Part shown: positions 1 to 64,000 of the stretch, piece after piece
Layout of the letters: each line of letters opens with the position of its first letter
Position numbering within the stretch: the stretch's first letter is position 1
Assembly: GCA_029552745.1 (NCBI GenBank)
Contig: JAKPDK010000184.1
Location: 124,001-188,000 of the forward strand
DNA from: Candidatus Hydrogenedentota bacterium
GTDB taxonomy: Bacteria; Hydrogenedentota; Hydrogenedentia; Hydrogenedentales; SLHB01
Length of the DNA: 64,000 nt
Direction: 5' to 3'
Translations under genes and position numbers: made by a program
Notes under the pieces: generated by a model
Databases searched by the model: none
Told to the model about the DNA's origin: nothing
What the model saw: the letters and a program-made list of their open reading frames with translations, nothing else

Positions 1-204
1 ACCCCGTCTGAAAGGCAAACGCTGAACCCATTCCCGCACCAAAGACCATACATTGAAACCTATTTCATAGATAGTTTTTTCACCCAAACACATGCAGAAA
101 GCATTGCAGTTAACTGGAGTTTTGAGTTTGAAATAGCAGCGTCTTACAATCTAAAAAGCAAATTTGACTAGAGCACCAAAACAGAAATCAAGGCACAAAC
201 TACT

Positions 205-438
205 ATGGATGTGGCGAGAATTGCGGTGATTCTGTTTCTAGGAGTCCCTTTTCTCTTGCTTATCGGTGCAACCGTCTTCGGCGCTTTGAAAATCTATCGG
301 CAACCGACTCAAAATAAGATTGATGATTCCCCGGATACTAATCGGTTGCTGCAAGAGTTACATGAAAGTCTCCAAAACCTGGAACGTCGAGTGGTCAACC
401 TGGAAGAACGGTTGGAACAAAAACACGAAGAATCCTAA
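205..438 (+). CDS. pspB: PspB-like small membrane protein
   Basis: A 77-residue protein with one hydrophobic segment at about residues 5-27 followed by a charged, heptad-patterned tail (about 45-73) that looks like a coiled coil. That is the layout of PspB, which in proteobacteria works with PspC in the envelope-stress (phage shock) response at the inner membrane. The gene lies 5 bp upstream of a clear PspC-domain gene, which supports the call more than the sequence alone does. The ribosome-binding site is weak (AAGG, 12 bases before ATG). No pspA or pspF is visible. It could also be a generic single-pass coiled-coil membrane protein. Confidence 0.6.
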   Translation: MDVARIAVILFLGVPFLLLIGATVFGALKIYRQPTQNKIDDSPDTNRLLQELHESLQNLERRVVNLEERLEQKHEES

Positions 439-443
439 ATAAA

Positions 444-761
444 ATGGATACCTTGCTACCTCACAGAATCTATCGTTCGCGGCACGGCGTGGTGTTTGGG
501 GTCTGCCGTGGCATTGCTGAGTATTTCGGGTTCTCCGTCTTCGGCGTACGAGCGATCACCTTGATTCTCTTATTCTGGACGGGTGTCTTGCCTGTTTTAT
601 CGTTATATTTAGTTGCCGCCCTGCTTCTTCGCTTGGAACCCAGTGATCCACCCCAAGAATTGTTGAAAATACTGCACCGGTTCAAGAATTTGGAAGAGAG
701 AATCAGTTATCTGGAACATAAAATGGGAGTTGCCATCGATTATCCGTCGACACGCGATTGA
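444..761 (+). CDS. pspC: PspC-domain protein
   Basis: A 105-residue protein with a PspC domain at about residues 6-65: the segment HRIYRSRHGVVFGVCRGIAE followed by the hydrophobic stretch LILLFWTGVLPVLSLYLVAA, then LRLEPSDPP. A short coiled coil at about 75-93 ends the protein. PspC proteins are inner-membrane sensors or effectors of envelope stress, usually with PspB. The start lies 5 bp after the PspB-like gene, so the two are very probably co-transcribed and translationally coupled. The family is recognisable and the length fits small PspC proteins. Confidence 0.82.
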   Translation: MDTLLPHRIYRSRHGVVFGVCRGIAEYFGFSVFGVRAITLILLFWTGVLPVLSLYLVAALLLRLEPSDPPQELLKILHRFKNLEERISYLEHKMGVAIDYPSTRD

Positions 762-821
762 CGAACTCTACGAGGCTTAAGCACGCCATCAATATAAAAC
801 CGGTTTCATAAGCGTGGACGT

Positions 822-1382
822 CTAGGAGAGCCGCTGTTTCAAAATCTCTACCAACGCATGCTCGATGATCAAGTGGGCGTCTTCTATCTGTGCCATGCAT
901 TGACACGGCACGTTCAGATGGATGTCAGCAAATTTGGAAACCTCCCCACCCTGGAATCCTGTCAGACACGCAACGGTCAGCCCATTCTTTCTTGCCGTCT
1001 TAGCCGCCTCAACCACGTTCGCAGAATTGCCGCTGCCCGAAAACACAATGAGCAAGTCCCCTTTACGTCCCAATGCCTCCACCTGCTTCGAAAAGATACT
1101 GGCATAACTTACGTCATTTGCATAAGCTGTAAACAAGGGAACACAGTCAACCAAACCAATGGCGCGAAAAGGACGGCAACCGCTCGCATCTGCCGGCGCT
1201 TTCACTAAATCATTCACCATGTGAGAGGCAGTTGCGGCACTGCCTCCGTTCCCACATATCAACACACAAGCATCTCGCCGATGAACATCGATTAAGGCAG
1301 CGAGAAGTCGGTCAACCATGCTCGGGTCAATTTTACACAGAACATCAGAAAGCCCATGGATGTATTCGGAAAACGAGGTCAT
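822..1382 (-). CDS. gmhA: SIS-domain phosphoheptose isomerase (GmhA-like)
   Basis: A 186-residue SIS-domain protein matching D-sedoheptulose-7-phosphate isomerase, the first step of ADP-heptose synthesis for LPS inner core. Visible signatures are GNGGSAATASHMVND, NDVSYASIFSKQ, the phosphosugar-binding FSGSGNSANVVEAA and a C-terminal Q-x-x-x-D-A-H-x-x-x-x-H segment. The open frame extends 126 codons further upstream, but that part overlaps the transporter gene and reads as low-complexity shadow. The ATG at 1382 has AAAGG seven bases upstream and gives the family's normal length. The gene follows the transporter by about 40 bp on the same strand. Confidence 0.85.
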   Translation of the reverse strand: MTSFSEYIHGLSDVLCKIDPSMVDRLLAALIDVHRRDACVLICGNGGSAATASHMVNDLVKAPADASGCRPFRAIGLVDCVPLFTAYANDVSYASIFSKQVEALGRKGDLLIVFSGSGNSANVVEAAKTARKNGLTVACLTGFQGGEVSKFADIHLNVPCQCMAQIEDAHLIIEHALVEILKQRLS

Positions 1383-1420
1383 TAAGGTACCTTTCATCTC
1401 CTTTAAGTCAGAAGAATCAC

Positions 1421-2725
1421 TCAACGAAGATACCGGAGAATTATGTAGACCGTAGAAATTAGCAAGGATACAAGTGCCACCGGCAACCCTACTCGCATAA
1501 AACCCAAGGGTGTAATTGTACGCCGATTGCTGCGCGCAATTTCCACCGCAACGATGTTGCATGCCGCCCCAAGAATCGTTCCATTGCCCCCCAGACAGGC
1601 GCCAAGAGACAGCGCCCACCAAAGCGCATAAGATACCGTTTGTGGATTTACACTCGCCGAGTGAGCTTGAATATCGGGGATAATATTTTTGACTATCGGG
1701 ATGAGCGCCGCCACCACAGGAATCGCTCCCACAAGAGCTGAGGCAATGGCTGAGAACCACAACAAAACAAGTGTCGTGACAAAAAGGCTATTCCCCGTCA
1801 GTGCAATCGCCGTTTTCGCCGCAAGGTCCATCGCACCCGAAGACACCAAACCGGAAATTGTCACAAACAACCCGATGAAAAAGAACAACATGGGCCACTC
1901 CACCACTTGAAAAACACCCACCGAGTCCTCGCGGGTCAACAGGATGAGTACAGCAGCGCCACCAAGCGCTATGGGGGCAGGTCCCAGCCCCAACATGTCG
2001 TGAAAAACAAACAATGTCAAAACGATGATTAAGATGGTTCCACTCTTCACCAGCAAAGACCAGTCAGATATCGCCCCCGTCGCCTTCATTTCCATCAGAT
2101 GCGCTCGAGCGTCTGCCGGAAGACGTGGTTGACGACGCACAATCCACGCCCCTCCTGCCACAGATGCCACAAGACACAACGCCGCTGGTGGCGTTACGTG
2201 GATAATGAACTCGTTAAAGGTAAGCCCTGCCTGACTCCCAATCAAGATATTCGGCGGATCGCCTATCAACGTAGCCGTTCCCCCAATATTCGCCGCCATT
2301 ACTTCAAAGATCAAAAACGGAATGGGGTCGATCTCCGCCTGTTCCGCCATTAGAAAAGTCACCGGTGCAATGAGCAGGACCGTGGTCACATTATCTACCA
2401 GCGCCGAGAGAACTCCTGTTACAATGCACAGCACCACCATCACGGGCACAGGACGCGCCTCAGCCACTTGAACAAGGCGTAGGGCAACATAGCCAAAAAA
2501 GCCGCTTTTCGCCAAGAAATGCGTGATGATCATCATACCGATAAGCAAAAAAATCACACTCAAATCAATGGATGCGTACGCAGTATGTTCGTCCACCACG
2601 TGAAGCAAAATCATCGCCATGCCGCCGATGATCGCTGCAATCGATTTGTCAACCTTGTTCGACAGAATCGCAACATAAGTTACAAGAAAAATCAAAACCG
2701 ATAGTAGCAAATGAAGAGATATCAT
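1421..2725 (-). CDS. ArsB/NhaD-family ion transporter
   Basis: A 434-residue integral membrane protein with about 11-12 hydrophobic segments. Motifs typical of the ion transporter superfamily (ArsB, NhaD, CitM, P protein) are present in both repeats: DNVTTVLLIAPVTF and GGTATLIGDPPNILIG in the first half, GGNGTILGAACNIVAVEIA in the second. The substrate (arsenite, Na+/H+ or a dicarboxylate) cannot be told from sequence. The ATG overlaps the stop of the EIIA-CBS gene by 4 bp (ATGA), implying translational coupling. A phosphorylatable EIIA and adenylate-binding CBS domains encoded directly upstream suggest that transport is controlled by PTS phosphorylation state or energy charge (inference). 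Confidence 0.8.
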   Translation of the reverse strand: MISLHLLLSVLIFLVTYVAILSNKVDKSIAAIIGGMAMILLHVVDEHTAYASIDLSVIFLLIGMMIITHFLAKSGFFGYVALRLVQVAEARPVPVMVVLCIVTGVLSALVDNVTTVLLIAPVTFLMAEQAEIDPIPFLIFEVMAANIGGTATLIGDPPNILIGSQAGLTFNEFIIHVTPPAALCLVASVAGGAWIVRRQPRLPADARAHLMEMKATGAISDWSLLVKSGTILIIVLTLFVFHDMLGLGPAPIALGGAAVLILLTREDSVGVFQVVEWPMLFFFIGLFVTISGLVSSGAMDLAAKTAIALTGNSLFVTTLVLLWFSAIASALVGAIPVVAALIPIVKNIIPDIQAHSASVNPQTVSYALWWALSLGACLGGNGTILGAACNIVAVEIARSNRRTITPLGFMRVGLPVALVSLLISTVYIILRYLR

Positions 2726-3627
2726 GCTCGTAACACCCGTGTAAGCAGATCGTTGCGGTCAATCATCCCCACGAAGCGACCCGCTTCCTCAACATACGCA
2801 AATTGTTCTTTCTGGTGATTCATCCGAAATGCCACCTGAATTAAAGGGTCGTCCGGAGCCACGATGAGCGGCTTGCGGTTCATGATCTGTTCTACTTTCA
2901 TGTCCGCTTCTTTCCGGAAAAACTGTTCAAATGGTTCAAATTCCTCTAAAAAGCCAACTCCCGGCAAACTCGCCATATACTTTGGCAACGCCGCATCCAA
3001 AATCTCCGCGGAAGTCACCACTCCTAAAATCTTCCCGGAACCATTCGTGACTACCGCTTCGCTGGCACCTGTCTCGAACATCAGGTCGAGTAATTGCTGC
3101 ACCCGCATGTCCGGCATGACACTCAAGTAGCTCGTGCGCATTAGGTCCCGTGCATGCAACGTCCGTTTCACGGAAACCCCACTGCGGTCCAGGACCTGCC
3201 ATATCTCGTAGGGTTTGTCCGCTTTCCGTAGCAAGTCCAACATCTCCTCTTGCGTGACAAAGTTCCCGATAGCCGCCATCGTCTGAAGCAACAGCGAATT
3301 CTTCTTGTCACTGGCAAGAATCAAAAATACGACATCTACAGGAATTTCATCGATGCCCTTTTCCCGAAGAGGAGCCGTAGACTTTCCGACAAATAGATAA
3401 AAATCATCCAGGTCGGGTATGCGCGCATGCGGAATCGCAACCCCTCGTTCCAAAGCTGTGCTGCCTTGTTGCTCTCGCCTCATCACGAACGGAACAATAA
3501 CGTCAGCCGACAGGTCAGCATGAAACTTACCGCCACGCGAAAGGATCTCCCGCACAGCGTCTTCCAAATTGTGGGCTTGAACGTTCACCACAATGTGGTC
3601 AGGTGAAAGTAAACTGGAAAGTTTCAT
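2722..3627 (-). CDS. PTS EIIA (PtsN-like) fused to a CBS-domain pair
   Basis: A 301-residue cytosolic protein. Residues 1-145 form a fructose/mannitol-type EIIA domain; the phospho-acceptor is His67 in ERGVAIPHARIPDL. Residues about 165-301 carry two CBS motifs (RTSYLSVMPDMRVQQLLDLM and NRKPLIVAPDDPLIQVAFRM), which usually bind adenine nucleotides. A TTG start 21 bases further upstream is possible, but the ATG at 3627 has a good GGAGG eight bases before it. No EIIB or EIIC is nearby, so this is probably regulatory rather than a sugar-uptake component. It overlaps the ion transporter gene by 4 bp and lies 75 bp after a second EIIA gene. Confidence 0.85.
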   Translation of the reverse strand: MKLSSLLSPDHIVVNVQAHNLEDAVREILSRGGKFHADLSADVIVPFVMRREQQGSTALERGVAIPHARIPDLDDFYLFVGKSTAPLREKGIDEIPVDVVFLILASDKKNSLLLQTMAAIGNFVTQEEMLDLLRKADKPYEIWQVLDRSGVSVKRTLHARDLMRTSYLSVMPDMRVQQLLDLMFETGASEAVVTNGSGKILGVVTSAEILDAALPKYMASLPGVGFLEEFEPFEQFFRKEADMKVEQIMNRKPLIVAPDDPLIQVAFRMNHQKEQFAYVEEAGRFVGMIDRNDLLTRVLRA

Positions 3628-3701
3628 TGAAGGACCCTCCCGGGGCAATCACAATAGGAAATTGTACCAAAATGTGCGCCTATATTTGTGCGTAAGCCTT
3701 G

Positions 3702-4169
3702 TTAGGAAGTCTTCCTATCCTCACAGTTAAGAAGTGCAGCAACTTCCTCTTCGCTGGTGCAGGAAAGAAGGCGGTCTGGGAAACCGTTCGTCTTGAGTGC
3801 CAGCATAACTTTCGCCAAGAGCCGAAGATATTCCTTTTGCGAACTGGCTGGCATCGCAAAAAGAATGACGATGTGAACAGGAGCCTTGTCCAACGTATCG
3901 AAATCGATCCCGTCTCGTGAAATTCCCACGGCTATCACCGGCGATTTGACTTCCGGTATGCGCACGTGCGGCACAGCGATTCCAGAACCAATCCCTGTGC
4001 TCATCACCGACTCCCGCTCAAAGATCGCCTGCGTAAGTGCGGATAAATCCTCCACTATACCCGTAGAAACTACCGCCTGCGCCAATTCAGTCAAAGCGTC
4101 ATGTTTCGATACGCCAGAACCAAATATCCGCACGCACTCCCGGGGTATGGGAATCCCGAAAGCGGACAT
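3702..4169 (-). CDS. ptsN: PTS EIIA domain protein (PtsN-like)
   Basis: A 155-residue single-domain EIIA of the nitrogen/fructose class. The phospho-histidine is His68 in STGIGSGIAVPHVRIPEV, the standard GxxxPHxR context, and SSQKEYLRLLAKVMLAL is the usual C-terminal helix signature. It is first in a minus-strand cluster with the EIIA-CBS fusion, the ion transporter and the GmhA-like gene. Proteins of this type typically regulate transport or metabolism through their phosphorylation state. The ribosome-binding site is weak. Function is known only at the family level. Confidence 0.82.
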   Translation of the reverse strand: MSAFGIPIPRECVRIFGSGVSKHDALTELAQAVVSTGIVEDLSALTQAIFERESVMSTGIGSGIAVPHVRIPEVKSPVIAVGISRDGIDFDTLDKAPVHIVILFAMPASSQKEYLRLLAKVMLALKTNGFPDRLLSCTSEEEVAALLNCEDRKTS

Positions 4170-4505
4170 ATTTAATCCATTTCCCTTTCTGTCATACGGA
4201 AAGAAATGCCTGGGTCCCCCAGATTGCGCTCACGTGTTCCAAAACACCTACACCCCTGGATGGGTACATCCAGAACTCTTCCGCTTTTTACTTCAACACA
4301 GATTGGATAATTGTACTCTTTCGGCTTCAAAGATTCAAAGTTCTGTATTCGTTCCGTATCTTTTACTCGTTTCCTTTGTTCTTTTACGTAATCGCTGATG
4401 GGTGTTACGTAAGGTTTTGGCGTGAGCACCGGGATGTCGCACTTCTGCAAGATAGGCGTAGCGAGTCGCGCCCTATCCCGGCTTTGGGTCATTCCCCTAA
4501 CACCC

Positions 4506-4548
4506 AGGGGATTGCCACGTCGTGCCTAACTGCACTCCTCACAATGAC
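4506..4548. repeat. Partial copy of dispersed 140-bp palindromic element
   Basis: The right half of the dispersed element described at 13723, ending in CACTCCTCACAATGAC with the inner AGGGGATTGCCACGTCGTG. Sequence to its left (4436-4505) is only loosely like the matching half. It sits upstream of a block that also occurs at 59785-59985. Confidence 0.65.
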
Positions 4549-4580
4549 AGGGGTCGGGCAATACGGTAATAGGACGACGT

Positions 4581-4683
4581 GATACGAAAAAACAAGTAAT
4601 CCCAAATACGCAGGAGGTTCGTAAATGGCTCAATCGTATTTCAGGGTGCCATGCGTCGGTGCTTTTTGATTAATGACCTTCAT
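4581..4683 (-). pseudogene. Degenerate copy of a small duplicated ORF
   Basis: On the minus strand, ATG at 4683 (GAGG eight bases upstream) opens a frame encoding the residues APTHGTLKY, then TGA at 4632-4630, then AIYEPPAYLGLLVFSY. The block at 59785-59889 encodes PATHGTPNYLRAIYEPVEYL and onward without interruption. The two blocks align over about 33 codons with no gap, and some differences are synonymous. This suggests a small protein-coding gene in which this copy is broken. A structured RNA is the alternative reading. The family is not recognised. Confidence 0.4.
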
Positions 4684-4755
4684 GGGAAAATCCTCTCTTT
4701 GATTTCTCCTTCAACATGACAAAGCGTGCCAAAGGTACTGGACTTATACAGACTC

Positions 4756-4784
4756 TGGAAAAAATCTTTAATTTCGTCTAAAAT
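4756..4784 (+). promoter_or_regulatory. Sigma70-like promoter of small ORF
   Basis: TGGAAA, 17 bases, TAAAAT. The same geometry occurs at 59957-59985 (TTGACA-N17-TAAAGT). Both copies have a shared block (AAAGCGT, then CTGGAC) ending exactly 12 bases before the -35 box. Matching position in the two copies makes this more credible than its consensus score alone. Confidence 0.5.
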
Positions 4785-4841
4785 GGCTTACAGGACAATT
4801 GAGTTGCAGAGAAATCTGTGGGAGAAAAGGGGAGAGTTAGC

Positions 4842-4994
4842 ATGGCTCACATTCGACAAATAACAAAAACAGCGCCCGCAAAAGCCGTCAATTTTGAGGA
4901 AATCGTCTTCGCCGGCAACGGTCTTATCGGACTCGCGCTCAGTGCCGTTAATCTAGTCAACACATTAAAAAGTCTACTTACATCCAACACCTAA
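4842..4994 (+). CDS. Small 50-residue protein with hydrophobic core
   Basis: ATG is preceded by GGGGAGAGTTAGC, a strong ribosome-binding site seven bases away. The 50-residue product begins MAHIRQITKTAPAKAVNFEE and has a moderately hydrophobic centre (IVFAGNGLIGLALSAVNLV). A promoter with conserved geometry lies upstream. The upstream module is shared with the small ORF at 60052, but the two proteins are not similar. The family is not recognised. It could be a membrane-associated small protein or leader peptide. Confidence 0.5.
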   Translation: MAHIRQITKTAPAKAVNFEEIVFAGNGLIGLALSAVNLVNTLKSLLTSNT

Positions 4995-5046
4995 TCGGTG
5001 GTTGTCGGCAAGTCGCTTGCACGGGCGAATTCTAAATGATTCGTGG

Positions 5047-7794
5047 TCAGCGGGCGCCATGACCGGGAGCGCCACTGTGCCCATAGATGTCTGTGTCTAG
5101 ATAGGCTTGGTCATCCAGCGGCACAAAATCGTAGAGCGCTGACCAGTTAAAGTCTTTGTCAAAGGGGTCCAACGCTTTTTCCGGATCAAACACTTCTGAA
5201 TTGACGGGCAACGCCGTATAAGGCTCTATGTTTTCCGGTGTTCCCTCAAACATGTCCCACAAGTCTGTGGCAAAGCCGTCATACTGATTTAACGAGGGAA
5301 TACCCAGAATTAAGAACATGGTCTTCAAAATACTCGCAATACTGCTGTGAATATGCGAAATATACCCCCGTTTCGCATAAGGGCTTATGACCATACAAAC
5401 CGACCGATGGGCATCCACCGTGTCCCGATAGCCTTGCGCATCGTCTTCTGTCACAAACATCACCGTATCTTTCCAGTACGGACTGTGACTAATTAATTCG
5501 ACCAACCTGCCCAACGCCAAATCGTTATCACTCATGTACGAACCCCAGAACGGATATCCATCTGCCGGACGTTCCCGGGCACCATGGTCATTGGGCAGCA
5601 TGATAGTTATCACATCTGGGAAAGGCTCGGCGCCCGACAACCACCGTTCACGAAATTCCTGTTCAAACATGTCCATCCGAAATTGGTCTGGAATCTGTGT
5701 ATTGTATGTGGCGTATCGGCGGCTCGTATTCTCAAACAGCGGTTTGGGCATGGGATAATTGATTGTCAAACGAATCCCCGTATCTGAATATTCCTTTTCT
5801 TCATCTTGCGGCTTAAATTCAAATCCCAAGCCAAAATTGAAGAACCGAATTTTGTTGCGTTCAAAGTGTTCCCATATCGACCCCGCCTCATTGTAATCCT
5901 CCGGATAGATCGCTCCGGAGGAACCAATAAACGAAAAGTTACCGGGACCCTCTCCCTTCGCCGACTCCCCAATACGCGCTTCCATGAACTCATTCGGATA
6001 TGTCCCAACAAGCCAACGATGGCCGTCAACCGAATGATCGGAGTCACAGTAAAAATTGTCACTTATCGCGAACCGCTTCGCCAGGGCTATGTGATTCGGC
6101 ATCAAGACAACGTCTTTGACCGTGCGCGAATTTTCTTGATTGGATACGTCTATCGGCCGTCCCAATCGGCATAACTCGGCATCCCCACGGCCTCCTGGCA
6201 AAGCGCCGAATACTTCGTCGTAGGTCCGATTTTCCTTCGTAACGTAAATGATGTGTTTGATTGGACTCCGTCGAATGCCGGGCGCAGGAGGAATGGGATT
6301 GTCCTCCGAACGTGGATCGTCTTTCAGCGCATAGAGCACTACATTGTTTTCGATAACGCGCTGCGTGAGCTCTTTCAAATGTTTGTGCGCGTCCTGCAAG
6401 TCCACAAGCAGAACATAACCCCTCATCAGAGCGCCAATTGACGTCGGATCGCCGGGGTGATGTCCCGGTCCCGCATTGGGACCCGAGCCGATCCCTTTTG
6501 CATTTGCCACATACAATTTCGTGCCATCCGGGGACACGGCTAACTTACTGGGAAACCACGCCACGGGAATGTGCCCCATCACCTTATGGTCCCGGAGTCT
6601 GATAACACCCACTGCATTGATCCCCGCTTCCGCCACATACAGAAACTCACTATCAGGCGACAAGGCAAGCCCAAACGGAATCATACCCCTTAAATGGTCA
6701 ACTTTGGGATGGAGTTTTAAGTCAATATCCTTCCAGCGTTTGCCCGATTTCGCCTCTATGATGGAAATACTGTCATTGCTCCCATTCGAGACGTAAACAT
6801 ATCGTTCTGTAGCCACGAGACTGTTCGGACTACTCCCACCAACCGCGGGAAAATCCTCCAGCTTTTCCCCTACGAGGTGTCCCGTCTTGGTTTTAGCAAT
6901 TACCTTTTCCGCACCGACTTCAGAAATATCAACCGTCCAAACAGACATACCCCGAATATCATTGGGATCGCCCAATCCGGGAATCTTGATTCCATCCATC
7001 ACAAAGCCCTGCTCTGCCTCCTGGGAAGGCACACCAAACGGAGGAAACGGCAATTTCGCTACATTGCCTTGGGAATCCCGAAAATAGGCATACTCATAAA
7101 TACCCACATTCGCCACATAGGCACGTTTCCCATCCGGCGACAACGTTATCCCAAATGGGTAACGTCCGACCGGAATTGACCGCAAAACTTTCTGGTCGCC
7201 GACGCTCACAACCAGCAAACGAAAGTTCGACTGGTCCACGGCATAAAGAATCCTTCCGTCCTGCGATAACCGCATGTCGCCAACATAACCATGTGGAAAC
7301 GTCAGACCGCCCGTTTCATGAGCACAATCAATCCGAAAAATTCGCGCCCGCGTCCTTAAGTCAAACGCCATAATGCTGTAATCGCTTCCACCCGCCACAT
7401 AGACCACCGAATTCGTCGGATCCACCGCAAGCCCCATGAAACAAGCATCCAATACACCTTTCCCCTCCTGGGCATTCTCCGGCACCCGATACTCAACCGG
7501 CTGGTCAGGATTCGATACATCCAAGAACGACAGCATCGGACCTTGGCTGCATGCCGTCACCACCCATTTCCCATCCGAACTCATTGTCAAGCCAAACGGG
7601 TGCGGCAAAACGCGAATCATCCGCCCCTGAGGCGTGATAAACCTCCCATTCGGTAAGACCGTCCTGCCTTGCGGGTCCAGTTCCACGTACTTATCTCCCG
7701 CCGGAGCCCGCATCAGCACCGGCTGCCGCGCCATCGCAACCTCGGCAAACAGTAAAACAAGAAGCCCAAACGCAACATAGTCTAACCTAAGCAT
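5047..7794 (-). CDS. Secreted beta-propeller/phosphoesterase fusion protein
   Basis: A 915-residue exported protein. A signal peptide (FGLLVLLFAEVAMA, cleavage near residue 21) precedes a YVTN/YncE-type propeller (about 40-480), visible as repeats such as YPFGITLSPDGKRAYVANVG, FGLALSPDSEFLYVAEAGI and PSKLAVSPDGTKLYVANAKG. The C-terminal part (about 525-860) is an acid-phosphatase/phospholipase-C-like phosphoesterase with KHIIYVTKENRTYDEVFG, SDHSVDGHRW and FVTEDDAQGYRDTVDAHRS. The frame is open 35 codons further, but the ATG at 7794 has GGGAG seven bases upstream and starts a proper signal peptide. TATAAT at 7839-7834 could be its -10 box. It probably cleaves phosphate esters outside the cytoplasm; substrate unknown. 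It is transcribed away from the transketolase gene. Confidence 0.82.
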   Translation of the reverse strand: MLRLDYVAFGLLVLLFAEVAMARQPVLMRAPAGDKYVELDPQGRTVLPNGRFITPQGRMIRVLPHPFGLTMSSDGKWVVTACSQGPMLSFLDVSNPDQPVEYRVPENAQEGKGVLDACFMGLAVDPTNSVVYVAGGSDYSIMAFDLRTRARIFRIDCAHETGGLTFPHGYVGDMRLSQDGRILYAVDQSNFRLLVVSVGDQKVLRSIPVGRYPFGITLSPDGKRAYVANVGIYEYAYFRDSQGNVAKLPFPPFGVPSQEAEQGFVMDGIKIPGLGDPNDIRGMSVWTVDISEVGAEKVIAKTKTGHLVGEKLEDFPAVGGSSPNSLVATERYVYVSNGSNDSISIIEAKSGKRWKDIDLKLHPKVDHLRGMIPFGLALSPDSEFLYVAEAGINAVGVIRLRDHKVMGHIPVAWFPSKLAVSPDGTKLYVANAKGIGSGPNAGPGHHPGDPTSIGALMRGYVLLVDLQDAHKHLKELTQRVIENNVVLYALKDDPRSEDNPIPPAPGIRRSPIKHIIYVTKENRTYDEVFGALPGGRGDAELCRLGRPIDVSNQENSRTVKDVVLMPNHIALAKRFAISDNFYCDSDHSVDGHRWLVGTYPNEFMEARIGESAKGEGPGNFSFIGSSGAIYPEDYNEAGSIWEHFERNKIRFFNFGLGFEFKPQDEEKEYSDTGIRLTINYPMPKPLFENTSRRYATYNTQIPDQFRMDMFEQEFRERWLSGAEPFPDVITIMLPNDHGARERPADGYPFWGSYMSDNDLALGRLVELISHSPYWKDTVMFVTEDDAQGYRDTVDAHRSVCMVISPYAKRGYISHIHSSIASILKTMFLILGIPSLNQYDGFATDLWDMFEGTPENIEPYTALPVNSEVFDPEKALDPFDKDFNWSALYDFVPLDDQAYLDTDIYGHSGAPGHGAR

Positions 7795-8137
7795 CTTTAC
7801 GCTCCCACTGAAAAAGCAATACACTGATACACAATTATAGCCTAAAGGAATCTTCAAATAACCAAAATAACTAGTAACCATGGTAACAATTTTTGACATC
7901 GGAAAAATTAGAACTCAGTTTCTTTAGATTCCTGGAAAAGGACCATTGTTAGAAATGAATTGTCCTAGACTTCCTTTTTTCGGCAAAATGCAAGACCTCT
8001 GGACAAAGAAGAAGCAAGTTTTCTTTCATTTCGAATCCCATGTCCGATTTTGTTATACTTAGGGTCTTCCGATACATTTTGGTGGTTCCCCAAGCATGGT
8101 GAGTTTTTGTGTTTCAACTGCAAGAGGATGATGCAAC

Positions 8138-10033
8138 ATGAATTTTCCAATTGATGTAAGCGGCTACAAACCTTTGTGTCTCGACCCCAATCGTCCTGAA
8201 CTGACAGCGGATGAAAAACGTCAGCTAGAAACAAATGTCCAGATCGTGCGAGATACCATCGTCTTTTTCACGGCGATCGCAGGCATCAAAGGCCTTGCTG
8301 GGCATACCGGCGGCGCCTACAGCATTGTCCCGGAGGTGCTGATCGTCGATGGTTTCATGCACGGCAGTAAGGCCATTTACCCGGTTTTCTTCGATGAGGC
8401 TGGGCATCGCGTTGCCATTCAATACGCCATGGCTGCTTTCAACGGAGAAATGCCTTTTGAAAAACTCCTGCACTATCGGGAGTACGGTCACGGCTTGTTC
8501 GGGCACCCAGAACGTGACCCCCGCCTCGGCATCAAGTTCAGCTCCGGACGACTCGGACATCTCTGGCCCTTTGTAAACGGTGTTGCCCTCGCAAATCGCG
8601 ACAAGACCGTTTTCCTGTTTGGCAGCGATGGCTCTCAGCAAGAGGGAGATGATGCCGAAGCAGCGCGCCTCGCTGTGGCGCAAAAGCTTAACGTGAAAGT
8701 CGTTGTGGACGATAACGACGTGACAATTTCCGGGCACCCGTCCAAGTACCTGCCCGGATATGACGTCGCCAAGACGCTAGCAGGACACGGCTTAGTAGTA
8801 GATTCCGGCTCCGGCGAAGATTGGGTCGAATTGTACCGCCGTATTCAAAAAGCCATCGCCACCGCGGGCCCTGTCGCCATTGTCAACAAACGCGTGATGG
8901 CGCCCGGGGTCCCCGGTATCGAAGGCTCTCACGCGGGGCATGACGTCATTAAGAAAGACCATGCCATTGAATACCTCACCAAACGCGGCCACACAGCGGC
9001 GGTAGAATACCTGAATCAAATCACGGTGCCCAAAACCCAAGTCTCCTTCCTCGGGTGTTCGGCAGAGACCTGCAGCAATCGCACCGAGTTTGGCGCCATC
9101 GTGAATGGCATTCTCGACCGAATGAACGAAAATGACCGAAAGGCTCGTGTCATCGTGATTGATTCCGACCTCGAAGGATCTACCGGTCTAAACGCCATTC
9201 GGAAAGCCCATCCGGAAGTTTGCATCAACGGCGGCGTACAGGAACGGGGCAACTTCTCCGCTGCGGCAGGTTTTGGCTTCGAAAAAGGGAAGCAAGGTAT
9301 CTTCAGCACGTTCTCGGCGTTTCTGGAAATGATCATTTCCGAAGCCACTATGGCGCGTCTGAATGATGCCAACGTCATCTGCCACTTCTCTCATGCCGGC
9401 GTGGACGACATCGCGGACAACACGTGCCATTTCGGCGTCAACATCTTTCTCGCCCATTCTGGACTGCCAGAGGGTGACAAGACCCGTCTCTACTTCGCCG
9501 CAGACGCTCTCCAACTCAAACAGATCGTCGAAACCATATGGGACGACGAAGGGGTACGGTACGTATTTACGACCCGCTCCAAAGTACCCTTCATCCTGAA
9601 AGAAGACGGGGCCAAGTACTTCGGAGACGGTTATACCTTCGTCCGCGGCAAAGATGAGCTCATCCGCGAAGGCACCGCCGGATATGTCGTATCCTATGGA
9701 GAAATGTTACACAGGGCGCTTGACGCCGTCGAACGACTCCGCCAACAAGGGGTTCAGGTGGGACTGATCAACAAACCGACCCTTAATGTCGTTGATGAGG
9801 ACATGATGCAACGCATCGGAAAGTCCCCATTTGTCCTCGTCGTAGAAGGACAAAACCAAAACACCGGTCTAGGAAGCCGCTTTGGCAGCTGGCTTCTGGA
9901 ACGGGGCTATACCCCAAAATACGCTTCTATGGGCGTCGTTCGACCCGGCCACGGCGGCACCACCGAACAAGTGCCTCACCAAGGACTTGCCCCCAACGAC
10001 ATCCTGGCAAAAATCAAGACGTTAATCGCTTAA
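8138..10033 (+). CDS. tkt: Transketolase
   Basis: A 631-residue full-length transketolase, joining both halves that some bacteria split. It moves two-carbon ketol units between pentose and triose/hexose phosphates using thiamine diphosphate. The ThDP motif is visible as GSDGSQQEGDDAEAARLAVA followed by DDNDVTI. SSGRLGHLWPFVNGVALA and GGVQERGNFSAAAGFGFE mark the N-terminal and pyrimidine-binding domains, and the C-terminal domain ends normally. The upstream region has GAGG ten bases before ATG and TATACT near 8055 as a possible -10 box. A strong hairpin follows the stop. It is single-gene, divergent from the phosphoesterase. Confidence 0.9.
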   Translation: MNFPIDVSGYKPLCLDPNRPELTADEKRQLETNVQIVRDTIVFFTAIAGIKGLAGHTGGAYSIVPEVLIVDGFMHGSKAIYPVFFDEAGHRVAIQYAMAAFNGEMPFEKLLHYREYGHGLFGHPERDPRLGIKFSSGRLGHLWPFVNGVALANRDKTVFLFGSDGSQQEGDDAEAARLAVAQKLNVKVVVDDNDVTISGHPSKYLPGYDVAKTLAGHGLVVDSGSGEDWVELYRRIQKAIATAGPVAIVNKRVMAPGVPGIEGSHAGHDVIKKDHAIEYLTKRGHTAAVEYLNQITVPKTQVSFLGCSAETCSNRTEFGAIVNGILDRMNENDRKARVIVIDSDLEGSTGLNAIRKAHPEVCINGGVQERGNFSAAAGFGFEKGKQGIFSTFSAFLEMIISEATMARLNDANVICHFSHAGVDDIADNTCHFGVNIFLAHSGLPEGDKTRLYFAADALQLKQIVETIWDDEGVRYVFTTRSKVPFILKEDGAKYFGDGYTFVRGKDELIREGTAGYVVSYGEMLHRALDAVERLRQQGVQVGLINKPTLNVVDEDMMQRIGKSPFVLVVEGQNQNTGLGSRFGSWLLERGYTPKYASMGVVRPGHGGTTEQVPHQGLAPNDILAKIKTLIA

Positions 10034-10057
10034 AATCAGTCTATCCCCCACAAATGA

Positions 10058-10092
10058 AATCAGCCCGTCAAGTAACGACGGGCTGATTCTTT
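10058..10092 (+). terminator. Rho-independent terminator after transketolase
   Basis: Perfect 12-bp stem AATCAGCCCGTC / GACGGGCTGATT with a 7-base loop, followed by CTTTTC. It lies 25 bases after the transketolase stop codon. Confidence 0.85.
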
Positions 10093-10141
10093 TCGAGATG
10101 CGACAAAATCCTTGACACCAGCGTTTGGACTTGCGCCAACA

Positions 10142-10275
10142 CACGAGTCTCGTGGCGGTGTGTATTTAAAAAAATCCGAACCGATTTCATTAACGGGCTC
10201 GGCGGGCGGAAGGGCAAAGACCGAACCCCCCTCCCCCTCGCCTCGCCAAAAAGCGGAAGCAGAAAGGACGATTTC
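10142..10275 (+). repeat. Left arm of inverted repeat bounding RM island
   Basis: Begins CACGAGTCTCGTGGCGG, then GTGTGTATTT, AACGGGCTCGGCGGGCGGA and GCCTCGCCAAAAAGCGGAAGC. The same string of blocks, in the same order with small changes, is found on the opposite strand at 13507-13383. The arms point inward at the AT-rich restriction-modification operon. Confidence 0.75.
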
Positions 10276-10283
10276 AAGTTTTT

Positions 10284-11171
10284 CTAATCCCGCCCTGCGG
10301 GATTGGGAGGCTGTGCCTCGCTTAGCGGCACATTATTTTGTATACCTCTCCTTAATTTTACCATTTCTTCCGAAAACAGTATCTCATGAAGTTTGTCTGC
10401 CGGAGTGACTGCCGCTATTCCTACATTCTGCAGGGCTATAAGATTTGATACCATATCAGTTATTTGTATTTGACTTCCCTGTAAAAAACTTCCTGTCATT
10501 ATCCCAGCTAAAAATATAACCGGACCTCCTAAGATGATTTGGCCGGGCTTTCGCAACGGATTTAATTGAAAAAATACAGGAGAACCACTGTTGCCCCCAA
10601 AAGATTGACATTCAAGCAAAAGTAAATCCATAAATTTTGGCGGTTTGTCTTTTTCTTTCCATTCTATTTTCTCATCTGATATAAGAGCGACCCTACCAAA
10701 TCTAATTATTGGCTGATTCCTTTTCTGCCCAACATGAGAGGTAAACAAACCTGCAAAAAATACTTCATCGCCTTCCGATATTTCATTCTTCGCGATTATT
10801 TCTTTATTTGCTATCAAATTATCAGGGATAAACTTAAAATCATAGAGATTTTGATCGGGCAAGCAGTTAAATAAAGCAATATCAACATCTTTGTTTGGGT
10901 GTTCAAAAATTTTAACGTCTTTCAAAGCGATTTTTATTAGTTGTGAATCGCCTTCTTTCTTATTAAGTCTCAATACTACTTCTGGAAGATATTTGCCATT
11001 TTTATCTTGTAAAACATGCTTTGCGGTTACAAAATAAACACTAAACTTTTCATCATATTCGTGTTTTACGCCAACAAAAAACCCAGTTCCGTTTGGTTTA
11101 AGTCTATCAGTGTTATCGGGAATAAAAATAAATGATACTGATTTTTTAATTTCTTGAAGATGACTTGACAT
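10284..11171 (-). CDS. Trypsin-like serine protease in RM operon
   Basis: A 295-residue protein with a chymotrypsin-fold triad in order: His in VTAKHVL (about residue 52), Asp in KDVDIALFN (about 96) and Ser in FGGNSGSPVFF (about 198). There is no signal peptide, so it probably acts in the cytoplasm. It is last in a four-gene minus-strand operon (controller, endonuclease, methyltransferase, protease), starting 8 bases after the methyltransferase stop with AAAGG five bases before ATG. The last residues (AQPPNPAGRD) are encoded just inside the left inverted-repeat arm, and a GC-rich hairpin (AATCCCGCCCTGCGGGATT) falls at the end of the gene. The low GC matches the operon. Its role may be in defence; this is inference from context. 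Confidence 0.78.
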   Translation of the reverse strand: MSSHLQEIKKSVSFIFIPDNTDRLKPNGTGFFVGVKHEYDEKFSVYFVTAKHVLQDKNGKYLPEVVLRLNKKEGDSQLIKIALKDVKIFEHPNKDVDIALFNCLPDQNLYDFKFIPDNLIANKEIIAKNEISEGDEVFFAGLFTSHVGQKRNQPIIRFGRVALISDEKIEWKEKDKPPKFMDLLLLECQSFGGNSGSPVFFQLNPLRKPGQIILGGPVIFLAGIMTGSFLQGSQIQITDMVSNLIALQNVGIAAVTPADKLHEILFSEEMVKLRRGIQNNVPLSEAQPPNPAGRD

Positions 11172-11179
11172 AACTACCT

Positions 11180-12106
11180 TTATTTACTAAACAAAGTTGT
11201 TTGTTCCTGTAGAAATTGCTTGATTCTTCGTTCTGTTAAATCACAATATTTTTTATCAATATCATAAGCAATATATTTTCTTTTTGTTTTTAACGCCGCG
11301 ATACAAGTTGTCCCACTTCCAACAAAAGGATCTAAAACAATTTCGTCCTCAAATGTGTAAAGTTGAATTAAACGATATGGTAATTCAACAGGGAAAGGTG
11401 CTGGATGTCCTATTTTTGAAGCTCGCTCGGCAGCGAATTTCCAAACGCTTTTTGTAAATTCTAAAAATTCATCTTTTGAAATCGTGCTTTTTCTCTTGTG
11501 CGGATTTAATCTAGTAAACGTATCTTTACAAAAAACAAGAATATATTCATGAATATCCCGCAACACCGGATTATTGGCTTTTAAGTATGTTCCCCAAGCG
11601 GTTGAAGGGCTGGCACTGCTTCCTTTATCCCAAAGAATTTCGCCCCTCATCAAAAAACCTATGGACTGCATATCTTCAATAATATAACTATGAAGCGGTA
11701 CATAGGGCTTTCTACCCAAATTCGCAACATTTATACAAGCTCTACCACCCGGGACTAAAACCCTGTATGTCTCTTTGAATACTCGCTTTAATAACTCTCG
11801 ATATTCTTTAAGAGATAAATTCTCGTCATATTCTTTACCAACATTGTAGGGTGGCGAAGTAACCATCAAATGGACGCTATTATCTGGAAGTTCTGACATA
11901 GCTTCACTACTTTTACAAAAAACTTTATTTATATTTTGGGGGGCAATCTGATTTTCTACATACTCAACATCTTTTCCGTTATTTAATCCTTCATAAAGTT
12001 TGCTATTGTAAAACTTTGACGAGTCATGATTAATCCTGCCCGGTGTACCAAAAGCACTGGTTTGTGTTCCGTTCTTTCTTTTGTTGTAAAAACTTTGTGC
12101 TTTCAT
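11180..12106 (-). CDS. Type II DNA methyltransferase (beta class)
   Basis: A 308-residue adenine-N6 or cytosine-N4 methyltransferase. Catalytic motif IV TSPPYNVG is at residues 83-90 and the AdoMet-binding motif I DPFVGSGTT follows near residue 265, an order typical of the beta class. VLVPGGRACINVANLGR and FPVELPYRLIQLYTFEDEI are further family landmarks. It modifies the site cut by the partner endonuclease encoded just upstream (8-base spacing). The AT-rich composition, unlike the housekeeping genes either side, indicates transfer. The recognition sequence cannot be read from the protein. Confidence 0.9.
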   Translation of the reverse strand: MKAQSFYNKRKNGTQTSAFGTPGRINHDSSKFYNSKLYEGLNNGKDVEYVENQIAPQNINKVFCKSSEAMSELPDNSVHLMVTSPPYNVGKEYDENLSLKEYRELLKRVFKETYRVLVPGGRACINVANLGRKPYVPLHSYIIEDMQSIGFLMRGEILWDKGSSASPSTAWGTYLKANNPVLRDIHEYILVFCKDTFTRLNPHKRKSTISKDEFLEFTKSVWKFAAERASKIGHPAPFPVELPYRLIQLYTFEDEIVLDPFVGSGTTCIAALKTKRKYIAYDIDKKYCDLTERRIKQFLQEQTTLFSK

Positions 12107-12113
12107 AATTGTT

Positions 12114-12995
12114 TTACTCTTTTGATTGACGCAATAGTTCCAAAAATTTCTGTGCTTTTGCTTCGTAAGTAGTTTCTTTATTGGCTACCTCAATAATTTC
12201 TCCTAATTTTCTTCGTGTTTGCATGCTAGAGAAAAATTCTCTTTCTTCTTTTAAAAGATTTACAGCGTTTTGTTTTAATTCTTCGTATTCGTCAAATCTA
12301 TAAAATCCTTTGAATGGCGTTGATTTTATATTTTCTCCGTTATTGTCTAACGGCTTCGGATTTATTGACCAGAAGCCCTGTATAATGCCATTTCTTTTTA
12401 AGTGATCTACTTTTTCATAATAGCTTTTGGTAATGGGAGTATTGCCGACAATAATGATTGGAATTTTTGAAGCAGCAAAGCTTGAAACACGGATATTGAT
12501 GCTTTTGCCAATGGCTTTTAACATTGTGTCCGACCTCAAAAGTCCGGGGTTGCCCTGATGGGTTTTATAGTCACCAATGCAAACTAAACTTTTAGTTGCT
12601 GGATTAAATTCCCAATTCCAAACCACAGACATTTTAACTTCAATAATCATTAAAATATTTTCTGGTTTTTGTATGAGATTTTTTGTTTTACAAATAGCAA
12701 CATCGGCCGGCGATTGATTTGATAATCCTATTTCTTCGGCGGTTACTCCTTGTACAGCATATCCACCAACTATCTTTGCTATTTCACCAAATAAATTGGT
12801 AGCCCATTTTTCCGTGTAAGAACCGATTAAAGAATTCCTGCTTTGTAATGTTGTTTTTGCTCCATCATAATTCTTAGGCCAATATGCTAAATACTTTTTA
12901 TTTTTGGTGATATAAAAAAGTTGTTCTGGAGTTGCAAACTCAAGAGATTTGATGAAAAAGTCTTTTTCTTGATCTTTGTTCCAAAGTGTAAGCAT
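12114..12995 (-). CDS. Putative type II restriction endonuclease (PD-(D/E)XK)
   Basis: A 293-residue protein with a PD-(D/E)XK-like site: PAD with Asp98, then Glu119-x-Lys121 in MIIEVKMS. This is the metal-dependent nuclease core. It lies between a controller-type regulator and a methyltransferase, which makes a type II restriction endonuclease the natural assignment. Spacing is a few bases on both sides, indicating one transcript. I do not recognise the specificity family. The gene is strongly AT-rich. Confidence 0.75.
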   Translation of the reverse strand: MLTLWNKDQEKDFFIKSLEFATPEQLFYITKNKKYLAYWPKNYDGAKTTLQSRNSLIGSYTEKWATNLFGEIAKIVGGYAVQGVTAEEIGLSNQSPADVAICKTKNLIQKPENILMIIEVKMSVVWNWEFNPATKSLVCIGDYKTHQGNPGLLRSDTMLKAIGKSINIRVSSFAASKIPIIIVGNTPITKSYYEKVDHLKRNGIIQGFWSINPKPLDNNGENIKSTPFKGFYRFDEYEELKQNAVNLLKEEREFFSSMQTRRKLGEIIEVANKETTYEAKAQKFLELLRQSKE

Positions 12996-12999
12996 AAAT

Positions 13000-13206
13000 T
13001 TACTTTATTAACTCCTCAATATTAACACCCAACGCTTTGGCGATTTTTGCCATTACTAAAACTGAAGGTTTTTTAATGACCCCGCTTTCAATTTTCGTCA
13101 GAGTGGTATATTTAACGCCGGATTTATTGGCAAAATCTTCCTGCGATAAACCTTGTTTTGTTCGGTATTTCTTTATATTTTTTCCAATGTTATTTTCTCT
13201 TGCCAT
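13000..13206 (-). CDS. XRE-family controller protein of RM system
   Basis: A 68-residue helix-turn-helix protein (NIGKNIKKYRTKQGLSQEDF, then KYTTLTKIESGVIKKPS), the size and type of restriction-modification controller (C) proteins. These delay endonuclease expression until methylation is established. A TTG start 14 codons upstream is open, but the ATG at 13206 gives the normal length. It is the first gene of the operon and probably binds its own promoter region just upstream (13207-13260). Confidence 0.8.
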   Translation of the reverse strand: MARENNIGKNIKKYRTKQGLSQEDFANKSGVKYTTLTKIESGVIKKPSVLVMAKIAKALGVNIEELIK

Positions 13207-13382
13207 ATTTTCAATAATTTGATAGTATGTTATTGTAGTATTTAACAATCTCTACTTTCAATATAATGATAACAAATAAATTAAAATCAAGCAAGGAAAA
13301 TAAAATAAATAAAATAATGAAAAGCCCGCTTCTGGCCAAAATAAAGTTCGAGCCGACATTTTTTCCGGTTCTTTGGCAGTTT

Positions 13383-13507
13383 GCTTTTCCGCTTCCGCTT
13401 TTTGGCGAGGCGGGCGGAAGGGGGGTTCGGGGGGAATTCCGCCCGCCGAGCCCGTTAATAAAATCGGTTTGGATTTTTTCAAATACACACCGCCACGAGT
13501 CTCGTGG
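13383..13507 (-). repeat. Right arm of inverted repeat bounding RM island
   Basis: Reverse-strand counterpart of 10142-10275. The outer end forms a perfect palindrome with the tRNA-Ser 3' flank (CCGCCACGAG / CTCGTGGCGG around 13491-13511), which would also work as a hairpin downstream of the tRNA. The inner part is open to the AT-rich operon. Confidence 0.75.
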
Positions 13508-13596
13508 CGGAGAGAGTGGGATTCGAACCCACGGTACCGGGAACCCGGCACAACGGCTTTCGAGGCCGCCGCCTTCAACCACTCGGCCATCTCTCC
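13505..13596 (-). tRNA. tRNA-Ser (anticodon CGA)
   Basis: A 92-base tRNA with acceptor pair GGAGAGA / TCTCTCC, discriminator G and encoded CCA. The D arm is GCCGAGTGG, the anticodon loop CTCGAAA gives CGA, a long class II variable arm is present, and the T arm is GGGTTCGAATCCC. All features of serine tRNA are visible. The right arm of the island repeat begins at its 3' end, so this tRNA marks the island boundary. Confidence 0.95.
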
Positions 13597-13722
13597 GTAT
13601 GCTATACATGCTTTCAACCAACGAATTTAATTTTATCAAAGTCCCGCCGACCCATTCCAATAAGCATCCCACCTAACGCTTAGTTGTGTTGCAAGGCTAC
13701 CAAATGGGATCATCACTTCCTT

Positions 13723-13862
13723 GTCATTGTGAGGAGTCCCAAGAGGCGACGTGGCAATCCCCTTAGGATTTCGACGAAGTCCCTGTTTCTGCCCGACGCC
13801 CTCTAGCGCTGCGCGGTTGAGGCGATTGCTTCGTCGCTCGGAGACGCACTCCTCGCAATGAC
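13723..13862. repeat. Dispersed 140-bp palindromic element, full copy
   Basis: The ends are imperfect inverted repeats: GTCATTGTGAGGAGTCCC at the left and CACTCCTCGCAATGAC at the right. Inner arms are CGACGTGGCAATCCCC and GGCGATTGCTTCGTCG. A middle block contains GCCCTCTAGCGCTGCGCGGTT. Related full copies lie at 47478-47620 and 59613-59756, partial ones at 4506-4548 and 14079-14118. There is no transposase gene inside, so it resembles a MITE or REP-type element. Confidence 0.85.
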
Positions 13863-14078
13863 AACTGGGCGTATAACCCCAGGTCTGTATAAGTCCCGTA
13901 CTTTGGCACTTTCTACTTGCTTTTGGGAGCACTTTCTGTGAACACTTTCCGTTAAAGTCATAAGGAAAGCGCACGGAGACGCTGCTGCCACAGGTCTGTC
14001 TCAGTTATTAACAATTCTCTTAGGATACCTGCGAATTCCTTCATCGGTGCACTGCGCCGCATTGAGCTGCATACTACT

Positions 14079-14118
14079 GTCATTGCGGGGAGTCCCGATG
14101 GCACGACGCGGCAATCCT
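14079..14118. repeat. Partial copy of dispersed palindromic element
   Basis: One half of the element: GTCATTGCGGGGAGTCCCGA, then GGCACGACGCGGCAATCC. The other half is not recognisable. The stretch 13863-14530 otherwise shows no convincing gene. Confidence 0.6.
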
Positions 14119-14530
14119 CTCGGGTGGTTGGAGGAAGCCCTGTCTTCGGACCGCGTCCCCATGTGGCGTGCTAGGACCGGCTTGCCCTGATGTCGCACTT
14201 GGTACGCCCTTGCTGTGTAGAGGCGGGCTGTTCCCCCCACGAAAATGCTTCCCACGAAACACCATAGGCCAAAATAACAAACTGTCTTTTGGAAATTCAC
14301 TGACCTGAACCGATCCCCATCCGCATCCGAGGACTCCACAATCTCTAGTTTGATCACCCCGCCTACCGTCAAACAACCACTATCGGTTGTATACAAACAG
14401 GTTTGACTTGCCATGCGTTGTTATGTAAACTACCCCACGTGTGGAATCAAGCAAAAGAAATGGCATGGCACGAGCCGTTTGCTCTGGGGATGCAAGCGTC
14501 TCTGTGCGCTTTTATGGGGATCCTCTCTCG

Positions 14531-17158
14531 GTGATAGTAAAGAAAAAGTTTGTTCTGATTTGGCTTTTTTTTGCCACGGCTGGCATGGTCTTGACGGGAT
14601 GCGTAACGCGAAAAGGTCCCCAATTTGAGCCCCTGCCCCTACCCGAAGTCGGCGTCGGTGAATTAGAACCAGTAAAGCCTAGTTCGACCACCGAGCTCTT
14701 GCGCGCCGCCGAAAAAGAGTTCAAAGACGCAAACGCCGCACAGGAAAAAGGCGACAAAGAAGCCGCGTTACGGCACTATAACAAAATGCTTCAATTGCTA
14801 ATCGATGCAAACCTGGATCCCGTCATTTTCTACAACCTCCGTCGGGAGTTCTCGAGGATTCTGGACTCTACCGCACAGCAGACTATATTTTTTGAACGCC
14901 GTACCCCCTATCAATGGCCTGACGGAGGGAAAGCCATGCCCATGGTTATGGGCGACCTGCCCATTCCTTTCCCTCTTCCACCTCGGGTAATTCAGGAAAT
15001 CAACGAAATCCGCGAAGTCTATCCGCGTGGGTTCCAAACCGGTTTGAACCGTAGTTTTCAATATGCCCCGTATATACGTGCCAAACTGGCAGAAGCCGGG
15101 CTCCCTCAAGACCTCTTTTGGTTAGCGATTGTGGAGAGTTGGTTCAATCCAAGAGCATACTCGCGGGCCGGCGCGGCTGGTATGTGGCAATTCATGAAAG
15201 ATACAGGTAGACGTTACGGGTTGCGGATAGATAACTACGTTGACGAACGATACAATTGGGAACGTTCCACAGACGCCGCTATCGCCTACCTTAAAGACCT
15301 ATACGCCGAGTTTGGGGAATGGCCTGTAGCAATTGCTGCCTACAATATGGGTGAGGGCGGCATGGAACGCGCGGTTGCGGCTGCCGGCGGGGAACGCGAT
15401 ATATGGAAACTTCTGGAAAGCCCCGGCGCGCGGCTTATGCAGGAAGAAACTCAGAAGTTCTACCCAAAACTGGTGGCAAGTATCATCGTGGCGAGCAGCC
15501 CAGAAAGTTATGGATTTACCCTTAACCCGATCCCTCCGCAGGACTACATCCGCGTGCCCGTGCAGGGAAGTTATTCCCTCGCCGAACTGGAAAAATCTTG
15601 CGGTTTGGCGGAAGGCTCTCTGAAAGAACTTAACCCCGACCTGATTCGTGGGTATACCCCGCCCACGGGTGAATACCCCGTGGCCGTTCCTACCCACGCC
15701 CACACCATGTTCCTAGCAGCATTGGAAACGGTACCAAAACACACCACTTCCCTATGGGCGTTGCTGGGCGGCACGGAAAACGCCTCTGAGAAAGAATCTT
15801 CTTCGCGGCGACCAACATCCACCTATGTGGTAAGACGCGGAGACACCCTCTCAAAAATCGCCTCAAAATTCGGTGTAACCGTTGCCGACCTCATGGCTGC
15901 AAACAAGATCACTTCTTCAAAGGGACTCTTGGTTGGCAAGCGCCTCACAATTCCAAAAACCGCCGGGTCCAGAGGACAAACCACAAAAGCGGCTGCTGAC
16001 AAGTCGTCTGCACAAAATCCCCCTTCATCCCAGACATCCACGCAAACGGGAGAACCATCTTCAAACCAAACAACCCCAGCTGAGCGACAAACATACCGCG
16101 TCAAAAAAGGGGATACGGTGGCGGAAATTGCGCAGAAATTTAAAGTCAGCATCCGGGACATCCAGACGTGGAATAACCTGAGCGACAAATCCCACATCCG
16201 TATCAATGACTTGCTTTATGTTTCCCCGCCGGCAACAAGCACGAGAACAGAGCCCCAAGGTGAGAGAAAAATTCACGTCGTCAAATCGGGAGAAACACTA
16301 TCCACGATTGCATCCGCTTACAACGTCTCATTGGACGACCTACTTAAATGGAATAATTTGACGCGGAAATCCTTAATACGGACAAACGATAAACTCACGG
16401 TCTACGCAAAAGCCGACACTAGTGCGAACACGTCTTCCAAAGCGACAGCCCCCACGAACAAAACCCAGCCACAAACGCCATCGCAAGAAGGCGCGCAGCA
16501 GTCAGGCTCCACCGAAACAAAGTCCGCCGAGGATACCTATACAGTAGTATCAGGGGACACCGCTGCCAAAATCGCCCAAAAACACGGCATACCTTTAGCC
16601 GACTTTCTGAAATGGAACAACCTCACTGAAAAATCTGTCTTGCAAGTCGGACAAAAGTGCCGAGTGAAGCCACTGGCACAGGCAACTCCACCCGAACAGA
16701 CCGCCGCAGTCTCTGTGGCTAACCCCGAAACGCCGACAACCTCGAATCAAACTGCCCCTGTCGCCGGAGAAGGGGAAAAAAAGATCCACCGAGTCGAGCC
16801 GGGTGAAAACCCCGCTCGGATATCCAAAAAACACGGCGTACGTACAGTCGACCTTCTGAAGTGGAACGGCTGGGAACCGACCCGCATTCTCAAAGTGGGC
16901 GAAGAATACGTCGTTTATATCAAAGCCGAAAACCAAAAGCCAGCCGACGAACCAACTACCGCCGAATCAACCCCACAAGCAGCAACACCCGGTCCCAGTG
17001 GAGACCCTGTCATCCACAAAGTGAAATCCGGACAGAATCCCACTACCATTGCTCGACAATATAACGTCTCCGTCAAAGACCTGTTTCAATGGAACAATTG
17101 GGAAAAAGATCACATCCTACGAGTGGGCGACTCGGTGAAGGTATACCCAAAGAAATAA
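14531..17158 (+). CDS. mltD: MltD-like lytic transglycosylase lipoprotein, six LysM
   Basis: An 875-residue lipoprotein. The GTG at 14531 (GGGGA ten bases upstream) starts a lipoprotein signal ending in the lipobox VLTGC; the frame is open 30 codons further but that extension would precede the signal. A transglycosylase SLT domain occupies about residues 170-300, with catalytic Glu in IVESWFNP and AGAAGMWQFM, RYNWERSTDAAIAYL and AAYNMGEGG. Six LysM peptidoglycan-binding repeats follow, for example YVVRRGDTLSKIASKFGV, YRVKKGDTVAEIAQKFKV and IHVVKSGETLSTIASAYNV, joined by Ser/Thr/Pro/Gln-rich linkers. It cleaves murein glycan strands from the outer-membrane side. E. coli MltD has two LysM domains, so six is a long version. 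Confidence 0.9.
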   Translation: MIVKKKFVLIWLFFATAGMVLTGCVTRKGPQFEPLPLPEVGVGELEPVKPSSTTELLRAAEKEFKDANAAQEKGDKEAALRHYNKMLQLLIDANLDPVIFYNLRREFSRILDSTAQQTIFFERRTPYQWPDGGKAMPMVMGDLPIPFPLPPRVIQEINEIREVYPRGFQTGLNRSFQYAPYIRAKLAEAGLPQDLFWLAIVESWFNPRAYSRAGAAGMWQFMKDTGRRYGLRIDNYVDERYNWERSTDAAIAYLKDLYAEFGEWPVAIAAYNMGEGGMERAVAAAGGERDIWKLLESPGARLMQEETQKFYPKLVASIIVASSPESYGFTLNPIPPQDYIRVPVQGSYSLAELEKSCGLAEGSLKELNPDLIRGYTPPTGEYPVAVPTHAHTMFLAALETVPKHTTSLWALLGGTENASEKESSSRRPTSTYVVRRGDTLSKIASKFGVTVADLMAANKITSSKGLLVGKRLTIPKTAGSRGQTTKAAADKSSAQNPPSSQTSTQTGEPSSNQTTPAERQTYRVKKGDTVAEIAQKFKVSIRDIQTWNNLSDKSHIRINDLLYVSPPATSTRTEPQGERKIHVVKSGETLSTIASAYNVSLDDLLKWNNLTRKSLIRTNDKLTVYAKADTSANTSSKATAPTNKTQPQTPSQEGAQQSGSTETKSAEDTYTVVSGDTAAKIAQKHGIPLADFLKWNNLTEKSVLQVGQKCRVKPLAQATPPEQTAAVSVANPETPTTSNQTAPVAGEGEKKIHRVEPGENPARISKKHGVRTVDLLKWNGWEPTRILKVGEEYVVYIKAENQKPADEPTTAESTPQAATPGPSGDPVIHKVKSGQNPTTIARQYNVSVKDLFQWNNWEKDHILRVGDSVKVYPKK

Positions 17159-17641
17159 CCCCCGATTTGCTTCCGCATAAAAAAGACCTATCATCAATTT
17201 TCAGTCCCCGCGATATTTCCCCGTTGACACGGCGCCCGCAACTCCCCGAACGACTGAGCAATACCGCATCCGCAAGAAAAAAAACATAAGGCAAAGCGAT
17301 AACACAAAGTAGCCGGATGATGAGGACATAAGACCAAACACAGCGAATCCAAGGGTTTTCATGAGAACTACCCCCGTTGTCATAGGATGTTCCCCAGAAT
17401 AACAGCACGTACCTGCCGCAATTCTTGCCAAACGAAATCCCTCGTCAGATATGCAAACCCATGTATGATATTTTGGTTGAATACTAACTGCGTACTTTTC
17501 CCTATTTCTTGTCTTTTTCTTTGTTCACCCGTAAAAAAGTTGTGCAGCGTTAGAAACGTCGAGCCAAAAGCCCCGCGTGAAAACCCTTAAAGAACTAAAT
17601 GACATACGGTCCCCGGAACACTATCGTGGTTTTCGGGGCTG

Positions 17642-19912
17642 TCAGTTTATTTTACCGTTAGCTATTAGAAATACCTCAAATGTGTCTCCCGGGGCCAAAT
17701 CCATTGGTAGAACGATCCAGTCGCCATTTTGACTTATCGAACTCACAGGCTTGTCTGGGGTTAAGTTTTTACCATAACAGCGAATTCTCAGTTGGCGTTT
17801 TACAAGTGAGTCTCCCAGGTTACTCAAGGACACTTTGATACCTTCATCGCGGTAATTTCCCGCAACCACAACACCTCCCCGCGCCAATAAACCTTTAAAA
17901 CTTACGCCCTCGGTTCGCCACTGCGAGGGTAGCGCAGGGAAAAGGGCGACCCCTTCTGTGTCGTCGGGATCGAGCATCATTTGAACTAGTCCACAAACAA
18001 GTGAAGCATGAGCGGCAATTTCGGGTGTTTTTGCACTGTCTTCCCAATCATAGATGATCTCGCAGAAATTAGTGTCATCAAAAGCAGGGTTAGGAAATCC
18101 TGGAGAAGGGTTCGCGAGATTTTGTACCCATTTGAAAGCATCTTCTTCTTTATAAAGCTTGGCCGCATGTACTGCCATCCAACCATTATTAAAAACGTAT
18201 TTTCCTGTTGGTGAGTGTCTAATAAGGTCATATGAGGCTATTATTTTGGGATCGTGACAGGAGAACAACCTGAACCACCACAAGGGCTGCAGCCAAGGAG
18301 CGTCACCTGTGTTTTGACGGTGATTGCCGGGAAAAATGGTTTGCCGCCCATAGAACGTCCCCCAGTCATAGTGCAGGTGTTCAAGAAAACGATCTAAATC
18401 TCCATTTATGTTCACCTTACGCGAGTTACACTCTCTGAGAACAAAATGGATAGACGCCAGGTTCAGCGGGCTGTGCATATACTTATCTTTATATGCGTTC
18501 TCTTCCGCAGACCAAACTAGATCTTCAACCATGAGGTCAGCTATCTCGCGCAGTATAAGAGTTGCTTTAGACGCATACTCTCGATCGTTAGAAAAATCTG
18601 CATAAGCAAGAGCCATTGCTGCAACATTTGCACTTGGATATTTCTCATACAGATGAATTGCCTCTTGGGGCGTTGGCGGTATCAGTAACCGACCGTCCCA
18701 GGCAATTAAAGGACCGTAAAAAGCGCCGGTGGAACGGGTCACGGAAATGTTGTGCATCTCGGAGTGCCGGGCATTGTCCCTTGCTCGCTCCAATATATCC
18801 GACAACCAATTTGCTACGCGGCCAGCTTCCTCAAGATGATTGGAGTACAGTAGCGCAAACACGTTCAAAGGCAGGTCAAACTCGGGGCAGACTGCGCCGT
18901 AAAATCCTGCTGGGTTTGTACCAAAGCATCCTGGGGGAATATCCGTATTTCCGAAATACACTCCAAGATAGTACATAGAGCGCAAATACCAGCACATGAC
19001 TTTTTCATCCGGCACGACGATGTGGGATTTGCTCCAAAATGTTGTCCACCATTGCCTGGTTTCATCCCTCAATCTCTCAAAACCTTTGTTAGCGGCTGAA
19101 GTTACTTTATCCCAACTTTTTCCCACCGGGTCATTACTTTCATAAGACGAACCCGGTGCAAGAAAGAAAGTCTGTGTCTTATTGCCTTTGTTGTTTTTTA
19201 TGGAACATGACATTTTGTCCGCAATAACGTTCTCGTTTTCTGTAACTACAGCCATTGTTGCACGACATGCATTAGGACGATCGGCAACAAAAATAAGTCC
19301 ATTTTTTACTAATTCCGGCGGCGCAGCTGCATCAATTCTTTCATATGGAGAGCAAGAACTTCGCGGCCAAATAGGACGTGGCTTAACTTGAAGAATGAAC
19401 GGCAGATTGCAATCTTCTCCATCTGTAACCCGTATCACAAGGACACCTTCAGGAGTAACAAAGATCTCTCTTTGACTCGAAAAGGTACTGCTCCCAAAAG
19501 AAAGATGAAGATCGACCGTGAGTAAACCGGACGAAATATCCAAATAATGGCTAAATTCTTTGATTTCTCCTGCGTCAACTGACTCGCCGTAGCCTCCGAC
19601 CAAATCAAAAGGTACAACTCGATGTCCGTCTTCGTCCCACCAATACTGGTAAATAAGAAAAGGACGATTATCAATCCAGCCGTCAGTCCGGAGATCTGGT
19701 GCCGATGGGAACGTAAATCCATGAGGGCCGGGGCGCATCGTGGTTCCGCCTAGACCTATTGATTCGTACTGATAGTCCAAATTGTGCAGTCTGTTGAGTC
19801 CGTCTTTTGAAAAACTACACCTGTGCAAGAAATCCTCATCGTTTTTTGCACTAGCGTCTTCAGTCCACCCGTGCCCGGTAACGAAAAGGGAAAGAAGAAT
19901 TAGAAACATCAT
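17642..19912 (-). CDS. GH95-like secreted glycoside hydrolase
   Basis: A 756-residue exported protein; the short signal MMFLILLSLFVTGHG is followed by a beta-rich N-terminal domain and an alpha/alpha-toroid-like region. The C-terminal segment LFPALPSQWRTEGVSFKGLL then ARGGVVVAGN resembles the end of GH95/GH65-type enzymes (alpha-L-fucosidase and relatives). Catalytic residues were not assigned, so the substrate is open. It is last in a minus-strand row of AraC regulator, prepilin-like protein, DraG-like protein and TIM-barrel protein, which points to glycan breakdown. GGAG precedes the first of two adjacent ATG codons by ten bases. Confidence 0.65.
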   Translation of the reverse strand: MMFLILLSLFVTGHGWTEDASAKNDEDFLHRCSFSKDGLNRLHNLDYQYESIGLGGTTMRPGPHGFTFPSAPDLRTDGWIDNRPFLIYQYWWDEDGHRVVPFDLVGGYGESVDAGEIKEFSHYLDISSGLLTVDLHLSFGSSTFSSQREIFVTPEGVLVIRVTDGEDCNLPFILQVKPRPIWPRSSCSPYERIDAAAPPELVKNGLIFVADRPNACRATMAVVTENENVIADKMSCSIKNNKGNKTQTFFLAPGSSYESNDPVGKSWDKVTSAANKGFERLRDETRQWWTTFWSKSHIVVPDEKVMCWYLRSMYYLGVYFGNTDIPPGCFGTNPAGFYGAVCPEFDLPLNVFALLYSNHLEEAGRVANWLSDILERARDNARHSEMHNISVTRSTGAFYGPLIAWDGRLLIPPTPQEAIHLYEKYPSANVAAMALAYADFSNDREYASKATLILREIADLMVEDLVWSAEENAYKDKYMHSPLNLASIHFVLRECNSRKVNINGDLDRFLEHLHYDWGTFYGRQTIFPGNHRQNTGDAPWLQPLWWFRLFSCHDPKIIASYDLIRHSPTGKYVFNNGWMAVHAAKLYKEEDAFKWVQNLANPSPGFPNPAFDDTNFCEIIYDWEDSAKTPEIAAHASLVCGLVQMMLDPDDTEGVALFPALPSQWRTEGVSFKGLLARGGVVVAGNYRDEGIKVSLSNLGDSLVKRQLRIRCYGKNLTPDKPVSSISQNGDWIVLPMDLAPGDTFEVFLIANGKIN

Positions 19913-19993
19913 AAAGATCAGACTCCTGTTTGTATGCTTATGTTACGCCCAAAAGATTTAGAGAGAGCCCAAGAGATCAAATTTCCCCGTTAT

Positions 19994-21661
19994 TCAGTTT
20001 ATGACCTGCAGTTTCTCCGGAACATTTGTGGAAGTTCTAAAATAGCGCTCTAGAAAACCCCTAGGATTTTCTCGTAGTATCAACAAGGCTTCCTCAATTT
20101 CTTTGTTGCCTTCTTGATTTTTAAGATCTCGTTGCAACAACTTTTGCATTTCCAAAATGCATTTTTCAGGAATTCTGCCTTCATCTTCCATGTATGCCCG
20201 CATCACATAAGCCACGTTGGTTTCACGTAAATGCAATGCATAACGTAACGCCACTTTTTGTATCATTCGGAGTTCTTTCAAACCACTCTCGAACTCTGCC
20301 TTGCAGCTTTGCGGCAAAAGCCCTGCGGCCACTTCACCTACTTGGAGAGCTTTCTCCCATTTATTGGCGGCCATCTGACATCGAAGTTGTATGTCTTCCA
20401 GCATCCAAGGGTCGCTGGCCCCATCCTCAACCTTCATAAAAATCGACCGTCTTGTGCTTGACCAACTGGGAGTATGCCAAGGCACACCAAGTATTTCGGC
20501 CGGTTCGAGGGTATGCGCAACACCATGGGTTGCCAACCGTCTAAAGCGCCACGTCCCTTCCCATGGAAACAGTTCCATGCCTGCCGCCCCGAGTTTCCAG
20601 AATTCAGCAACCAAATCACCCGCTTCCCCAAAACGTCGACATAATATTCCTAAAGCTTCCTGATCGGTGATTTGAGGATTACCAAAAAAAAGACTTGTCG
20701 CTTCTAAAGAAGAGTCGTAACGGTCGGGAAGAAGGCCATAGTATTCTTTTATCCCTGCAATACCGCTCAGAGAAAAGATTGAGCGCAAAGCACGTAAAGT
20801 CAATAATGGGAAAGCCAGATGAGTGCAGGGCTCGAGTTCTTCTGTAGCTGCGCCGAGCCAATGTTCAATTACAACGGGGATTCCCCGTTCTTCTGCGATG
20901 GCACAAGCGTTTCTTAACCATCGATCTACGACATGCGTAGCCATCACCTCTGCTATGTTACTATGTAGAACAAGACCAAAACCCTTCGGATCAATAACCT
21001 CTAGACAACCAAAGAATTGGCCCGCCGATAATTCCCACGGTTCCCACCACAGAAGCCCATTAGGGCTTAATGAACGCCATTGTTTACTCAGTGACTCTAG
21101 AAAAGGCACGACTCGATCATGTAGTGGAATTCCTCTGCAGTTTGGGCATGGACCAAATTCATTGCACAACCAGGCATGCTGATCGTACGTGTAGACTAAG
21201 ATGTCATCAATTCCGGGAAATTCCTGGGCTAACTGTCTAAGCAAAACTAAGCAACGCTCTTCCGTCTTACCATCCAAGATACAGTTTGGTGGTGCATCGC
21301 TGATATTAATGTCCCCAACAAAAGGAGCCCCAAAATGAAACACCGTGCGGAACCCCATTTCTCGACATAGCGCTATACGGTTCTTCAAGTCCCTTCTTCG
21401 CTGCTCCAAACGTTTTGGAGACGGATCACTCAACGGCAGGGTTTTCCCTCTGAGCCTGACTTCTTCATCGGTGGGCATTCTAACGACGTCTTCTAGGTTC
21501 AAGGGCTCATCTGCAGGACGAGTAGCCCAAGCAAGATTCAATTGGAGCGTATTAAACCCCATGTATTTTAACTTTTGTAAATGCTGCCGGTTCCACGCCA
21601 CATGTGGATAAGAAGGACACCCTAATATTCCCATCCGATACTTAAATGCCGATTCTGTCAT
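19994..21661 (-). CDS. TIM-barrel protein, putative glycosidase
   Basis: A 555-residue cytosolic protein of unknown family. The N-terminal half looks like a (beta/alpha)8 barrel, with segments such as LKYMGFNTLQLNLAW, REMGFRTVFHFGAPF, GIDDILVYTYDQHAW, NGLLWWEPWELSAG and GIPVVIEHWLGAATE. These carry acidic and aromatic residues typical of glycosidase active sites. A Cys pair (FGPCPNCRG) follows YTYDQHAWLCNE. The C-terminal part is helical. ATG at 21661 with GAGG five bases upstream is preferred over TTG at 21679. Position between the DraG-like and GH95-like genes suggests carbohydrate metabolism. Family assignment is open. Confidence 0.6.
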   Translation of the reverse strand: MTESAFKYRMGILGCPSYPHVAWNRQHLQKLKYMGFNTLQLNLAWATRPADEPLNLEDVVRMPTDEEVRLRGKTLPLSDPSPKRLEQRRRDLKNRIALCREMGFRTVFHFGAPFVGDINISDAPPNCILDGKTEERCLVLLRQLAQEFPGIDDILVYTYDQHAWLCNEFGPCPNCRGIPLHDRVVPFLESLSKQWRSLSPNGLLWWEPWELSAGQFFGCLEVIDPKGFGLVLHSNIAEVMATHVVDRWLRNACAIAEERGIPVVIEHWLGAATEELEPCTHLAFPLLTLRALRSIFSLSGIAGIKEYYGLLPDRYDSSLEATSLFFGNPQITDQEALGILCRRFGEAGDLVAEFWKLGAAGMELFPWEGTWRFRRLATHGVAHTLEPAEILGVPWHTPSWSSTRRSIFMKVEDGASDPWMLEDIQLRCQMAANKWEKALQVGEVAAGLLPQSCKAEFESGLKELRMIQKVALRYALHLRETNVAYVMRAYMEDEGRIPEKCILEMQKLLQRDLKNQEGNKEIEEALLILRENPRGFLERYFRTSTNVPEKLQVIN

Positions 21662-21705
21662 TATTCCCTCATTAGACAATTAACAACGCTATTCCTTGGG
21701 CAAAA

Positions 21706-23676
21706 TCAATCCTCTGTTTCCCAAGGGAACCTTGTTTGTTCCACGTCATCACAGCCGTGTAGCAAGCGCGGATCATGACTAAGGTTTAGAAACGCCCGTA
21801 CTGATTCATCGCGACGTTCCAACTTAATGAACACACAATTCCATCCCTCTGGCATGTTGACGTCAGCCGTATTTATGTGAATGTCTGCCCACTGCAATTC
21901 CGGATCACAATCCCCCCAAAAAGAAGGATGACATGGAACAGAATGACTGGTCTTTTTTATAAAACTACCGTTAACAAAGAGTTCCATGCGACTGTTATTT
22001 GGAACGGATATGTGAACTGTTCGTGAAATTGGGTTTTTGAAATAGTGTAGGAGACCTAGGACACCGGGTTTTCCCTCAAACAAAGGCTCTACGACTAGCT
22101 CGTTCCCAGGCCACGTAACCGTTCGCCAGTTCTCCGGTTTTGGCAGTCCGTCCACTGTATTAAAAGTAAAATTTGCCGTCTCAAGTACAGCATTTGGTAT
22201 CAATTCAGACACAAGCCATTTCCGGGCGCCAATCATCACCAAAGGGACGGCTTCAATGGCGGGACGCCCTTCAAGGCATATCTCTACCCATCCGACGTTC
22301 CGTGTTAAAATGTGACCAGGTTTCGCCGCTGTAACAACAACTGTGCCGACATCTTTTTCTTCCAAACCTGCCAGCTCAAAAATGCGTTTACTCTTCCCTT
22401 CTAGTGTAAAGCCCTCCGGCAAACGGATTTGTACTGTTCCGCTTAGAGGTGCACCACCACGGTTTCGCAGAAATATTTTAGCTCTAAACGGTGAGTATTC
22501 AGAGATGCAGGGATTATCTGGTTCTAGATATCTAATAGTTAAATCCAGCGGACAAAGTCTGTATACAGCGACATCCTGGGGACGCTCGTGAAGCTGCGTT
22601 ATCCTCATGCGGTCAAAAAGGAATGGTTGCAACATCGAGCGAACCCCCTCCTGTGTCAACTTCACTCTTGACGGATGCGAAGCCAAAACTTGTCGTCCAA
22701 TCGCTGTGACACGCGCAGTCAATTCGTCAACGTCTTTTGGTACTTCTAGAAAATCTATGCCCGGGGGCGGAGTAACTGTTAGCTCTTTACCCAAAGGTCC
22801 AATCCATTTTTCGGGTAAGTTGCTGGCGCCATTTATGATGCCTAGTGTCGCTCCCACAGTTGCCGCCGTACAATCAGTATCCCAACCACAATTTACGGCC
22901 TTGCACAGTGCATCTCCAAAGTCTTTCCCGTAAAGAAAAGCGATTGTCTGAAAACCTAAGTTTATGGGGGCGTATTGTGCGTTCAAATTAAAAACTTTGT
23001 TCATGACCTGCTCCCGGGCCTCCAACCAGGAAAAGCCAGAACGGTAGGCATCCATAGCTGTCCGCACTGCGAGGGCAATCTTGCAGTCTTTTGGAAGAAA
23101 AGAAAGTCCTATTTCCAACAGTTCTTGGCGATCAGTAAGAAAAAATGCTGCTGACTGCACCGCTGCATTAAAGATCTCTCCATATACGGATTCTCCACCT
23201 GCGTGGTCACATACGGCATCTTCCCAAGCATATTCTGCTGCAACATCGGGCATCCCTGGGGAAATGCACGCCCATATCTCCGAACGAATAGGAGAACCCA
23301 TATTATGTTTGAACGGGTTGTTATACCAACCCGATATCGGAGGGATTAGTCCGAGTCTAAGATTCATTTTGTGGAATCCATACTCGTCCGGATTATAGTA
23401 AATATGATTTAGCCAATACTCTGCCAAGTCTCTGCTGCAAAGTCTGATCCCGCGCTCTTCTAAAGCATGAAGCCATACCAGTTGAATTTCTAAGTCGTCG
23501 TTTGGTGGCGCCCCTTTCGTAAGATCTTGCGTGTAGTAAGTTACCTCAAACGGGATTCGAGACCCCCAGATTTTCTCGAATGGAGCACCTAACGTACCGC
23601 CGGCGTTCTTTCCCAACCAACACCCTTTCACCTTGTCACAGTACGTATCTTCATTAAGAAAATAAGCGTTACCCAC
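21706..23676 (-). CDS. ADP-ribosylglycohydrolase-fold protein with beta domains
   Basis: A 656-residue protein. Residues 1-350 carry the DraG/ADP-ribosylglycohydrolase fold: DKVKGCWLGKNAGGTLGAPF, PPNDDLEIQLVWLHAL (Asp pair for Mg2+) and CGWDTDCTAATVGATLG (second metal site). The rest (350-656) is beta-rich, with an Ig-like segment (FRAKIFLRNRGGAPLSGTVQ). GTG at 23676 is used; no ATG is in frame nearby. No signal peptide is visible. The family removes ADP-ribose from proteins or small molecules, but the setting among glycosidases suggests that this long version acts on another glycosidic substrate (inference). Confidence 0.8.
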   Translation of the reverse strand: MGNAYFLNEDTYCDKVKGCWLGKNAGGTLGAPFEKIWGSRIPFEVTYYTQDLTKGAPPNDDLEIQLVWLHALEERGIRLCSRDLAEYWLNHIYYNPDEYGFHKMNLRLGLIPPISGWYNNPFKHNMGSPIRSEIWACISPGMPDVAAEYAWEDAVCDHAGGESVYGEIFNAAVQSAAFFLTDRQELLEIGLSFLPKDCKIALAVRTAMDAYRSGFSWLEAREQVMNKVFNLNAQYAPINLGFQTIAFLYGKDFGDALCKAVNCGWDTDCTAATVGATLGIINGASNLPEKWIGPLGKELTVTPPPGIDFLEVPKDVDELTARVTAIGRQVLASHPSRVKLTQEGVRSMLQPFLFDRMRITQLHERPQDVAVYRLCPLDLTIRYLEPDNPCISEYSPFRAKIFLRNRGGAPLSGTVQIRLPEGFTLEGKSKRIFELAGLEEKDVGTVVVTAAKPGHILTRNVGWVEICLEGRPAIEAVPLVMIGARKWLVSELIPNAVLETANFTFNTVDGLPKPENWRTVTWPGNELVVEPLFEGKPGVLGLLHYFKNPISRTVHISVPNNSRMELFVNGSFIKKTSHSVPCHPSFWGDCDPELQWADIHINTADVNMPEGWNCVFIKLERRDESVRAFLNLSHDPRLLHGCDDVEQTRFPWETED

Positions 23677-23769
23677 CTTTTCATCTCTTAAAGTTTATGC
23701 ACAGCCCGACTAAAATTAAGAGCGTAACACGGATGACAAGACAGGTCTCCGCGCTACGCTCTACTTATC

Positions 23770-24792
23770 TCAGCCTTGTCCGCCCCAAGTACCCATATTA
23801 AAAGCTGTCTGTCCTGCCATCAGTACAGCCGGGTCACCTTTGGGCAACCAACGTTCACCATATCGTTGAAAAGCTACATGACCGTCCATAAACAGTAAAT
23901 TGGCTCCCCCCGGACTGTGATTAAAAGATAAGACTTCGTTAAAGCTAGGGCCGCCCCAGTAACGTGACCCACCCCAAACGTCAAACATCACCAAGACATC
24001 GCTTTGCGCTTTCGCAGCTCCTGCGGGGTTGTTGATATCAGTAATTAAGAATCTTTCTATGCCTTCCTTCAGACGATATACGCTTCGTGGCCATGGCTTA
24101 TCTCCTTCATCCTTATAACCATCTAAGCCTCCCCACATATAAGTCTGAATGTCGGTACTCGTTAAGTCCCGGTCTACGCCATTGTACCTGAGAACGTGGG
24201 GCCAGGATGACGGGCAGCCAGCGTTAGCAAGGTCGGGCTGGGCATACCATTCTGCCACACCGCTCGACCATATCACGCCCGAAAGTGTCACCGCTACCAG
24301 CTGCACTTGGGTTGCTGTCGTGATGGCATACGGCACATAAATGTACGAATAGGGATGTGACAGAAGACTTAACCTGCAAGCTTTACTCGCCGGCAAACCT
24401 TCGGGAACTTTCTGCACGGCATCTGCAAGATCCACAGGAAAGGTAAAACCGGCCATGTTCGCGTCACCATTTTGACGGCTATCAGACGGACAAATCGCCA
24501 GACTTGGGTCTGTCCAATACTCAGGATAGAGCTGGTCGGCTGGAATACCTAAAATGTGACTATAGCCAGCAACGCGCCAGATTTGGTGACCTGGGAATTT
24601 CCCATTGTTTTCCGATGAAAACATCTTAAAGATTAAGCCCCATTGTTTTAGATTATTTTGACAAGAAGCTCGTCTGGCTGCCTCTCTCGCTCTCGCCAGA
24701 GCAGGAAGCAGAATTGCTGCTAGGATTGCAATTATAGCAATAACAACTAGCAGCTCAATCAGTGTAAATCCGGCTTTTGTTTTACTTTTCAT
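23770..24792 (-). CDS. Prepilin-like protein with H-X9-DG motif
   Basis: A 340-residue protein starting with a type IV prepilin/pseudopilin signal: [20 protein letters not shown], with cleavage after Gly and methylation of Phe, then a hydrophobic helix to about residue 32. The globular part ends with [17 protein letters not shown], the H-X9-DG signature of abundant planctomycete and lentisphaeral prepilin-like proteins. ATG has GGAG seven bases upstream. It follows the AraC regulator and precedes the DraG-like gene, all on the minus strand. In such lineages these proteins are often placed next to glycan-degradation genes; the exact job is not known. Confidence 0.88.
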
Positions 24793-25070
24793 GGCATGTC
24801 TCCTTTTTTTGTTTTTGGCTCACTCTAAAAATACAACCACTCTTTCTAAAAAAATAATAAGACAAACGACCTTGCAACTCCTTAAGATTAGCACCATTTT
24901 TCTGGATAAAATTGTCACTCTTAATAGCACGTATTTTTTAAGAAATTTGAATGATCTTGCTTTTAAACGACAAAAAAAATAGAAAGATATTATCACTAGG
25001 AGGCCCGGCACCAATTAATGTATTTGGGCTTGCTTGGCCTGAAAAGGACCCGCGTGGGAATGCAAACGCC

Positions 25071-25952
25071 TCACTTGCGTTTTGGGGTAGTATGTCTATA
25101 TCGGTATTGACGGGGAGAAAGGAAGTATTTTAGCCGAAACTGTCTCGAGAAATAATTACTATCCGCAAAACCGACAGAAAATGCTACTTCGGTAACACTT
25201 AATCGCGAATCGAGTAAGAGATCTCTGGCTTTCCTAAGTCGCAGATCATTCAGATAATTTATAGGAGTTGTTCCCAAACATCGACGGAACAACCGTATCA
25301 ACGAACTTTTTGAGAGATTGGACAATCGAACCAAATCGTCTAACGCAATAGCCTCAGAAAAGTGTGATTCAATGTGTGCCATTACGCGCGACAAAGCGGT
25401 CACTTCGCTGAATGGCGCTGATTCATGAACGGGAAACTCCCGCGTAAGATAAGTCACTAATATCGTGAAGTAACTTTGGAGCATAGACTCAAAACCTATA
25501 TCTCTCCGTAAGTATTCATCCTGGAGTTGAGCAATTATGTCGTATACACGCAGCATCTGTTCTTTATTAAGATGAAATCGACAGGCAAAACTATGTTCCT
25601 GCCTTAGCAAAGGTTCGATATGAAATAAAGCGTGAAAACCCGGCAACTTTCTCAATTCAGTCCCGCTGGGCAAGTATATCTTCGGATCGAAAATAATATT
25701 GCACAGAACAAGCCCGTCAATGTTGTGGTAGCCATGGAGTTCATTTTCACGAACGACAAAAATGTCCCCTGCCTCAATAGGATATTCCAGTCCTTCGAAA
25801 AAGTGCACGCCCTTCCCTTGTTGAACAAATACAATTTCCGCGAATTCATGCAAGTGCGGCGGGCACGCGTTCAAATAAAAAACACTCTTTTCTATGTGGA
25901 ATCGCAGAGTTGGAAAAGGACAGATATCTTTGTATTCGAGTTTCAACACCAT
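25071..25952 (-). CDS. AraC-family transcriptional regulator
   Basis: A 293-residue regulator: an N-terminal cupin-like sensor domain (PHLHEFAEIVFVQQGKG, IEAGDIFVVRENELHGY) and two C-terminal helix-turn-helix motifs (AIALDDLVRLSNLSKSSLIR; LSVTEVAFSVGFADSNYFSR). It probably senses a sugar and activates the downstream prepilin/DraG/TIM-barrel/GH95 row on the same strand. ATG at 25952 or GTG at 25958 could start it. A perfect TATAAT lies at 25964-25959, only six bases before the ATG, so a leaderless message is possible. Confidence 0.88.
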   Translation of the reverse strand: MVLKLEYKDICPFPTLRFHIEKSVFYLNACPPHLHEFAEIVFVQQGKGVHFFEGLEYPIEAGDIFVVRENELHGYHNIDGLVLCNIIFDPKIYLPSGTELRKLPGFHALFHIEPLLRQEHSFACRFHLNKEQMLRVYDIIAQLQDEYLRRDIGFESMLQSYFTILVTYLTREFPVHESAPFSEVTALSRVMAHIESHFSEAIALDDLVRLSNLSKSSLIRLFRRCLGTTPINYLNDLRLRKARDLLLDSRLSVTEVAFSVGFADSNYFSRQFRLKYFLSPRQYRYRHTTPKRK

Positions 25953-26415
25953 ACACACATTATACTCGCTCGTCGGTTCAAGACAGTACCGTTAAATTCT
26001 CTATTGTAGCGCCATTGCCTGATGTTTTCCCCTGGATACTCAAGAAATAGCAACACAGAAACCAAACAGTCCAGAAAACAATAAATATAAGTAGACTGGT
26101 TGAATTCAGAAATCCATGGTACTGCCTTGAAGAGATAGACGAAGATACCCCTCTGCATAAAGGGCACCGGACTTGGGGCGTTCGCGTGATCCCCGTGTGA
26201 CCTTTAATTATCGACACGTTGTTATCTTATCGCCCGCGACACATTGCGCTATAGGCGATCATGTCCTCAATGCACTGTGGGCTCTCCCATCATTTTGAAT
26301 CGGCAACTCACCTAGGATATAGTGAAACAGAAACGGGCGTTTCGACTGCTTCAGTTTTGTCGCCGTTTCTTCTTGTGGGACATTCAGGGAAGTTGGGAAA
26401 GGAGATGACGGATAT

Positions 26416-27939
26416 ATGGCAGAACATATTCTGGGCATGGGACATCGCAAAAGTGTCCGAGAGGTCGTTACGCTTGCGGAAGAACAGGTCGCCAAAGTAG
26501 AGGGGAATCCTCGCCGACTTCTGGCACGCGCACCTGGAATTGAAATCATTGCAGACCGACCCGATTTTACAGGACCCTTCACCAACTACATCATCCGAAT
26601 CAGTGCTGCGGGTAAAGCCGCTTCCGAACTTCATACCTCGGCAGAATCTTGCAAAGAAATCTGCGAGTGTGCCATTGAGAACGAACGGCTTGTGCTGACT
26701 GCACCCCGCCCGGGACTCAAAGTCGAAAACAATGTTCTTTTCGATACCATTGACAAATTGTCGGCGTGTCTCACTCTGCCGGAAACGTGGCGGATTCGTG
26801 GAGAAGGATTCCGGCTGGACCCCATCAGCGTCGAGATGCTGTTTCAAGCTATGATCCAATACCGCGCAAGCGACGTGCACCTATCCCCTGGCATGACTCC
26901 CGTGTTCCGTGTCGACAATGAGACGCGCAGCTCCGACCTACTGGGCATCCTCTCCAGCAACCAAATCCTCAATCTAATCCGCGAAATCGCGTCGGATGAC
27001 GAATGGAAAGAGTTTGAAACCCTGAAACAAGTCAGTTTCAATTTCCATCAGGTGGGACTCGGCTATTCACGGGTATCCGCTTTCATCAAAGGCGGCGCGC
27101 CTCATTGCACGTTCCGTTTCTTGCCGGAAAGAATACCCTCATTCGAAGAACTCAACATCCCCCCTGATATTATGAAGCAGTTGGCATCGCTGCACCACGG
27201 ACTGGTTCTAGTTACCGGCATGACAGGAAGCGGCAAGTCAACCACTGTAGCCGCGTTGGTAGACTGGATAAACTCCAACAAGACCTTGCATATCCTAACC
27301 ATCGAAAACCCCGTGGAATATGTTCACCGAAACAAAAAGAGCATCATCTCTCAACGAAACACCGGAAAAGACGTGCGCACGTTCAGCGAGGCTGTGACCG
27401 GAGCCTTACGTCACGACCCCGATGTCATCGTCATCGGCGAAATGCGCGACCCAGACACCATCCGTTCAGCCATTAACGCCGCTGCTACCGGACATCTGGT
27501 CATCAGCACGCTGCACTCCAACACCGCACCCGAAACTGTCAACCGTATCGTCAGCTTCTTCGACCCCGTCGAACGCGACTTGGTAAAACTGCAACTCCGC
27601 GACGCCATGCGCTGTGTTATCTGCCAGCGATTAATACCGAGAATTGGCGGAGGACGCGTTCCAGCCATGGAGTTTCTTTTCAATGACATTAAAGCTATTA
27701 ATGATGGTATTTTGGAAGGCGACACAGACGCCATCCGAATCGGTATGCAACAGACTGTCTCCCACTCCATGATCTTTGAGGAATACATTTTCAAGCTCTA
27801 CAAGGAAGGAAAGATCGACCTGGAGCATGCCCGAGCCAGCTGTACGAGTGTTAGTATTTTTGACCAAATGGTCATGGGAACCTACTCCGTGCCGCGTTTG
27901 GACACCATCAAAGCCTTGCGCGAGTCAGCCAGACACTAA
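26416..27939 (+). CDS. PilT-like type IV pilus ATPase with N-terminal extension
   Basis: A 507-residue secretion-type ATPase. The Walker A motif is GMTGSGKSTTVAALVD, the Asp box DPDVIVIGEMRDPDTIRSAI and the His box AAATGHLVISTLHS, in the PilT/PilU order. PilT core begins at about residue 137 (MLFQAMIQYRASDVHLSPGM). PilT is normally about 350 residues; here roughly 135 residues come before it with no family I recognise. The protein would power pilus retraction or a related machine. GGAG lies 11 bases before ATG. No other pilus assembly genes are in the window apart from the distant prepilin-like gene. Confidence 0.85.
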   Translation: MAEHILGMGHRKSVREVVTLAEEQVAKVEGNPRRLLARAPGIEIIADRPDFTGPFTNYIIRISAAGKAASELHTSAESCKEICECAIENERLVLTAPRPGLKVENNVLFDTIDKLSACLTLPETWRIRGEGFRLDPISVEMLFQAMIQYRASDVHLSPGMTPVFRVDNETRSSDLLGILSSNQILNLIREIASDDEWKEFETLKQVSFNFHQVGLGYSRVSAFIKGGAPHCTFRFLPERIPSFEELNIPPDIMKQLASLHHGLVLVTGMTGSGKSTTVAALVDWINSNKTLHILTIENPVEYVHRNKKSIISQRNTGKDVRTFSEAVTGALRHDPDVIVIGEMRDPDTIRSAINAAATGHLVISTLHSNTAPETVNRIVSFFDPVERDLVKLQLRDAMRCVICQRLIPRIGGGRVPAMEFLFNDIKAINDGILEGDTDAIRIGMQQTVSHSMIFEEYIFKLYKEGKIDLEHARASCTSVSIFDQMVMGTYSVPRLDTIKALRESARH

Positions 27940-27956
27940 CGCCAACTCTTCACAAG

Positions 27957-28273
27957 TTTTCCACCAAAAATAGAGGTTTTCCCCAAGTTTTCCACAAGCG
28001 GTTAAAGTTCCTATGGCGCTGTTACATTAATGCCGTATTGGATCCCTTCAACGTAACCCATTGCTAGCAAATAACTTAAAAGCGAGCAGGTTCATAGGAT
28101 TGCAGAAGCGCGCGACCGGACAGGGAATAAGACAATGAGTTTTCCACATTCTAACGATTTCTTAATAAAACTCTGGAAGCCGAGCGCCAACACGTGCCGC
28201 ATCTGATAATTTCAATAAAAGAGACTTCACAGCCCAGAAAGTCAAATCAACCGGTGGAAAACTTGTGGAAAAA
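27957..28273. promoter_or_regulatory. Cluster of DnaA-box-like sequences
   Basis: Within 317 bases there are three TTTTCCACA (27988-27996, 28140-28148, and reverse at 28273-28265), two TTTTCCACC (27957-27965, reverse at 28261-28253) and one TTTTCCCCA (27977-27985). TTTTCCACA differs from the DnaA box TTATCCACA by one base. No gene is seen in 27940-28326. It may be a DnaA-binding regulatory region or a replication origin; no dnaA or dnaN is visible. Confidence 0.45.
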
Positions 28274-28326
28274 AGGTGGACAATCATGAAAGAATACTGC
28301 CGCACTCTCTAAAAGAGGATATCGAA

Positions 28327-28881
28327 ATGTACCTCCGTATTATCGCTGGAAAAGCGAGAGGAACACGCTTGCAAGTCCCTAATAATAAAGAACTTCGCCC
28401 AACGACTGAACGTGTCCGCGCTGCGCTTTTCAGCATCCTTTTCCCCCGTCTCCAAGGCGGAACATTCTTAGATTTGTACGCCGGCACGGGTGCAAACGGC
28501 ATCGAGGCGTTGAGTCGCGGTGCCTCCGCCGCCGTTTTTATCGAAAAGGACAAAGAGGCACTATCCACCATCGAAATAAACCTTGCCCGGGCCGGTTTCT
28601 CTGGAAATGCCCATTGTGTTCTAGGTTCCGTGCCTGAGGCGTTGAGGCAGGCGGCGCGCCTTTACAAGACGTATGACATCATTTTTGCCGACCCACCCTA
28701 TGGTTCTCCTGAACTGACATTACTTCCCCAATGGGTTACCGAGTATGAAATCTTCAAGTCCGGTGGACTCTTGGTCATCGAACACACCAGCAAAGACCGT
28801 TTGCCCGACTTGGTGGAAGGTTCTCTGCGTCTTCTCGAAACTCGGAATTACGGCACAAGCAGCCTCTCTTTTTTTGCTTGA
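28327..28881 (+). CDS. rsmD: 16S rRNA (guanine966-N2)-methyltransferase
   Basis: A 184-residue Rossmann-fold methyltransferase. It begins YLRIIAGKARGTRL and has ELRPTTERVRAALFSIL, the AdoMet-binding FLDLYAGTGANGIEALSRGA and the catalytic IIFADPPYG. This is the usual RsmD pattern and length. It methylates G966 in 16S rRNA during small-subunit assembly. ATG at 28327 with GAGG eight bases upstream is preferred over the ATG at 28276, which would lie next to the DnaA-box-like repeats. It is followed by nrdR on the same strand. Confidence 0.9.
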   Translation: MYLRIIAGKARGTRLQVPNNKELRPTTERVRAALFSILFPRLQGGTFLDLYAGTGANGIEALSRGASAAVFIEKDKEALSTIEINLARAGFSGNAHCVLGSVPEALRQAARLYKTYDIIFADPPYGSPELTLLPQWVTEYEIFKSGGLLVIEHTSKDRLPDLVEGSLRLLETRNYGTSSLSFFA

Positions 28882-28986
28882 CCAATACGTCGTAGTCTGG
28901 TATTCTAGTAGCACAATATATGGTGATTACCATTAGGATTGTTCATTCTATTGTGGTAGCCAATTACGAGGGAGCGCCAGCCTAGT

Positions 28987-29454
28987 ATGCGATGCCCATT
29001 CTGTGGCCACTTAGAAAGCAAAGTAGTAGATTCTCGCTCTTCAAAAGAGGGGGATTCCATTCGCAGACGCAGAGAATGCATGAAATGTGCGCGCCGATAC
29101 ACCACGTATGAACGTATAGAAGAAGTGGCACAGATGGTCATTAAAAAAGACGGGCGGCGCGAGCCTTTTGATCGCTGGAAGATAAAGAGCGGTATTTTGA
29201 AAGCGTGTGAAAAACGTCCAGTAAGCCTTGAGATGGTAGAATCACTTATCGACGACGTCGAACGGTCTTTGTTCAATTCTTCCGAACATGAGGTGCCCAC
29301 GCAAGCTATCGGACAAGCCGTCATGGAACGCCTCAAAGAGCTTGACGAGGTGGCTTATGTACGCTTCGCTTCAGTCTACAGGCAGTTCCGCGATTTGAAT
29401 GAATTTATGAATGAACTAAAAGACCTGTTGGGAGGTACGCCCCGGAATTCGTAA
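28987..29454 (+). CDS. nrdR: Transcriptional repressor NrdR
   Basis: A 155-residue NrdR. The N-terminal zinc ribbon is [17 protein letters not shown] with the second pair in [13 protein letters not shown]. An ATP-cone domain (about 49-139) starts [16 protein letters not shown]. NrdR senses dATP/ATP and represses ribonucleotide reductase operons at NrdR boxes. No nrd gene is in the window. The length is the family's usual one. Confidence 0.95.
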
Positions 29455-29477
29455 TCGCAGTAGTGAAGTAATACGTT

Positions 29478-32400
29478 CTACTTTCTCACGCTAGCCCCCA
29501 TAATGCCGTAGAGCACGTCATTAGCAACAGCACGAAGTGTCACCGATTGCAGTGTCTTTCCTTCGCGCAAAGGAAATGCTATGAGATGTGCCTCTGTGTC
29601 CACGTTCACGGGCTTGGTCCTATCTGACACTTCAGCCGACCCTGCCGGTCCAAACCGCCCTCCCAGATTCTCAAAACCATTTGCGGGCGTATCATGCCAG
29701 CGGCCGCACCACGAGCTCCAACAATCCCCAATAGAATAGGGACTAACCAGCGGGAAAGCCTCTTCCCCATCGTCGTAATGGAGCGTAACACGGATTTGTT
29801 CGACATGACTCTGCACAGGAAAACTTATCCCGCTGATCATCAAATAGAGGCACTTTCCCTCACTTTGCACGGGGAAGGTTATTTCTTGTGGATAGACGCC
29901 TGTCAGGGTAACAACAGCGATATTCTGCCCCTCTTTGGATGTCTTGAACGGAATATTGTCTGTAGTCCAGGCGATACCTTGCTGATCAACTTTTTTTCTC
30001 CACGCCTCGTCGGAAGGAGGTTGCTGTCGACCACCATGAACTGCAAATCGGATATGGTCTCTCCAGTAGTCGAAGCCCACGCGGCGCGCCCCTTCCGGCG
30101 GCGGCGTTGCCTCGCGGTCCGCCTTCTCAAGGGCATCCGGGATCGTCGCATTAAAGACCTTGCCAAGATCGACCAGATTCCATTTCGTTAAATCGCGGTC
30201 GTCCGGTGGTAACGGATTCCATACGGGAAGTAGAGGGTCCTGTCTCGGGGGAACCTCCGTTTTCGGCACAGCGGGTTGTAGGCTATCTGCGACGATTTCA
30301 AGCTCGCCTGACTTCATTGCGGGCGTCCTAACGAGGAGCCAGACTCCTTGCTCTTCTTCGGCAGTCAAGACGTTTCTATTCAAACGGACCGATCTAACTC
30401 CCCACGACTTTGGGAATCGCCAGTGAATGACTGTATTTCGAGGTGTCTCCCATGTCACGTGGAGGGTTGCAGTAGATTTAGTATCCCGAGTCCAGCCGTA
30501 GGAGACATAAGGCGTTTTTATGTGCGCCTGGTTCCATGCACTGATAGGTTGTAGTGTGATGCGAATGTGGTTATCCGGAAAGTTAGGCTGAATACCGAAA
30601 AGTCCTTCCGTGAGCGTGCGCGCCCACATGCTCTCCGCGTCGGCAAACTCATCATTGCCACGCTGGCGACCGTCCGTAAATGCGTGACAACTCAACCCCC
30701 CTGGGGTGGGACCGTTGAAAATCCCGCATAACGTCCCACGCATAATTGCAAAGCCGTCATCGCAACGTCCCACAGCAAACTGTGCGAGGGCTAAATTCAG
30801 ACATTCAGCGTAAGCCAATTCGTACGTGCTGTGGGTGTAGGAACGACCATTATTAGGAACCCAGTTAGAACTCCACACCAAGGTTCCGCCGCCGGGAGTT
30901 TGCTCATGTCGAAGATTTGCCTTTACCCAGTCCAACATTCGGCCTATTTGCAAAGGCGTTGCCGCCCCAAACTCCGCCGTGTGATAAATAGTGGGCAACT
31001 CCGGCTCCGTATGTAAAAGCCGCTCGCCTCTCGTATCCAAGTATTCGGCATACACCCCGCGATCTTCCATCCACAATTTTTGCTGCATCGCCGCAAGAAT
31101 ACGCTTCGCACGCTCTTTGTACGGTGTATCATCAAGCCCCAACCTAGCGGCAAGTTCTGCCAGAAATTGATTGGCGTTCAGCATGTAAGCCGATGCCTGA
31201 GCGCACTGACCCTGGATGTACCAGTGCGAATCGCTAATCCACGTATTTAAACAGTTTTCGTAAAGAGATGCCTGTTCGGGTTGAAGACGCCTGTTTTCCC
31301 AATCCACAATGCCGCACAGTATCGGGAAGATTTCTCTCATGAGCTCGAGATCGTTTGTGTATCTGAAATAGGAGCGGGTGTGGTCTAAAAAAACCTCGTT
31401 CATGTTGTAGTAACACCCGCCGAGCCATTCCAGACAAGAAGTAAGAGCGCCCTCATCTTCGCCCCCGGTAATTCGTCCCAAAGAAGTATTCGTCTTTATT
31501 GCAGATTTAATCCTGTCTGTCCAACCGTAACACAGGGGACCGTACCAACCTCGCCAACCTAAATATCCATACCGCCAAGACCATCCCCCGTGCATCACAG
31601 TGGAATCGCCCCAAGTCCCATCTAGAGCAAATGCCATCATGGTGGCTGAGGCATTAAGATACGGGTCGGGTGTGCTGACCGTGACCCGAGAGGCAATTTC
31701 GCGGTTGCGTTTCAGCATGGATTCAAATGCTGCTTTCGGCTTTTGCAGGCAAGAGTCGATATCTCCCCCCATCCCGACCACCATGTAAACGGTTGTTGAT
31801 TTTTCATGAAAAGGCACGTTTTGAACCGCAACAGCGGATTTCTTGGAGGATATCCCAGAATAGACGGAATCCAATAAAGCTTTCGGAGAAACGTCAAATT
31901 GCGCAGGATCTCCGATAAGGACTGGCTCTTTCCAAGAGCTACCGCCGGATACACACGCCTTCCATTCCGGTAAGAACCGTGCGACCGCAAAAGGCTGCTC
32001 CATAACGCTGTCGTTCTGATCGAAAGCGCGGATGAGGCGAAAACTCGCACCTTCCATGGCTATTTCATCTTTGAGACAATGCTCGGGGGAAAAACGGAAA
32101 TTAGGATTGGTCATGTCGTAATTCGTAAAAAATGCGGACGCTCCCCCATACCCCCAGACCAATGAAGTTCCTTGAGGCGCATTAGCAATATCAACCTTAA
32201 CAATCGCGCCAATACAATTTGCCAGCGCCCCCGCAGTGAGATGCACCTGAACTCCGGGGAAATCTGGATCAGACAGATGGTATTCCATCCTGCCTTCCAC
32301 ATATTGCACATCAATATTTTGCCAACAGTGAAACCATTTGGAACCTTGAGCAGGCGCGATGAGGCCTATGTATAAGTGTCCCAACAATCCACCGGCGCTG

Positions 32401-32741
32401 TGGAAATCAAAAAGAAATCTTGGTTCATTGTAGGCAAGAATCAACGGGCGAAAACCGCAATGAGGAAACTTCGCACGCTGCTCCTCCTTCCAGAGAAGAG
32501 ACTTGTCCGCAGGGGGATATAAGGGCCTTCGATGCAGACGGGCATTGTCTCCCGGAGACACCGTGCCTATGCGGTCGCGCAGTTGCTTTTCTTCCGCATT
32601 TGGTGTGCTACTCAGGGAAAGACTCCAGCCGCCCTCGATCGGATTATAACAGTTCTCCCTGCGGTCCAAAGGGAGATTTCCGCTCTCAGCGATGCCATGT
32701 GTTGAGACGAGACATACTACCCCTAAAATGACTACAGACAT
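29478..32741 (-). CDS. Large secreted hydrolase-like protein (DUF4450-like)
   Basis: A 1087-residue exported protein; a signal peptide (MSVVILGVVCLVSTHGIAES) precedes a beta-sandwich-like N-terminal part (NARLHRRPLYPP; GHLYIGLIAP), then an alpha/alpha-toroid-like region (about 330-760; TWGDSTVMHGGWSWRYGYLG, WLGGCYYNMNEVF) and beta-rich C-terminal domains. The order and the RRPLY segment recall the DUF4450 glycosidase-like family, an assignment made from memory and not certain. GGAGG lies nine bases before ATG. It follows the hybrid kinase by 56 bp on the same strand, so the kinase may control it. A polysaccharide substrate is likely; catalytic residues were not assigned. Confidence 0.6.
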   Translation of the reverse strand: MSVVILGVVCLVSTHGIAESGNLPLDRRENCYNPIEGGWSLSLSSTPNAEEKQLRDRIGTVSPGDNARLHRRPLYPPADKSLLWKEEQRAKFPHCGFRPLILAYNEPRFLFDFHSAGGLLGHLYIGLIAPAQGSKWFHCWQNIDVQYVEGRMEYHLSDPDFPGVQVHLTAGALANCIGAIVKVDIANAPQGTSLVWGYGGASAFFTNYDMTNPNFRFSPEHCLKDEIAMEGASFRLIRAFDQNDSVMEQPFAVARFLPEWKACVSGGSSWKEPVLIGDPAQFDVSPKALLDSVYSGISSKKSAVAVQNVPFHEKSTTVYMVVGMGGDIDSCLQKPKAAFESMLKRNREIASRVTVSTPDPYLNASATMMAFALDGTWGDSTVMHGGWSWRYGYLGWRGWYGPLCYGWTDRIKSAIKTNTSLGRITGGEDEGALTSCLEWLGGCYYNMNEVFLDHTRSYFRYTNDLELMREIFPILCGIVDWENRRLQPEQASLYENCLNTWISDSHWYIQGQCAQASAYMLNANQFLAELAARLGLDDTPYKERAKRILAAMQQKLWMEDRGVYAEYLDTRGERLLHTEPELPTIYHTAEFGAATPLQIGRMLDWVKANLRHEQTPGGGTLVWSSNWVPNNGRSYTHSTYELAYAECLNLALAQFAVGRCDDGFAIMRGTLCGIFNGPTPGGLSCHAFTDGRQRGNDEFADAESMWARTLTEGLFGIQPNFPDNHIRITLQPISAWNQAHIKTPYVSYGWTRDTKSTATLHVTWETPRNTVIHWRFPKSWGVRSVRLNRNVLTAEEEQGVWLLVRTPAMKSGELEIVADSLQPAVPKTEVPPRQDPLLPVWNPLPPDDRDLTKWNLVDLGKVFNATIPDALEKADREATPPPEGARRVGFDYWRDHIRFAVHGGRQQPPSDEAWRKKVDQQGIAWTTDNIPFKTSKEGQNIAVVTLTGVYPQEITFPVQSEGKCLYLMISGISFPVQSHVEQIRVTLHYDDGEEAFPLVSPYSIGDCWSSWCGRWHDTPANGFENLGGRFGPAGSAEVSDRTKPVNVDTEAHLIAFPLREGKTLQSVTLRAVANDVLYGIMGASVRK

Positions 32742-32797
32742 ACTCCGGTGCCTCCAATTGGATAAAATGCCGATACTCTATGACAAGCGTTTCAGAC

Positions 32798-35497
32798 TTA
32801 CGCGGTTCCCGAATTCGTCTTGAGGAGCAAGCTGTCAACCATTTTAAGCAACTCGTCCATTTTGTAAGGCTTTTGAAGAAATCCGGCGATTCCTTCCAAC
32901 GTACTGCCTGTCTGGTCCGCACTGTAGCCGCTGGACAGGATGACCAGTACTTCGGGGCGCATTGCGTGGATATGCCGAAAAACCTCTTCGCCTCCCATGC
33001 GCGGCATCGTCGCGTCCAGAAGCACCAGGCCGACTTTATCTAGATTATCGCGGAACACTTGAACCGCTTCCTCCCCATCGCGCGCCAGAAGGACTTCGTA
33101 CCCAGCGCTGGTCAGCACCTCGCGCACGGGTTCGATGACCACGGATTGATCGTCTACTACCAGGATGGTTTTGCCCGCAGCAATACGGGATGCCGGTTGA
33201 GGTCGGCAGGCTTCAGGCTCCCCAATTAAAGCGGGGAGATAGACTGTAAAAGTTGCCCCATGTCCCGTTGCGGACACAACCTTGATGAAGCCCTTGTGTG
33301 ATCTTACAATACCCATCACTGCCGCGAGACCGACGCCTCTTCCGACAAACTTGGTGGTGAAAAAGGGCTCGAAAAGTCTCGACATGTTTTCGGGTGTGAT
33401 CCCCACGCCCGTGTCTCGTACTTCGAGATAGGCATATCGCCCCGGCTTGGGTTTATCCATAAAAAAGGCGCCTTCAAGGTCTTCTTCCGTGACATCTTTT
33501 ATCCCCATTGTTATCTCAATTTCGCCGGACTTGTCTTGAAGAGCGTCTGACGCATTGACAACCAGATGGAAAACCACCTCACGAAGTTGGTTCTCATCGG
33601 CCATCACGTGAACAGGTTCGGCATGGGCATTGACATTTAATTCAGCTTTTTTAGAAATGGAAGCCTCCAACAATTCCCGAATTTCGGTAATTACTTTCGA
33701 GAGTTCGAGTTTTTTATGCTGCACAGGGCTTTTCCCAGTAAAGGTCAACATCTCCTTAGATAGTTTCGCCGCCCTCTCCGCCGCTGCGATAACCCTTTCC
33801 ACATAAGACAGAACAGGCGAATTCGGCGGTAACTGCTTTTCGATAAGACTCGCGTTACACAGCACGCCCATCAAAATATTGTTGAATTCATGAGCCACGC
33901 CGCCAGCGAGTACGCCGAGGCTCTCGAGGCGCTGCATGGAGTACAATTGGGCATGGAGTCGCCTCTGCTGTTCTTCATGTTTTTTACGTTGAGAAATATC
34001 ATGTGCGAGTTCCAGCGTTGCCTGACTACCCTGATACTGAATGGTTCTTCGGCTAACCAACACGGGTATTTTTCTCCCGTCGGCTCCAATGATAAGACTT
34101 TCCGTTTGAAGCGCCTCCCTTTCTTTTTCCACGCCTTCCTTCCCCGCAGCGTCCGAACGAACCTCAGCGATATTCTTTCCCAAAAGTTGCTCGCGAGTTA
34201 CCCCAACCTGATGGCAGGCAGCCACATTACAATCGATTATGCGTCCTTCCTGATTGTAGACGAAGATAAGGTCATCAATGCCTTCAAATAGCGTTCGCAG
34301 CCGAGACTCGGAAAGACGTAAGTCTTCCTCTATGCGGGTTCGTTCGATCTCGGATGAGATTCTTGCCGCGGCCACGCGCAACATGAACTCGACCTGCTCG
34401 CCGCGTAAGGGCGCCTCATGATGAAACACGGCAAGTACCCCAATGACGGCACCGCTGGGAGTCAATATGGGTACGCCTGCACCCGAGTTGATAGCGATGC
34501 CCGCTAAAGGAGTATTCTCAAATATCCCGGTATCAAGAGGTCTATGCAAGTAACATATGTCCCCAGTTCGAAGAATCTCAGAGAAAAGAGGACTCCCTGC
34601 TGGAATACGAAACACCGTTTTAAAAGGTCTTCGGTCTACGTTGCCCGCGACAACCTCTAAAGTTTCATCTTCTGGCCTTTCTAAAGCAAGAATAGCGCAA
34701 CGCACCTCTAATGCCTGGACAATCTGGAATAGGATGTGAGCATAGAACTCCGTTCCAACACCCTGCCAGACACCTTGAGCAATCACCCGAAGGGCATTCA
34801 TTATGCGAGCACGGCTCGATATATCTCGAAGGATTGCCAAAACGCCTATAGGGGTGTCATTTTGAGTCAGCAAGTCAAAACTACCTTCGACATGGATAAT
34901 GGCGCCATCTTTTCTTCTCAGGCGGAACACATACGTCTTCTCAGCGGGCTCTCCAGCCCACCGCTTCCGGTAGTTTTCCAAAACCAAAGACCGGTCTTCG
35001 GGGTGAACAGCGTCGATCGGAGAGTTGTAAAAGGAATCAGAAGGAGTATAACCTGTTATCTCAATGAATCGGGGGTTCATCATCAAGATACGCAGGTCTT
35101 TACCGAAAACGGCTATTCCATCGCGCGCCCGCTCAAACAACAGCCGGTATCTTTCTTCGCTTTGCTGAAGCGCCTCCTGCGCACGCCGGACTTCCTCCTC
35201 CTGAGCAGATTGCTTCAAGCGGGCCTCTGCTTCCGCCTTCTTCGCTGCCGCCAATTGCAAGGCCACCCGATAGATGGCTAAAAGGGAAAAAACGCCCGCA
35301 CATACAATGAGCAAAATAGCGAAAATCTCATGGGTTAGATTGGAATAACCTGTGCTCTGTGCGCTGTAGCGATCGTGCAACAGTTCAAGACCGATCGCCG
35401 CCAGGAAGGCGAATAGTCCGCAAAAAACCGGCAACAGCAACTCACGAAGTGTACCGGTTTTTGGCTGCCCGGCCCCAGGGTGTTTAGATGGATTCAT
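32798..35497 (-). CDS. Hybrid sensor histidine kinase with PAS, GAF and receiver
   Basis: An 899-residue membrane kinase. Two transmembrane helices (about 21-38 and 58-80) enclose a short periplasmic segment. Then come a linker coil, PAS (about 112-230; FERARDGIAVFGKDLRI), GAF (about 235-375), PAS (about 385-500), a phospho-acceptor H box (VLAGGVAHEFNNILMG), an HATPase domain (N box VVFHLVVNASDALQD; G1 VRDTGVGITPENMSRLFEPF), and a C-terminal receiver (ILVVDDQSVVIEP; Asp in VLLDATMPRMGG). There is no separate response regulator or DNA-binding partner nearby. The stimulus is unknown. It is transcribed toward the large hydrolase-like gene. Confidence 0.9.
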   Translation of the reverse strand: MNPSKHPGAGQPKTGTLRELLLPVFCGLFAFLAAIGLELLHDRYSAQSTGYSNLTHEIFAILLIVCAGVFSLLAIYRVALQLAAAKKAEAEARLKQSAQEEEVRRAQEALQQSEERYRLLFERARDGIAVFGKDLRILMMNPRFIEITGYTPSDSFYNSPIDAVHPEDRSLVLENYRKRWAGEPAEKTYVFRLRRKDGAIIHVEGSFDLLTQNDTPIGVLAILRDISSRARIMNALRVIAQGVWQGVGTEFYAHILFQIVQALEVRCAILALERPEDETLEVVAGNVDRRPFKTVFRIPAGSPLFSEILRTGDICYLHRPLDTGIFENTPLAGIAINSGAGVPILTPSGAVIGVLAVFHHEAPLRGEQVEFMLRVAAARISSEIERTRIEEDLRLSESRLRTLFEGIDDLIFVYNQEGRIIDCNVAACHQVGVTREQLLGKNIAEVRSDAAGKEGVEKEREALQTESLIIGADGRKIPVLVSRRTIQYQGSQATLELAHDISQRKKHEEQQRRLHAQLYSMQRLESLGVLAGGVAHEFNNILMGVLCNASLIEKQLPPNSPVLSYVERVIAAAERAAKLSKEMLTFTGKSPVQHKKLELSKVITEIRELLEASISKKAELNVNAHAEPVHVMADENQLREVVFHLVVNASDALQDKSGEIEITMGIKDVTEEDLEGAFFMDKPKPGRYAYLEVRDTGVGITPENMSRLFEPFFTTKFVGRGVGLAAVMGIVRSHKGFIKVVSATGHGATFTVYLPALIGEPEACRPQPASRIAAGKTILVVDDQSVVIEPVREVLTSAGYEVLLARDGEEAVQVFRDNLDKVGLVLLDATMPRMGGEEVFRHIHAMRPEVLVILSSGYSADQTGSTLEGIAGFLQKPYKMDELLKMVDSLLLKTNSGTA

Positions 35498-35733
35498 GAT
35501 TTCCAGCTCTTGAGGCTTTTATTATACGACCACGGAAGTGAATCGGCAATCCGACAAAACTTTTGTGCGCACTGTGGCCAGAGATCTGCAGCAAACGCTC
35601 AAAAACTGAACTGGGCATAACCATTTTTGACAATTGACCGCCGAATCGGATTGAATGATAGAACAGTGGTTAAACGAAGGCAACTTTTGGAATGTTTTTT
35701 CTTGTACTGAAGTTGATTTAATGGGTAGGGCAT

Positions 35734-35749
35734 ACCCTGAATACAGGGT
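35734..35749. promoter_or_regulatory. Palindrome upstream of aceE
   Basis: Perfect inverted repeat ACCCTG-AATA-CAGGGT about 75 bases before aceE. It could be an operator for a dimeric regulator of the pyruvate dehydrogenase operon. Nothing else is evident in 35498-35824. Confidence 0.35.
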
Positions 35750-35824
35750 TTATTATTTGTGTTACGAAAATCTTGACGCGCCCCGCGGAGATTAGGACAT
35801 CACATAGGCCATCGAGGGCTTGTT

Positions 35825-38494
35825 ATGGAACCATATGAAGAGTCGCCTTTAGATCACGCAGAAACCCAAGAGTGGATTGAATCACTGAACTATATCATCG
35901 AAAAAGGAGGACCTGCCCGGGTACGTCATATCCTCAGGCACCTTCAGATTCGGGCGGAAGAAGCCGGGGTGCGTCTGCCGTTTACAGCCAACACACCTTA
36001 TATAAACACCATCCCTTTTGAAGAACAACCGGTATATCCAGGAAGCCGAGAGATCGAGCGGCGCATAAAAAGCATCATCCGTTGGAACGCCATGGCAATG
36101 GTGGTGCGCGCAAACCGCGAAGAAGACGGTATAGGCGGCCACATCTCAACGTTTGCCTCCGCGGCAACCCTTTACGAGGTCGGTTTCAACCACTTTTTCA
36201 AAGGACCCGGGGAAAACCGCAGCGGAGACCAGATCTATTTTCAGGGACATGCCGCGCCCGGCATATACGCCCGCGCTTTTCTCGAAGGAAGAATTTCTCA
36301 AAAACAACTGGAAAACTTTCGGAGAGAACTGAGAGAGGGCGGCGGCCTTTCTTCCTATCCACATCCATGGCTAATGCCCACTTTTTGGCAATTTCCCACC
36401 GTATCCATGGGACTGGGGCCGCTCATGGCAATTTATCAAGCCCGGTTTAATCGATATTTAGAAGATCGGGGGCTGAAGCCTGATTACGGTAGTCACGTAT
36501 GGGCGTTTTTGGGCGATGGCGAATGCGACGAACCCGAAACGTTGGGCGCTATAACCCTCGCAGCTCGCGAAAAACTGGATAATCTGATTTTCGTCATCAA
36601 TTGTAATTTGCAACGATTGGACGGTCCTGTGAGGGGTAACGGGAAAATCATTCAAGAACTCGAAGCCATTTTTCGCGGAGCAGGGTGGAACGTCATCAAA
36701 GTCATTTGGGGAAGCGATTGGGACCCCTTGCTCGCCAAAGACCGCTGGGGATTGCTCGTAGAACGTATGGGGGAAGTGGTTGACGGCGAATACCAGAAAT
36801 ATTCTGTAGAGTCCGGGAAATACATTCGCGAGCACTTTTTCGGCAAAGATCCCCGCTTGCTGGACATGGTGAAACATTATACGGACGAACAGCTGCGAAA
36901 ACTTCAACGAGGCGGCCATGACCCTCACAAAGTGTACGCAGCATATAAAGCCGCTGTCGAACACAAAGGTTCCCCGACCGTAATCCTGGCTCATACGATC
37001 AAAGGCTACGGGCTCGGCGAAAGTGGCGAAGGAAAAAACATCACCCACCAACAGAAAAAACTGAACGAAGACGAACTCCGGGAATTTCGGACACGCTTCG
37101 GAATCCCCATTTCGGACGAACAGGTGGCTTACGCGCCGTTTTACAAGCCGCCTGATAATTCGCCGGAAATGGTGTATTTGCACGAACGGCGTAAAGCATT
37201 AGGGGGGTATGTACCTTCTCGGTCGGCAGAGTTTCCCGCCCTCGAACCACCACCATTGGAAGTATTTCAAGAGTTCTTCGATGGCACCAGCGGCCGCCCG
37301 GTATCGACCACGATGGCTTTTGTGCGAGTACTCGCGACGCTACTTCGCGACAAGAACATCGGGAGGTACATCGTACCCATTGTTCCCGACGAGGCGCGCA
37401 CTTTCGGCATGGAAGCCTTGTTCCGCCAAATTGGCATTTATTCACACGCCGGACAGCTATACGAACCGGTGGATTCCGACAGCCTGTTGTATTACAAAGA
37501 GGCGAAAGACGGGCAGATTCTGGAAGAAGGCATCACCGAAGCGGGTTCGATGGCATCGTTTATTGCTGCTGGAACAGCATATTCCACACACGGGATACCC
37601 ACCATTCCTTTCTTTATTTACTACTCCATGTTTGGATTTCAGCGCATCGGCGACCTTATCTGGGCTGCCGGGGATATGCGGTGTAAGGGCTTCCTCGTAG
37701 GAGGTACCGCCGGAAGAACCACGCTGAACGGCGAGGGACTTCAACACCAAGATGGGCACAGTCACATTCTGGCGCTTCCCCACCCGAATCTGCTCGCCTA
37801 TGACCCGGCATTTGCGTTCGAAATCGCTGTGATCGTCCGGGAAGGTATACGCCGTATGTACCATGCAAAAGAGGATATTTTCTACTACTTGACGGTGGAA
37901 AACGAAAACTACCCCATGCCGCAAATGCCTAAGGGTTGTGAAGAGGGGATTCTCAAAGGCATGTACAAGTTCAGACCTGCCGACAATCCTGAGTTGCCTT
38001 TGCGCGCACAATTGCTCGGAAGCGGCGCCATCCTCAACGAGGCACTCAAAGCGCAGCAAATGCTTGCCGAACAGTTCCAAGTGGCGGCAGATGTCTGGAG
38101 TGTGACAAGTTACAAGGAGCTTCGCCGCGACGCCTTGGAAGCAGAACGTTACAACTTGTTGCATCCTGAAGAGCGTCCTCATGTACCCTATGTCGCGGAA
38201 TGCCTTGGAAAAGAAGCGGGTGTCATCGTTGCCGCATCGGACTATATGAAAGCTCTCCCGGACCTTTTGGCAAAATGGATGCCGCGCCGTCTGGTGTCGC
38301 TCGGCACCGATGGCTTCGGTAGGAGCGCTTCTCGTGCCGCGTTGCGAGATTTCTTCGAAGTAGATGCGCGCTTCATCACCTTGGCGACGCTGAGCGCGCT
38401 TGCGCGAGAAGGCGCCGTCAAGCCAGGTGTCGTCAAGAAGGCAATGAAGGTACTCGAAATCAATCCAGACAAACCAAACCCCGTAACGTGTTAG
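35825..38494 (+). CDS. aceE: Pyruvate dehydrogenase E1, homodimeric type
   Basis: An 889-residue E1 of the homodimeric AceE class, which decarboxylates pyruvate with thiamine diphosphate and passes acetyl to E2. The ThDP-binding region reads WAFLGDGECDEPETLGAITL then INCNLQRLDGPVRGNGKII. Earlier landmarks are GGHISTFASAATLYEVGFNH and YFQGHAAPGIYARAFLEGR. The C-terminal half has GGTAGRTTLNGEGLQHQDGH. Length matches E. coli AceE (887). It is followed at 22 bp by aceF, and lpdA lies further on. A palindrome upstream may be an operator. Confidence 0.95.
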   Translation: MEPYEESPLDHAETQEWIESLNYIIEKGGPARVRHILRHLQIRAEEAGVRLPFTANTPYINTIPFEEQPVYPGSREIERRIKSIIRWNAMAMVVRANREEDGIGGHISTFASAATLYEVGFNHFFKGPGENRSGDQIYFQGHAAPGIYARAFLEGRISQKQLENFRRELREGGGLSSYPHPWLMPTFWQFPTVSMGLGPLMAIYQARFNRYLEDRGLKPDYGSHVWAFLGDGECDEPETLGAITLAAREKLDNLIFVINCNLQRLDGPVRGNGKIIQELEAIFRGAGWNVIKVIWGSDWDPLLAKDRWGLLVERMGEVVDGEYQKYSVESGKYIREHFFGKDPRLLDMVKHYTDEQLRKLQRGGHDPHKVYAAYKAAVEHKGSPTVILAHTIKGYGLGESGEGKNITHQQKKLNEDELREFRTRFGIPISDEQVAYAPFYKPPDNSPEMVYLHERRKALGGYVPSRSAEFPALEPPPLEVFQEFFDGTSGRPVSTTMAFVRVLATLLRDKNIGRYIVPIVPDEARTFGMEALFRQIGIYSHAGQLYEPVDSDSLLYYKEAKDGQILEEGITEAGSMASFIAAGTAYSTHGIPTIPFFIYYSMFGFQRIGDLIWAAGDMRCKGFLVGGTAGRTTLNGEGLQHQDGHSHILALPHPNLLAYDPAFAFEIAVIVREGIRRMYHAKEDIFYYLTVENENYPMPQMPKGCEEGILKGMYKFRPADNPELPLRAQLLGSGAILNEALKAQQMLAEQFQVAADVWSVTSYKELRRDALEAERYNLLHPEERPHVPYVAECLGKEAGVIVAASDYMKALPDLLAKWMPRRLVSLGTDGFGRSASRAALRDFFEVDARFITLATLSALAREGAVKPGVVKKAMKVLEINPDKPNPVTC

Positions 38495-38516
38495 CAAAAA
38501 CGATAGGGAAACGCAT

Positions 38517-39878
38517 ATGGTGAAAGAATGCCGACTGCCTGAACTAGGTGAAAACATCGAGAAAGGTACCGTCACAAAGGTATTGATACGCGAGGGCGAC
38601 GTTATCGCGGCAGACCAACCGATATTGGAGTTGGAAACAGACAAAGCCATCTTAGAAGTTCCCGCACCAGCCGGGGGTAAGGTGATTTCCATTCATGTTC
38701 AGGAAGGACAAAAAGTCGCTGTGGGCGAACTTGTGGCGGTAGTATCCGACGAAACAAAGGTCGAGCCAAGCGCTGCCGCAACCCCACAGAAACCGATAGA
38801 AGAGACAAGACCCACTTCCTTGATAGAGGAAAAAACTCCCCGAATTCAGGAACAACCTAGTGAAAAAGAAGCAGCCCCCCAACCGTTGCGGCCTGCTGCC
38901 TCTGCACCGACGCCGGCTCCACCTGTGATACCTCCAAAGGTGTCCCGAAAGGGCACAGGACCTGTGCCCGCAGCGCCCAGTGTTCGGCGCTTGGCGCGAG
39001 AAATCGGGGTGGACATCAACGAAGTTCCAGGAACAGGTCCCGGTGGGCGCATCACAGAAGAAGACGTTAAGAGTTATGCGCGGCAGTTGAACGTGGATGC
39101 CGCCCCAATAGTCGCTGTATCCGCGGCTCCCTCCACAAAACCCGTGACCGTTGCCCTTCCCGACTTCGCACGTTGGGGCGAAATAGAGCAAGTAGAAATG
39201 AGCGGCGTCCGCAAGCGCACGGCGGAGGCTATGTCGTATGCCTGGACAAATGTGCCCCACGTCACGCAGTTCGATAAAGCTGATATCACGGAAATCGAAA
39301 AATTGCGCAAGAGCTACGGCAAACAAGTGGAACAAGCCGGAGGCAAATTGACCCTGACAGCGGTACTGATCAAGCTTCTCCCTGCCGCGTTGAAAAAATT
39401 CCCCCGCTTCAATTCCAGCGTCGATATGGCAAATGAAACGCTTATACTGAAAAAGTACTACCATATCGGTGTGGCCGTGGACACAGACCGTGGGCTCCTT
39501 GTCCCGGTAATCCGCGATTGCGACAAAAAAAGCCTGATGCAGATCAGTGTGGAGCTTAGTCAAGTTGCGGAACGGGCACGCTCGAGAAAGACCACGCTTG
39601 AAGAAATGCAAGGCGGTACATTTACTGTCACAAACCTCGGCGGTATTGGAGGTTCGGCGTTTACACCTATTGTGCGATTCCCTGAAGTTGCCATTTTGGG
39701 AGTCTCCAGAGCCTCCATGGAAATGGTATACCGAGACGGGGAATTCGTGCCGCGTCTCATGGTACCTCTTTCGTTATCCTATGACCACAGGGTTATCGAC
39801 GGGGCGGATGGCGCACGTTTTCTACGCTGGATTTGTGAAGCGTTAGAGCAGCCTTTCCTGGCGTTGTTGGAAAACTAA
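38517..39878 (+). CDS. aceF: Dihydrolipoamide acetyltransferase (E2)
   Basis: A 453-residue E2. One lipoyl domain (about 1-78; lipoyl Lys in LELETDKAILEVPAP), a Pro/Ala-rich linker, a peripheral-subunit-binding domain (about 152-192; SVRRLAREIGVDINEVPGTG) and a catalytic acyltransferase domain (about 220-453; active site SYDHRVIDGADGARF). It moves acetyl groups from E1 to CoA. E. coli AceF has three lipoyl domains; one is a common shorter form. It follows aceE by 22 bp with AGGGA before ATG. Confidence 0.93.
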   Translation: MVKECRLPELGENIEKGTVTKVLIREGDVIAADQPILELETDKAILEVPAPAGGKVISIHVQEGQKVAVGELVAVVSDETKVEPSAAATPQKPIEETRPTSLIEEKTPRIQEQPSEKEAAPQPLRPAASAPTPAPPVIPPKVSRKGTGPVPAAPSVRRLAREIGVDINEVPGTGPGGRITEEDVKSYARQLNVDAAPIVAVSAAPSTKPVTVALPDFARWGEIEQVEMSGVRKRTAEAMSYAWTNVPHVTQFDKADITEIEKLRKSYGKQVEQAGGKLTLTAVLIKLLPAALKKFPRFNSSVDMANETLILKKYYHIGVAVDTDRGLLVPVIRDCDKKSLMQISVELSQVAERARSRKTTLEEMQGGTFTVTNLGGIGGSAFTPIVRFPEVAILGVSRASMEMVYRDGEFVPRLMVPLSLSYDHRVIDGADGARFLRWICEALEQPFLALLEN

Positions 39879-39983
39879 CGCCGAGTCCGCATACCGATTG
39901 TGGAAACAGACAATAGTGCCGTCTACCTTATTATCGAAAAAGGTAGTGGTATGAGAGTGGAAAATAAGTAAGGAGGGGTTAAC

Positions 39984-41462
39984 GTGAAAACACCGACAGT
40001 GGCTGTGTTGGACGTCGGAAAAACTAATAAGAAAGTTCGTTTGTATGACCGCAAATTTCGGGTCCTGGCGGAAGAACGCACATCGATTGAACCCTATCTC
40101 ATTGACGGTCTGGAGGTAGAGAATACCGACACGTTGATGGAATGGTTTTGCATAACCTTAAAAAAGCTTTCTCCGCATTTCGATATTCAGACAATTGCCG
40201 TGAGCGCACATGGAGCAACTTGTGCCGTTTTGAACGAGCAAAAGCAGCTGGTGCATCCCGTTCTGTCTTATACGGCGAGCAAAGGTGAAGAGATTCTAGA
40301 TGAGTTTTATGCCACCTTTGGAGACAGGATACGTCTTCACCGCGAAACCTGCTCGCCTGATCTGGGTTTCGCGAACGTCGGGAAACACCTCTTTTACTTG
40401 AAGGTTCGCAAACCGGAAGCATGGAAAGCGGCACGATTTGCCCTTTTTTACCCGGGCTACATCGGCTTTGCCTTGACCGGCAAACTGGGTATGGAAACCA
40501 CGTACCTGGGCAATCATACCTACCTTTGGAACTTCAAAGAATGGAAATGGAGCAGCGTAGCAAAAACCCTCCATGTCGACCACATGTTTCCAGCGCAGTT
40601 GTCCAGCCCTTGGGATTTGTTAGGTCATCTTCGCCCTGACCTTGCATGCGCTTGTGAAATGGACACGTCTTGCCAGGTGACCCAAGGTATTCACGACTCC
40701 AATGCGAACTTTCTGCCGTATCTGGCTCAGGGGTACTCCAATTTCCTCCTGAACTCGACGGGTACCTGGTGTGTGTTGATGCGCCAAGCGGATCAGCCCA
40801 ATTTGACCGACGAGGAAATCGAAGCGAAAGTCTTCTTCAATTTGGACGCCCTGGGCAAACCCGTGCGGACCTGCTTATTCCCTGCCGGCATGGAATATGA
40901 TACCTTCCGAGGATTTACAAAGGAGCGAGATCAGAATGATACGGGGGCAGTCCGCAAGGTCATCGCGGAACGCAAACTCTTTGTGATTCCGGGGGTCCTT
41001 TCGGGCGCCAAGCCTTTCCCGAACGCGACGCCTCGCGTGGTCAACGGAGAAACAGAATATCCGTTGCAGACACTCCAAGCGCGAGATGACAAGCCCATGA
41101 CCCTTTTGGGTCAGGATTACTATGCAGCGCTGAATATCACCCTCGCACTCGCTACACGTCGGATGCTGCGGCTGTGCGGTGTGGAACAAGGGACAAAAGT
41201 GTTTGTAGAAGGCGGGTTTGCAAACAACATCCCCTATTGTGAGGTGCTTGCGACCATATGTCCCGAAATAGAGGTTCTTTTAACGAGCGTAAAAGAGGGG
41301 ACATCTTTCGGAGCCGCTCTAACAGGATGGATGCTCCGTGAAGGTTTGTCGCTAAAACGAGTAGGCAAAGAGTTTGAGATTGAAACATCCCGCGTCATGA
41401 GCCGCGACTTCGGCGACATCGCTTCCTATCAAAATGACTTTGAAAAGTTGGTCGCACGTTGA
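39984..41462 (+). CDS. FGGY-family carbohydrate kinase
   Basis: A 492-residue sugar kinase. The N-terminal phosphate motif is AVLDVGKTNKKVRLYDRK; GIHDSNANFLPYL, FLLNSTGTWCVLM and the C-terminal FVEGGFANNIPYCEVLA and GTSFGAALTG follow the FGGY fold. The substrate (rhamnulose, fuculose or another sugar) is not certain. GTG at 39984 has AAGGAGG seven bases upstream. It sits between aceF and lpdA on the same strand, an odd place for a sugar kinase. A shared transcript with the dehydrogenase genes is plausible. Confidence 0.8.
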   Translation: MKTPTVAVLDVGKTNKKVRLYDRKFRVLAEERTSIEPYLIDGLEVENTDTLMEWFCITLKKLSPHFDIQTIAVSAHGATCAVLNEQKQLVHPVLSYTASKGEEILDEFYATFGDRIRLHRETCSPDLGFANVGKHLFYLKVRKPEAWKAARFALFYPGYIGFALTGKLGMETTYLGNHTYLWNFKEWKWSSVAKTLHVDHMFPAQLSSPWDLLGHLRPDLACACEMDTSCQVTQGIHDSNANFLPYLAQGYSNFLLNSTGTWCVLMRQADQPNLTDEEIEAKVFFNLDALGKPVRTCLFPAGMEYDTFRGFTKERDQNDTGAVRKVIAERKLFVIPGVLSGAKPFPNATPRVVNGETEYPLQTLQARDDKPMTLLGQDYYAALNITLALATRRMLRLCGVEQGTKVFVEGGFANNIPYCEVLATICPEIEVLLTSVKEGTSFGAALTGWMLREGLSLKRVGKEFEIETSRVMSRDFGDIASYQNDFEKLVAR

Positions 41463-41515
41463 ACTATCCCCAATAGACAGACAAGCATAAATTCATCCGG
41501 GAGACGAAACAGACG

Positions 41516-42940
41516 ATGAGCGAACCGAAAAAGACACAACTTGCGGTGATCGGTGCAGGTCCGGGCGGTTACGCAGCCGCTTTCCATGCCGCCGATCTGG
41601 GACTCAAAGTGACCCTCATAGATCTGGACGCTAATCCAGGTGGCGTTTGTCTCTATCGGGGATGTATTCCTTCGAAGGCTCTCCTGCATTGCGCCAAAGT
41701 TTTGACCGATGCCCGAGAAGCCAAACACTGGGGGATCTATTTCAACGAGCCGACGATCGACCTTTTCAAAATGCGAGCGAGCAAAGATGAGGTCGTTGCC
41801 CATATGACGGGTGGACTAGGCCAGCTGGTGCGTGCGCGAAAGATTGACTTTATCCGCGGACGTGCCAGTTTTGAAGAATCCAATACCCTCCGAATTACAA
41901 AAGAGGAAGGCGGTGAAGAATATCTCACCTGCGAGCATGCCATTCTTGCGGCAGGTTCCCGGCCTGCCACGTTGCCGCAAGTTTTGACCGAGTCGCCGCG
42001 GATTATGAACTCGACCGCGGCACTCCAGATTGAGAGTATTCCCAAAACCTTGTTGGTAGTGGGCGGCGGCTACATCGGCTTAGAACTTGGTTCAGTATAC
42101 GCAGCGTTGGGCTCCAAAGTCACCGTCGTAGAGTTAGCACCACAACTCTTACCCGGTGCCGACGCAGACCTAGTCGAAGTCCTTGCGAAACGTATGCAGA
42201 GCATTTTTCACGAAATCCTCTTGCAAACGCGCATGACGACGTTGGAAGACGATGGGGAAGGGGTGAAAGTCGTCTTAGAATCAACAGACGGCAGCAAACG
42301 AATAGAACGATTTGACAAGGTCTTGGTAAGTATTGGGCGCAAACCAAACTCCAGCGGTCTCAACCTACATGCTACGAAAGTTCAGGTAGATGAAAAAGGG
42401 TTTGTGAAGGTCGATGAACAACGCCGCACCGATGACTCGTTCATCTTCGCTATTGGTGATATTGTGGGTGAGCCCATGTTGGCGCACAAGGCATCCCATG
42501 AAGGCAGAGTCGCTGCCGAAGTAATTGCAGGTGGTAAGGCCGTTTTCGATCCCCAAGCCATTCCTGCTGTGGTGTTCACGGACCCTGAATTGGCGTGGAC
42601 AGGACTGACCGAAAACCAGGCGCGTAAATCGGGTATCCCTGTGGAAGTTGCCAAATTCCCCTGGACAGCTTCGGGACGCGCCTCAACCCTTCACAGAACA
42701 GACGGCTTGACCAAAATCCTTTCGGAACCAGGCACAGGGCGAATCTTGGGCGTGGGCATCGTAGGAGCCGGCGCCGGGGAACTCATCGCACAAGGCACCC
42801 TTGCTATCGAGATGGGCGCCACTGCCGAGGATGTTCAACTGACCATCCACCCGCATCCCACGTTGAGCGAGACGGTGATGGAGACGGCGGAACTCATTTT
42901 TGGCCACGGCACCCACGTATTCAAGCCCACAAAAAAGTGA
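41516..42940 (+). CDS. lpdA: Dihydrolipoyl dehydrogenase (E3)
   Basis: A 474-residue flavoprotein of the disulfide oxidoreductase family. An N-terminal FAD motif (AVIGAGPGGYAAAFHAADLG), the redox pair CLYRGC in GGVCLYRGCIPSKALLH, an NAD motif (LLVVGGGYIGLELGSVYAAL), FAIGDIVGEPMLAHKASHEG and the C-terminal His-Glu (IHPHPTLSE) are present. It reoxidises dihydrolipoamide of the E2 encoded upstream. It is separated from aceF by the FGGY kinase gene. Confidence 0.93.
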   Translation: MSEPKKTQLAVIGAGPGGYAAAFHAADLGLKVTLIDLDANPGGVCLYRGCIPSKALLHCAKVLTDAREAKHWGIYFNEPTIDLFKMRASKDEVVAHMTGGLGQLVRARKIDFIRGRASFEESNTLRITKEEGGEEYLTCEHAILAAGSRPATLPQVLTESPRIMNSTAALQIESIPKTLLVVGGGYIGLELGSVYAALGSKVTVVELAPQLLPGADADLVEVLAKRMQSIFHEILLQTRMTTLEDDGEGVKVVLESTDGSKRIERFDKVLVSIGRKPNSSGLNLHATKVQVDEKGFVKVDEQRRTDDSFIFAIGDIVGEPMLAHKASHEGRVAAEVIAGGKAVFDPQAIPAVVFTDPELAWTGLTENQARKSGIPVEVAKFPWTASGRASTLHRTDGLTKILSEPGTGRILGVGIVGAGAGELIAQGTLAIEMGATAEDVQLTIHPHPTLSETVMETAELIFGHGTHVFKPTKK

Positions 42941-42953
42941 ACGTCCTAAGTGG

Positions 42954-45230
42954 TCACTTTGTCGTGGGTTGATCATCTTCGAGAACTACCCTAAAACCGT
43001 AACCAACGCTCGGCGTATAACCGTAACGGTAAGCTGAACGCAAGAAGAACGCTTTACTCGTGGCTTTTCCGCCGCGTAACACTCGGGCGCTATCTGGTCC
43101 CGCATCATAGAACGGATCTATAACCTCTGCGGCGGTATATGTACGGAAACAACTATCTCGACACCATTCCGCCTCATTGCCGGGCATATCGTACAACCCC
43201 CAAGGGTTGGGAGGAAACATCTTCACCGGAGTCAACGTCGCGCGATTTACCCCGGCTGGGTTATAGCGGGTAGCTTCTTCCCCGTTAAAATTCGCCTGGT
43301 CTGTCGATATAGTGTCTCCCGTGTAAAAGGCAGTTGAAGTTCCGGCTCGACACGCATACTCCCATTCCGCTTCCGTCGGTAATCGAAACGTCCTGCCTGT
43401 GACGGCAGAAAGGATGTCGCAAAACTCCACGGCGTCGTACCAGGAGACTTCACGTACAGGAAACTCCGGTTCCTCGCCGATCTTGGACGGAGTGTATTTG
43501 CCATAGACTGCCCTATACTGGGCGACCGTGGTTGGCGTTGCCGCCATAAAGAAAGACCGGGAGATGGTCACACGGTGTTGGGGACGCTCATTTTCTAAAC
43601 CACCTTCGTCGTCCGGTGATCCCATAAGGAAACTTCCCGCGGGAATTCGTACGAATTCCATAGTCGTCGTATCCCCCAATTTCAGCGTTCCGTGGTTACC
43701 CTGATCATCCGTTTCCCACACAACGGGCAACGTCTTGATAATCTCCTCTTTTATTGCTTGCCGTTTTTGCGCCGCCTTCTCTTTCCATTCGACAAATGCT
43801 TCCATGGCATGGGCAGCAATATCGGTCGCTTCTTGTTGGGTCTTGACGAACAATCCGGCATCCAGGTAGCAGTTCTGTTCGGGGTCATGCGCTGAAGTGC
43901 CATTGAGAAATTCTTCCAGATTCGGGTAACCGTCATTGTCCGCGTCGAGTAGGGCGTCAGCCGAGTCTCTGGGATTTAAGTTATTAGCGGACTCCCATTC
44001 ATCGGGCATACCGTCGTCATCGGAATCTTGTTTGGGAGTCCCAGCGGCGAGTTTTGGCCAGCCTCCTACGTTCTGAGGCGAATCGATTATCCGACCCGTG
44101 CCTGAGCGAATCTCGTGAATGAGACGTTCATCGGCGGCATCCCGCCGAGGCAAAGTGGCTCCCGCGTTCTGCAAAACCAGCTCGTAGGCTTCCATCGCGG
44201 ATTGCGTAACAACATACGGACAAGGAAAAGGCTTATCGACAATCAGGTTACTTATATCGAAGCCCTCCGGGGCATTCTTAGGCTGGGCTATCACCTTGCG
44301 GAAATCCTCTGTGCATTCCGGGGCGCCATCAAGCAGGTTTCCTTCAAGAAAAATCCGAAGCATGTCGTCCGCCGGGCTGAACAACCGCTTGCGAGCCGCA
44401 GAACGGGTGCTTGGTCCCGGCTTGAAATAATTTCCTCTCCAATTAACAAACGCCGGACCACTGCTTGTGTAAGCGCAAACGTAACCCCAGTCATAGGTCA
44501 CATTATTGCGCCAGTCGAGGACTACGCAATCAACACGAGGATTTCGAGAAGCGTTGTGTGCATAAATACTGTGATGGAGCGTTATCCCCCCGTCACCGTT
44601 GAGAATGGAACCTTTGCTGTGTTCGCCCTTTGGATGATAAGACCGAGACAGTCCCTCCGCGATGATGCTCCACTGAACGGTCAAGTTGTGAACCGTTCCG
44701 AAAGAGGACATGACTTCATCGATTGCCCAAGACATCGAACAATGGTCAACGATGCTGTTGTTGCCGCCAAAGATGCCCAAAGCCATTTGCTCTTTACGTG
44801 TCTCATCTCCTGAACGTAGCCGGATATGCCTCAAAATAACATCATGCGTGCCTAGTACAACTTGATAGTCCTTAATACAGATGCCGTCCCCGGGGGCACT
44901 CTGGCCTGCAATGGTAACGAAGGGTTCTCCGATAACCAGGTCAGCCTTTAAGGCAATGGTGCCTCCGACGCGAAAAAGAATGTATCGGGGTCCCTTCTCT
45001 GACACAGCTGCACGCAGACTCCCCGGTATCTTTTCCTCTTTGTCAGGGAGATAATCATCCAAAGTAGTCACAAAAAGGATTTTGCCACCGCGCCCACCGG
45101 GTGTAGCAGCGCCAAAACCTTCCGCGCCGGGGAACGCACGTAGCAAGGTTGCAGGCGGCTCTTCTCCCTGGGCTGTTAACGATAGGAAGATTGTTGTCAG
45201 GAAAATTAAGCGAACAAACGGGTACTTCAT
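42954..45230 (-). CDS. Pectate-lyase-like protein fused to SUMF1 domain
   Basis: A 758-residue exported protein. A signal peptide (FVRLIFLTTIFLSLTAQG) is followed by a right-handed beta-helix of pectate-lyase type (about 30-350; FPGAEGFGAATPGGRGGKIL, IVDHCSMSWAIDEVMSS). A calcium-binding-like stretch comes next (SDDDGMPDEWESANNLNPRD, DADNDGYPNLEEFLNG; about 405-455). The C-terminal domain (about 510-750) is SUMF1/formylglycine-generating-enzyme-like (VRIPAGSFLMGSPDDEGG, FRLPTEAEWEYACRAGT, NEAEWCRDSC). GGAGGAG precedes ATG, which overlaps the original stop of the FG-GAP gene. It probably acts on pectin-like polymers; the role of the SUMF1 domain is unknown. Confidence 0.82.
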   Translation of the reverse strand: MKYPFVRLIFLTTIFLSLTAQGEEPPATLLRAFPGAEGFGAATPGGRGGKILFVTTLDDYLPDKEEKIPGSLRAAVSEKGPRYILFRVGGTIALKADLVIGEPFVTIAGQSAPGDGICIKDYQVVLGTHDVILRHIRLRSGDETRKEQMALGIFGGNNSIVDHCSMSWAIDEVMSSFGTVHNLTVQWSIIAEGLSRSYHPKGEHSKGSILNGDGGITLHHSIYAHNASRNPRVDCVVLDWRNNVTYDWGYVCAYTSSGPAFVNWRGNYFKPGPSTRSAARKRLFSPADDMLRIFLEGNLLDGAPECTEDFRKVIAQPKNAPEGFDISNLIVDKPFPCPYVVTQSAMEAYELVLQNAGATLPRRDAADERLIHEIRSGTGRIIDSPQNVGGWPKLAAGTPKQDSDDDGMPDEWESANNLNPRDSADALLDADNDGYPNLEEFLNGTSAHDPEQNCYLDAGLFVKTQQEATDIAAHAMEAFVEWKEKAAQKRQAIKEEIIKTLPVVWETDDQGNHGTLKLGDTTTMEFVRIPAGSFLMGSPDDEGGLENERPQHRVTISRSFFMAATPTTVAQYRAVYGKYTPSKIGEEPEFPVREVSWYDAVEFCDILSAVTGRTFRLPTEAEWEYACRAGTSTAFYTGDTISTDQANFNGEEATRYNPAGVNRATLTPVKMFPPNPWGLYDMPGNEAEWCRDSCFRTYTAAEVIDPFYDAGPDSARVLRGGKATSKAFFLRSAYRYGYTPSVGYGFRVVLEDDQPTTK

Positions 45231-45364
45231 GGCTTTATCTCCTCCGATTTGTTCTGAGGAGGCAAAGATACCGTTGCTTGATAGTTGGAATAGTTGTACA
45301 GAGGGTTTCTCAACGGCTTATACAGTTTGCCTTTTTGGGGATTATCATCCTGCGTGTATACCTA
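45227..45364 (-). other. In-frame continuation of FG-GAP gene past TAG
   Basis: TAG, then 44 sense codons starting VYTQDDNPQKGKLYKPLRNP, then TGA at 45229-45227. That TGA shares ATGA with the pectate-lyase gene's ATG (45230-45228). The continuation encodes plausible protein (LYNYSNYQATVSLP) in the right frame, and a Trp codon (TGG) is one base from TAG. This indicates a recent nonsense change, a read-through stop or a consensus error. Confidence 0.8.
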
Positions 45365-47287
45365 CAACTCGTACGGGTCCCATACGACGACTTCATCCCG
45401 ACAGTCACCGGTCATGTCCAGCACAGCGTAACACATGTCCGGATGTCCATCCGCAGGGAAACGAACGACACGCTTTCCCCACCCGTCAAACATGCCACCG
45501 TCCTCAGAATTTGCAGAGAGAACAACAAACTCACCCGGTCGCCCTGTCCAATTGATGGGTAAACAAAGGCTGCCGTGCTGAAACGGCTCAAAATCATAAT
45601 AAACGTCGCCGTCGGCATTGAAAAAGTGAATAATTCCTTGATCGCCCCAATAGTTCACGGTCACGGTTTCTAAACCGGGAAGGTCGGGACGGAAATCCGC
45701 AATCGCCGGGTTTTGAAGATGTCCCAGATATTGGTGTTTCAAAATATTACCCTGGCAATCGAGCCACACCATGCCTTCGTCGCTGGCAGCCCATACAATA
45801 CGGGGCGGTTGGTTTTCCTCCGGCCTCAAACTCACGGCAGCAACCCCGTCCGCATGGTCTTTTAATGTTCCATCCAATGACCAAAGCAATTTCCCATCAT
45901 GGTCAAAAAGGGAATATCCCACAAGCAACTCATCCTTGCCGTCATTGTCCAGGTCGGCTGCAAAAGGATAGTGCCCCGTATTGCATTGCGCATGCCACAA
46001 CTCATTCAAGCGAGAATCAAGCACCCAGAAACTGGAATAGCGGTCTTTGATGACGATGTCGCCTGGATAACCCTGACCCTCTACGTCACAAAAAAACAAC
46101 GAGTCGCCCAGTATTCGCGGGAACTTATTGTACGGAAGTTTGTTATTCGAGGGTGTTTCCGGCGTCGGCGCTTTGTACTTGGTTTTACCCGTCGCTCCAT
46201 CAGCAACGATGATTTCTTGATTCATGCAATATACAACCTCATTATGGCTGTCCCGGTCCAAGTCGTGGATTTGAAACCCCACATCATTCGTCAAGGCATA
46301 CTTCCAAAGATCCGGTTCCCCGACCTGCCAAAGCACCTTGCCGTCCACAGTTATGGCTGTCAGACAACTCAATTCGCTGTTCGAGTCCTTAGGACAGTGA
46401 TGCGTCACTTGGCCGATTAGAATATCCACGCGGCCATCCCCATCGAGGTCGCCAAATCGCAGATTCCTGCCAGCCCCGAAGCCTTCCGTTTTGATTTTCT
46501 TCCAAACCACAGGCTTGGGATTTTGGTCTTGAAGAGCTTCCTCTTCCTGACACTTTTTATAAACCGCATGTTGAATTTTTTTCTCTTCTTCGGGGGTAGT
46601 CGTCACACGTACGTGGGCATAACGCGTCGGCACATCCGCCATCAAACCGATCCCTCCTTGCAGAATCTTTGAATTCTCGATATCCCCAAGCAAGACCCCT
46701 TGTATTTCTACTCGGAGACGCGACCCTTTCAGGGCGGCTGACGCAGATAGATAATCGCCAAGGTTCCATGTCAGCGGAATCTCCGCAAGGGTTTCCTCGT
46801 GAGGTTGTCGAAAACCCGCCCCGTGTTCCACCAGAATGAGCACAGCCCGCTGACCATCAACGCCCAAGAAGTAGTAACACCGATCGTTTTTTCTCCGAAA
46901 ACAGAACCCGCTGCGGCCCTCTTGAGACTCCGGCGCAAAACGCACCTCTGCCCGATAATCCGCCCACTCGGGATTTCCCGCAATGATCATCGGATGTGTG
47001 TCGCGGCGTTTGTTGCGGTACGTCTGCATCATCACACGTTCGCCCTGATAATCCACCACCTTCCACGCCAGTTGAGAAGCAGGATCTGACGTGTACGCCG
47101 ACACCACCCAACCCTGTTTTGGCGCCGTTTCTGGAAGGTAGTGATACTCAGCATGGGCGCCAACCACGGAAAAGAAGTTGCCGGCGGTAAATTGTTCAAA
47201 ATCTTCGTCAAGCAATATGACGTCTTTTTGCGACAAAATCGTCCCCGCGAAACACAGGACTAATGACGTACAGGCAATGAATGACAT
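45362..47287 (-). CDS. Secreted FG-GAP repeat protein, ends at premature amber
   Basis: A 641-residue exported protein. After the signal peptide (FIACTSLVLCFAGTIL), residues about 20-210 look like a concanavalin-type domain. From about 255 FG-GAP/VCBS-like repeats follow (LRFGDLDGDGRVDILIGQ, FAADLDNDGKDELLVGYS, DLDRDSHNEVVYC). The arrangement resembles rhamnogalacturonan-lyase-like and related propeller proteins. The frame ends VVWDPYEL then TAG (45364-45362), yet continues in frame for 44 codons to a TGA overlapping the next gene's ATG (see next entry). ATG at 47287 (GGAGG six bases upstream) is preferred over GTG at 47302. Confidence 0.72.
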   Translation of the reverse strand: MSFIACTSLVLCFAGTILSQKDVILLDEDFEQFTAGNFFSVVGAHAEYHYLPETAPKQGWVVSAYTSDPASQLAWKVVDYQGERVMMQTYRNKRRDTHPMIIAGNPEWADYRAEVRFAPESQEGRSGFCFRRKNDRCYYFLGVDGQRAVLILVEHGAGFRQPHEETLAEIPLTWNLGDYLSASAALKGSRLRVEIQGVLLGDIENSKILQGGIGLMADVPTRYAHVRVTTTPEEEKKIQHAVYKKCQEEEALQDQNPKPVVWKKIKTEGFGAGRNLRFGDLDGDGRVDILIGQVTHHCPKDSNSELSCLTAITVDGKVLWQVGEPDLWKYALTNDVGFQIHDLDRDSHNEVVYCMNQEIIVADGATGKTKYKAPTPETPSNNKLPYNKFPRILGDSLFFCDVEGQGYPGDIVIKDRYSSFWVLDSRLNELWHAQCNTGHYPFAADLDNDGKDELLVGYSLFDHDGKLLWSLDGTLKDHADGVAAVSLRPEENQPPRIVWAASDEGMVWLDCQGNILKHQYLGHLQNPAIADFRPDLPGLETVTVNYWGDQGIIHFFNADGDVYYDFEPFQHGSLCLPINWTGRPGEFVVLSANSEDGGMFDGWGKRVVRFPADGHPDMCYAVLDMTGDCRDEVVVWDPYEL

Positions 47288-47477
47288 AGGACTCCTCCAC
47301 ACTCATGCCGAAACTTTCCTGAATCATGTTGCAATAAAACAATGCACTTTCTTAAAAAGATGTGACACAGAGCAACAATACAACTTGCCTCCATGAGAGC
47401 GCAAAAAGACACACCCACGTCCGCCCGTCATCATTTCCTTGACGGTTCTCTCCTCAGCAATCTCGTATCCCCCCGGT

Positions 47478-47620
47478 GTCATTGCGAGGAGCGAGTCCCC
47501 GAAGCTACGAAGCAATCCCCTCAACCGCGTAGCGCAAGAGGGCGCCGCACTAGGTTGCGACCTTCCCAAACTACCCGAGGGGATTGCCTCGTCGTGCCTG
47601 ACGGCACTCCTCGGAATGAC
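47478..47620. repeat. Dispersed 140-bp palindromic element, full copy
   Basis: GTCATTGCGAGGAGCGAGTC at the left, CACTCCTCGGAATGAC at the right, inner arms CTACGAAGCAATCCCC and GGGGATTGCCTCGTCG, central CGCGTAGCGCAAGAGGGCG. It matches the elements at 13723 and 59613. No gene is seen in 47288-47859. Confidence 0.85.
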
Positions 47621-47859
47621 AGATGGCCACGTAGCGCGAGAAAACGTCGTGCAAAGATGGAACTCTCCCAGAGCCCCTAAGAAAAACCGAAGGTGGCTCA
47701 GATATACTCATGGCGGGCGCACGTTTGCGCCTTCTACGTCTTCAACGGAAAACTCTCACTCTCGAATTGCTCCCAAGAACAAATCGAACGTGTCAAGGGT
47801 GCCCGGCTCATGCAATTGTTTGACTTTTTGGAAGCAAATGTATAGGCTAATGGCTCTGT

Positions 47860-47938
47860 CGGGGCGTAGCGCAGCCCGGTTTAGCGCGCTTGGTTCGGGA
47901 CCAAGAGGTCGGTGGTTCAAATCCACTCGCCCCGACCA
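47860..47938 (+). tRNA. tRNA-Pro (anticodon CGG)
   Basis: Acceptor CGGGGCG / CGCCCCG, D arm GCGCAGCCCGGTTTAGCGC, anticodon stem CTTGG / CCAAG with loop TTCGGGA (anticodon CGG), T arm GGTGGTTCAAATCCACT? truncated here to GGTTCAAATCC, discriminator A and encoded CCA. It lies about 100 bases before the first attC-like site. Confidence 0.95.
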
Positions 47939-48038
47939 TTTTACATCCAGAACCTACCACCGGATTTATAGGTATGTTTCGTCTCGATTACTTTTCCCTG
48001 CCGAAAGGCTTGGCGCTTCAGCTACTTCTTGTTATAAT

Positions 48039-48177
48039 TCCTAACGGTCTGCGTTAGCCGCTGGTGCGCGGGCGTGGATTCGCTTCGAGAGCAGGAAAAG
48101 CCCGAAGCCAGAAAAATGCTTGAAAACGGCGCAGAATCCCACCCGTCGGCTGCACGCTTTGTTGGCACGCTTTTGTT
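48039..48177 (-). repeat. attC-like palindromic site 1
   Basis: On the minus strand it runs from GCCAAC (with AAAGCGTGCAGCCGACGG) to CGTTAGGAA. The outer ends are degenerate matches to integron R boxes. It lies 45 bases after the mazF stop. Confidence 0.4.
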
Positions 48178-48222
48178 GCACAAGACTCTACATGCTTTGA
48201 AGTTGCTAACGAATTAAGGTAC

Positions 48223-48537
48223 CTAACTTCTTGAAATTTCATTGAACTTTTCGGGTGGCAACTTACAACTAAATTGCGCTTTCCTTGCGTTCCAATCAAG
48301 ACTTTTCACCTGATCAGATAGAATTGCGGCTTTGACTTCCAAACCTTCGGGTATCAAAACTTCAAATGGATACCCTTTGATCCGGCTCGTAATTGGACAG
48401 AGCAATGCTAAACCAACTTTCCTATTATATGCTTTTGGAGACAAAACCAGCGCTGGCTTATAACCTGCCTGCTCATGTCCTGCTTGCGGATTGAACATAA
48501 TCCAAACGATGTCGCCGCTATCGGAAACGTATGCCAT
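48223..48537 (-). CDS. mazF: MazF-family mRNA interferase toxin
   Basis: A 104-residue PemK/MazF toxin: DSGDIVWIMFNPQAGHEQAG, then PALVLSPKAYNRKVGLALLC and PITSRIKGYPFEV are the usual blocks (an Arg-Pro-type region here reads YKPALVL). MazF cleaves single-stranded mRNA at short sites. The start is 5 bases after the mazE stop, so the pair is coupled. It belongs to a row of minus-strand genes separated by attC-like sites. Confidence 0.92.
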   Translation of the reverse strand: MAYVSDSGDIVWIMFNPQAGHEQAGYKPALVLSPKAYNRKVGLALLCPITSRIKGYPFEVLIPEGLEVKAAILSDQVKSLDWNARKAQFSCKLPPEKFNEISRS

Positions 48538-48541
48538 AGGT

Positions 48542-48784
48542 TCACCAAACTTCGTTGCCTACGGCAAGACCCGTGTCAACTTCGGTATGAAGATTATCTT
48601 TTGTGATGCCTGCAAGCAATTCGTCAAGCGTCCAACGTGGAGCAGAAACGGGCGTGACGATAATTTTGCCTTTGACAATGCTTATTTCGACCGAGGAATC
48701 GTTTTCCAATTGAGCGTCAACCGCAAAGGCTTTTGGAATTCGCAGGGCATGACTGTTGCCCCATTTCTGAACTTTTGTGAGCAT
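48542..48784 (-). CDS. mazE: MazE-family antitoxin
   Basis: An 80-residue AbrB-fold antitoxin with the opening KVQKWGNSHALRIPKAF and the middle SVEISIVKGKIIVTPV; the C-terminal tail is the toxin-neutralising part. It precedes mazF and should bind the promoter of the pair. AGGAG lies eight bases before ATG. A weak -35/-10 pair (TTGAGC-N17-TGTAGA) lies upstream. Confidence 0.92.
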   Translation of the reverse strand: MLTKVQKWGNSHALRIPKAFAVDAQLENDSSVEISIVKGKIIVTPVSAPRWTLDELLAGITKDNLHTEVDTGLAVGNEVW

Positions 48785-48871
48785 AAGGTTATCTCCTGTA
48801 TGTTTCTACAATGAAGATACACCTTTCGCTCAATTTTTCAAGGGCTACTTTTGCAAGGGGCGTACCAAAGG

Positions 48872-48932
48872 CCGGGTTCAGCCGCGTTGCGGAGCGCAGC
48901 GGAGCAACGTCGGCTGCAACCCGGTGTTAGCC
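48872..48932 (-). repeat. attC-like palindromic site 2
   Basis: An imperfect stem: CCGGGTT, CAGCCG, CGTTGC on one side and GCAACG, CGGCTG, AACCCGG on the other, with single extrahelical bases at 48910 and 48917. The outer GGCTAAC (minus strand) contains the ClC gene's stop codon, as often seen in integron cassettes. The matching outer box on the other side is not recognisable. Confidence 0.5.
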
Positions 48933-50528
48933 TGTTTCTTGTCTGAGAGCATTGGATGCCTGGCATCCCTGACGCAATTTCTCCAGAGCATGGGAAGCTT
49001 CAGGCGCAATGACCACGGTAATTCGCGTATACGGTTCCAGGCGAGTGTTTGCCTTCGGCACCCATTCTCGTCTCCCATCGGCACATCGGATTATAATGCA
49101 CCCGCCTGGAAGCCCGAGAGAGCGTATCTCGCGGCCTGCGAATGGAGAATGAGGCTCAATCGTAAACTCCACGACTATCGGCTTCTTCAATACTTGTCCG
49201 CCTCTGCTGCGCTCCAAATCACGGTCTAGAAGTGCTTCGTAAATCGGCAAATCCCCTAAGTATTCCGCAACAACGTATGCGAAGAAACAGCTTACTAATA
49301 GGGGTAACATCAGTGAATAACTGCCGGTCATCTCGACAATGAGCATAATGGCTGTGAGGGGAGCACGGACTACGGCAGTGAAATAGGCAGCCATCCCAGC
49401 CACGGCAAGAACCGCCGGTATGGGCGTAACTCCTGGCGCCAATTGGTGAGCAATTTGCCCAACGCCAAGACCGATCAATGCACCTAGTACAAGCATTGGC
49501 GCAAAAATACCGCCGGGAGCGCCTGTTCCGTAGCTGATCATGGTAAGCAAAAATCGGACGACCAAGAAGAGGGGAATGGCGGCAAGGGATATGTCTCCTT
49601 TCAGAGTGGCTTCCACGAGTGAGTCCCCACTACTTAACATCAGTGGTGAAAACCACCCCGCCAGTCCAACCATTCCACCTGTTAGGGCGGCGGCAGGTAA
49701 CATAAAACGAGCTGGTAGACGGCTGTACCCTTCCACAATAGCTAACAGGCTTCGGTTGAATAGCACTCCGAACAAACCTGCCAATACCCCCAGCAAGGCG
49801 AAGGCTGGTAGGGAAACCAGAGGAGGCATAGGATAACTTGGGACGGCGACAATCGGGAATTGGCCCGAACCCATTCGTATAATAACATCCGAGACTATCG
49901 CCGCAACCAAAGTAGCGCCGAATACAATAGGCTGAAAATCACCCCGTAATTCCTCAAGCACAAATATGGTTCCAGAGAAGGGAGTATTAAACGCTGCGGC
50001 TAACCCTGCACCTGCTCCCGCCGAAATTAATACCAGGCGCTCCCGCTTTGATACTTTCAGCAACCGTGAAAGGGCATCACCCACCGTCCCACCCATCTGG
50101 ACGGTGGGACCCTCACGCCCCAAAGCCAACCCACTTCCAATGGCAAGGATACCCCCAAAGAATTTCACTGGCAGGACGCGCTTCCATTCCAGTTCGCGGA
50201 ATCGGCGGAGCACAGCTTCCAAATGTGGAATACCGCTTCCACTGGCTTCCGGCGCATAACGTCGTGTGATAGCGACTGCGACTATCGTCCCAAGGAGTGT
50301 GAACAAAACGGGGAAAGTCCACCCCCACGGGGGTTTACTGTGCGCCCGAGAAAGAATCTGATTCCTCAAAACGCCCGCGCCAGTCAGTGCAGCGCGAAAT
50401 AACAAGGCAGTGATACCGGCGCAAGCACCGACCAACACGGCACGAGGAAGAATGCGCCTTCGTTGTTGTCGGGTCGCAAAATATTCTTGGATTTCAGAGC
50501 GTTCCGATTCGTCTGTATTGTCCGGCAT
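48927..50528 (-). CDS. ClC-family H+/Cl- exchange transporter with TrkA-C domain
   Basis: A 533-residue ClC protein. The ion-path signatures are GSGIPHLE, GREGPTVQMGG (gating Glu in GREGP) and GGIFAPMLVLG. A second glutamate in FVLEELRGDF, at the position of the proton glutamate of E. coli ClcA, suggests exchange rather than channel activity. After the membrane domain (about 30-440) a TrkA-C-like regulatory domain (about 450-520; SPFAGREIRSLGLPGGCIII) ends the protein. It is bounded by attC-like sites on both sides and shares its stop with one of them. E. coli ClcA has about 473 residues and no TrkA-C domain. Confidence 0.9.
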   Translation of the reverse strand: MPDNTDESERSEIQEYFATRQQRRRILPRAVLVGACAGITALLFRAALTGAGVLRNQILSRAHSKPPWGWTFPVLFTLLGTIVAVAITRRYAPEASGSGIPHLEAVLRRFRELEWKRVLPVKFFGGILAIGSGLALGREGPTVQMGGTVGDALSRLLKVSKRERLVLISAGAGAGLAAAFNTPFSGTIFVLEELRGDFQPIVFGATLVAAIVSDVIIRMGSGQFPIVAVPSYPMPPLVSLPAFALLGVLAGLFGVLFNRSLLAIVEGYSRLPARFMLPAAALTGGMVGLAGWFSPLMLSSGDSLVEATLKGDISLAAIPLFLVVRFLLTMISYGTGAPGGIFAPMLVLGALIGLGVGQIAHQLAPGVTPIPAVLAVAGMAAYFTAVVRAPLTAIMLIVEMTGSYSLMLPLLVSCFFAYVVAEYLGDLPIYEALLDRDLERSRGGQVLKKPIVVEFTIEPHSPFAGREIRSLGLPGGCIIIRCADGRREWVPKANTRLEPYTRITVVIAPEASHALEKLRQGCQASNALRQETG

Positions 50529-50593
50529 TTAGAAATCTTTCTCGTGGACTTCGTTGTTCATATGCGCCAATAATGCTCTACAAAAAGTGGGCT

Positions 50594-50720
50594 GGCTAAC
50601 GGTTGGTTTCAGCGACAGGGGCGGGACGGGCAAGACACCTTCGGCTAAAAATTACTCGACTGACTCGCGGCGCATACCCGCAAGCGGCGAAGCCGCTGTC
50701 CGCTGCAACCGGTGTTGGGC
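50594..50720 (-). repeat. attC-like palindromic site 3
   Basis: Outer boxes are GCCCAAC (minus strand, matching RYYYAAC) and GTTAGCC (one mismatch to GTTRRRY). The inner part holds CCGCTTGCGGGTATGCGCCG and GAAACCAACCGTTAG. The internal sequence is related to that of site 4. Confidence 0.55.
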
Positions 50721-50748
50721 AGTTTTTAGACCCCAAGACTCCTTTGAT

Positions 50749-51036
50749 TTAGAACAAATGTATAAATACATCAGGTTTTTGTTCAGCAATACGTAACAGT
50801 GCAATTGCTGGACCGCTTGGCTTGCGCCGCCCCTGTTCCCAATCTTGAATGGTTCGCACGCTAACGCCCATCAGACCAGCAAACGCCGATTGGGACAGTT
50901 TTAATTTGGTGCGAATCACTCGCACAGGCGCAGGTCCTTTCAAAATATGGGTACGCAAGGCTTTCTTGCCAGCCTTGTAAGTCTTGACTTCTCGGATACC
51001 TTCGAGAATTTCCATTCCAATATCACGCTTAGTCAT
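50749..51036 (-). CDS. HigA-type helix-turn-helix antitoxin
   Basis: A 95-residue antitoxin with an XRE-type DNA-binding domain at the C-terminal side (LKLSQSAFAGLMGVSVRTIQ, DWEQGRRKPSGPA). ATG at 51036 has AAGGA eight bases upstream. The ATG overlaps the original stop of the HigB-like toxin by 8 bases (ATGACTAA), the usual toxin-first order. It is presumed to repress the pair's promoter at the palindrome at 51350-51366. It appears intact although the toxin is not. Confidence 0.85.
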   Translation of the reverse strand: MTKRDIGMEILEGIREVKTYKAGKKALRTHILKGPAPVRVIRTKLKLSQSAFAGLMGVSVRTIQDWEQGRRKPSGPAIALLRIAEQKPDVFIHLF

Positions 51037-51340
51037 CGTCAATTTCCTTTGCAATTTCACGCAGAACATGAGTGGGGATATTTTCTGCTTCGCTTTTACT
51101 TTAAATGGTCAATAACCAGATTTCATCCTCTTGTTTCTTGAAGTAGTAAATCACACGCACGCCTCCGCTTTTCCCTTTACCTGTCATTCTCCAGCGAACT
51201 TTGCGAACACTGCCTGAGCCAGGAACAACTTTGCCTGCTTCTGGATATTGGAGCAGGTAACTGTGCAAGCCCTGATACTCATCTTGCGACAGATACTTGT
51301 AAACATATTTTGTAAATGCGGTGGCGTCAATGAATTCCAT
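51029..51340 (-). pseudogene. HigB/RelE-type toxin truncated by in-frame TAA
   Basis: Residues 1-79 (GSVRKVRWRMTGKGKSGGVR, then VIYYFKKQEDEIWLLTI) are typical of RelE/HigB toxins, which cleave ribosome-bound mRNA. TAA follows at 51103-51101. The frame continues SKSEAENIPTHVLREIAKEI and ends at TAA 51031-51029, which overlaps the antitoxin ATG. Family members normally read LLT-x-Y-x-K-x-E here, so TAA replaces the conserved Tyr codon (TAT or TAC). The toxin is probably inactive; a full-length product would have 103 residues. Confidence 0.8.
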
Positions 51341-51346
51341 GAAAGG

Positions 51347-51375
51347 ATTATACGGCTAAGCCGTATATTTCTCAA
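51347..51375 (-). promoter_or_regulatory. Promoter and operator of higBA-type pair
   Basis: TTGAGA-N17-TATAAT on the minus strand; -10 at 51352-51347. The 17-bp perfect palindrome ATACGGCTAAGCCGTAT (51350-51366) overlaps the spacer and -10 box, as expected of an antitoxin operator. The toxin ATG begins six bases after the -10 box, so the message would be leaderless. Confidence 0.7.
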
Positions 51376-51436
51376 GTCCCATTTATGTTTTGTCCCATTT
51401 CTGTTTTGCACTCATCCATCGTTTGTGAAAGCAACT

Positions 51437-51539
51437 GCCCAACGGTTGGTTTTAGCGGCAGCGGCGGGGCGAGCAAGAGGCCTTCGCCTAAAACTCAACA
51501 CGGCTGGCTCGCGGCGCATACCTACAAACGGTGTTGGGT
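51437..51539 (-). repeat. attC-like palindromic site 4
   Basis: Outer boxes GCCCAAC (51437-51443) and GTTGGGT (51533-51539) match the integron R consensus RYYYAAC / GTTRRRY in either orientation. The interior is related to site 3 (AACGGTTGGTTT, CTCGCGGCGCATAC, CGGTGTTGGG). Confidence 0.6.
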
Positions 51540-52357
51540 GGCTTCTCGGAACGCCAGACACCATGCCTGAAAACAAGAACCACTGCCAACTTGACAAAAT
51601 TATTGCACGGACCCTTGCCTCTTGCAACAACCCAAAAGCCTGACTTGCCAAAATGCTCGCTGTTCAAAGACCAACGACCGATTGAAAATCATCATGCCGA
51701 ATTGAAAACCTGACATAACCAAACAGCGACTTTGCCATTGAAGCCAACTTGACTTGATAAACTGAACTTGCCAAAAATTTTGCGAAAAGAAAGCCAGCCG
51801 ATTTGAGAGACCCGTACATGATGCGCAAGGAAACCAACCGAAGCAAAGAAACCAGACCTGCAAGATAACGGGCTATGCGGAATTGCTATCTGAATGATTC
51901 GAGAACGCCGCTGTTCGCTCGACAAATTCCTTTCTGCGGGGATGACGGCAGAAATAACCGTACCCGAACGCAAGCGCAAACTCGCAAAGTGGATGCTCAA
52001 TCAGAAATCAACCAACTCGTAATCGTAAGTGCCCCTTTTGGCTCGGCAATTTTCGACATTGGGTAACATCTGAAATCTTGTGCGCTGGTCTCCATCTTTT
52101 CGCTCACCGTTTCTGATGGCTTTGGAAGACGCCTTCCTTTGCAAAGACAGCCACCCCCAGTATTCTTTTTCGGCGTGCTCGTCCGCTGAATACAGCGTAC
52201 TTTTGAGTACAGTGATATACTAGTTCATTGTTCCTCCTTAGCTTTTAGATTGTATTTGTTTATCGCTGAACGCAACTGGGTGAACGGCGGTGGTAGTGTA
52301 CCCTGAATTGTGTGAAATTTGGTAGGGCATAGGGCTTGAAGCAGGCATAAGATAAAA
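51540..52357. other. Non-coding stretch after cassette array
   Basis: Only short ORFs with atypical residue use are found. It is where a further cassette would sit, but no gene or ribosome-binding site convinces. Confidence 0.5.
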
Positions 52358-52421
52358 AAAGGCGCTTTTCCTTGTAGATTTGATCATCCAATCAAAAAAT
52401 CAAAAAATGAGAAGCGCCTTG
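52358..52421. repeat. Inverted repeat around IS256 transposase start
   Basis: AAAAGGCGCTTTTC and GAGAAGCGCCTT flank about 40 bases and could pair in the mRNA over the transposase start region. Confidence 0.5.
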
Positions 52422-52961
52422 AAATTAGAAGTCAGCGTACCGGAAGTTATGGAGTTCATCAAGGCTATCGAAAAGACTCCGGAGAATTTTTCTGAGATGA
52501 TCCGATTTGATGTAAGAGAGGCCACAGGCAGGTATCTAACAACCCTGATGAGGGCGGAGTTGGACCATTTTCTTGGCAGGAGGCCGTATGAGCGCATGAG
52601 GGGTTCTAACCACAGAAATGGGTCATATCCTCGTCGCTGGACATTCAAGGGCATAGGAGAGGTAAAAGCCGCTGTGCCCCGTGACAGATTGGGGGCATTC
52701 ATGACCCAAATACTGCCGAGAAGCAAACAGTATGAAGAAAAAATCGTTAAGGATTTAAACTTGTTATTTTTGACGGGCGCCAGTACTCGTAGTCTTTCCA
52801 TGATCTTAAAGCGGCCTATAGGCAGAAAGATATCGGCTACAGAGATCAGTAAGGCCAATGTAGAGTTAACAGAAGCCATTGAGCGGTGGCGTAGTCGTGA
52901 TCTATCAAGTGAGCATATCAAGTATATCTTTCTGCCGTTTCCTGTCTATCCAGGTCAATAG
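52380..52961 (+). pseudogene. IS256-family transposase, N-terminal remnant
   Basis: The first 180 codons match a mutator/IS256 transposase (LMRAELDHFLGRRPYERMRG, IVKDLNLLFLTGASTRSLSM, RKISATEISKANVELTEAIE). Sequence diverges right after HIKYIFL, where the family continues with D-G and the first catalytic Asp. The rest of the DDE domain is deleted, so the protein cannot transpose. The 3' end of the same gene appears from 52966. Confidence 0.8.
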
Positions 52962-52965
52962 ATAA

Positions 52966-53280
52966 CAATATGCATCTTTTGATCTTCCTGAAGATAAATG
53001 GATATCGTTAAGAACTACAAATATCAGCGAAAGATTGAATAAGGAATTCAAGCGCAGGACCAAATCCATGGAGATAGTAGCGGGCGAAATTGCCCTGCTA
53101 GTCGCTAATCCGACACCGAGTGTGTTGCATTACAAGATTTCTGAACCTGACAACAAGAAACACGCGTGGATAATTCTCCAAGTCAATGACAAAAGCGATC
53201 GCTTGCAACCTGTCCCTTTGGAAGGCGAAGTCGTAACGATTGAGAACGAGAGCGTACAGCTCCTCACAACGTCAAAATAA
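52966..53280 (+). pseudogene. IS256 C-terminal remnant fused to unknown tail
   Basis: In frame from 52966: ASFDLPEDKWISLRTTNISE, then RLNKEFKRRTKSMEIVAGE, the conserved end region of IS256 transposases. After that the sequence changes to an unrelated 63-residue tail (IALLVANPTPSVLHYKISEP to QLLTTSK). An 11-base sequence GGCTTGAAGCA at 53304-53314 also occurs at 52333-52343. Source of the tail is unknown. Confidence 0.6.
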
Positions 53281-53442
53281 TACTAGGATTTCTAAAGAGT
53301 ATCGGCTTGAAGCACCATCGTAGACGCTCTATTTCAAACGGGTGAACCGTAACCCCATACAGAGCTGGACGGGCGGCTGCTCCAAAACAAAACGGCTTCT
53401 TTCTTGTATAATGAGTACGGATGCGGACAAAGGAGAACTACC

Positions 53443-56238
53443 ATGCCTCTTCGGTTACGTTCCTGGGGTGTACTGCTTACGGGTCTGGCTGTATTCGTGA
53501 TTTTCGCATATTCCGGCTGTGTTCCTGAAATCTTGTCGGGCTATAAGTTTACGAGTGCCGACCGGAGTATGCGTTCATGGGGACTGCCCGGGGTATTGAT
53601 GGCTACAGATGGCGCTGGCGGTGGAACAGAAGGGGAAGCTGTTCCACGCACCGTCGTGGAACCTGATGTGATTCGGCGTAATGGCCAATGGCTGTACATA
53701 CTGAATCAGTTCCGCGGGTTGACCATTGTAGACCTACATCAGAACACAATCGTGGCTAATCTCCCCACAATAGGCTTTCCACGAGATATTTACATCCAAA
53801 ATGGGCGCGCTTACGTTTTAGTATCCCGCGCCAACCGTTATGAAGTATCCGGAAACACGGTACGGTTTACCGTAGGATCGCGGCTTTACATTGCGGATAT
53901 CACCGACCCCACTCATGCGCAATTACTATCCTCCTCTGATCTTGCTGGAGACTTGGTAGACAGCCGCCTGGTGGGCGACGTCTTGTATGCTGTAGGCGCC
54001 GAAGTTAATTGGTATTACGCCGTGGGCGAACCAGGTGTGGTGGCAGGTTCGGCGGACGGAAAGGTAGTCAAGACTAGAACGGGTGGTACGTGGGTGACAA
54101 GCGTAAATTGTGCTGAGCCCAATGATATTTTCATCGCCGATGAAATATTTTTTTATGACACGGGCACACAGATTCATGCTACACCGGATGCCATCTTCGT
54201 TTCTTCACCCAATTGGGGTTCCAGTAATACTTCCATCACCTACGTGGATATCAGCGACCCGAACGGCAGCATGGCAGTACGTGGCTCCGTTAATGTCAAG
54301 GGGCAAGTAATGGACCGTTTCAAACTTGATTATTGGAACGGCATCCTGCGCGTTGTATCCCTTGCTTGGAACAATACGCGGAGAACCTTTGTGACCACGG
54401 TTGACTGCACAGATCCCGATACGCTGGGTATCTTGGCAGAATACGAGTTCGAACGCGCTCAGGGTGAGACATTATTTGCCACTAGGTTTGAGGGAGACCG
54501 CGCCTATGTAGTGACCTACCTCATCGTGGACCCATTGTTTGTTCTTGATCTCTCTGATCCGACGAACCCTATGGTGACCGGCGAACTGGAAGTGCCTGGC
54601 TGGTCTACGCACATCGAGCCGCGAGGCGACCGCCTGATTGCCCTCGGTGTCGACGACACGGGAGGAAGTCGTCGAGTCTGCGTCAGCCTTTTTGACGTGG
54701 CAGATCCCGCTCAACCCGGTTTGGCAGACCGTGTCACCTTTGGGACATCTTGGAATTGGTCAAGTGCCTATGATGACGTCAAATCCTTGGCAATATTTGA
54801 TGATACGATCGTTGTACCTTTCTCCGGTTGGGAAGAAGGGTATGGACAGGGCTTCAATCGTCTTCAATTCATTTCCTATACACGAGACGATTTAACTCTC
54901 CGGGGCTTCGTAGATGTTAACGGCACGGTTTTACGCACATTCCAGTATCAAGGCTTATACTATTGCGTCACAACAGAACAGTTAGTCACGATTGATGCCA
55001 GCGACCTTAACAATCCCGTAGTTGTGAACCATCTCGTCTTGGCGGAAAACGTTTCCGATTTTCTGGAGATAACACCGACACTAGGGGCGGAAATCGTCTC
55101 TCAAGCTGAAAGCGGCAAAACCAGCGTCCACTTGAAATCACTGGCGAAAGCCACCTTGGGCACAATCGATGTAGATGTGGGTTATGTGGTCGATAGTTTT
55201 GTTTACAATACAAACGTAGTTTTAGTGGGTCAAAAATGGGAGCCGGACTACCACTACTTGGTGGTCATGATCGATTGCTCGGTACCTTCTTCCCCAGAAA
55301 TTGCCGCCACGATCCCTGTCGATGTCGATCCCTTTGTACCGTGGTGGTTTGACTTCGATGGCCCTGTAGTTTGGGGTAGTGCAGATATTCGCGAAGCCAA
55401 AATGATGGTCTACCCTTGGCGGGTAGCAGCGCCTGGGGCAGCGTACTTGGCGGGCGACAAACTTGCGCTGCGCTGTTCAGCTTCGTCGTACGACAACCGA
55501 GTCGGAAATGAGATTTCTCCGTCTCAAGGGTTGGCAATTGTTGACCTGACCCAGAAACGTTGGACAAGGACTATTGGGCTAGGTTTTCGCGACGTCGTTT
55601 CCGTAAATGCCGTCGGACAATATTTATACGTGACCAATAAGAAATCCGCTAGTAACGTGTCTATTCAACCGTTGTGCGCGTATTTCATCACTCGAATCGA
55701 CCCTAGTACGGGTAGCGGTGGGGTGTCAGCAAATGTGCCTGGCGTTTTCGTACAGTACAATCCTTCTACCCAGATTTTGACACTACGCGATGACCAATGG
55801 TCAACGTTCTACAGCATGAAGACGGTGCTTCGTACCGTGTCGTGGGATGGAGTCTCCGAAGATGTCTCGCCGATAGCGTTGCAAGACCTGCCGGACGGTA
55901 CGAATCAGATACTCGGCAGAGGTCCCAAGATCTATGTGGACGCTTACGCCTATGATGGTTACCGGCTATACCTGGTGCAGCAAAACGCAGCAGGTAGGCT
56001 GACATTGGGAACCGGTATTCTCTGCACAGACCAATGGGGAACACTTATTGACGCGCATAGCACGGCGGCATACGTTAGTGTAGGCGATGGCGCCATCGTG
56101 AAGTACAACTGCACGGGCTCGTCTCCGCAATTTAGCCAACTCGTAGAGGTCATGGGCGCACCGATGCGGATCCGATTCGGCAGTGCGCACGCTTATGCTC
56201 CACTGGGTTACTTCGGTACGGCTGAGTTGCCGCTATAA
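53443..56238 (+). CDS. Beta-propeller lipoprotein
   Basis: A 931-residue lipoprotein: the signal ends in a lipobox-like FAYSGC. The rest is beta-propeller-like; EPDVIRRNGQWLYILNQFRG with LTIVDL resembles the start of the secreted C-terminal-beta-propeller family (PF09826). Blade-like strings such as LYIADITDPTHAQLL, VLDLSDPTNPMVTGELEVPG and VDISDPNGSMAVRG repeat through the protein. ATG at 53443 (AAGGAG seven bases upstream) is preferred over 53404. Probably outside the cytoplasm; function unknown. It stands alone between the IS remnant and the NAD-salvage operon. Confidence 0.78.
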   Translation: MPLRLRSWGVLLTGLAVFVIFAYSGCVPEILSGYKFTSADRSMRSWGLPGVLMATDGAGGGTEGEAVPRTVVEPDVIRRNGQWLYILNQFRGLTIVDLHQNTIVANLPTIGFPRDIYIQNGRAYVLVSRANRYEVSGNTVRFTVGSRLYIADITDPTHAQLLSSSDLAGDLVDSRLVGDVLYAVGAEVNWYYAVGEPGVVAGSADGKVVKTRTGGTWVTSVNCAEPNDIFIADEIFFYDTGTQIHATPDAIFVSSPNWGSSNTSITYVDISDPNGSMAVRGSVNVKGQVMDRFKLDYWNGILRVVSLAWNNTRRTFVTTVDCTDPDTLGILAEYEFERAQGETLFATRFEGDRAYVVTYLIVDPLFVLDLSDPTNPMVTGELEVPGWSTHIEPRGDRLIALGVDDTGGSRRVCVSLFDVADPAQPGLADRVTFGTSWNWSSAYDDVKSLAIFDDTIVVPFSGWEEGYGQGFNRLQFISYTRDDLTLRGFVDVNGTVLRTFQYQGLYYCVTTEQLVTIDASDLNNPVVVNHLVLAENVSDFLEITPTLGAEIVSQAESGKTSVHLKSLAKATLGTIDVDVGYVVDSFVYNTNVVLVGQKWEPDYHYLVVMIDCSVPSSPEIAATIPVDVDPFVPWWFDFDGPVVWGSADIREAKMMVYPWRVAAPGAAYLAGDKLALRCSASSYDNRVGNEISPSQGLAIVDLTQKRWTRTIGLGFRDVVSVNAVGQYLYVTNKKSASNVSIQPLCAYFITRIDPSTGSGGVSANVPGVFVQYNPSTQILTLRDDQWSTFYSMKTVLRTVSWDGVSEDVSPIALQDLPDGTNQILGRGPKIYVDAYAYDGYRLYLVQQNAAGRLTLGTGILCTDQWGTLIDAHSTAAYVSVGDGAIVKYNCTGSSPQFSQLVEVMGAPMRIRFGSAHAYAPLGYFGTAELPL

Positions 56239-56392
56239 TTCCGCAAGCTCCTCGAAGGGACGGGAAAAACAGTACCGCCCCTCTCATTTTTTCGACGGCG
56301 TGTTCGTCCCAATCCTCCTATTTCTTGTTTTTGAAAACCCAGATAGCTAAAGTAGCCTAAAATACCAAGTCCTTAAAGAAAGGCAGAAAACC

Positions 56393-56953
56393 ATGGCAGA
56401 AAAGGGTGTGTATACCTACGAATATCCTCGTTTGATGACAACAGTCGACGCGGTTATTTTTGCTATCGAGTCCGAATCCATTTCCGTGCTTCTGATTGAA
56501 CGAAAACAAGAACCTTTTGCGGGTTGCTGGGCGTTGCCGGGAGGTTACGTAGAAATGGACGAACTCTTAAAAAACGCTGCCGCTCGCGAATTATGGGAAG
56601 AAACCGGTATCTCTGGTATCGAACTTGACCTTATTGGTGTCTTTGACGACCCCAAACGAGATCCTCGAGGACGCACAATAGGAATCGCCTTTCTGGGAGT
56701 TGTCGACGGCACTCCTCCCACTCCAAAGAGCGGCGATGATGCAGCGGGAGCGGCGTGGTTCCGCCTCACCGAACTACCCAAGTTAGCATTCGATCATAGC
56801 GACATCATTGTACGTTCGCTCGAAAAACTCACACACGATGCTACCTGCCCGATTCATCCTCCGGCATGGTATGATGAAACGATCTTGAACCGCATTCATA
56901 GGGCGTTGGCTGGAGAACTAAAACATAGGGAAAAAGAGAAACATGAGAATTGA
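56393..56953 (+). CDS. Nudix hydrolase
   Basis: A 186-residue Nudix protein with the box split as GGYVEMDE / AARELWEETGI (positions about 51-73). LLIERKQEPFAGCWALPGG and IGVFDDPKRDPRGRTIGIAF are ADP-ribose-pyrophosphatase-like. It lacks the C-terminal winged helix of the NrtR regulators. It starts the NAD-salvage operon and overlaps pncA by 11 bases. It would recycle ADP-ribose or another nucleoside diphosphate derivative. Confidence 0.88.
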   Translation: MAEKGVYTYEYPRLMTTVDAVIFAIESESISVLLIERKQEPFAGCWALPGGYVEMDELLKNAAARELWEETGISGIELDLIGVFDDPKRDPRGRTIGIAFLGVVDGTPPTPKSGDDAAGAAWFRLTELPKLAFDHSDIIVRSLEKLTHDATCPIHPPAWYDETILNRIHRALAGELKHREKEKHEN

Positions 56954-57521
56954 CCCTGCGCGAGACGCACTGATTGTGGTTGATGTTCAACGCGATTTTT
57001 GCCCGGGTGGCGCCTTAGCTGTCCGCGAAGGCGACGAAATCGTTCCCCTCATTAACCAGGTGATCCCGCGTTTCGAGCACCTTTTTTTTACGAGAGATTG
57101 GCACCCGGCAGATCACTGCAGCTTTAGTCCTAAACCTCAGTTTGTAGACAAGAGTTGGCCTGCCCACTGCGTCCAAGGGACAACAGGGGCGGAATTTCAT
57201 CCCCTGTTGCTCCTTCCTGAAAACGCGGTGATCATCAGCAAGGGTGTAACATCGGACAAAGAAGCCTATAGTGGTTTTGACAATACGCCTTTGGCTGAAC
57301 TTTTAAAGAAAAGACATATCCAACGGCTGTTTATTTGTGGTCTCGCAACAGACTATTGCGTCAAAGCCACCGCACTGGACGGCTTAAAAAACGGCTTTAC
57401 GGTGGTGCTGTTCGCCGATGCTTGCCGCGGGGTAGACATTCCCCCAGGTACGGTGGAAGAAACATGGCGTGAACTACGTGACGCTGGCGCCTTAAGTTGC
57501 TCAACGGGAGACTTAGCGTGA
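56943..57521 (+). CDS. pncA: Nicotinamidase
   Basis: A 192-residue isochorismatase-fold amidase. Catalytic Asp14 is in LIVVDVQRDFCPGGALAV; the metal site is RDWHPADHCSF; Lys lies in ISKGVTSDKEAYSGF; the nucleophile is Cys in GLATDYCVKATALDG. It converts nicotinamide to nicotinate, the substrate of the pncB product encoded next. Its start overlaps the Nudix gene and its stop overlaps pncB by 4 bases. Confidence 0.93.
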   Translation: MRIDPARDALIVVDVQRDFCPGGALAVREGDEIVPLINQVIPRFEHLFFTRDWHPADHCSFSPKPQFVDKSWPAHCVQGTTGAEFHPLLLLPENAVIISKGVTSDKEAYSGFDNTPLAELLKKRHIQRLFICGLATDYCVKATALDGLKNGFTVVLFADACRGVDIPPGTVEETWRELRDAGALSCSTGDLA

Positions 57522-58984
57522 CGCACGGGATGTACAACTGGTTCAAAAAAGAAGGCATGGCGTTGCTCACGGATTTCTATGAACTCACCATGATGGCAGG
57601 CTATCTCCACGAAAAGAAAGCCGATCAAGAGGTCTGCTTTGAGTATTTTTTCCGTAGCCTGCCGCCCCACACGGGCTTTGCGGTTGCCGCAGGTTTGGAA
57701 CCGTTTTTGGATTATCTGGAAGAACTCCGATTTACGGCAGACGACATTGCGTACCTCCGCGAACTGGGAGTATTCGATGAGATCTTCCTAGATTATCTTC
57801 TCGGCTTTCGCCCCTCGTGCACCGTGCGAGCCATACCGGAAGGCACCCTCGTTTTTCCATACGAGCCCATAATTCAAATTGAGGGACCCATCATCGAAGC
57901 GCAACTCATCGAAACGGCACTCTTGAACATCCTCAACTACCAAACATTGATCGCCACAAAAGCTTCGCGGATCTGCCTTGCCGCAGAGGGGGAACCGGTG
58001 TTCGAATTCGGACTGCGCCGGGCGCACGGACCTGACGGAGGTTTGAGCGGCTCGCGGGCCGCTTACATCGGAGGATGCACAAGTACCTCGAATGTGTTGG
58101 CGGGCAAGGTCTACGGAATACCGGTAGCCGGTACTCATGCTCATAGTTGGGTGATGAGTTTTCCAAGCGAACGGGAAGCCTTTCGCGCCTTCGCGCGGAT
58201 TTATCCTAAACGCTGCGTGCTACTTGTCGACACCTACGACCCCGTGGAAAGTGGCATTCCCAACGCGATCGCCGTATTCAAAGAAATGCAAGAACAAGGC
58301 ATTCCCGTACGCCCAGCCATTCGGCTCGATTCCGGGGACTTGGCAAAGCTAAGTAAAATCGCATATCAGATGATGACGGGTGCAGGTTTGGAGAATCCGC
58401 TGATTGTCGCTTCAAACGAACTGCATGAAGACATCATCGCGGACCTGAAGCGGCAAAAGGCGAAAATCAATGCTTGGGGCGTAGGCACAAGCCTGATCAC
58501 TTCTTATAACTGCCCCGCATTGTCCGGCGTGTACAAACTCGCGGCTGTAAAAGAAAAGGGCAGCTGGTTGCCTCGAATTAAGGTGACCTCGAATCTGGAA
58601 AAAGCCACAGACCCCGGGAAAAAACAAATCGTCCGATACTTCGATGCTGACAACCATCCCATCGGCGACGTCTTATTCGAAGATGGGGAAGCAATTCCCG
58701 AACGGGGGGAGATTCGCGGCTTTCACCGTAACCAGCCACATATCCCTCAAAAAATCAAAAATGCGGCAAAAGCCCAGCCTCTGCTTGAAATTGTCTTCAA
58801 AAACGGTCGCCGCATTCGTCCGCCCGTGCCCGTACATCAAATTCGAGAGCGCGTTCAGGAACAAATTCAATCTCTTCCGGAAGAGTACAAACGTCTGCGC
58901 AACCCCCAAATCTATGATGTCATGTTGTCCGAAAACGTGGGAAAACTGAAAGAGCGCCTCATCGCAAATCCAGAACAATGGTAA
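57518..58984 (+). CDS. pncB: Nicotinate phosphoribosyltransferase
   Basis: A 488-residue NAPRTase, the next step after PncA in NAD salvage. LLTDFYELTMMAGYLHEKKA, FEFGLRRAHGPDGGLSGSRA, GIPVAGTHAHSWVMSF and AIRLDSGDLAKLSK are the family landmarks. GTG at 57518 overlaps the pncA stop (GTGA) and has GGGAG seven bases upstream, so it is preferred over the TTG at 57497. With the Nudix and pncA genes it forms a coupled three-gene operon. Confidence 0.94.
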   Translation: MTHGMYNWFKKEGMALLTDFYELTMMAGYLHEKKADQEVCFEYFFRSLPPHTGFAVAAGLEPFLDYLEELRFTADDIAYLRELGVFDEIFLDYLLGFRPSCTVRAIPEGTLVFPYEPIIQIEGPIIEAQLIETALLNILNYQTLIATKASRICLAAEGEPVFEFGLRRAHGPDGGLSGSRAAYIGGCTSTSNVLAGKVYGIPVAGTHAHSWVMSFPSEREAFRAFARIYPKRCVLLVDTYDPVESGIPNAIAVFKEMQEQGIPVRPAIRLDSGDLAKLSKIAYQMMTGAGLENPLIVASNELHEDIIADLKRQKAKINAWGVGTSLITSYNCPALSGVYKLAAVKEKGSWLPRIKVTSNLEKATDPGKKQIVRYFDADNHPIGDVLFEDGEAIPERGEIRGFHRNQPHIPQKIKNAAKAQPLLEIVFKNGRRIRPPVPVHQIRERVQEQIQSLPEEYKRLRNPQIYDVMLSENVGKLKERLIANPEQW

Positions 58985-59046
58985 CGAGTGGTGGCGCTTG
59001 GCTGACTTAGTACCACCTCATAAAGGCGACAATGGGAACGTATATC

Positions 59047-59352
59047 CTATCGTCTGTCCTCCCAAGTCTGCAGAGGACTATAAATGTACGTAACGTATCC
59101 CGCCGCCGTGATGGTAATTGTATAGTTGCCCTCCGGTACGTTATACATGTAAAAGACACCTTGTGAGTCCGAAACGGCGTGAAACGTGTAGCCCATGCCT
59201 GTCATAGTGGCTTCGGCATTTGGAATAGGCAGACTACTGGCTGTACTAATGACTACACCCCGCAAGGTACCGTCACGTTGAGCCAAAGGACAGGGCGCTA
59301 AGAACACGACAAACGCGACTAACATGCATCGACTTAAGAAAAACCTGCGCAT
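59047..59352 (-). CDS. Small secreted carboxypeptidase-regulatory-like protein
   Basis: A 101-residue exported protein. After the signal peptide (MRRFFLSRCMLVAFVVFLAP) there is a single beta-sandwich domain of the carboxypeptidase-regulatory type (GTLRGVVISTASSLPIPNAE, DSQGVFYMYNVPEGNYTITI). ATG at 59352 has AAGGAG seven bases upstream; the frame extends further but that part has no ribosome-binding site. The family often sits on cell-surface proteins; standing alone it may be a surface adaptor. It is a single gene, convergent with pncB. Confidence 0.75.
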   Translation of the reverse strand: MRRFFLSRCMLVAFVVFLAPCPLAQRDGTLRGVVISTASSLPIPNAEATMTGMGYTFHAVSDSQGVFYMYNVPEGNYTITITAAGYVTYIYSPLQTWEDRR

Positions 59353-59612
59353 TTCCCCGCTCCTTGACAGTTGCGAATGGGAACCACCCCCACACCTTTT
59401 CTCCAGAATGCCCCTCTTCCTAAAATTAGTCAAGAAAAAAATGATTCCGAGACTGAAATGAATACAGCCTTTTTTCCCCGAAGGTTTCTCTTATCACCCA
59501 ATAAGTACTTGGCGTTTTGTCAATTTCACCACTATCGACGCCTTTTTGTGTATAAGTTCACATACGTTTGGCACTACATTGAAGAGGTAGACTAGCACTT
59601 ATGCGCCCGGTT

Positions 59613-59756
59613 GTCATTGCGAGGGGCGAGTCGCCGAAGCAACGAAGCAATCCATTCAACCGCGCAGCGCAAGAGGGCGTCGGACAGGGGTTAGGGTAAC
59701 GTCCGGACACCTGAGGGGATTGCCACGTCGTGCATAACGGCACTCCTCGGAATGAC
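59613..59756. repeat. Dispersed 140-bp palindromic element, full copy
   Basis: GTCATTGCGAGGGGCGAGTC to CACTCCTCGGAATGAC, inner arms CAACGAAGCAATCC and GGGGATTGCCACGTCGTG, central CGCGCAGCGCAAGAGGGCGT. Same class as 13723 and 47478. It precedes the duplicated module at 59785-60156. Confidence 0.85.
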
Positions 59757-59784
59757 ACCGCGGGGGGATGCATCGCGGCGGGAC

Positions 59785-59889
59785 TTAGTAGGTAAAAACG
59801 CGTAATCCCAAATACTCAACGGGTTCGTAAATGGCCCGAAGGTAGTTCGGGGTACCATGCGTCGCTGGCTTTTCCTTAACGACATATAT
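59785..59889 (-). CDS. Possible small ORF duplicated at 4.6 kb
   Basis: Minus strand frame encoding VVKEKPATHGTPNYLRAIYE, then PVEYLGLRVFTY and TAA. It aligns without gaps with the block at 4581-4683, which has a TGA inside. The start is unclear (ATA at 59889 aligns with ATG in the other copy; TTG at 59910 is open). Family not recognised. Could instead be a structured RNA. Confidence 0.35.
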   Translation of the reverse strand: MYVVKEKPATHGTPNYLRAIYEPVEYLGLRVFTY

Positions 59890-59956
59890 GAAAAGCCCTA
59901 TCTTCCTCAACCCACGCTAACAAAAAGCGTCAGAGATGCTGGACGAATGCATTTTG

Positions 59957-59985
59957 TTGACATTCTTGCTCTTAACCTGTAAAGT
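59957..59985 (+). promoter_or_regulatory. Sigma70 promoter of small ORF
   Basis: TTGACA-N17-TAAAGT; consensus -35 and near-consensus -10. CTGGAC ends 12 bases upstream of the -35, as in the copy at 4756-4784. Drives the small ORF at 60052. Confidence 0.75.
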
Positions 59986-60051
59986 CTAATGTAGCAAGAA
60001 GTCGTGAGAGGGCATTTCAAGTAGAGAACTGACAAAAAAGGAGAAAATCAA

Positions 60052-60156
60052 ATGCCGCAGTTCGACCCCGTACAATTTTTATTGGCATTCTTGCTGTTCT
60101 TACTCCAGTTTTTCTTGGGTAGTTCGAACAACCTATTCAATCTATTCCGCTTCTAA
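60052..60156 (+). CDS. Small 34-residue hydrophobic protein
   Basis: AAGGAG lies eight bases before the ATG. The product (PQFDPVQFLLAFLLFLLQFF then a short tail NLFNLFRF) is one strongly hydrophobic helix with a short polar end, like a small membrane protein or type I toxin. The gene lies 66 bases after a consensus promoter and has the same upstream arrangement as the small ORF at 4842, without protein similarity. Family not recognised. Confidence 0.6.
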   Translation: MPQFDPVQFLLAFLLFLLQFFLGSSNNLFNLFRF

Positions 60157-60252
60157 GCGGCGACTATGACAAATGCAATAAGTGACAGAAGTGCCAAACC
60201 GTGAAAACACAGTCCATCTTTCGGTGGACTATTGGTGAAAGGGGTACGTGTC

Positions 60253-61083
60253 ATGAACTCAGCAAGATACAAGTTAGGTTTCGTCGTTTTAGTCCTCTTT
60301 TTTTCTGCCTCGGCTTTCGCCGGGGAGTTAAACCTATGGGTTTCCTACTATTTCAGCGGAGAGTCAAATCGGGCGTCAGGTGAGTACGCCGATGCCAGTG
60401 TGTTGCTTGCGGATGCCCGCGGCGAACTACACAAAACACGGGTCGAGCCCCACCGCGTGGTACTCACCCTCACCGCGCAAGGCATGACAAAAATGGCATC
60501 GGATGATTATGAAGGTGCGGAACAATGTCTCCTGAAAGCCCTTCGAAAAGCCGAACAGGCGTTGGGCAGGAAAAGCCGCTGGCTCCCCGCGGTACTCAAC
60601 AGCCTCGGCGACCTCTATTACGTAACGGGCGCACCCGAGAAATCGGAAACTTACTATCGCCGAGTACTGTATTTGACAGAGCGTGACCAGACCAACTTGG
60701 AAGTGTGTCGAGCGCTCAACGGTTTGGCTTTAATTGATTGCGGGTCGCCGGTGGAATCCGAGGAGCTTCTGAAACGCGCGATCACAATCCATGAGAAAAA
60801 CTTGCGTGGACTGCATCCGTATTGCGCTACGGCGTACACAAACTTGGGAATTCTCTATACAAATCTAGGAAAATACGATCAAGCCAAAGAGGCTCTGGAT
60901 TGTGCTGCCTACATCCAGAACAAATCGCTGGGCGCCGTTCATCCGGATGTGGCACTTCGCTTAGAGGCTCAAGCCGCACTTGATGCAAAAACGGGGAAAC
61001 CCCAGGATGCTGCGGCTCTCCAGAAACAAGCGGAAGCCATTCGCAAACATTTTCAGGAAATCAATCAAACCAAGACCTCATGA
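60253..61083 (+). CDS. TPR-repeat secreted protein
   Basis: A 276-residue exported protein. A signal peptide (LGFVVLVLFFSASAFA) is followed by tetratricopeptide repeats from about residue 60 (ALRKAEQALGRKSRWLPAVL, NSLGDLYYVTGAPEKSETYY; AYTNLGILYTNLGKYDQAKE). These form protein-binding solenoids. The ATG at 60253 has GGGG eight bases upstream and gives a proper signal. Its stop overlaps the convergent pgl stop by six bases (TCATGA). It lies 97 bases after the small hydrophobic ORF and may share its transcript. Confidence 0.8.
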   Translation: MNSARYKLGFVVLVLFFSASAFAGELNLWVSYYFSGESNRASGEYADASVLLADARGELHKTRVEPHRVVLTLTAQGMTKMASDDYEGAEQCLLKALRKAEQALGRKSRWLPAVLNSLGDLYYVTGAPEKSETYYRRVLYLTERDQTNLEVCRALNGLALIDCGSPVESEELLKRAITIHEKNLRGLHPYCATAYTNLGILYTNLGKYDQAKEALDCAAYIQNKSLGAVHPDVALRLEAQAALDAKTGKPQDAAALQKQAEAIRKHFQEINQTKTS

Positions 61084-61815
61084 GATGCCTTGCTGACGTG
61101 GTAGCAGTCGGCTTGCAGCAAGGTCTACGTACCATTCGCTGATCTTTGCCAGGCGTTGCACAGGGAAAGATTCCCCGTTGAATACGCGCTGCAACGTGTC
61201 AGCTTTGTCTTGCCCTACTACCAGAAATCTCCTTTTCGCGGCGTTTTCCAAGACCGGAAACGTCATGGTCACACGAGGAATGCCTCTGTCCGGGCTATCC
61301 GTACGCAATACGAGACGGATGTTTTCTTGACATGCCGCGGCGCCGGGAAATAGCGACGCCGTGTGACCGTCCGCTCCCATTCCCAACAAGACGCAATCAA
61401 GGCGCGGCACCCCGAAACCGCCATCTGGAACATACTGCCGCAATAATTGCTCGTATCGCTCGGGGGCGTCCTCGCGTTCTACTTCCATTCGAAACGCCCT
61501 GATCAGGGGGACTTTCGCCAGAAAGGTCTCATGAATCATGCGCCAGTTGGAGGCTTCGTGGTCGGGAGGCACACAGCGTTCGTCCACCTGATACAAATAC
61601 ACACGCTCCCAAAGGGACAAGTCTCCATACTTCAGAGCGAGTAACTTAAAAAGTGCCTCCGGCGTTTTCCCTCCGGAAACCGCAAGATGAAAATCGTGTT
61701 CCTGACGCGCTATTTCCGACACAAGCACATCGGCAAGCTTTTCGGCAGGGTCGGAGCATACGCATACGACAGGCGAAACATCCATGGGAATACTTTCTTG
61801 TCCGTCGCTCATCAT
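61078..61815 (-). CDS. pgl: 6-phosphogluconolactonase
   Basis: A 245-residue lactonase of the pentose phosphate pathway, hydrolysing 6-phosphogluconolactone. Landmarks are AVSGGKTPEALFKLLA, YQVDERCVPPDHEASNWRMI and LLGMGADGHTASLFPG. The start is uncertain: ATG at 61815, 61812 or 61785 are possible, none with a strong ribosome-binding site; 61815 gives the family's length. It follows the aminotransferase gene by about 10 bases on the same strand. Confidence 0.88.
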   Translation of the reverse strand: MMSDGQESIPMDVSPVVCVCSDPAEKLADVLVSEIARQEHDFHLAVSGGKTPEALFKLLALKYGDLSLWERVYLYQVDERCVPPDHEASNWRMIHETFLAKVPLIRAFRMEVEREDAPERYEQLLRQYVPDGGFGVPRLDCVLLGMGADGHTASLFPGAAACQENIRLVLRTDSPDRGIPRVTMTFPVLENAAKRRFLVVGQDKADTLQRVFNGESFPVQRLAKISEWYVDLAASRLLPRQQGIS

Positions 61816-61825
61816 CCGGGTTGGG

Positions 61826-63130
61826 TCAGCAACTCGTTGTGTACTGAACAATGGCTTCGCGCAACGTTTTGAAAATATGAGCGCGTTTCGTATCGTCGGT
61901 TTCCAAAAGCGTCATCCGGAAACCATAGCGGTTGCAGTAAAACCCAGTCAAAGGCACCACAACAATCCCGGTGCTTCCCATAAGGTAGTACACAAACCGT
62001 TTGTCGGGTCGAACATTGCGCGTCAATTCCTCAATTTTTGTACGTATAGCGGGATTCTCGATGGGCAAAGTCTGGCGGTCGTTTAACACTCCATCCTTGA
62101 ATACCACCGTGAAATAAAACGCACCGCCCGGTTTATTGACGAGAACGCAGTCCAAATCTTTGAACACGTCGTATGCCTCTTGGGCACGACGCTCAAACAT
62201 CTGTTCCCGGCACGTGAGGTGCTTTTCATACCGCGGGTCGCCCATAACCCGTGGAATGGTGAGCTGAGGAAGTGTTGTGGAAGAGACTTCCAATCGTTTG
62301 GCGGCTAACAGACTCCGGACATAAGTGGCGAAATTTTCGTCCTTGCCACGATTTAGGATCTCGATCCAGCCGCAGCGCGCCCCAGGCCAAGGATACTCTT
62401 TGCTAATTCCCCGCATGGCGATCGCCGGCACATCACCCACCCACTCGCTCATGTGAAGCCGTGGGCTTCCGTTGTAAACAATGTGGACATAGATCTCATC
62501 GGCTATTAAAAACAAATCATACTCGCGCGCCACAGCGGCAATTTCTTCCAACAATGCGCGCGGATACACCGCCCCTGTCGGATTGTCCGGCGACAATAAC
62601 AAGATGCCGGCGATGGAGTCGTTGTACTTGACCTTGTTCCGTATGTCGTCCACATCAGGGAGCCAACCGTTGTAAGGATCCAGTTCGTAGGTGACGTGGC
62701 TATACCCGCTGTGAGCGGCTTCTGCTGAAGAATGGGTACTGTATGCCGGCGACGGTCCCAAAATCCTCGCCTCTCTCCGTAGAAAACCGTAGACCTTCGC
62801 CACGGCATCTCCCAGTCCATTGAAAAACATAATGTCGTCTGGCGTGATTTGGACGCCGCCGGGGCGTCTGTTCACTTGCTCGGCAAGGAACTCACGGACT
62901 TCCGGGACCCCGGCCGTGTCGCAGTATGCCCATGATTGCGGATCATCTACGAGATTATGAACGATGGCTTGGATCCACTCGGGCGGCGTTTCACCTTTTT
63001 GTATAGGATCCCCAATGTTTTCCCAAATCAGTTCCTTGCCCGCCTTCCGTATCTCATGCGCAATTTGAACAATCTCTCGAATCTCATAGTGCAGTTCGCC
63101 TGCGCCCATGTGAACAATGTTTCGTCTCAT
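61826..63130 (-). CDS. PLP-dependent aminotransferase, class I/II
   Basis: A 434-residue aminotransferase of the aspartate/alanine superfamily. The PLP Lys244 is in GISKEYPWPGARCGW; Asp211 and Tyr214 are in IADEIYVHIVY; SPDNPTGAVYP binds the substrate carboxylate region. The ending WENIGDPIQKGE near the N-terminus is typical of the family. The substrate pair is not certain (alanine or a related amino acid). Starts at ATG 63130. It is followed by pgl. Confidence 0.88.
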   Translation of the reverse strand: MRRNIVHMGAGELHYEIREIVQIAHEIRKAGKELIWENIGDPIQKGETPPEWIQAIVHNLVDDPQSWAYCDTAGVPEVREFLAEQVNRRPGGVQITPDDIMFFNGLGDAVAKVYGFLRREARILGPSPAYSTHSSAEAAHSGYSHVTYELDPYNGWLPDVDDIRNKVKYNDSIAGILLLSPDNPTGAVYPRALLEEIAAVAREYDLFLIADEIYVHIVYNGSPRLHMSEWVGDVPAIAMRGISKEYPWPGARCGWIEILNRGKDENFATYVRSLLAAKRLEVSSTTLPQLTIPRVMGDPRYEKHLTCREQMFERRAQEAYDVFKDLDCVLVNKPGGAFYFTVVFKDGVLNDRQTLPIENPAIRTKIEELTRNVRPDKRFVYYLMGSTGIVVVPLTGFYCNRYGFRMTLLETDDTKRAHIFKTLREAIVQYTTSC

Positions 63131-63319
63131 AATAGTTGTATTGTACTCCTATTTGCTTTCTCCTGCATTACTGAAAAAGCCGATGTCGTGTTTTGGAAAA
63201 AGAAAAACGAAATCAGTCTGCAGGCGATAAAAGAAAGATTTTAAGCGACTTTTGTCGATAATTCAAAAACAGAAGAAAACCACGTAAGGAAAACCCGCTT
63301 TTCAGCCGATTTGTCGTCT

Positions 63320-64000
63320 TTATACGGACGGTGGCAAAACCTTGATGTCGGGGTATTCGCCAAACAATCTCGCGCGAAACGCCGCTAGCAGGTGTTCGCG
63401 ATTCAACCGCGCGATGTTGGCTACCCGAATCCCTTTAGGACACGCCGCCTCACATTCATAATGGTTGGAGCATGCCCCAAACCCTTCCGCATCCATTTGA
63501 CGTACCATCTTTTGAACACGGCGCCACCGCTCGGGACGGCCCTGCGGCAGCAAAGACAAGTGGCTTACTTTGGCTGCGACAAAAAGCATCGCAGACCCAT
63601 TCGGACAAGCCGCCACGCATGCGCCGCAGCCGATACACTGCGCGGCTTCGAAGGCGGCATCCGCATGCTCTTTCGAGACCGGAAGGGCGTGGGCGTCGGG
63701 CGCTTGTCCTGTACGAACGGAAATGTAACCGCCTGAAGCGATGATGCGGTCGAGCGCAGACCTATCCACAATTAGGTCTTTGATAACAGGAAACACACGG
63801 GAACGCCAGGGCTCTATAACAAGAACATCGCCGTCGCGGAACTTTCTCATGTGAAGCTGACAAAGCGTCGTCTCCCGCTCGTGTCCGTGAGCGTGGCCAT
63901 TTACCACCGCACCGCAGGAACCGCAGATTCCTTCCCGACAGTCATGGTCAAACGCAATAGGCTCTTTTCCCTGAAGGGTCAGTTCCTTGTTCACTATATC
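63320..64000 (-). CDS. sdhB: Succinate dehydrogenase iron-sulfur subunit, partial
   Basis: The visible 226 residues cover most of an SdhB/FrdB protein; the frame is open through the window edge, so the start lies beyond 64000. The 2Fe-2S ligands are in [10 protein letters not shown] with a later Cys in TTLCQLH, the 4Fe-4S ligands in [14 protein letters not shown] and the 3Fe-4S ligands in [14 protein letters not shown]. It passes electrons from the flavoprotein to quinone. The length and motif spacing fit the Bacteroidota-type subunit. SdhA and SdhC are expected upstream, outside the window. Confidence 0.92.

Follow-up and report, generated by a model that had tools for sequence, protein, structure and literature searches.

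The window analysed, a stretch of 64,000 nucleotides, contains two copies of a short unit, very probably a MITE whose parent is an IS481-like insertion sequence (IS) of 1086 bp, with insertion that would be targeted to promoters. From the standing insertions, we infer that this IS lineage recognises promoters. The IS481-like enzyme family and site-specific IS are already known; a promoter-targeting IS lineage would be what is new.

The preliminary description had reported the same ordered unit at two loci: a palindromic element, about 45 bp, an alignable block, CTGGAC, 12 bases, a −35 box, 17 bases, a −10 box, and a small ORF. This order was indeed present at both loci (Table 1). The unit is duplicated as described, but it begins earlier, with an inverted copy of the right end that starts at 4344 and at 59549. 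The stretch of 12 bases comprises the 7 terminal bases of the element and a random 5-bp target duplication; the right ends of the element read ...ACTTATACA (ending at 4750, copy 1) and ...GAATGCA (ending at 59951, copy 2). The promoter, formerly considered a part of the module, lies outside the element, with its spacer and downstream positions at about 0 bits in 116 copies, and the small ORFs, regarded as cargo, are host DNA beside the insertion point. Neither of the two small ORFs (50 and 34 aa) had a match in the Pfam search.

Table 1. Coordinates of the putative MITE copies in the window and of the adjacent features
Feature	Positions	Strand	Remarks
Copy 1, putative MITE, 407 bp	4344–4750	+	Left end begins TGTATTCGTTCC
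Palindromic (REP-like) hairpin within copy 1	4506–4549	+	From sequence; common to most copies
Predicted host promoter after copy 1, −35 TGGAAA	4756–4761	+	5 bases past element end
Predicted host promoter after copy 1, −10 TAAAAT	4779–4784	+	17-bp spacer from −35
Small ORF after copy 1 promoter, 50 aa	4842–4994	+	Host sequence
Decayed copy	13886–14031	−	Right flank runs into a further REP-like stretch
Decayed copy	47688–47814	+	Followed by ATTGT, TTGACT-17-TAGGCT, and tRNA-like sequence; model match E = 1.9e-4
Copy 2, left target-site duplication TTTTG	59544–59548	+	
Copy 2, complete non-autonomous element (putative MITE), 403 bp	59549–59951	+	Left-end match C102:183549-183575, right end, 5-bp duplication
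Copy 2, left terminal inverted repeat TGTATAAGTTCACATACGTTTGGCACT	59549–59575	+	Also matches parent right end, inverted
Copy 2, right target-site duplication TTTTG	59952–59956	+	
Predicted host promoter after copy 2, −35 TTGACA	59957–59962	+	Outside element
Predicted host promoter after copy 2, −10 TAAAGT	59980–59985	+	17 bp past −35
Small ORF after copy 2 promoter, 34 aa	60052–60156	+	Host sequence, not cargo

Copy 2 aligned to positions 1–46 and 1039–1079 of the parent IS, while the right 66 bp of copy 1 aligned to positions 1021–1086. The flanks of copy 1 (AGTTC/GACTC) agree at only 2 of 5 bases; its target duplication is lost. The sequence model described below found four places in the window: 4596–4750, 59802–59950, 13886–14031 on the minus strand, and 47688 to about 47814. 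No promoter was seen at the right flank of the minus-strand copy; the sequence behind the copy at 47688 (window positions 47820–47890) was recognised by eye and is presumably a tRNA-like gene. REP-like hairpins of the GTCATTGCGAGGAGCG...GCAATC type were present in each of the two complete-length copies (59613–59646 and 59714–59757; 4506–4549). Short extra matches to the 44-bp hairpin occurred apart from the block (e.g., C23:273319 and C95:10849), and the hairpin seems to belong to a repeat family of its own, which would have invaded the MITE.

The genome of the window (4.36 Mb in 188 contigs) was searched for further copies, as had been proposed together with listing what follows each of them, and the recurrence of the unit exceeded chance by a wide margin. 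BLAST of 4506–4994 gave at least 47 matches, with 40 of 235 candidates scored; apart from the query itself, they ended at or before query base 257, ahead of the promoter. A 25-mer pattern of the right end matched 83 times, versus 0 for the reversed-pattern control. A sequence-only model of the block, built from 39 copies, detected at least 125 relatives at E ≤ 0.001 (150 of 774 candidates scored), a few of these places being ends of intact IS. tRNA genes, ORFs, and other sequence lie behind them, and the followers vary from copy to copy, which bears out the earlier suggestion that the upstream unit is mobile independently of what follows. A total of 133 places were pooled; 116 of them, with no more than 5 mismatches to the right-end 25-mer, were used for further analysis, and 17 were dropped. 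Among 59 related genomes from its family or order, none was matched by model R1 with stricter filters; thus, the element is patchy, and sister species provide no close empty sites. Contig C3, considered as a candidate autonomous element, was rejected as an ordinary small contig.

The ends of the element are inverted (TGY...RCA), and its target duplications are 5 bp long. The inverted right end, TGYATAAGTTYACAAACSTTTGGCACT, was located about 400 bp upstream of many right ends; as a left-end pattern, it had 48 matches in the genome and none in the controls. Left ends were identified in 64 of 124 copies. In 30 of these 64, the flanking 5-mers matched at 4 or 5 of 5 positions, whereas 1.7 were expected by re-pairing. 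Several contigs broke off 139–146 bases into one of the two ends of the element, the pattern that an assembly shows when it is interrupted by a recent, identical repeat. Two longer contig ends overlapped by 141 identical bases, yielding a 1086-bp IS with one long ORF, and when 7 left contig ends were compared with 7 right ones, perfect 5-mers assigned a unique partner in six cases, each an IS copy split by the assembly. When three of the non-autonomous copies were aligned to this parent, the left 44–46 bp were shared by two and the right 42–66 bp by all three. The unit thus has the terminal repeats of the 1086-bp IS, target-site duplications, no transposase gene, and a high copy number, as is characteristic of MITEs.

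The parent IS encodes a transposase of 346 aa, the frame of which runs on the plus strand into the right terminal repeat. Domains rve_3, rve, and HTH_28 were identified above the Pfam cut-offs, and HTH_32 and HTH_23 below them. The best NCBIfam model was IS481 with 176.3 bits, below its curated cut-off of 224, so "IS481-like" is used here as a label only; the relatives of the ISKpn28 type are annotated as "IS481-like element ISKpn28 family transposase". A PDB sequence search with the transposase returned almost only integrase cores of the retroviral type. About 30 N-terminal residues with an invariant Gly precede the part covered by the IS481 model (columns 1–31 of alignment A2); they are a candidate for target contact. 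In the tree of 31 transposases, the element grouped with the copy from a Nitrosophilus plasmid (99/97), though the rooting and the long, frameshifted rows L230, L236, and L248 make this tree useless for dating the insertion habit.

The flanks of the 116 right ends had a common layout. Conservation was high up to ...GGAC[TT/GA]ATACA and then dropped to 0.00–0.07 bits at five positions. Past these, a −35 box (T93 T83 G78 A61) was followed at 17 or 18 bases by a −10 box, and the sequence beyond was random. Left ends did not share this layout: among 41 left ends with few mismatches, none faced a promoter outward at offset 5. Since the promoter lies outside both the element and the duplication, it pre-dates the insertion.

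We propose that promoters are recognised by the transposase, which most likely docks on sigma/RNA polymerase bound there and inserts at its upstream edge, a step for which we consider the chances about evenly balanced. Because the element has no second gene, the transposase itself would find the promoters. The constant distance to the −35, the variable spacing, and the sigma70-like profile of the −10 fit promoter DNA with the polymerase bound. The right end would be joined beside the −35, which puts the junction at about −41 to −37 relative to the start site; such a site would be safe, as both the gene and the core promoter are left unbroken. The MITE copies would spread with the transposase supplied by intact IS.

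The main alternative, possible though distinctly less probable, is that the transposase reads the −35 (TTGA) in duplex DNA without RNA polymerase. The −35 is indeed an anchor at a fixed distance, and its first T is the most constant base of the flank (93%). TTGA alone, however, is far too common to explain the sites, and a proper −10 was also present: with a score of at least 3, it was found at the right offset in 98 of 116 copies versus 3–9 of 116 at six control offsets. Its base frequencies were T87 A99 T47 A66 A56 T95 (109 of 116 copies), and it stood at a variable spacing from the −35 (17 bases in 48 copies, 18 in 47, and 16 in 3). Moreover, sites with a poor −35 often had a strong −10.

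Less probable still is random or intergenic insertion followed by survival at this spot only, either because insertion elsewhere is harmful or because the element end helps the promoter. Old MITE copies do pass through selection, and the right ends were followed by a tRNA gene in 10 of 116 cases and, in 76, by an ORF on the same strand that encodes 100 aa or more and starts 35–400 nt away. Such a filter is hard to reconcile with a precision of one base: scored with untrained textbook weights, promoters reached a score of at least 8 at offset 5 in 72% of the 116 copies, versus 9% at offset 4, 6% at offset 6, and no more than 2% at the other offsets tested. Recent insertions already show the register, as six of seven right ends of recent IS copies lay in it at a promoter-like pair (two of these with a weak −35 or −10). 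IS copies in prophage, plasmid, and toxin-antitoxin loci, which are seemingly dispensable, kept the same register, and neutral insertions elsewhere, which should be common, were rare. The clearest exception in the genome is the recent right end in contig C23 (L053), which had perfect CAATA duplications and no recognisable promoter and lay about 20 bases before an ATG.

Relatives of the transposase, mostly with 38–50% identity, were found in Patescibacteria, Gammaproteobacteria, and on a Campylobacterota plasmid, ISKpn28 being one of them. Right ends from all loci outside the genome of the window were pooled into 58 distinct sites, which retain some chance pattern matches (e.g., L192:590, L169:2311, and L227). 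At offset 5, 35 of the 58 scored at least 8 and 43 at least 5, while at each of the other offsets from 0 to 21, no more than 3 scored at least 8. No promoter at offset 5 was found at L146, L172, and L173. Two distant IS481-like elements, L252 (with its twin L253) and L255, the only distant rows tried that had clear ends, had 7- and 6-bp duplications, respectively, and no promoter at the insertion. The habit of inserting next to a promoter thus seems not to cover the whole IS481 family, these two controls being a small set.

The outside sites also bear on the idea that the transposase gene obtains its stop codon from the target. Its frame stays open up to the final base of the element (ACA NNN NNT TGA), and TTGA would provide an in-frame TGA. 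This TGA was present at 21 of the 58 sites but absent from 37; in addition, MITEs keep the pattern although they have no transposase product, −35 boxes of the TTGC type are frequent, and the −10 is left unexplained. We therefore regard this explanation as very improbable.

A right end of this kind was found in 1082 of 5426 complete E. coli genomes. Perfect 5-bp duplications flanked the element at 10 of the 17 distinct Enterobacterial sites, and 13 of the 17 had a −35/−10 pair with a 17-bp spacer directly after the five bases; several of the targets are homologous hok/sok loci, so these sites are not fully independent. The promoter sites included sokX, sokB, hokD-sok, the timP-sseA interval, and a site beside ppiC. 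No promoter was found at yegH, at L193 (plasmid), at L194, where the flank looks rearranged, or at the first tandem copy of L182. Many copies were located before the promoters of Sok antisense RNAs of hok/sok loci (L262, L263, L191, L267, L189, L195, and L196).

In E. coli K-12 MG1655, sokX and sokB are uninterrupted, and the counterparts of the duplicated bases occupy positions −41 to −37 relative to the annotated RNA at both loci. For timR of K-12, the computed best match was 362 bases upstream from the annotated start; an almost identical copy at −40 to −36 was seen by eye and excluded from the computed results. At least 80% of the joined sokX site was present in one place in 4106 of 5426 E. 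coli genomes, and as much of the joined site beside ppiC in 3962 of 5426. Empty sites in thousands of genomes indicate that the promoter pre-exists and that the insertion is the newer event.

One reading of the block, which goes back to the preliminary description, is that a conserved regulatory module carries a mini-ORF on the minus strand or a structured RNA; this now appears highly improbable. MKVIKGKAPTHGTPKYV-like frames are kept in some copies; however, the start triplet was ATG in only 14 of 39 copies, and the frames ranged from 5 to 31 codons, so minus-strand coding was rejected as an artefact. Only the last 53–66 bp of the element are homologous to the 3′ end of the transposase gene, which reads in the plus direction. 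Nor is the element a mobile promoter carrying its own −35 and −10: the promoter does follow the element nearly always, but its boxes lie past the 5-bp duplication, the spacers show no conservation, in contrast to the 72–83% similarity of most element copies, and the empty sites of E. coli already contain the promoter, so this explanation was rejected.

Bacterial IS are usually thought to break or activate genes and to land with little selectivity. Tn7 and Tn7-like elements insert at a fixed distance and in one orientation, with 5-bp duplications and TGT...ACA ends, and require TnsA, TnsB, and TnsC together with a target selector; the IS described here, in contrast, has 1086 bp with room for one long ORF and a single gene. 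The yeast retroelements Ty1 and Ty3 insert at safe sites just upstream of the transcription starts of Pol III genes, using different enzymes and a different polymerase. The IS lineage resembles them in safe-site insertion upstream of transcription start regions, and its base-precise insertion at the promoter edge would be a bacterial counterpart of their strategy, accomplished by a single small transposase without helper proteins. Classical IS481 of Bordetella, which shares the broad transposase family with our IS, has a 6-bp target of the CTAG type.

Among the known IS481-like elements, ISKpn28 of Klebsiella and E. coli is close to ours, with a full-length transposase homologue of 41–42% identity. 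It is 1096 bp long and has TGT...ACA ends, 5-bp duplications, and a right end five bases before the −35; no difference in insertion habit from our IS was found. In the passages considered from four articles (PMC8796155, PMC10746255, PMC5343135, and PMC6908951), ISKpn28 is tabulated, cited with mgrB disruption, or placed upstream of a prophage holin gene, and promoter targeting is not mentioned. Passages on IS481 in two articles (PMC9208149 and PMC11774165) do not mention it either, and PMC12086927 deals with another IS. No report of promoter-targeted insertion by an IS was found in term searches of open-licence papers.

The ISAjo2 group of the IS1202 family offers the nearest precedent. Its members are described as inserting five bases away from the XerC site, always in the same orientation and with duplications of 5 bp, and the authors suggest that the transposase contacts bound XerC (PMC10132070). 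Our IS shares with this group, as described there, a single transposase, 5-bp duplications, TGT/ACA ends, the fixed five-base distance, and one orientation. The target of the ISAjo2 group, however, is the XerC side of dif/pdif, whereas our IS stands at promoters of the sigma70 type, and the transposases differ in length as well (441–457 aa versus 346 aa). Accordingly, neither a dif-like target nor a transposase of the IS1202-family size was found for our element.

If each insertion marks a promoter, the copies would provide natural promoter maps, useful in uncultivable bacteria, Patescibacteria included. As a relative, ISKpn28, is widespread in E. coli and Klebsiella, laboratory E. coli already offers a direct way to test the idea, and the transposase might serve to insert DNA immediately ahead of active promoters. 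If the proposed targeting is true, roughly a hundred promoters in the genome of the window have a transposase-binding end at about −41, and the transposase could co-regulate them.

The right end occurred in two main forms, GGACTTATACA and GGACGAATACA, which differ at positions −7/−6 from the element end (T60, T60 versus G29, A32); they may be subfamily marks. At L044 (3053–3118), two right ends were located 41 bp apart, the second one past a CCCAC-TTGTC stretch, which suggests an insertion beside an existing end.

Follow-up and report, generated by a model that had tools for sequence, protein, structure and literature searches.

Groups of attC sites that lack an integron integrase, called CALINs, are recognised by two or more attC sites that lie within 4 kb of each other without intI (PMC9668308, PMC9024848). 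They are common and taxonomically wide, and an integrase acting in trans can still mobilise their cassettes (PMC9024848, PMC9668308). The hallmarks of attC sites, R''/L''/L'/R' inverted repeats and extrahelical bases, guide IntI towards the bottom strand (PMC8946536). In sedentary chromosomal integrons, such as that of Vibrio cholerae, toxin-antitoxin (TA) pairs occur as cassettes, and integron TA cassettes carry promoters of their own (PMC11023631).

We analysed a 64-kb window, by which we mean the whole stretch of DNA presented above, and find that positions 48039-51539 almost certainly form a CALIN, with four attC sites, three cassettes and no integron integrase recognisable in the genome. 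Like other CALINs, the locus lacks intI, its cassette genes all lie on the same strand, and two or more of its attC sites are spaced by less than 4 kb. It departs from them in nothing essential, although its attC sites differ from one another and damage is visible in two of the four. With sedentary chromosomal integrons it shares attC cassettes, TA pairs as cassettes and a chromosomal-type location; unlike them, it has only four sites, no integrase was found and no attI came to light, and its attC sites do not show the uniformity that is usual there. The array is a small decayed CALIN with heterogeneous, partly damaged attC sites, and membership in a sedentary chromosomal integron goes beyond the evidence.

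Results

Within its 615-kb contig, the locus occupies about 172-175.5 kb; the 4.36-Mb genome is a draft of 188 contigs and is 99.7% complete. Read along the minus strand, the cassettes are ordered head to tail: mazEF with attC1, clcA with attC2, a higBA-like pair with attC3, and then attC4, which is the leftover of a further upstream cassette. The earlier note had described mazEF, a ClC antiporter and a higBA-type pair alternating with four palindromic sites on the minus strand; all are present, and their coordinates are refined here (scores of attC sites are from the first and second covariance models described below).

48039-48167, minus: attC site 1, 129 nt, 3' end of the mazEF cassette, also found by motif scan; R'' TGCCAAC, L'' GTGCAGCCGAC, R' GTTAGGA; 17.3 and 20.5 bits
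48223-48537, minus: mazF toxin gene; PF02452, 86 bits; NCBIfam MazF, 126.8 bits, over cut-off
48542-48784, minus: mazE antitoxin gene; PF04014, 36 bits
48863-48932, minus: attC site 2, 70 nt, 3' end of the clcA cassette; R'' GGCTAAC, then a spacer and TTGCAGCCGAC; R' degenerate; 38.1 bits (E 2.3e-7) and 46.3 bits
48927-50528, minus: ClC chloride/proton antiporter gene (ClcA-type) with a C-terminal TrkA_C; PF00654, 337 bits; NCBIfam ClcA, 469.9 bits, over cut-off
50594-50720, minus: attC site 3, 127 nt, 3' end of the higBA-like cassette; R'' GCCCAAC, L'' TTGCAGCGGAC, R' GTTAGCC; 19.0 and 26.5 bits
50749-51069, minus: Xre/MqsA-like HTH antitoxin gene of the higBA-like pair; PF01381 and PF15731, over cut-off
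51101-51340, minus: RelE/HigB-like toxin gene of the higBA-like pair; weak PF06296 match, E 0.0024, below the Pfam cut-off
51347-51375, minus: sigma-70-like promoter in the higBA-like leader, TTGAGA-17-TATAAT, 11/12, a consensus match only
51437-51539, minus: eroded attC site 4, 103 nt, R boxes intact; 11.4 and 11.7 bits (E about 0.2)

The window had been described as free of integrase genes, and tblastn detected no integrase remnant anywhere in its 64 kb. A search of the whole genome with the integron integrase profile TIGR02249 likewise gave no match over the 265-bit cut-off. Partial matches were confined to two Xer-sized ORFs of 316 and 318 aa, each aligned in two pieces (profile positions 9-187 with 236-302 in one ORF, and 11-181 with 239-301 in the other), such that positions 188-235 were unaligned in both. 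Since the skipped stretch is what we take to be the location of the extra domain specific to IntI, these ORFs most likely encode XerC and XerD. That the locus is a complete integron whose intI was merely missed by the assembly, or is located in another part of the genome, is therefore very improbable: the genome is a draft and a same-family genome does carry a complete integron, but nothing passed the TIGR02249 cut-off at 99.7% completeness, and the array sits deep inside its contig.

We searched for attC sites with a covariance model built from 17 sites that lie outside the window. Class 1 integrons supplied nine of them, the plasmid array of Gemmatirosa kalamazoonensis five, an intI-bearing contig of a same-family genome two and a Shewanella phage one. 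Covariation backs the structure of this model (94.5% of cells paired; score 0.273 versus 0.121 +/- 0.018 in shuffles). At E<=10, the only matches in the whole window were sites 2, 3 and 1, in that order of score and all on the minus strand. The only matches in the 4.36-Mb genome at the same threshold, with the best 150 of 850 candidates scored, were these three sites. Their genome-wide significance is weak for site 1 (E 3.4 per genome) and site 3 (E 1.2), but the fact that the sole three matches among those 150 candidates fall within 2.7 kb on one strand indicates more than chance. Site 4 ranked fourth in an unfiltered 10-kb scan, with 11.4 bits on the minus strand versus 9.5 on the plus strand (E 0.24), and by itself is indistinguishable from background. 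Adding eight attC sites found in the phylum gave a second model, which scored sites 1-3 higher and again placed site 4 fourth in an unfiltered scan, this time of 12 kb; since it includes sites found with the first model, the higher scores are not fully independent. As a control, we scanned approximately 60 kb surrounding ClC relatives, which contained no attC model match at E<=1.

Sites 2, 3 and 1, which the independent model matched, have neighbours 0.7-1.7 kb apart. The cassette genes share one orientation, and each cassette is followed by an attC site in the matching orientation, as the model matches lie on the minus strand with the genes.

We also looked for the 103-127-bp repeats outside the array, as the earlier note had proposed. 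BLAST of the 4.36-Mb genome revealed no further copies of sites 3 and 4, the other matches being 14-27 nt long with E>0.8, so the repeats are not scattered elsewhere. An exact-pattern scan of genome contigs for the half-site of site 3 gave two matches, about the chance level, and neither locus had an attC model match. Short BLAST matches of site 3 in two other genomes (G011 and G012) lay within sequence common to both and had no attC features. Dispersed REP-, BIME- or MITE-like repeats that had fallen between genes by chance would also be palindromic and intergenic, and two of the sites are about 80% alike; however, the absence of further copies of sites 3 and 4, the confinement of the sites to one run in one orientation with one site per gene unit, and the attC model matches make this reading hardly credible. 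Together, the matches to an independent attC model, the absence of an intI over the cut-off in the genome and the lack of scattered repeats bear out the CALIN label that had been suggested for the layout.

Within the array, a motif scan revealed that sites 1-3 share one layout in the gene sense: an R''-like box, a short spacer and an L''-like stretch. Their gene-proximal half is that of known attC sites, such as aadA1 (TTCAAGCCGAC) and the Gemmatirosa array (TTGCAGCTGAC), with which they share an extrahelical base after TT and a second one before the final C. Site 2 had been called an imperfect stem with extrahelical bases, and its fold agrees: it forms a strong stem with two extrahelical bases (DNA z = -4.4, with 0 of 200 shuffles as good), and its plus strand, the bottom strand, folds into 6 bp, an extrahelical base, 6 bp and another extrahelical base, as does the aadA1 attC. 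When folded as whole sites, sites 1, 3 and 4 did no better than shuffles; because these three sites have long variable terminal structures, the whole-site test is uninformative for them. The attC hallmarks are thus seen by folding at site 2, and by motif and model at sites 1 and 3.

As the earlier note had stated, the interiors of sites 3 and 4 are alike. Identity there is 83% over 59 nt and drops to 66% when the alignment is taken in full, since site 4 carries a 25-nt deletion. The claim that the boxes of both sites match RYYYAAC and GTTRRRY holds exactly for both boxes of site 4 and for GCCCAAC of site 3, but GTTAGCC of site 3 has one mismatch.

The stop codon of clcA (TAA, 48929-48927) lies within GGCTAAC, so the outer box of site 2 does contain the ClC stop, as had been noticed. 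The distance from stop codon to R'' is 55 nt for mazF and 28 nt for the antitoxin gene. A role of the palindromes as transcription terminators, or as RNA structures at gene 3' ends, would fit their position just downstream of stop codons and the strong fold of site 2, but can be set aside with near certainty, as none of the terminator-like sites in our scan coincides with them, no Rfam match occurs there, and they carry the R boxes and extrahelical bases of attC sites and are matched by the independent attC model on one strand.

On the other side of each site, leaders of 78, 65 and 96 nt separate R' from the next start codon. In addition to the promoter-like sequence of the higBA-like leader, the mazEF leader contains one that matches the consensus at 9/12 positions (a consensus match only); overall, promoter-like sequences were not clearly more numerous than in shuffles.

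A broken second copy of the HigB-like toxin gene, 54% identical and with internal stops, is present in the same genome (G000:C97:3160-3393, L078 / L093), on a 4-kb contig without an attC match.

Several features flank the array. The approximately 800 nt to the right of site 4 (51545-52360) hold no credible gene and are perhaps the remains of a fourth cassette; in 51545-52400 we found no tandem repeat, and this stretch has no second copy in the genome. Beside the array lies a truncated transposase of the IS256 (mutator) family (52380-52961, plus), with an inverted repeat at 52359-52420. To the left, a tRNA-Pro (CGG) (47860-47938, plus) ends about 100 nt from site 1, and 47474-47623 contains an inverted repeat, imperfect and with arms at 47507-47522 and 47577-47592, which resembles a dispersed intergenic repeat.

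We compared the locus with 68 genomes of the phylum, which are drafts of about 50 to 1350 contigs. IntI exceeded the cut-off in one of the 68 (G064, of the same family; 446.7 bits), where it accompanies two attC sites and a BrnT/CopG cassette. This complete integron (L026) resembles the present array in attC architecture and in carrying a TA cassette; it differs in having a full IntI next to the array and in the variable terminal structures of its attC sites. A looser integrase search added partial matches, below the cut-off, in G046 and G065 (G046:C48:804-1319, L109, and G065:C437:3641-4180, L110); these integron-integrase-like sequences, which match across roughly the first 180 positions, score 127 and 120 bits, respectively, and G046 also carries an attC match.

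attC sites were found at E<=0.01 with the first model in six genomes, including the present one and G064, which contributed to training, and at E<=0.05 with the second model in 12, partly by construction. One contig of G049 (C10, 5768-10277, L059) has three attC sites on one strand within 4.6 kb and no integrase; one interval between its sites holds four consecutive ORFs (5870-9213), many for one cassette. A contig of G053 (C170, L092), a genome without an intI over the cut-off, has five attC model matches on one strand, with a BrnT toxin and a RelE/Xre pair related to the present one between the last two; the RelE-type gene that adjoins the Xre gene there is the relative of our RelE/HigB-like toxin gene. 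No attC sites were found around relatives of the ClC antiporter (42-46% identity) or of MazF in the phylum.

An attC site of G040 shows, along its length, 80% identity with site 2. Site 3, in its proximal half, shows 85% identity with attC sites of G049, G052 and G064. Thus, by sequence comparison, attC types similar to those of the present array occur in other members of the phylum.

Discussion

The 48039-51539 locus adds a further example to an already known class of integron remnant. Its past can be pictured as follows. An integron integrase, later lost or acting in trans, would have recognised the folded hairpins of the plus strand (the bottom strand), cut at the R boxes and joined the cassettes into a string. 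Expression of the TA cassettes is probably driven by promoters that they carry themselves, and they would be retained because their loss is harmful to the cell; clcA may have been carried along between them.

Damage to the sites bears on whether the cassettes can still move. Aligned with site 3, site 4 shows a 25-nt gap, in which most of L'' and a neighbouring portion of the terminal structure are missing; in site 2, the covariance-model alignment reveals an R' box whose GTT has lost its G. Each cassette is flanked by at least one damaged site: mazEF by sites 2 and 1, clcA by sites 3 and 2, and the TA pair by sites 4 and 3. As excision needs two working attC sites, all three depend on one damaged site (attC2 or attC4). 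Thus, excision is probably impaired and the array is now probably close to immobile.

For the phylum, one genome of 68 with an intI over the cut-off stands against 6 to 12 with attC matches. This raises the idea that the phylum's cassette arrays mostly persist without a resident integrase, moved in trans or from outside and held by TA pairs, as a pool largely independent of integrases. We regard this as an unlikely, tentative extension of our data, and fragmented drafts could produce the same integrase-poor picture.

For specialists, the array is informative and not surprising, CALINs being common and taxonomically wide. It documents an integron remnant in a sparsely represented phylum, in which the same scan revealed one integrase-bearing integron and several integrase-less arrays. 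TA pairs recur at three loci of the phylum, which fits the idea that TA cassettes stabilise arrays.
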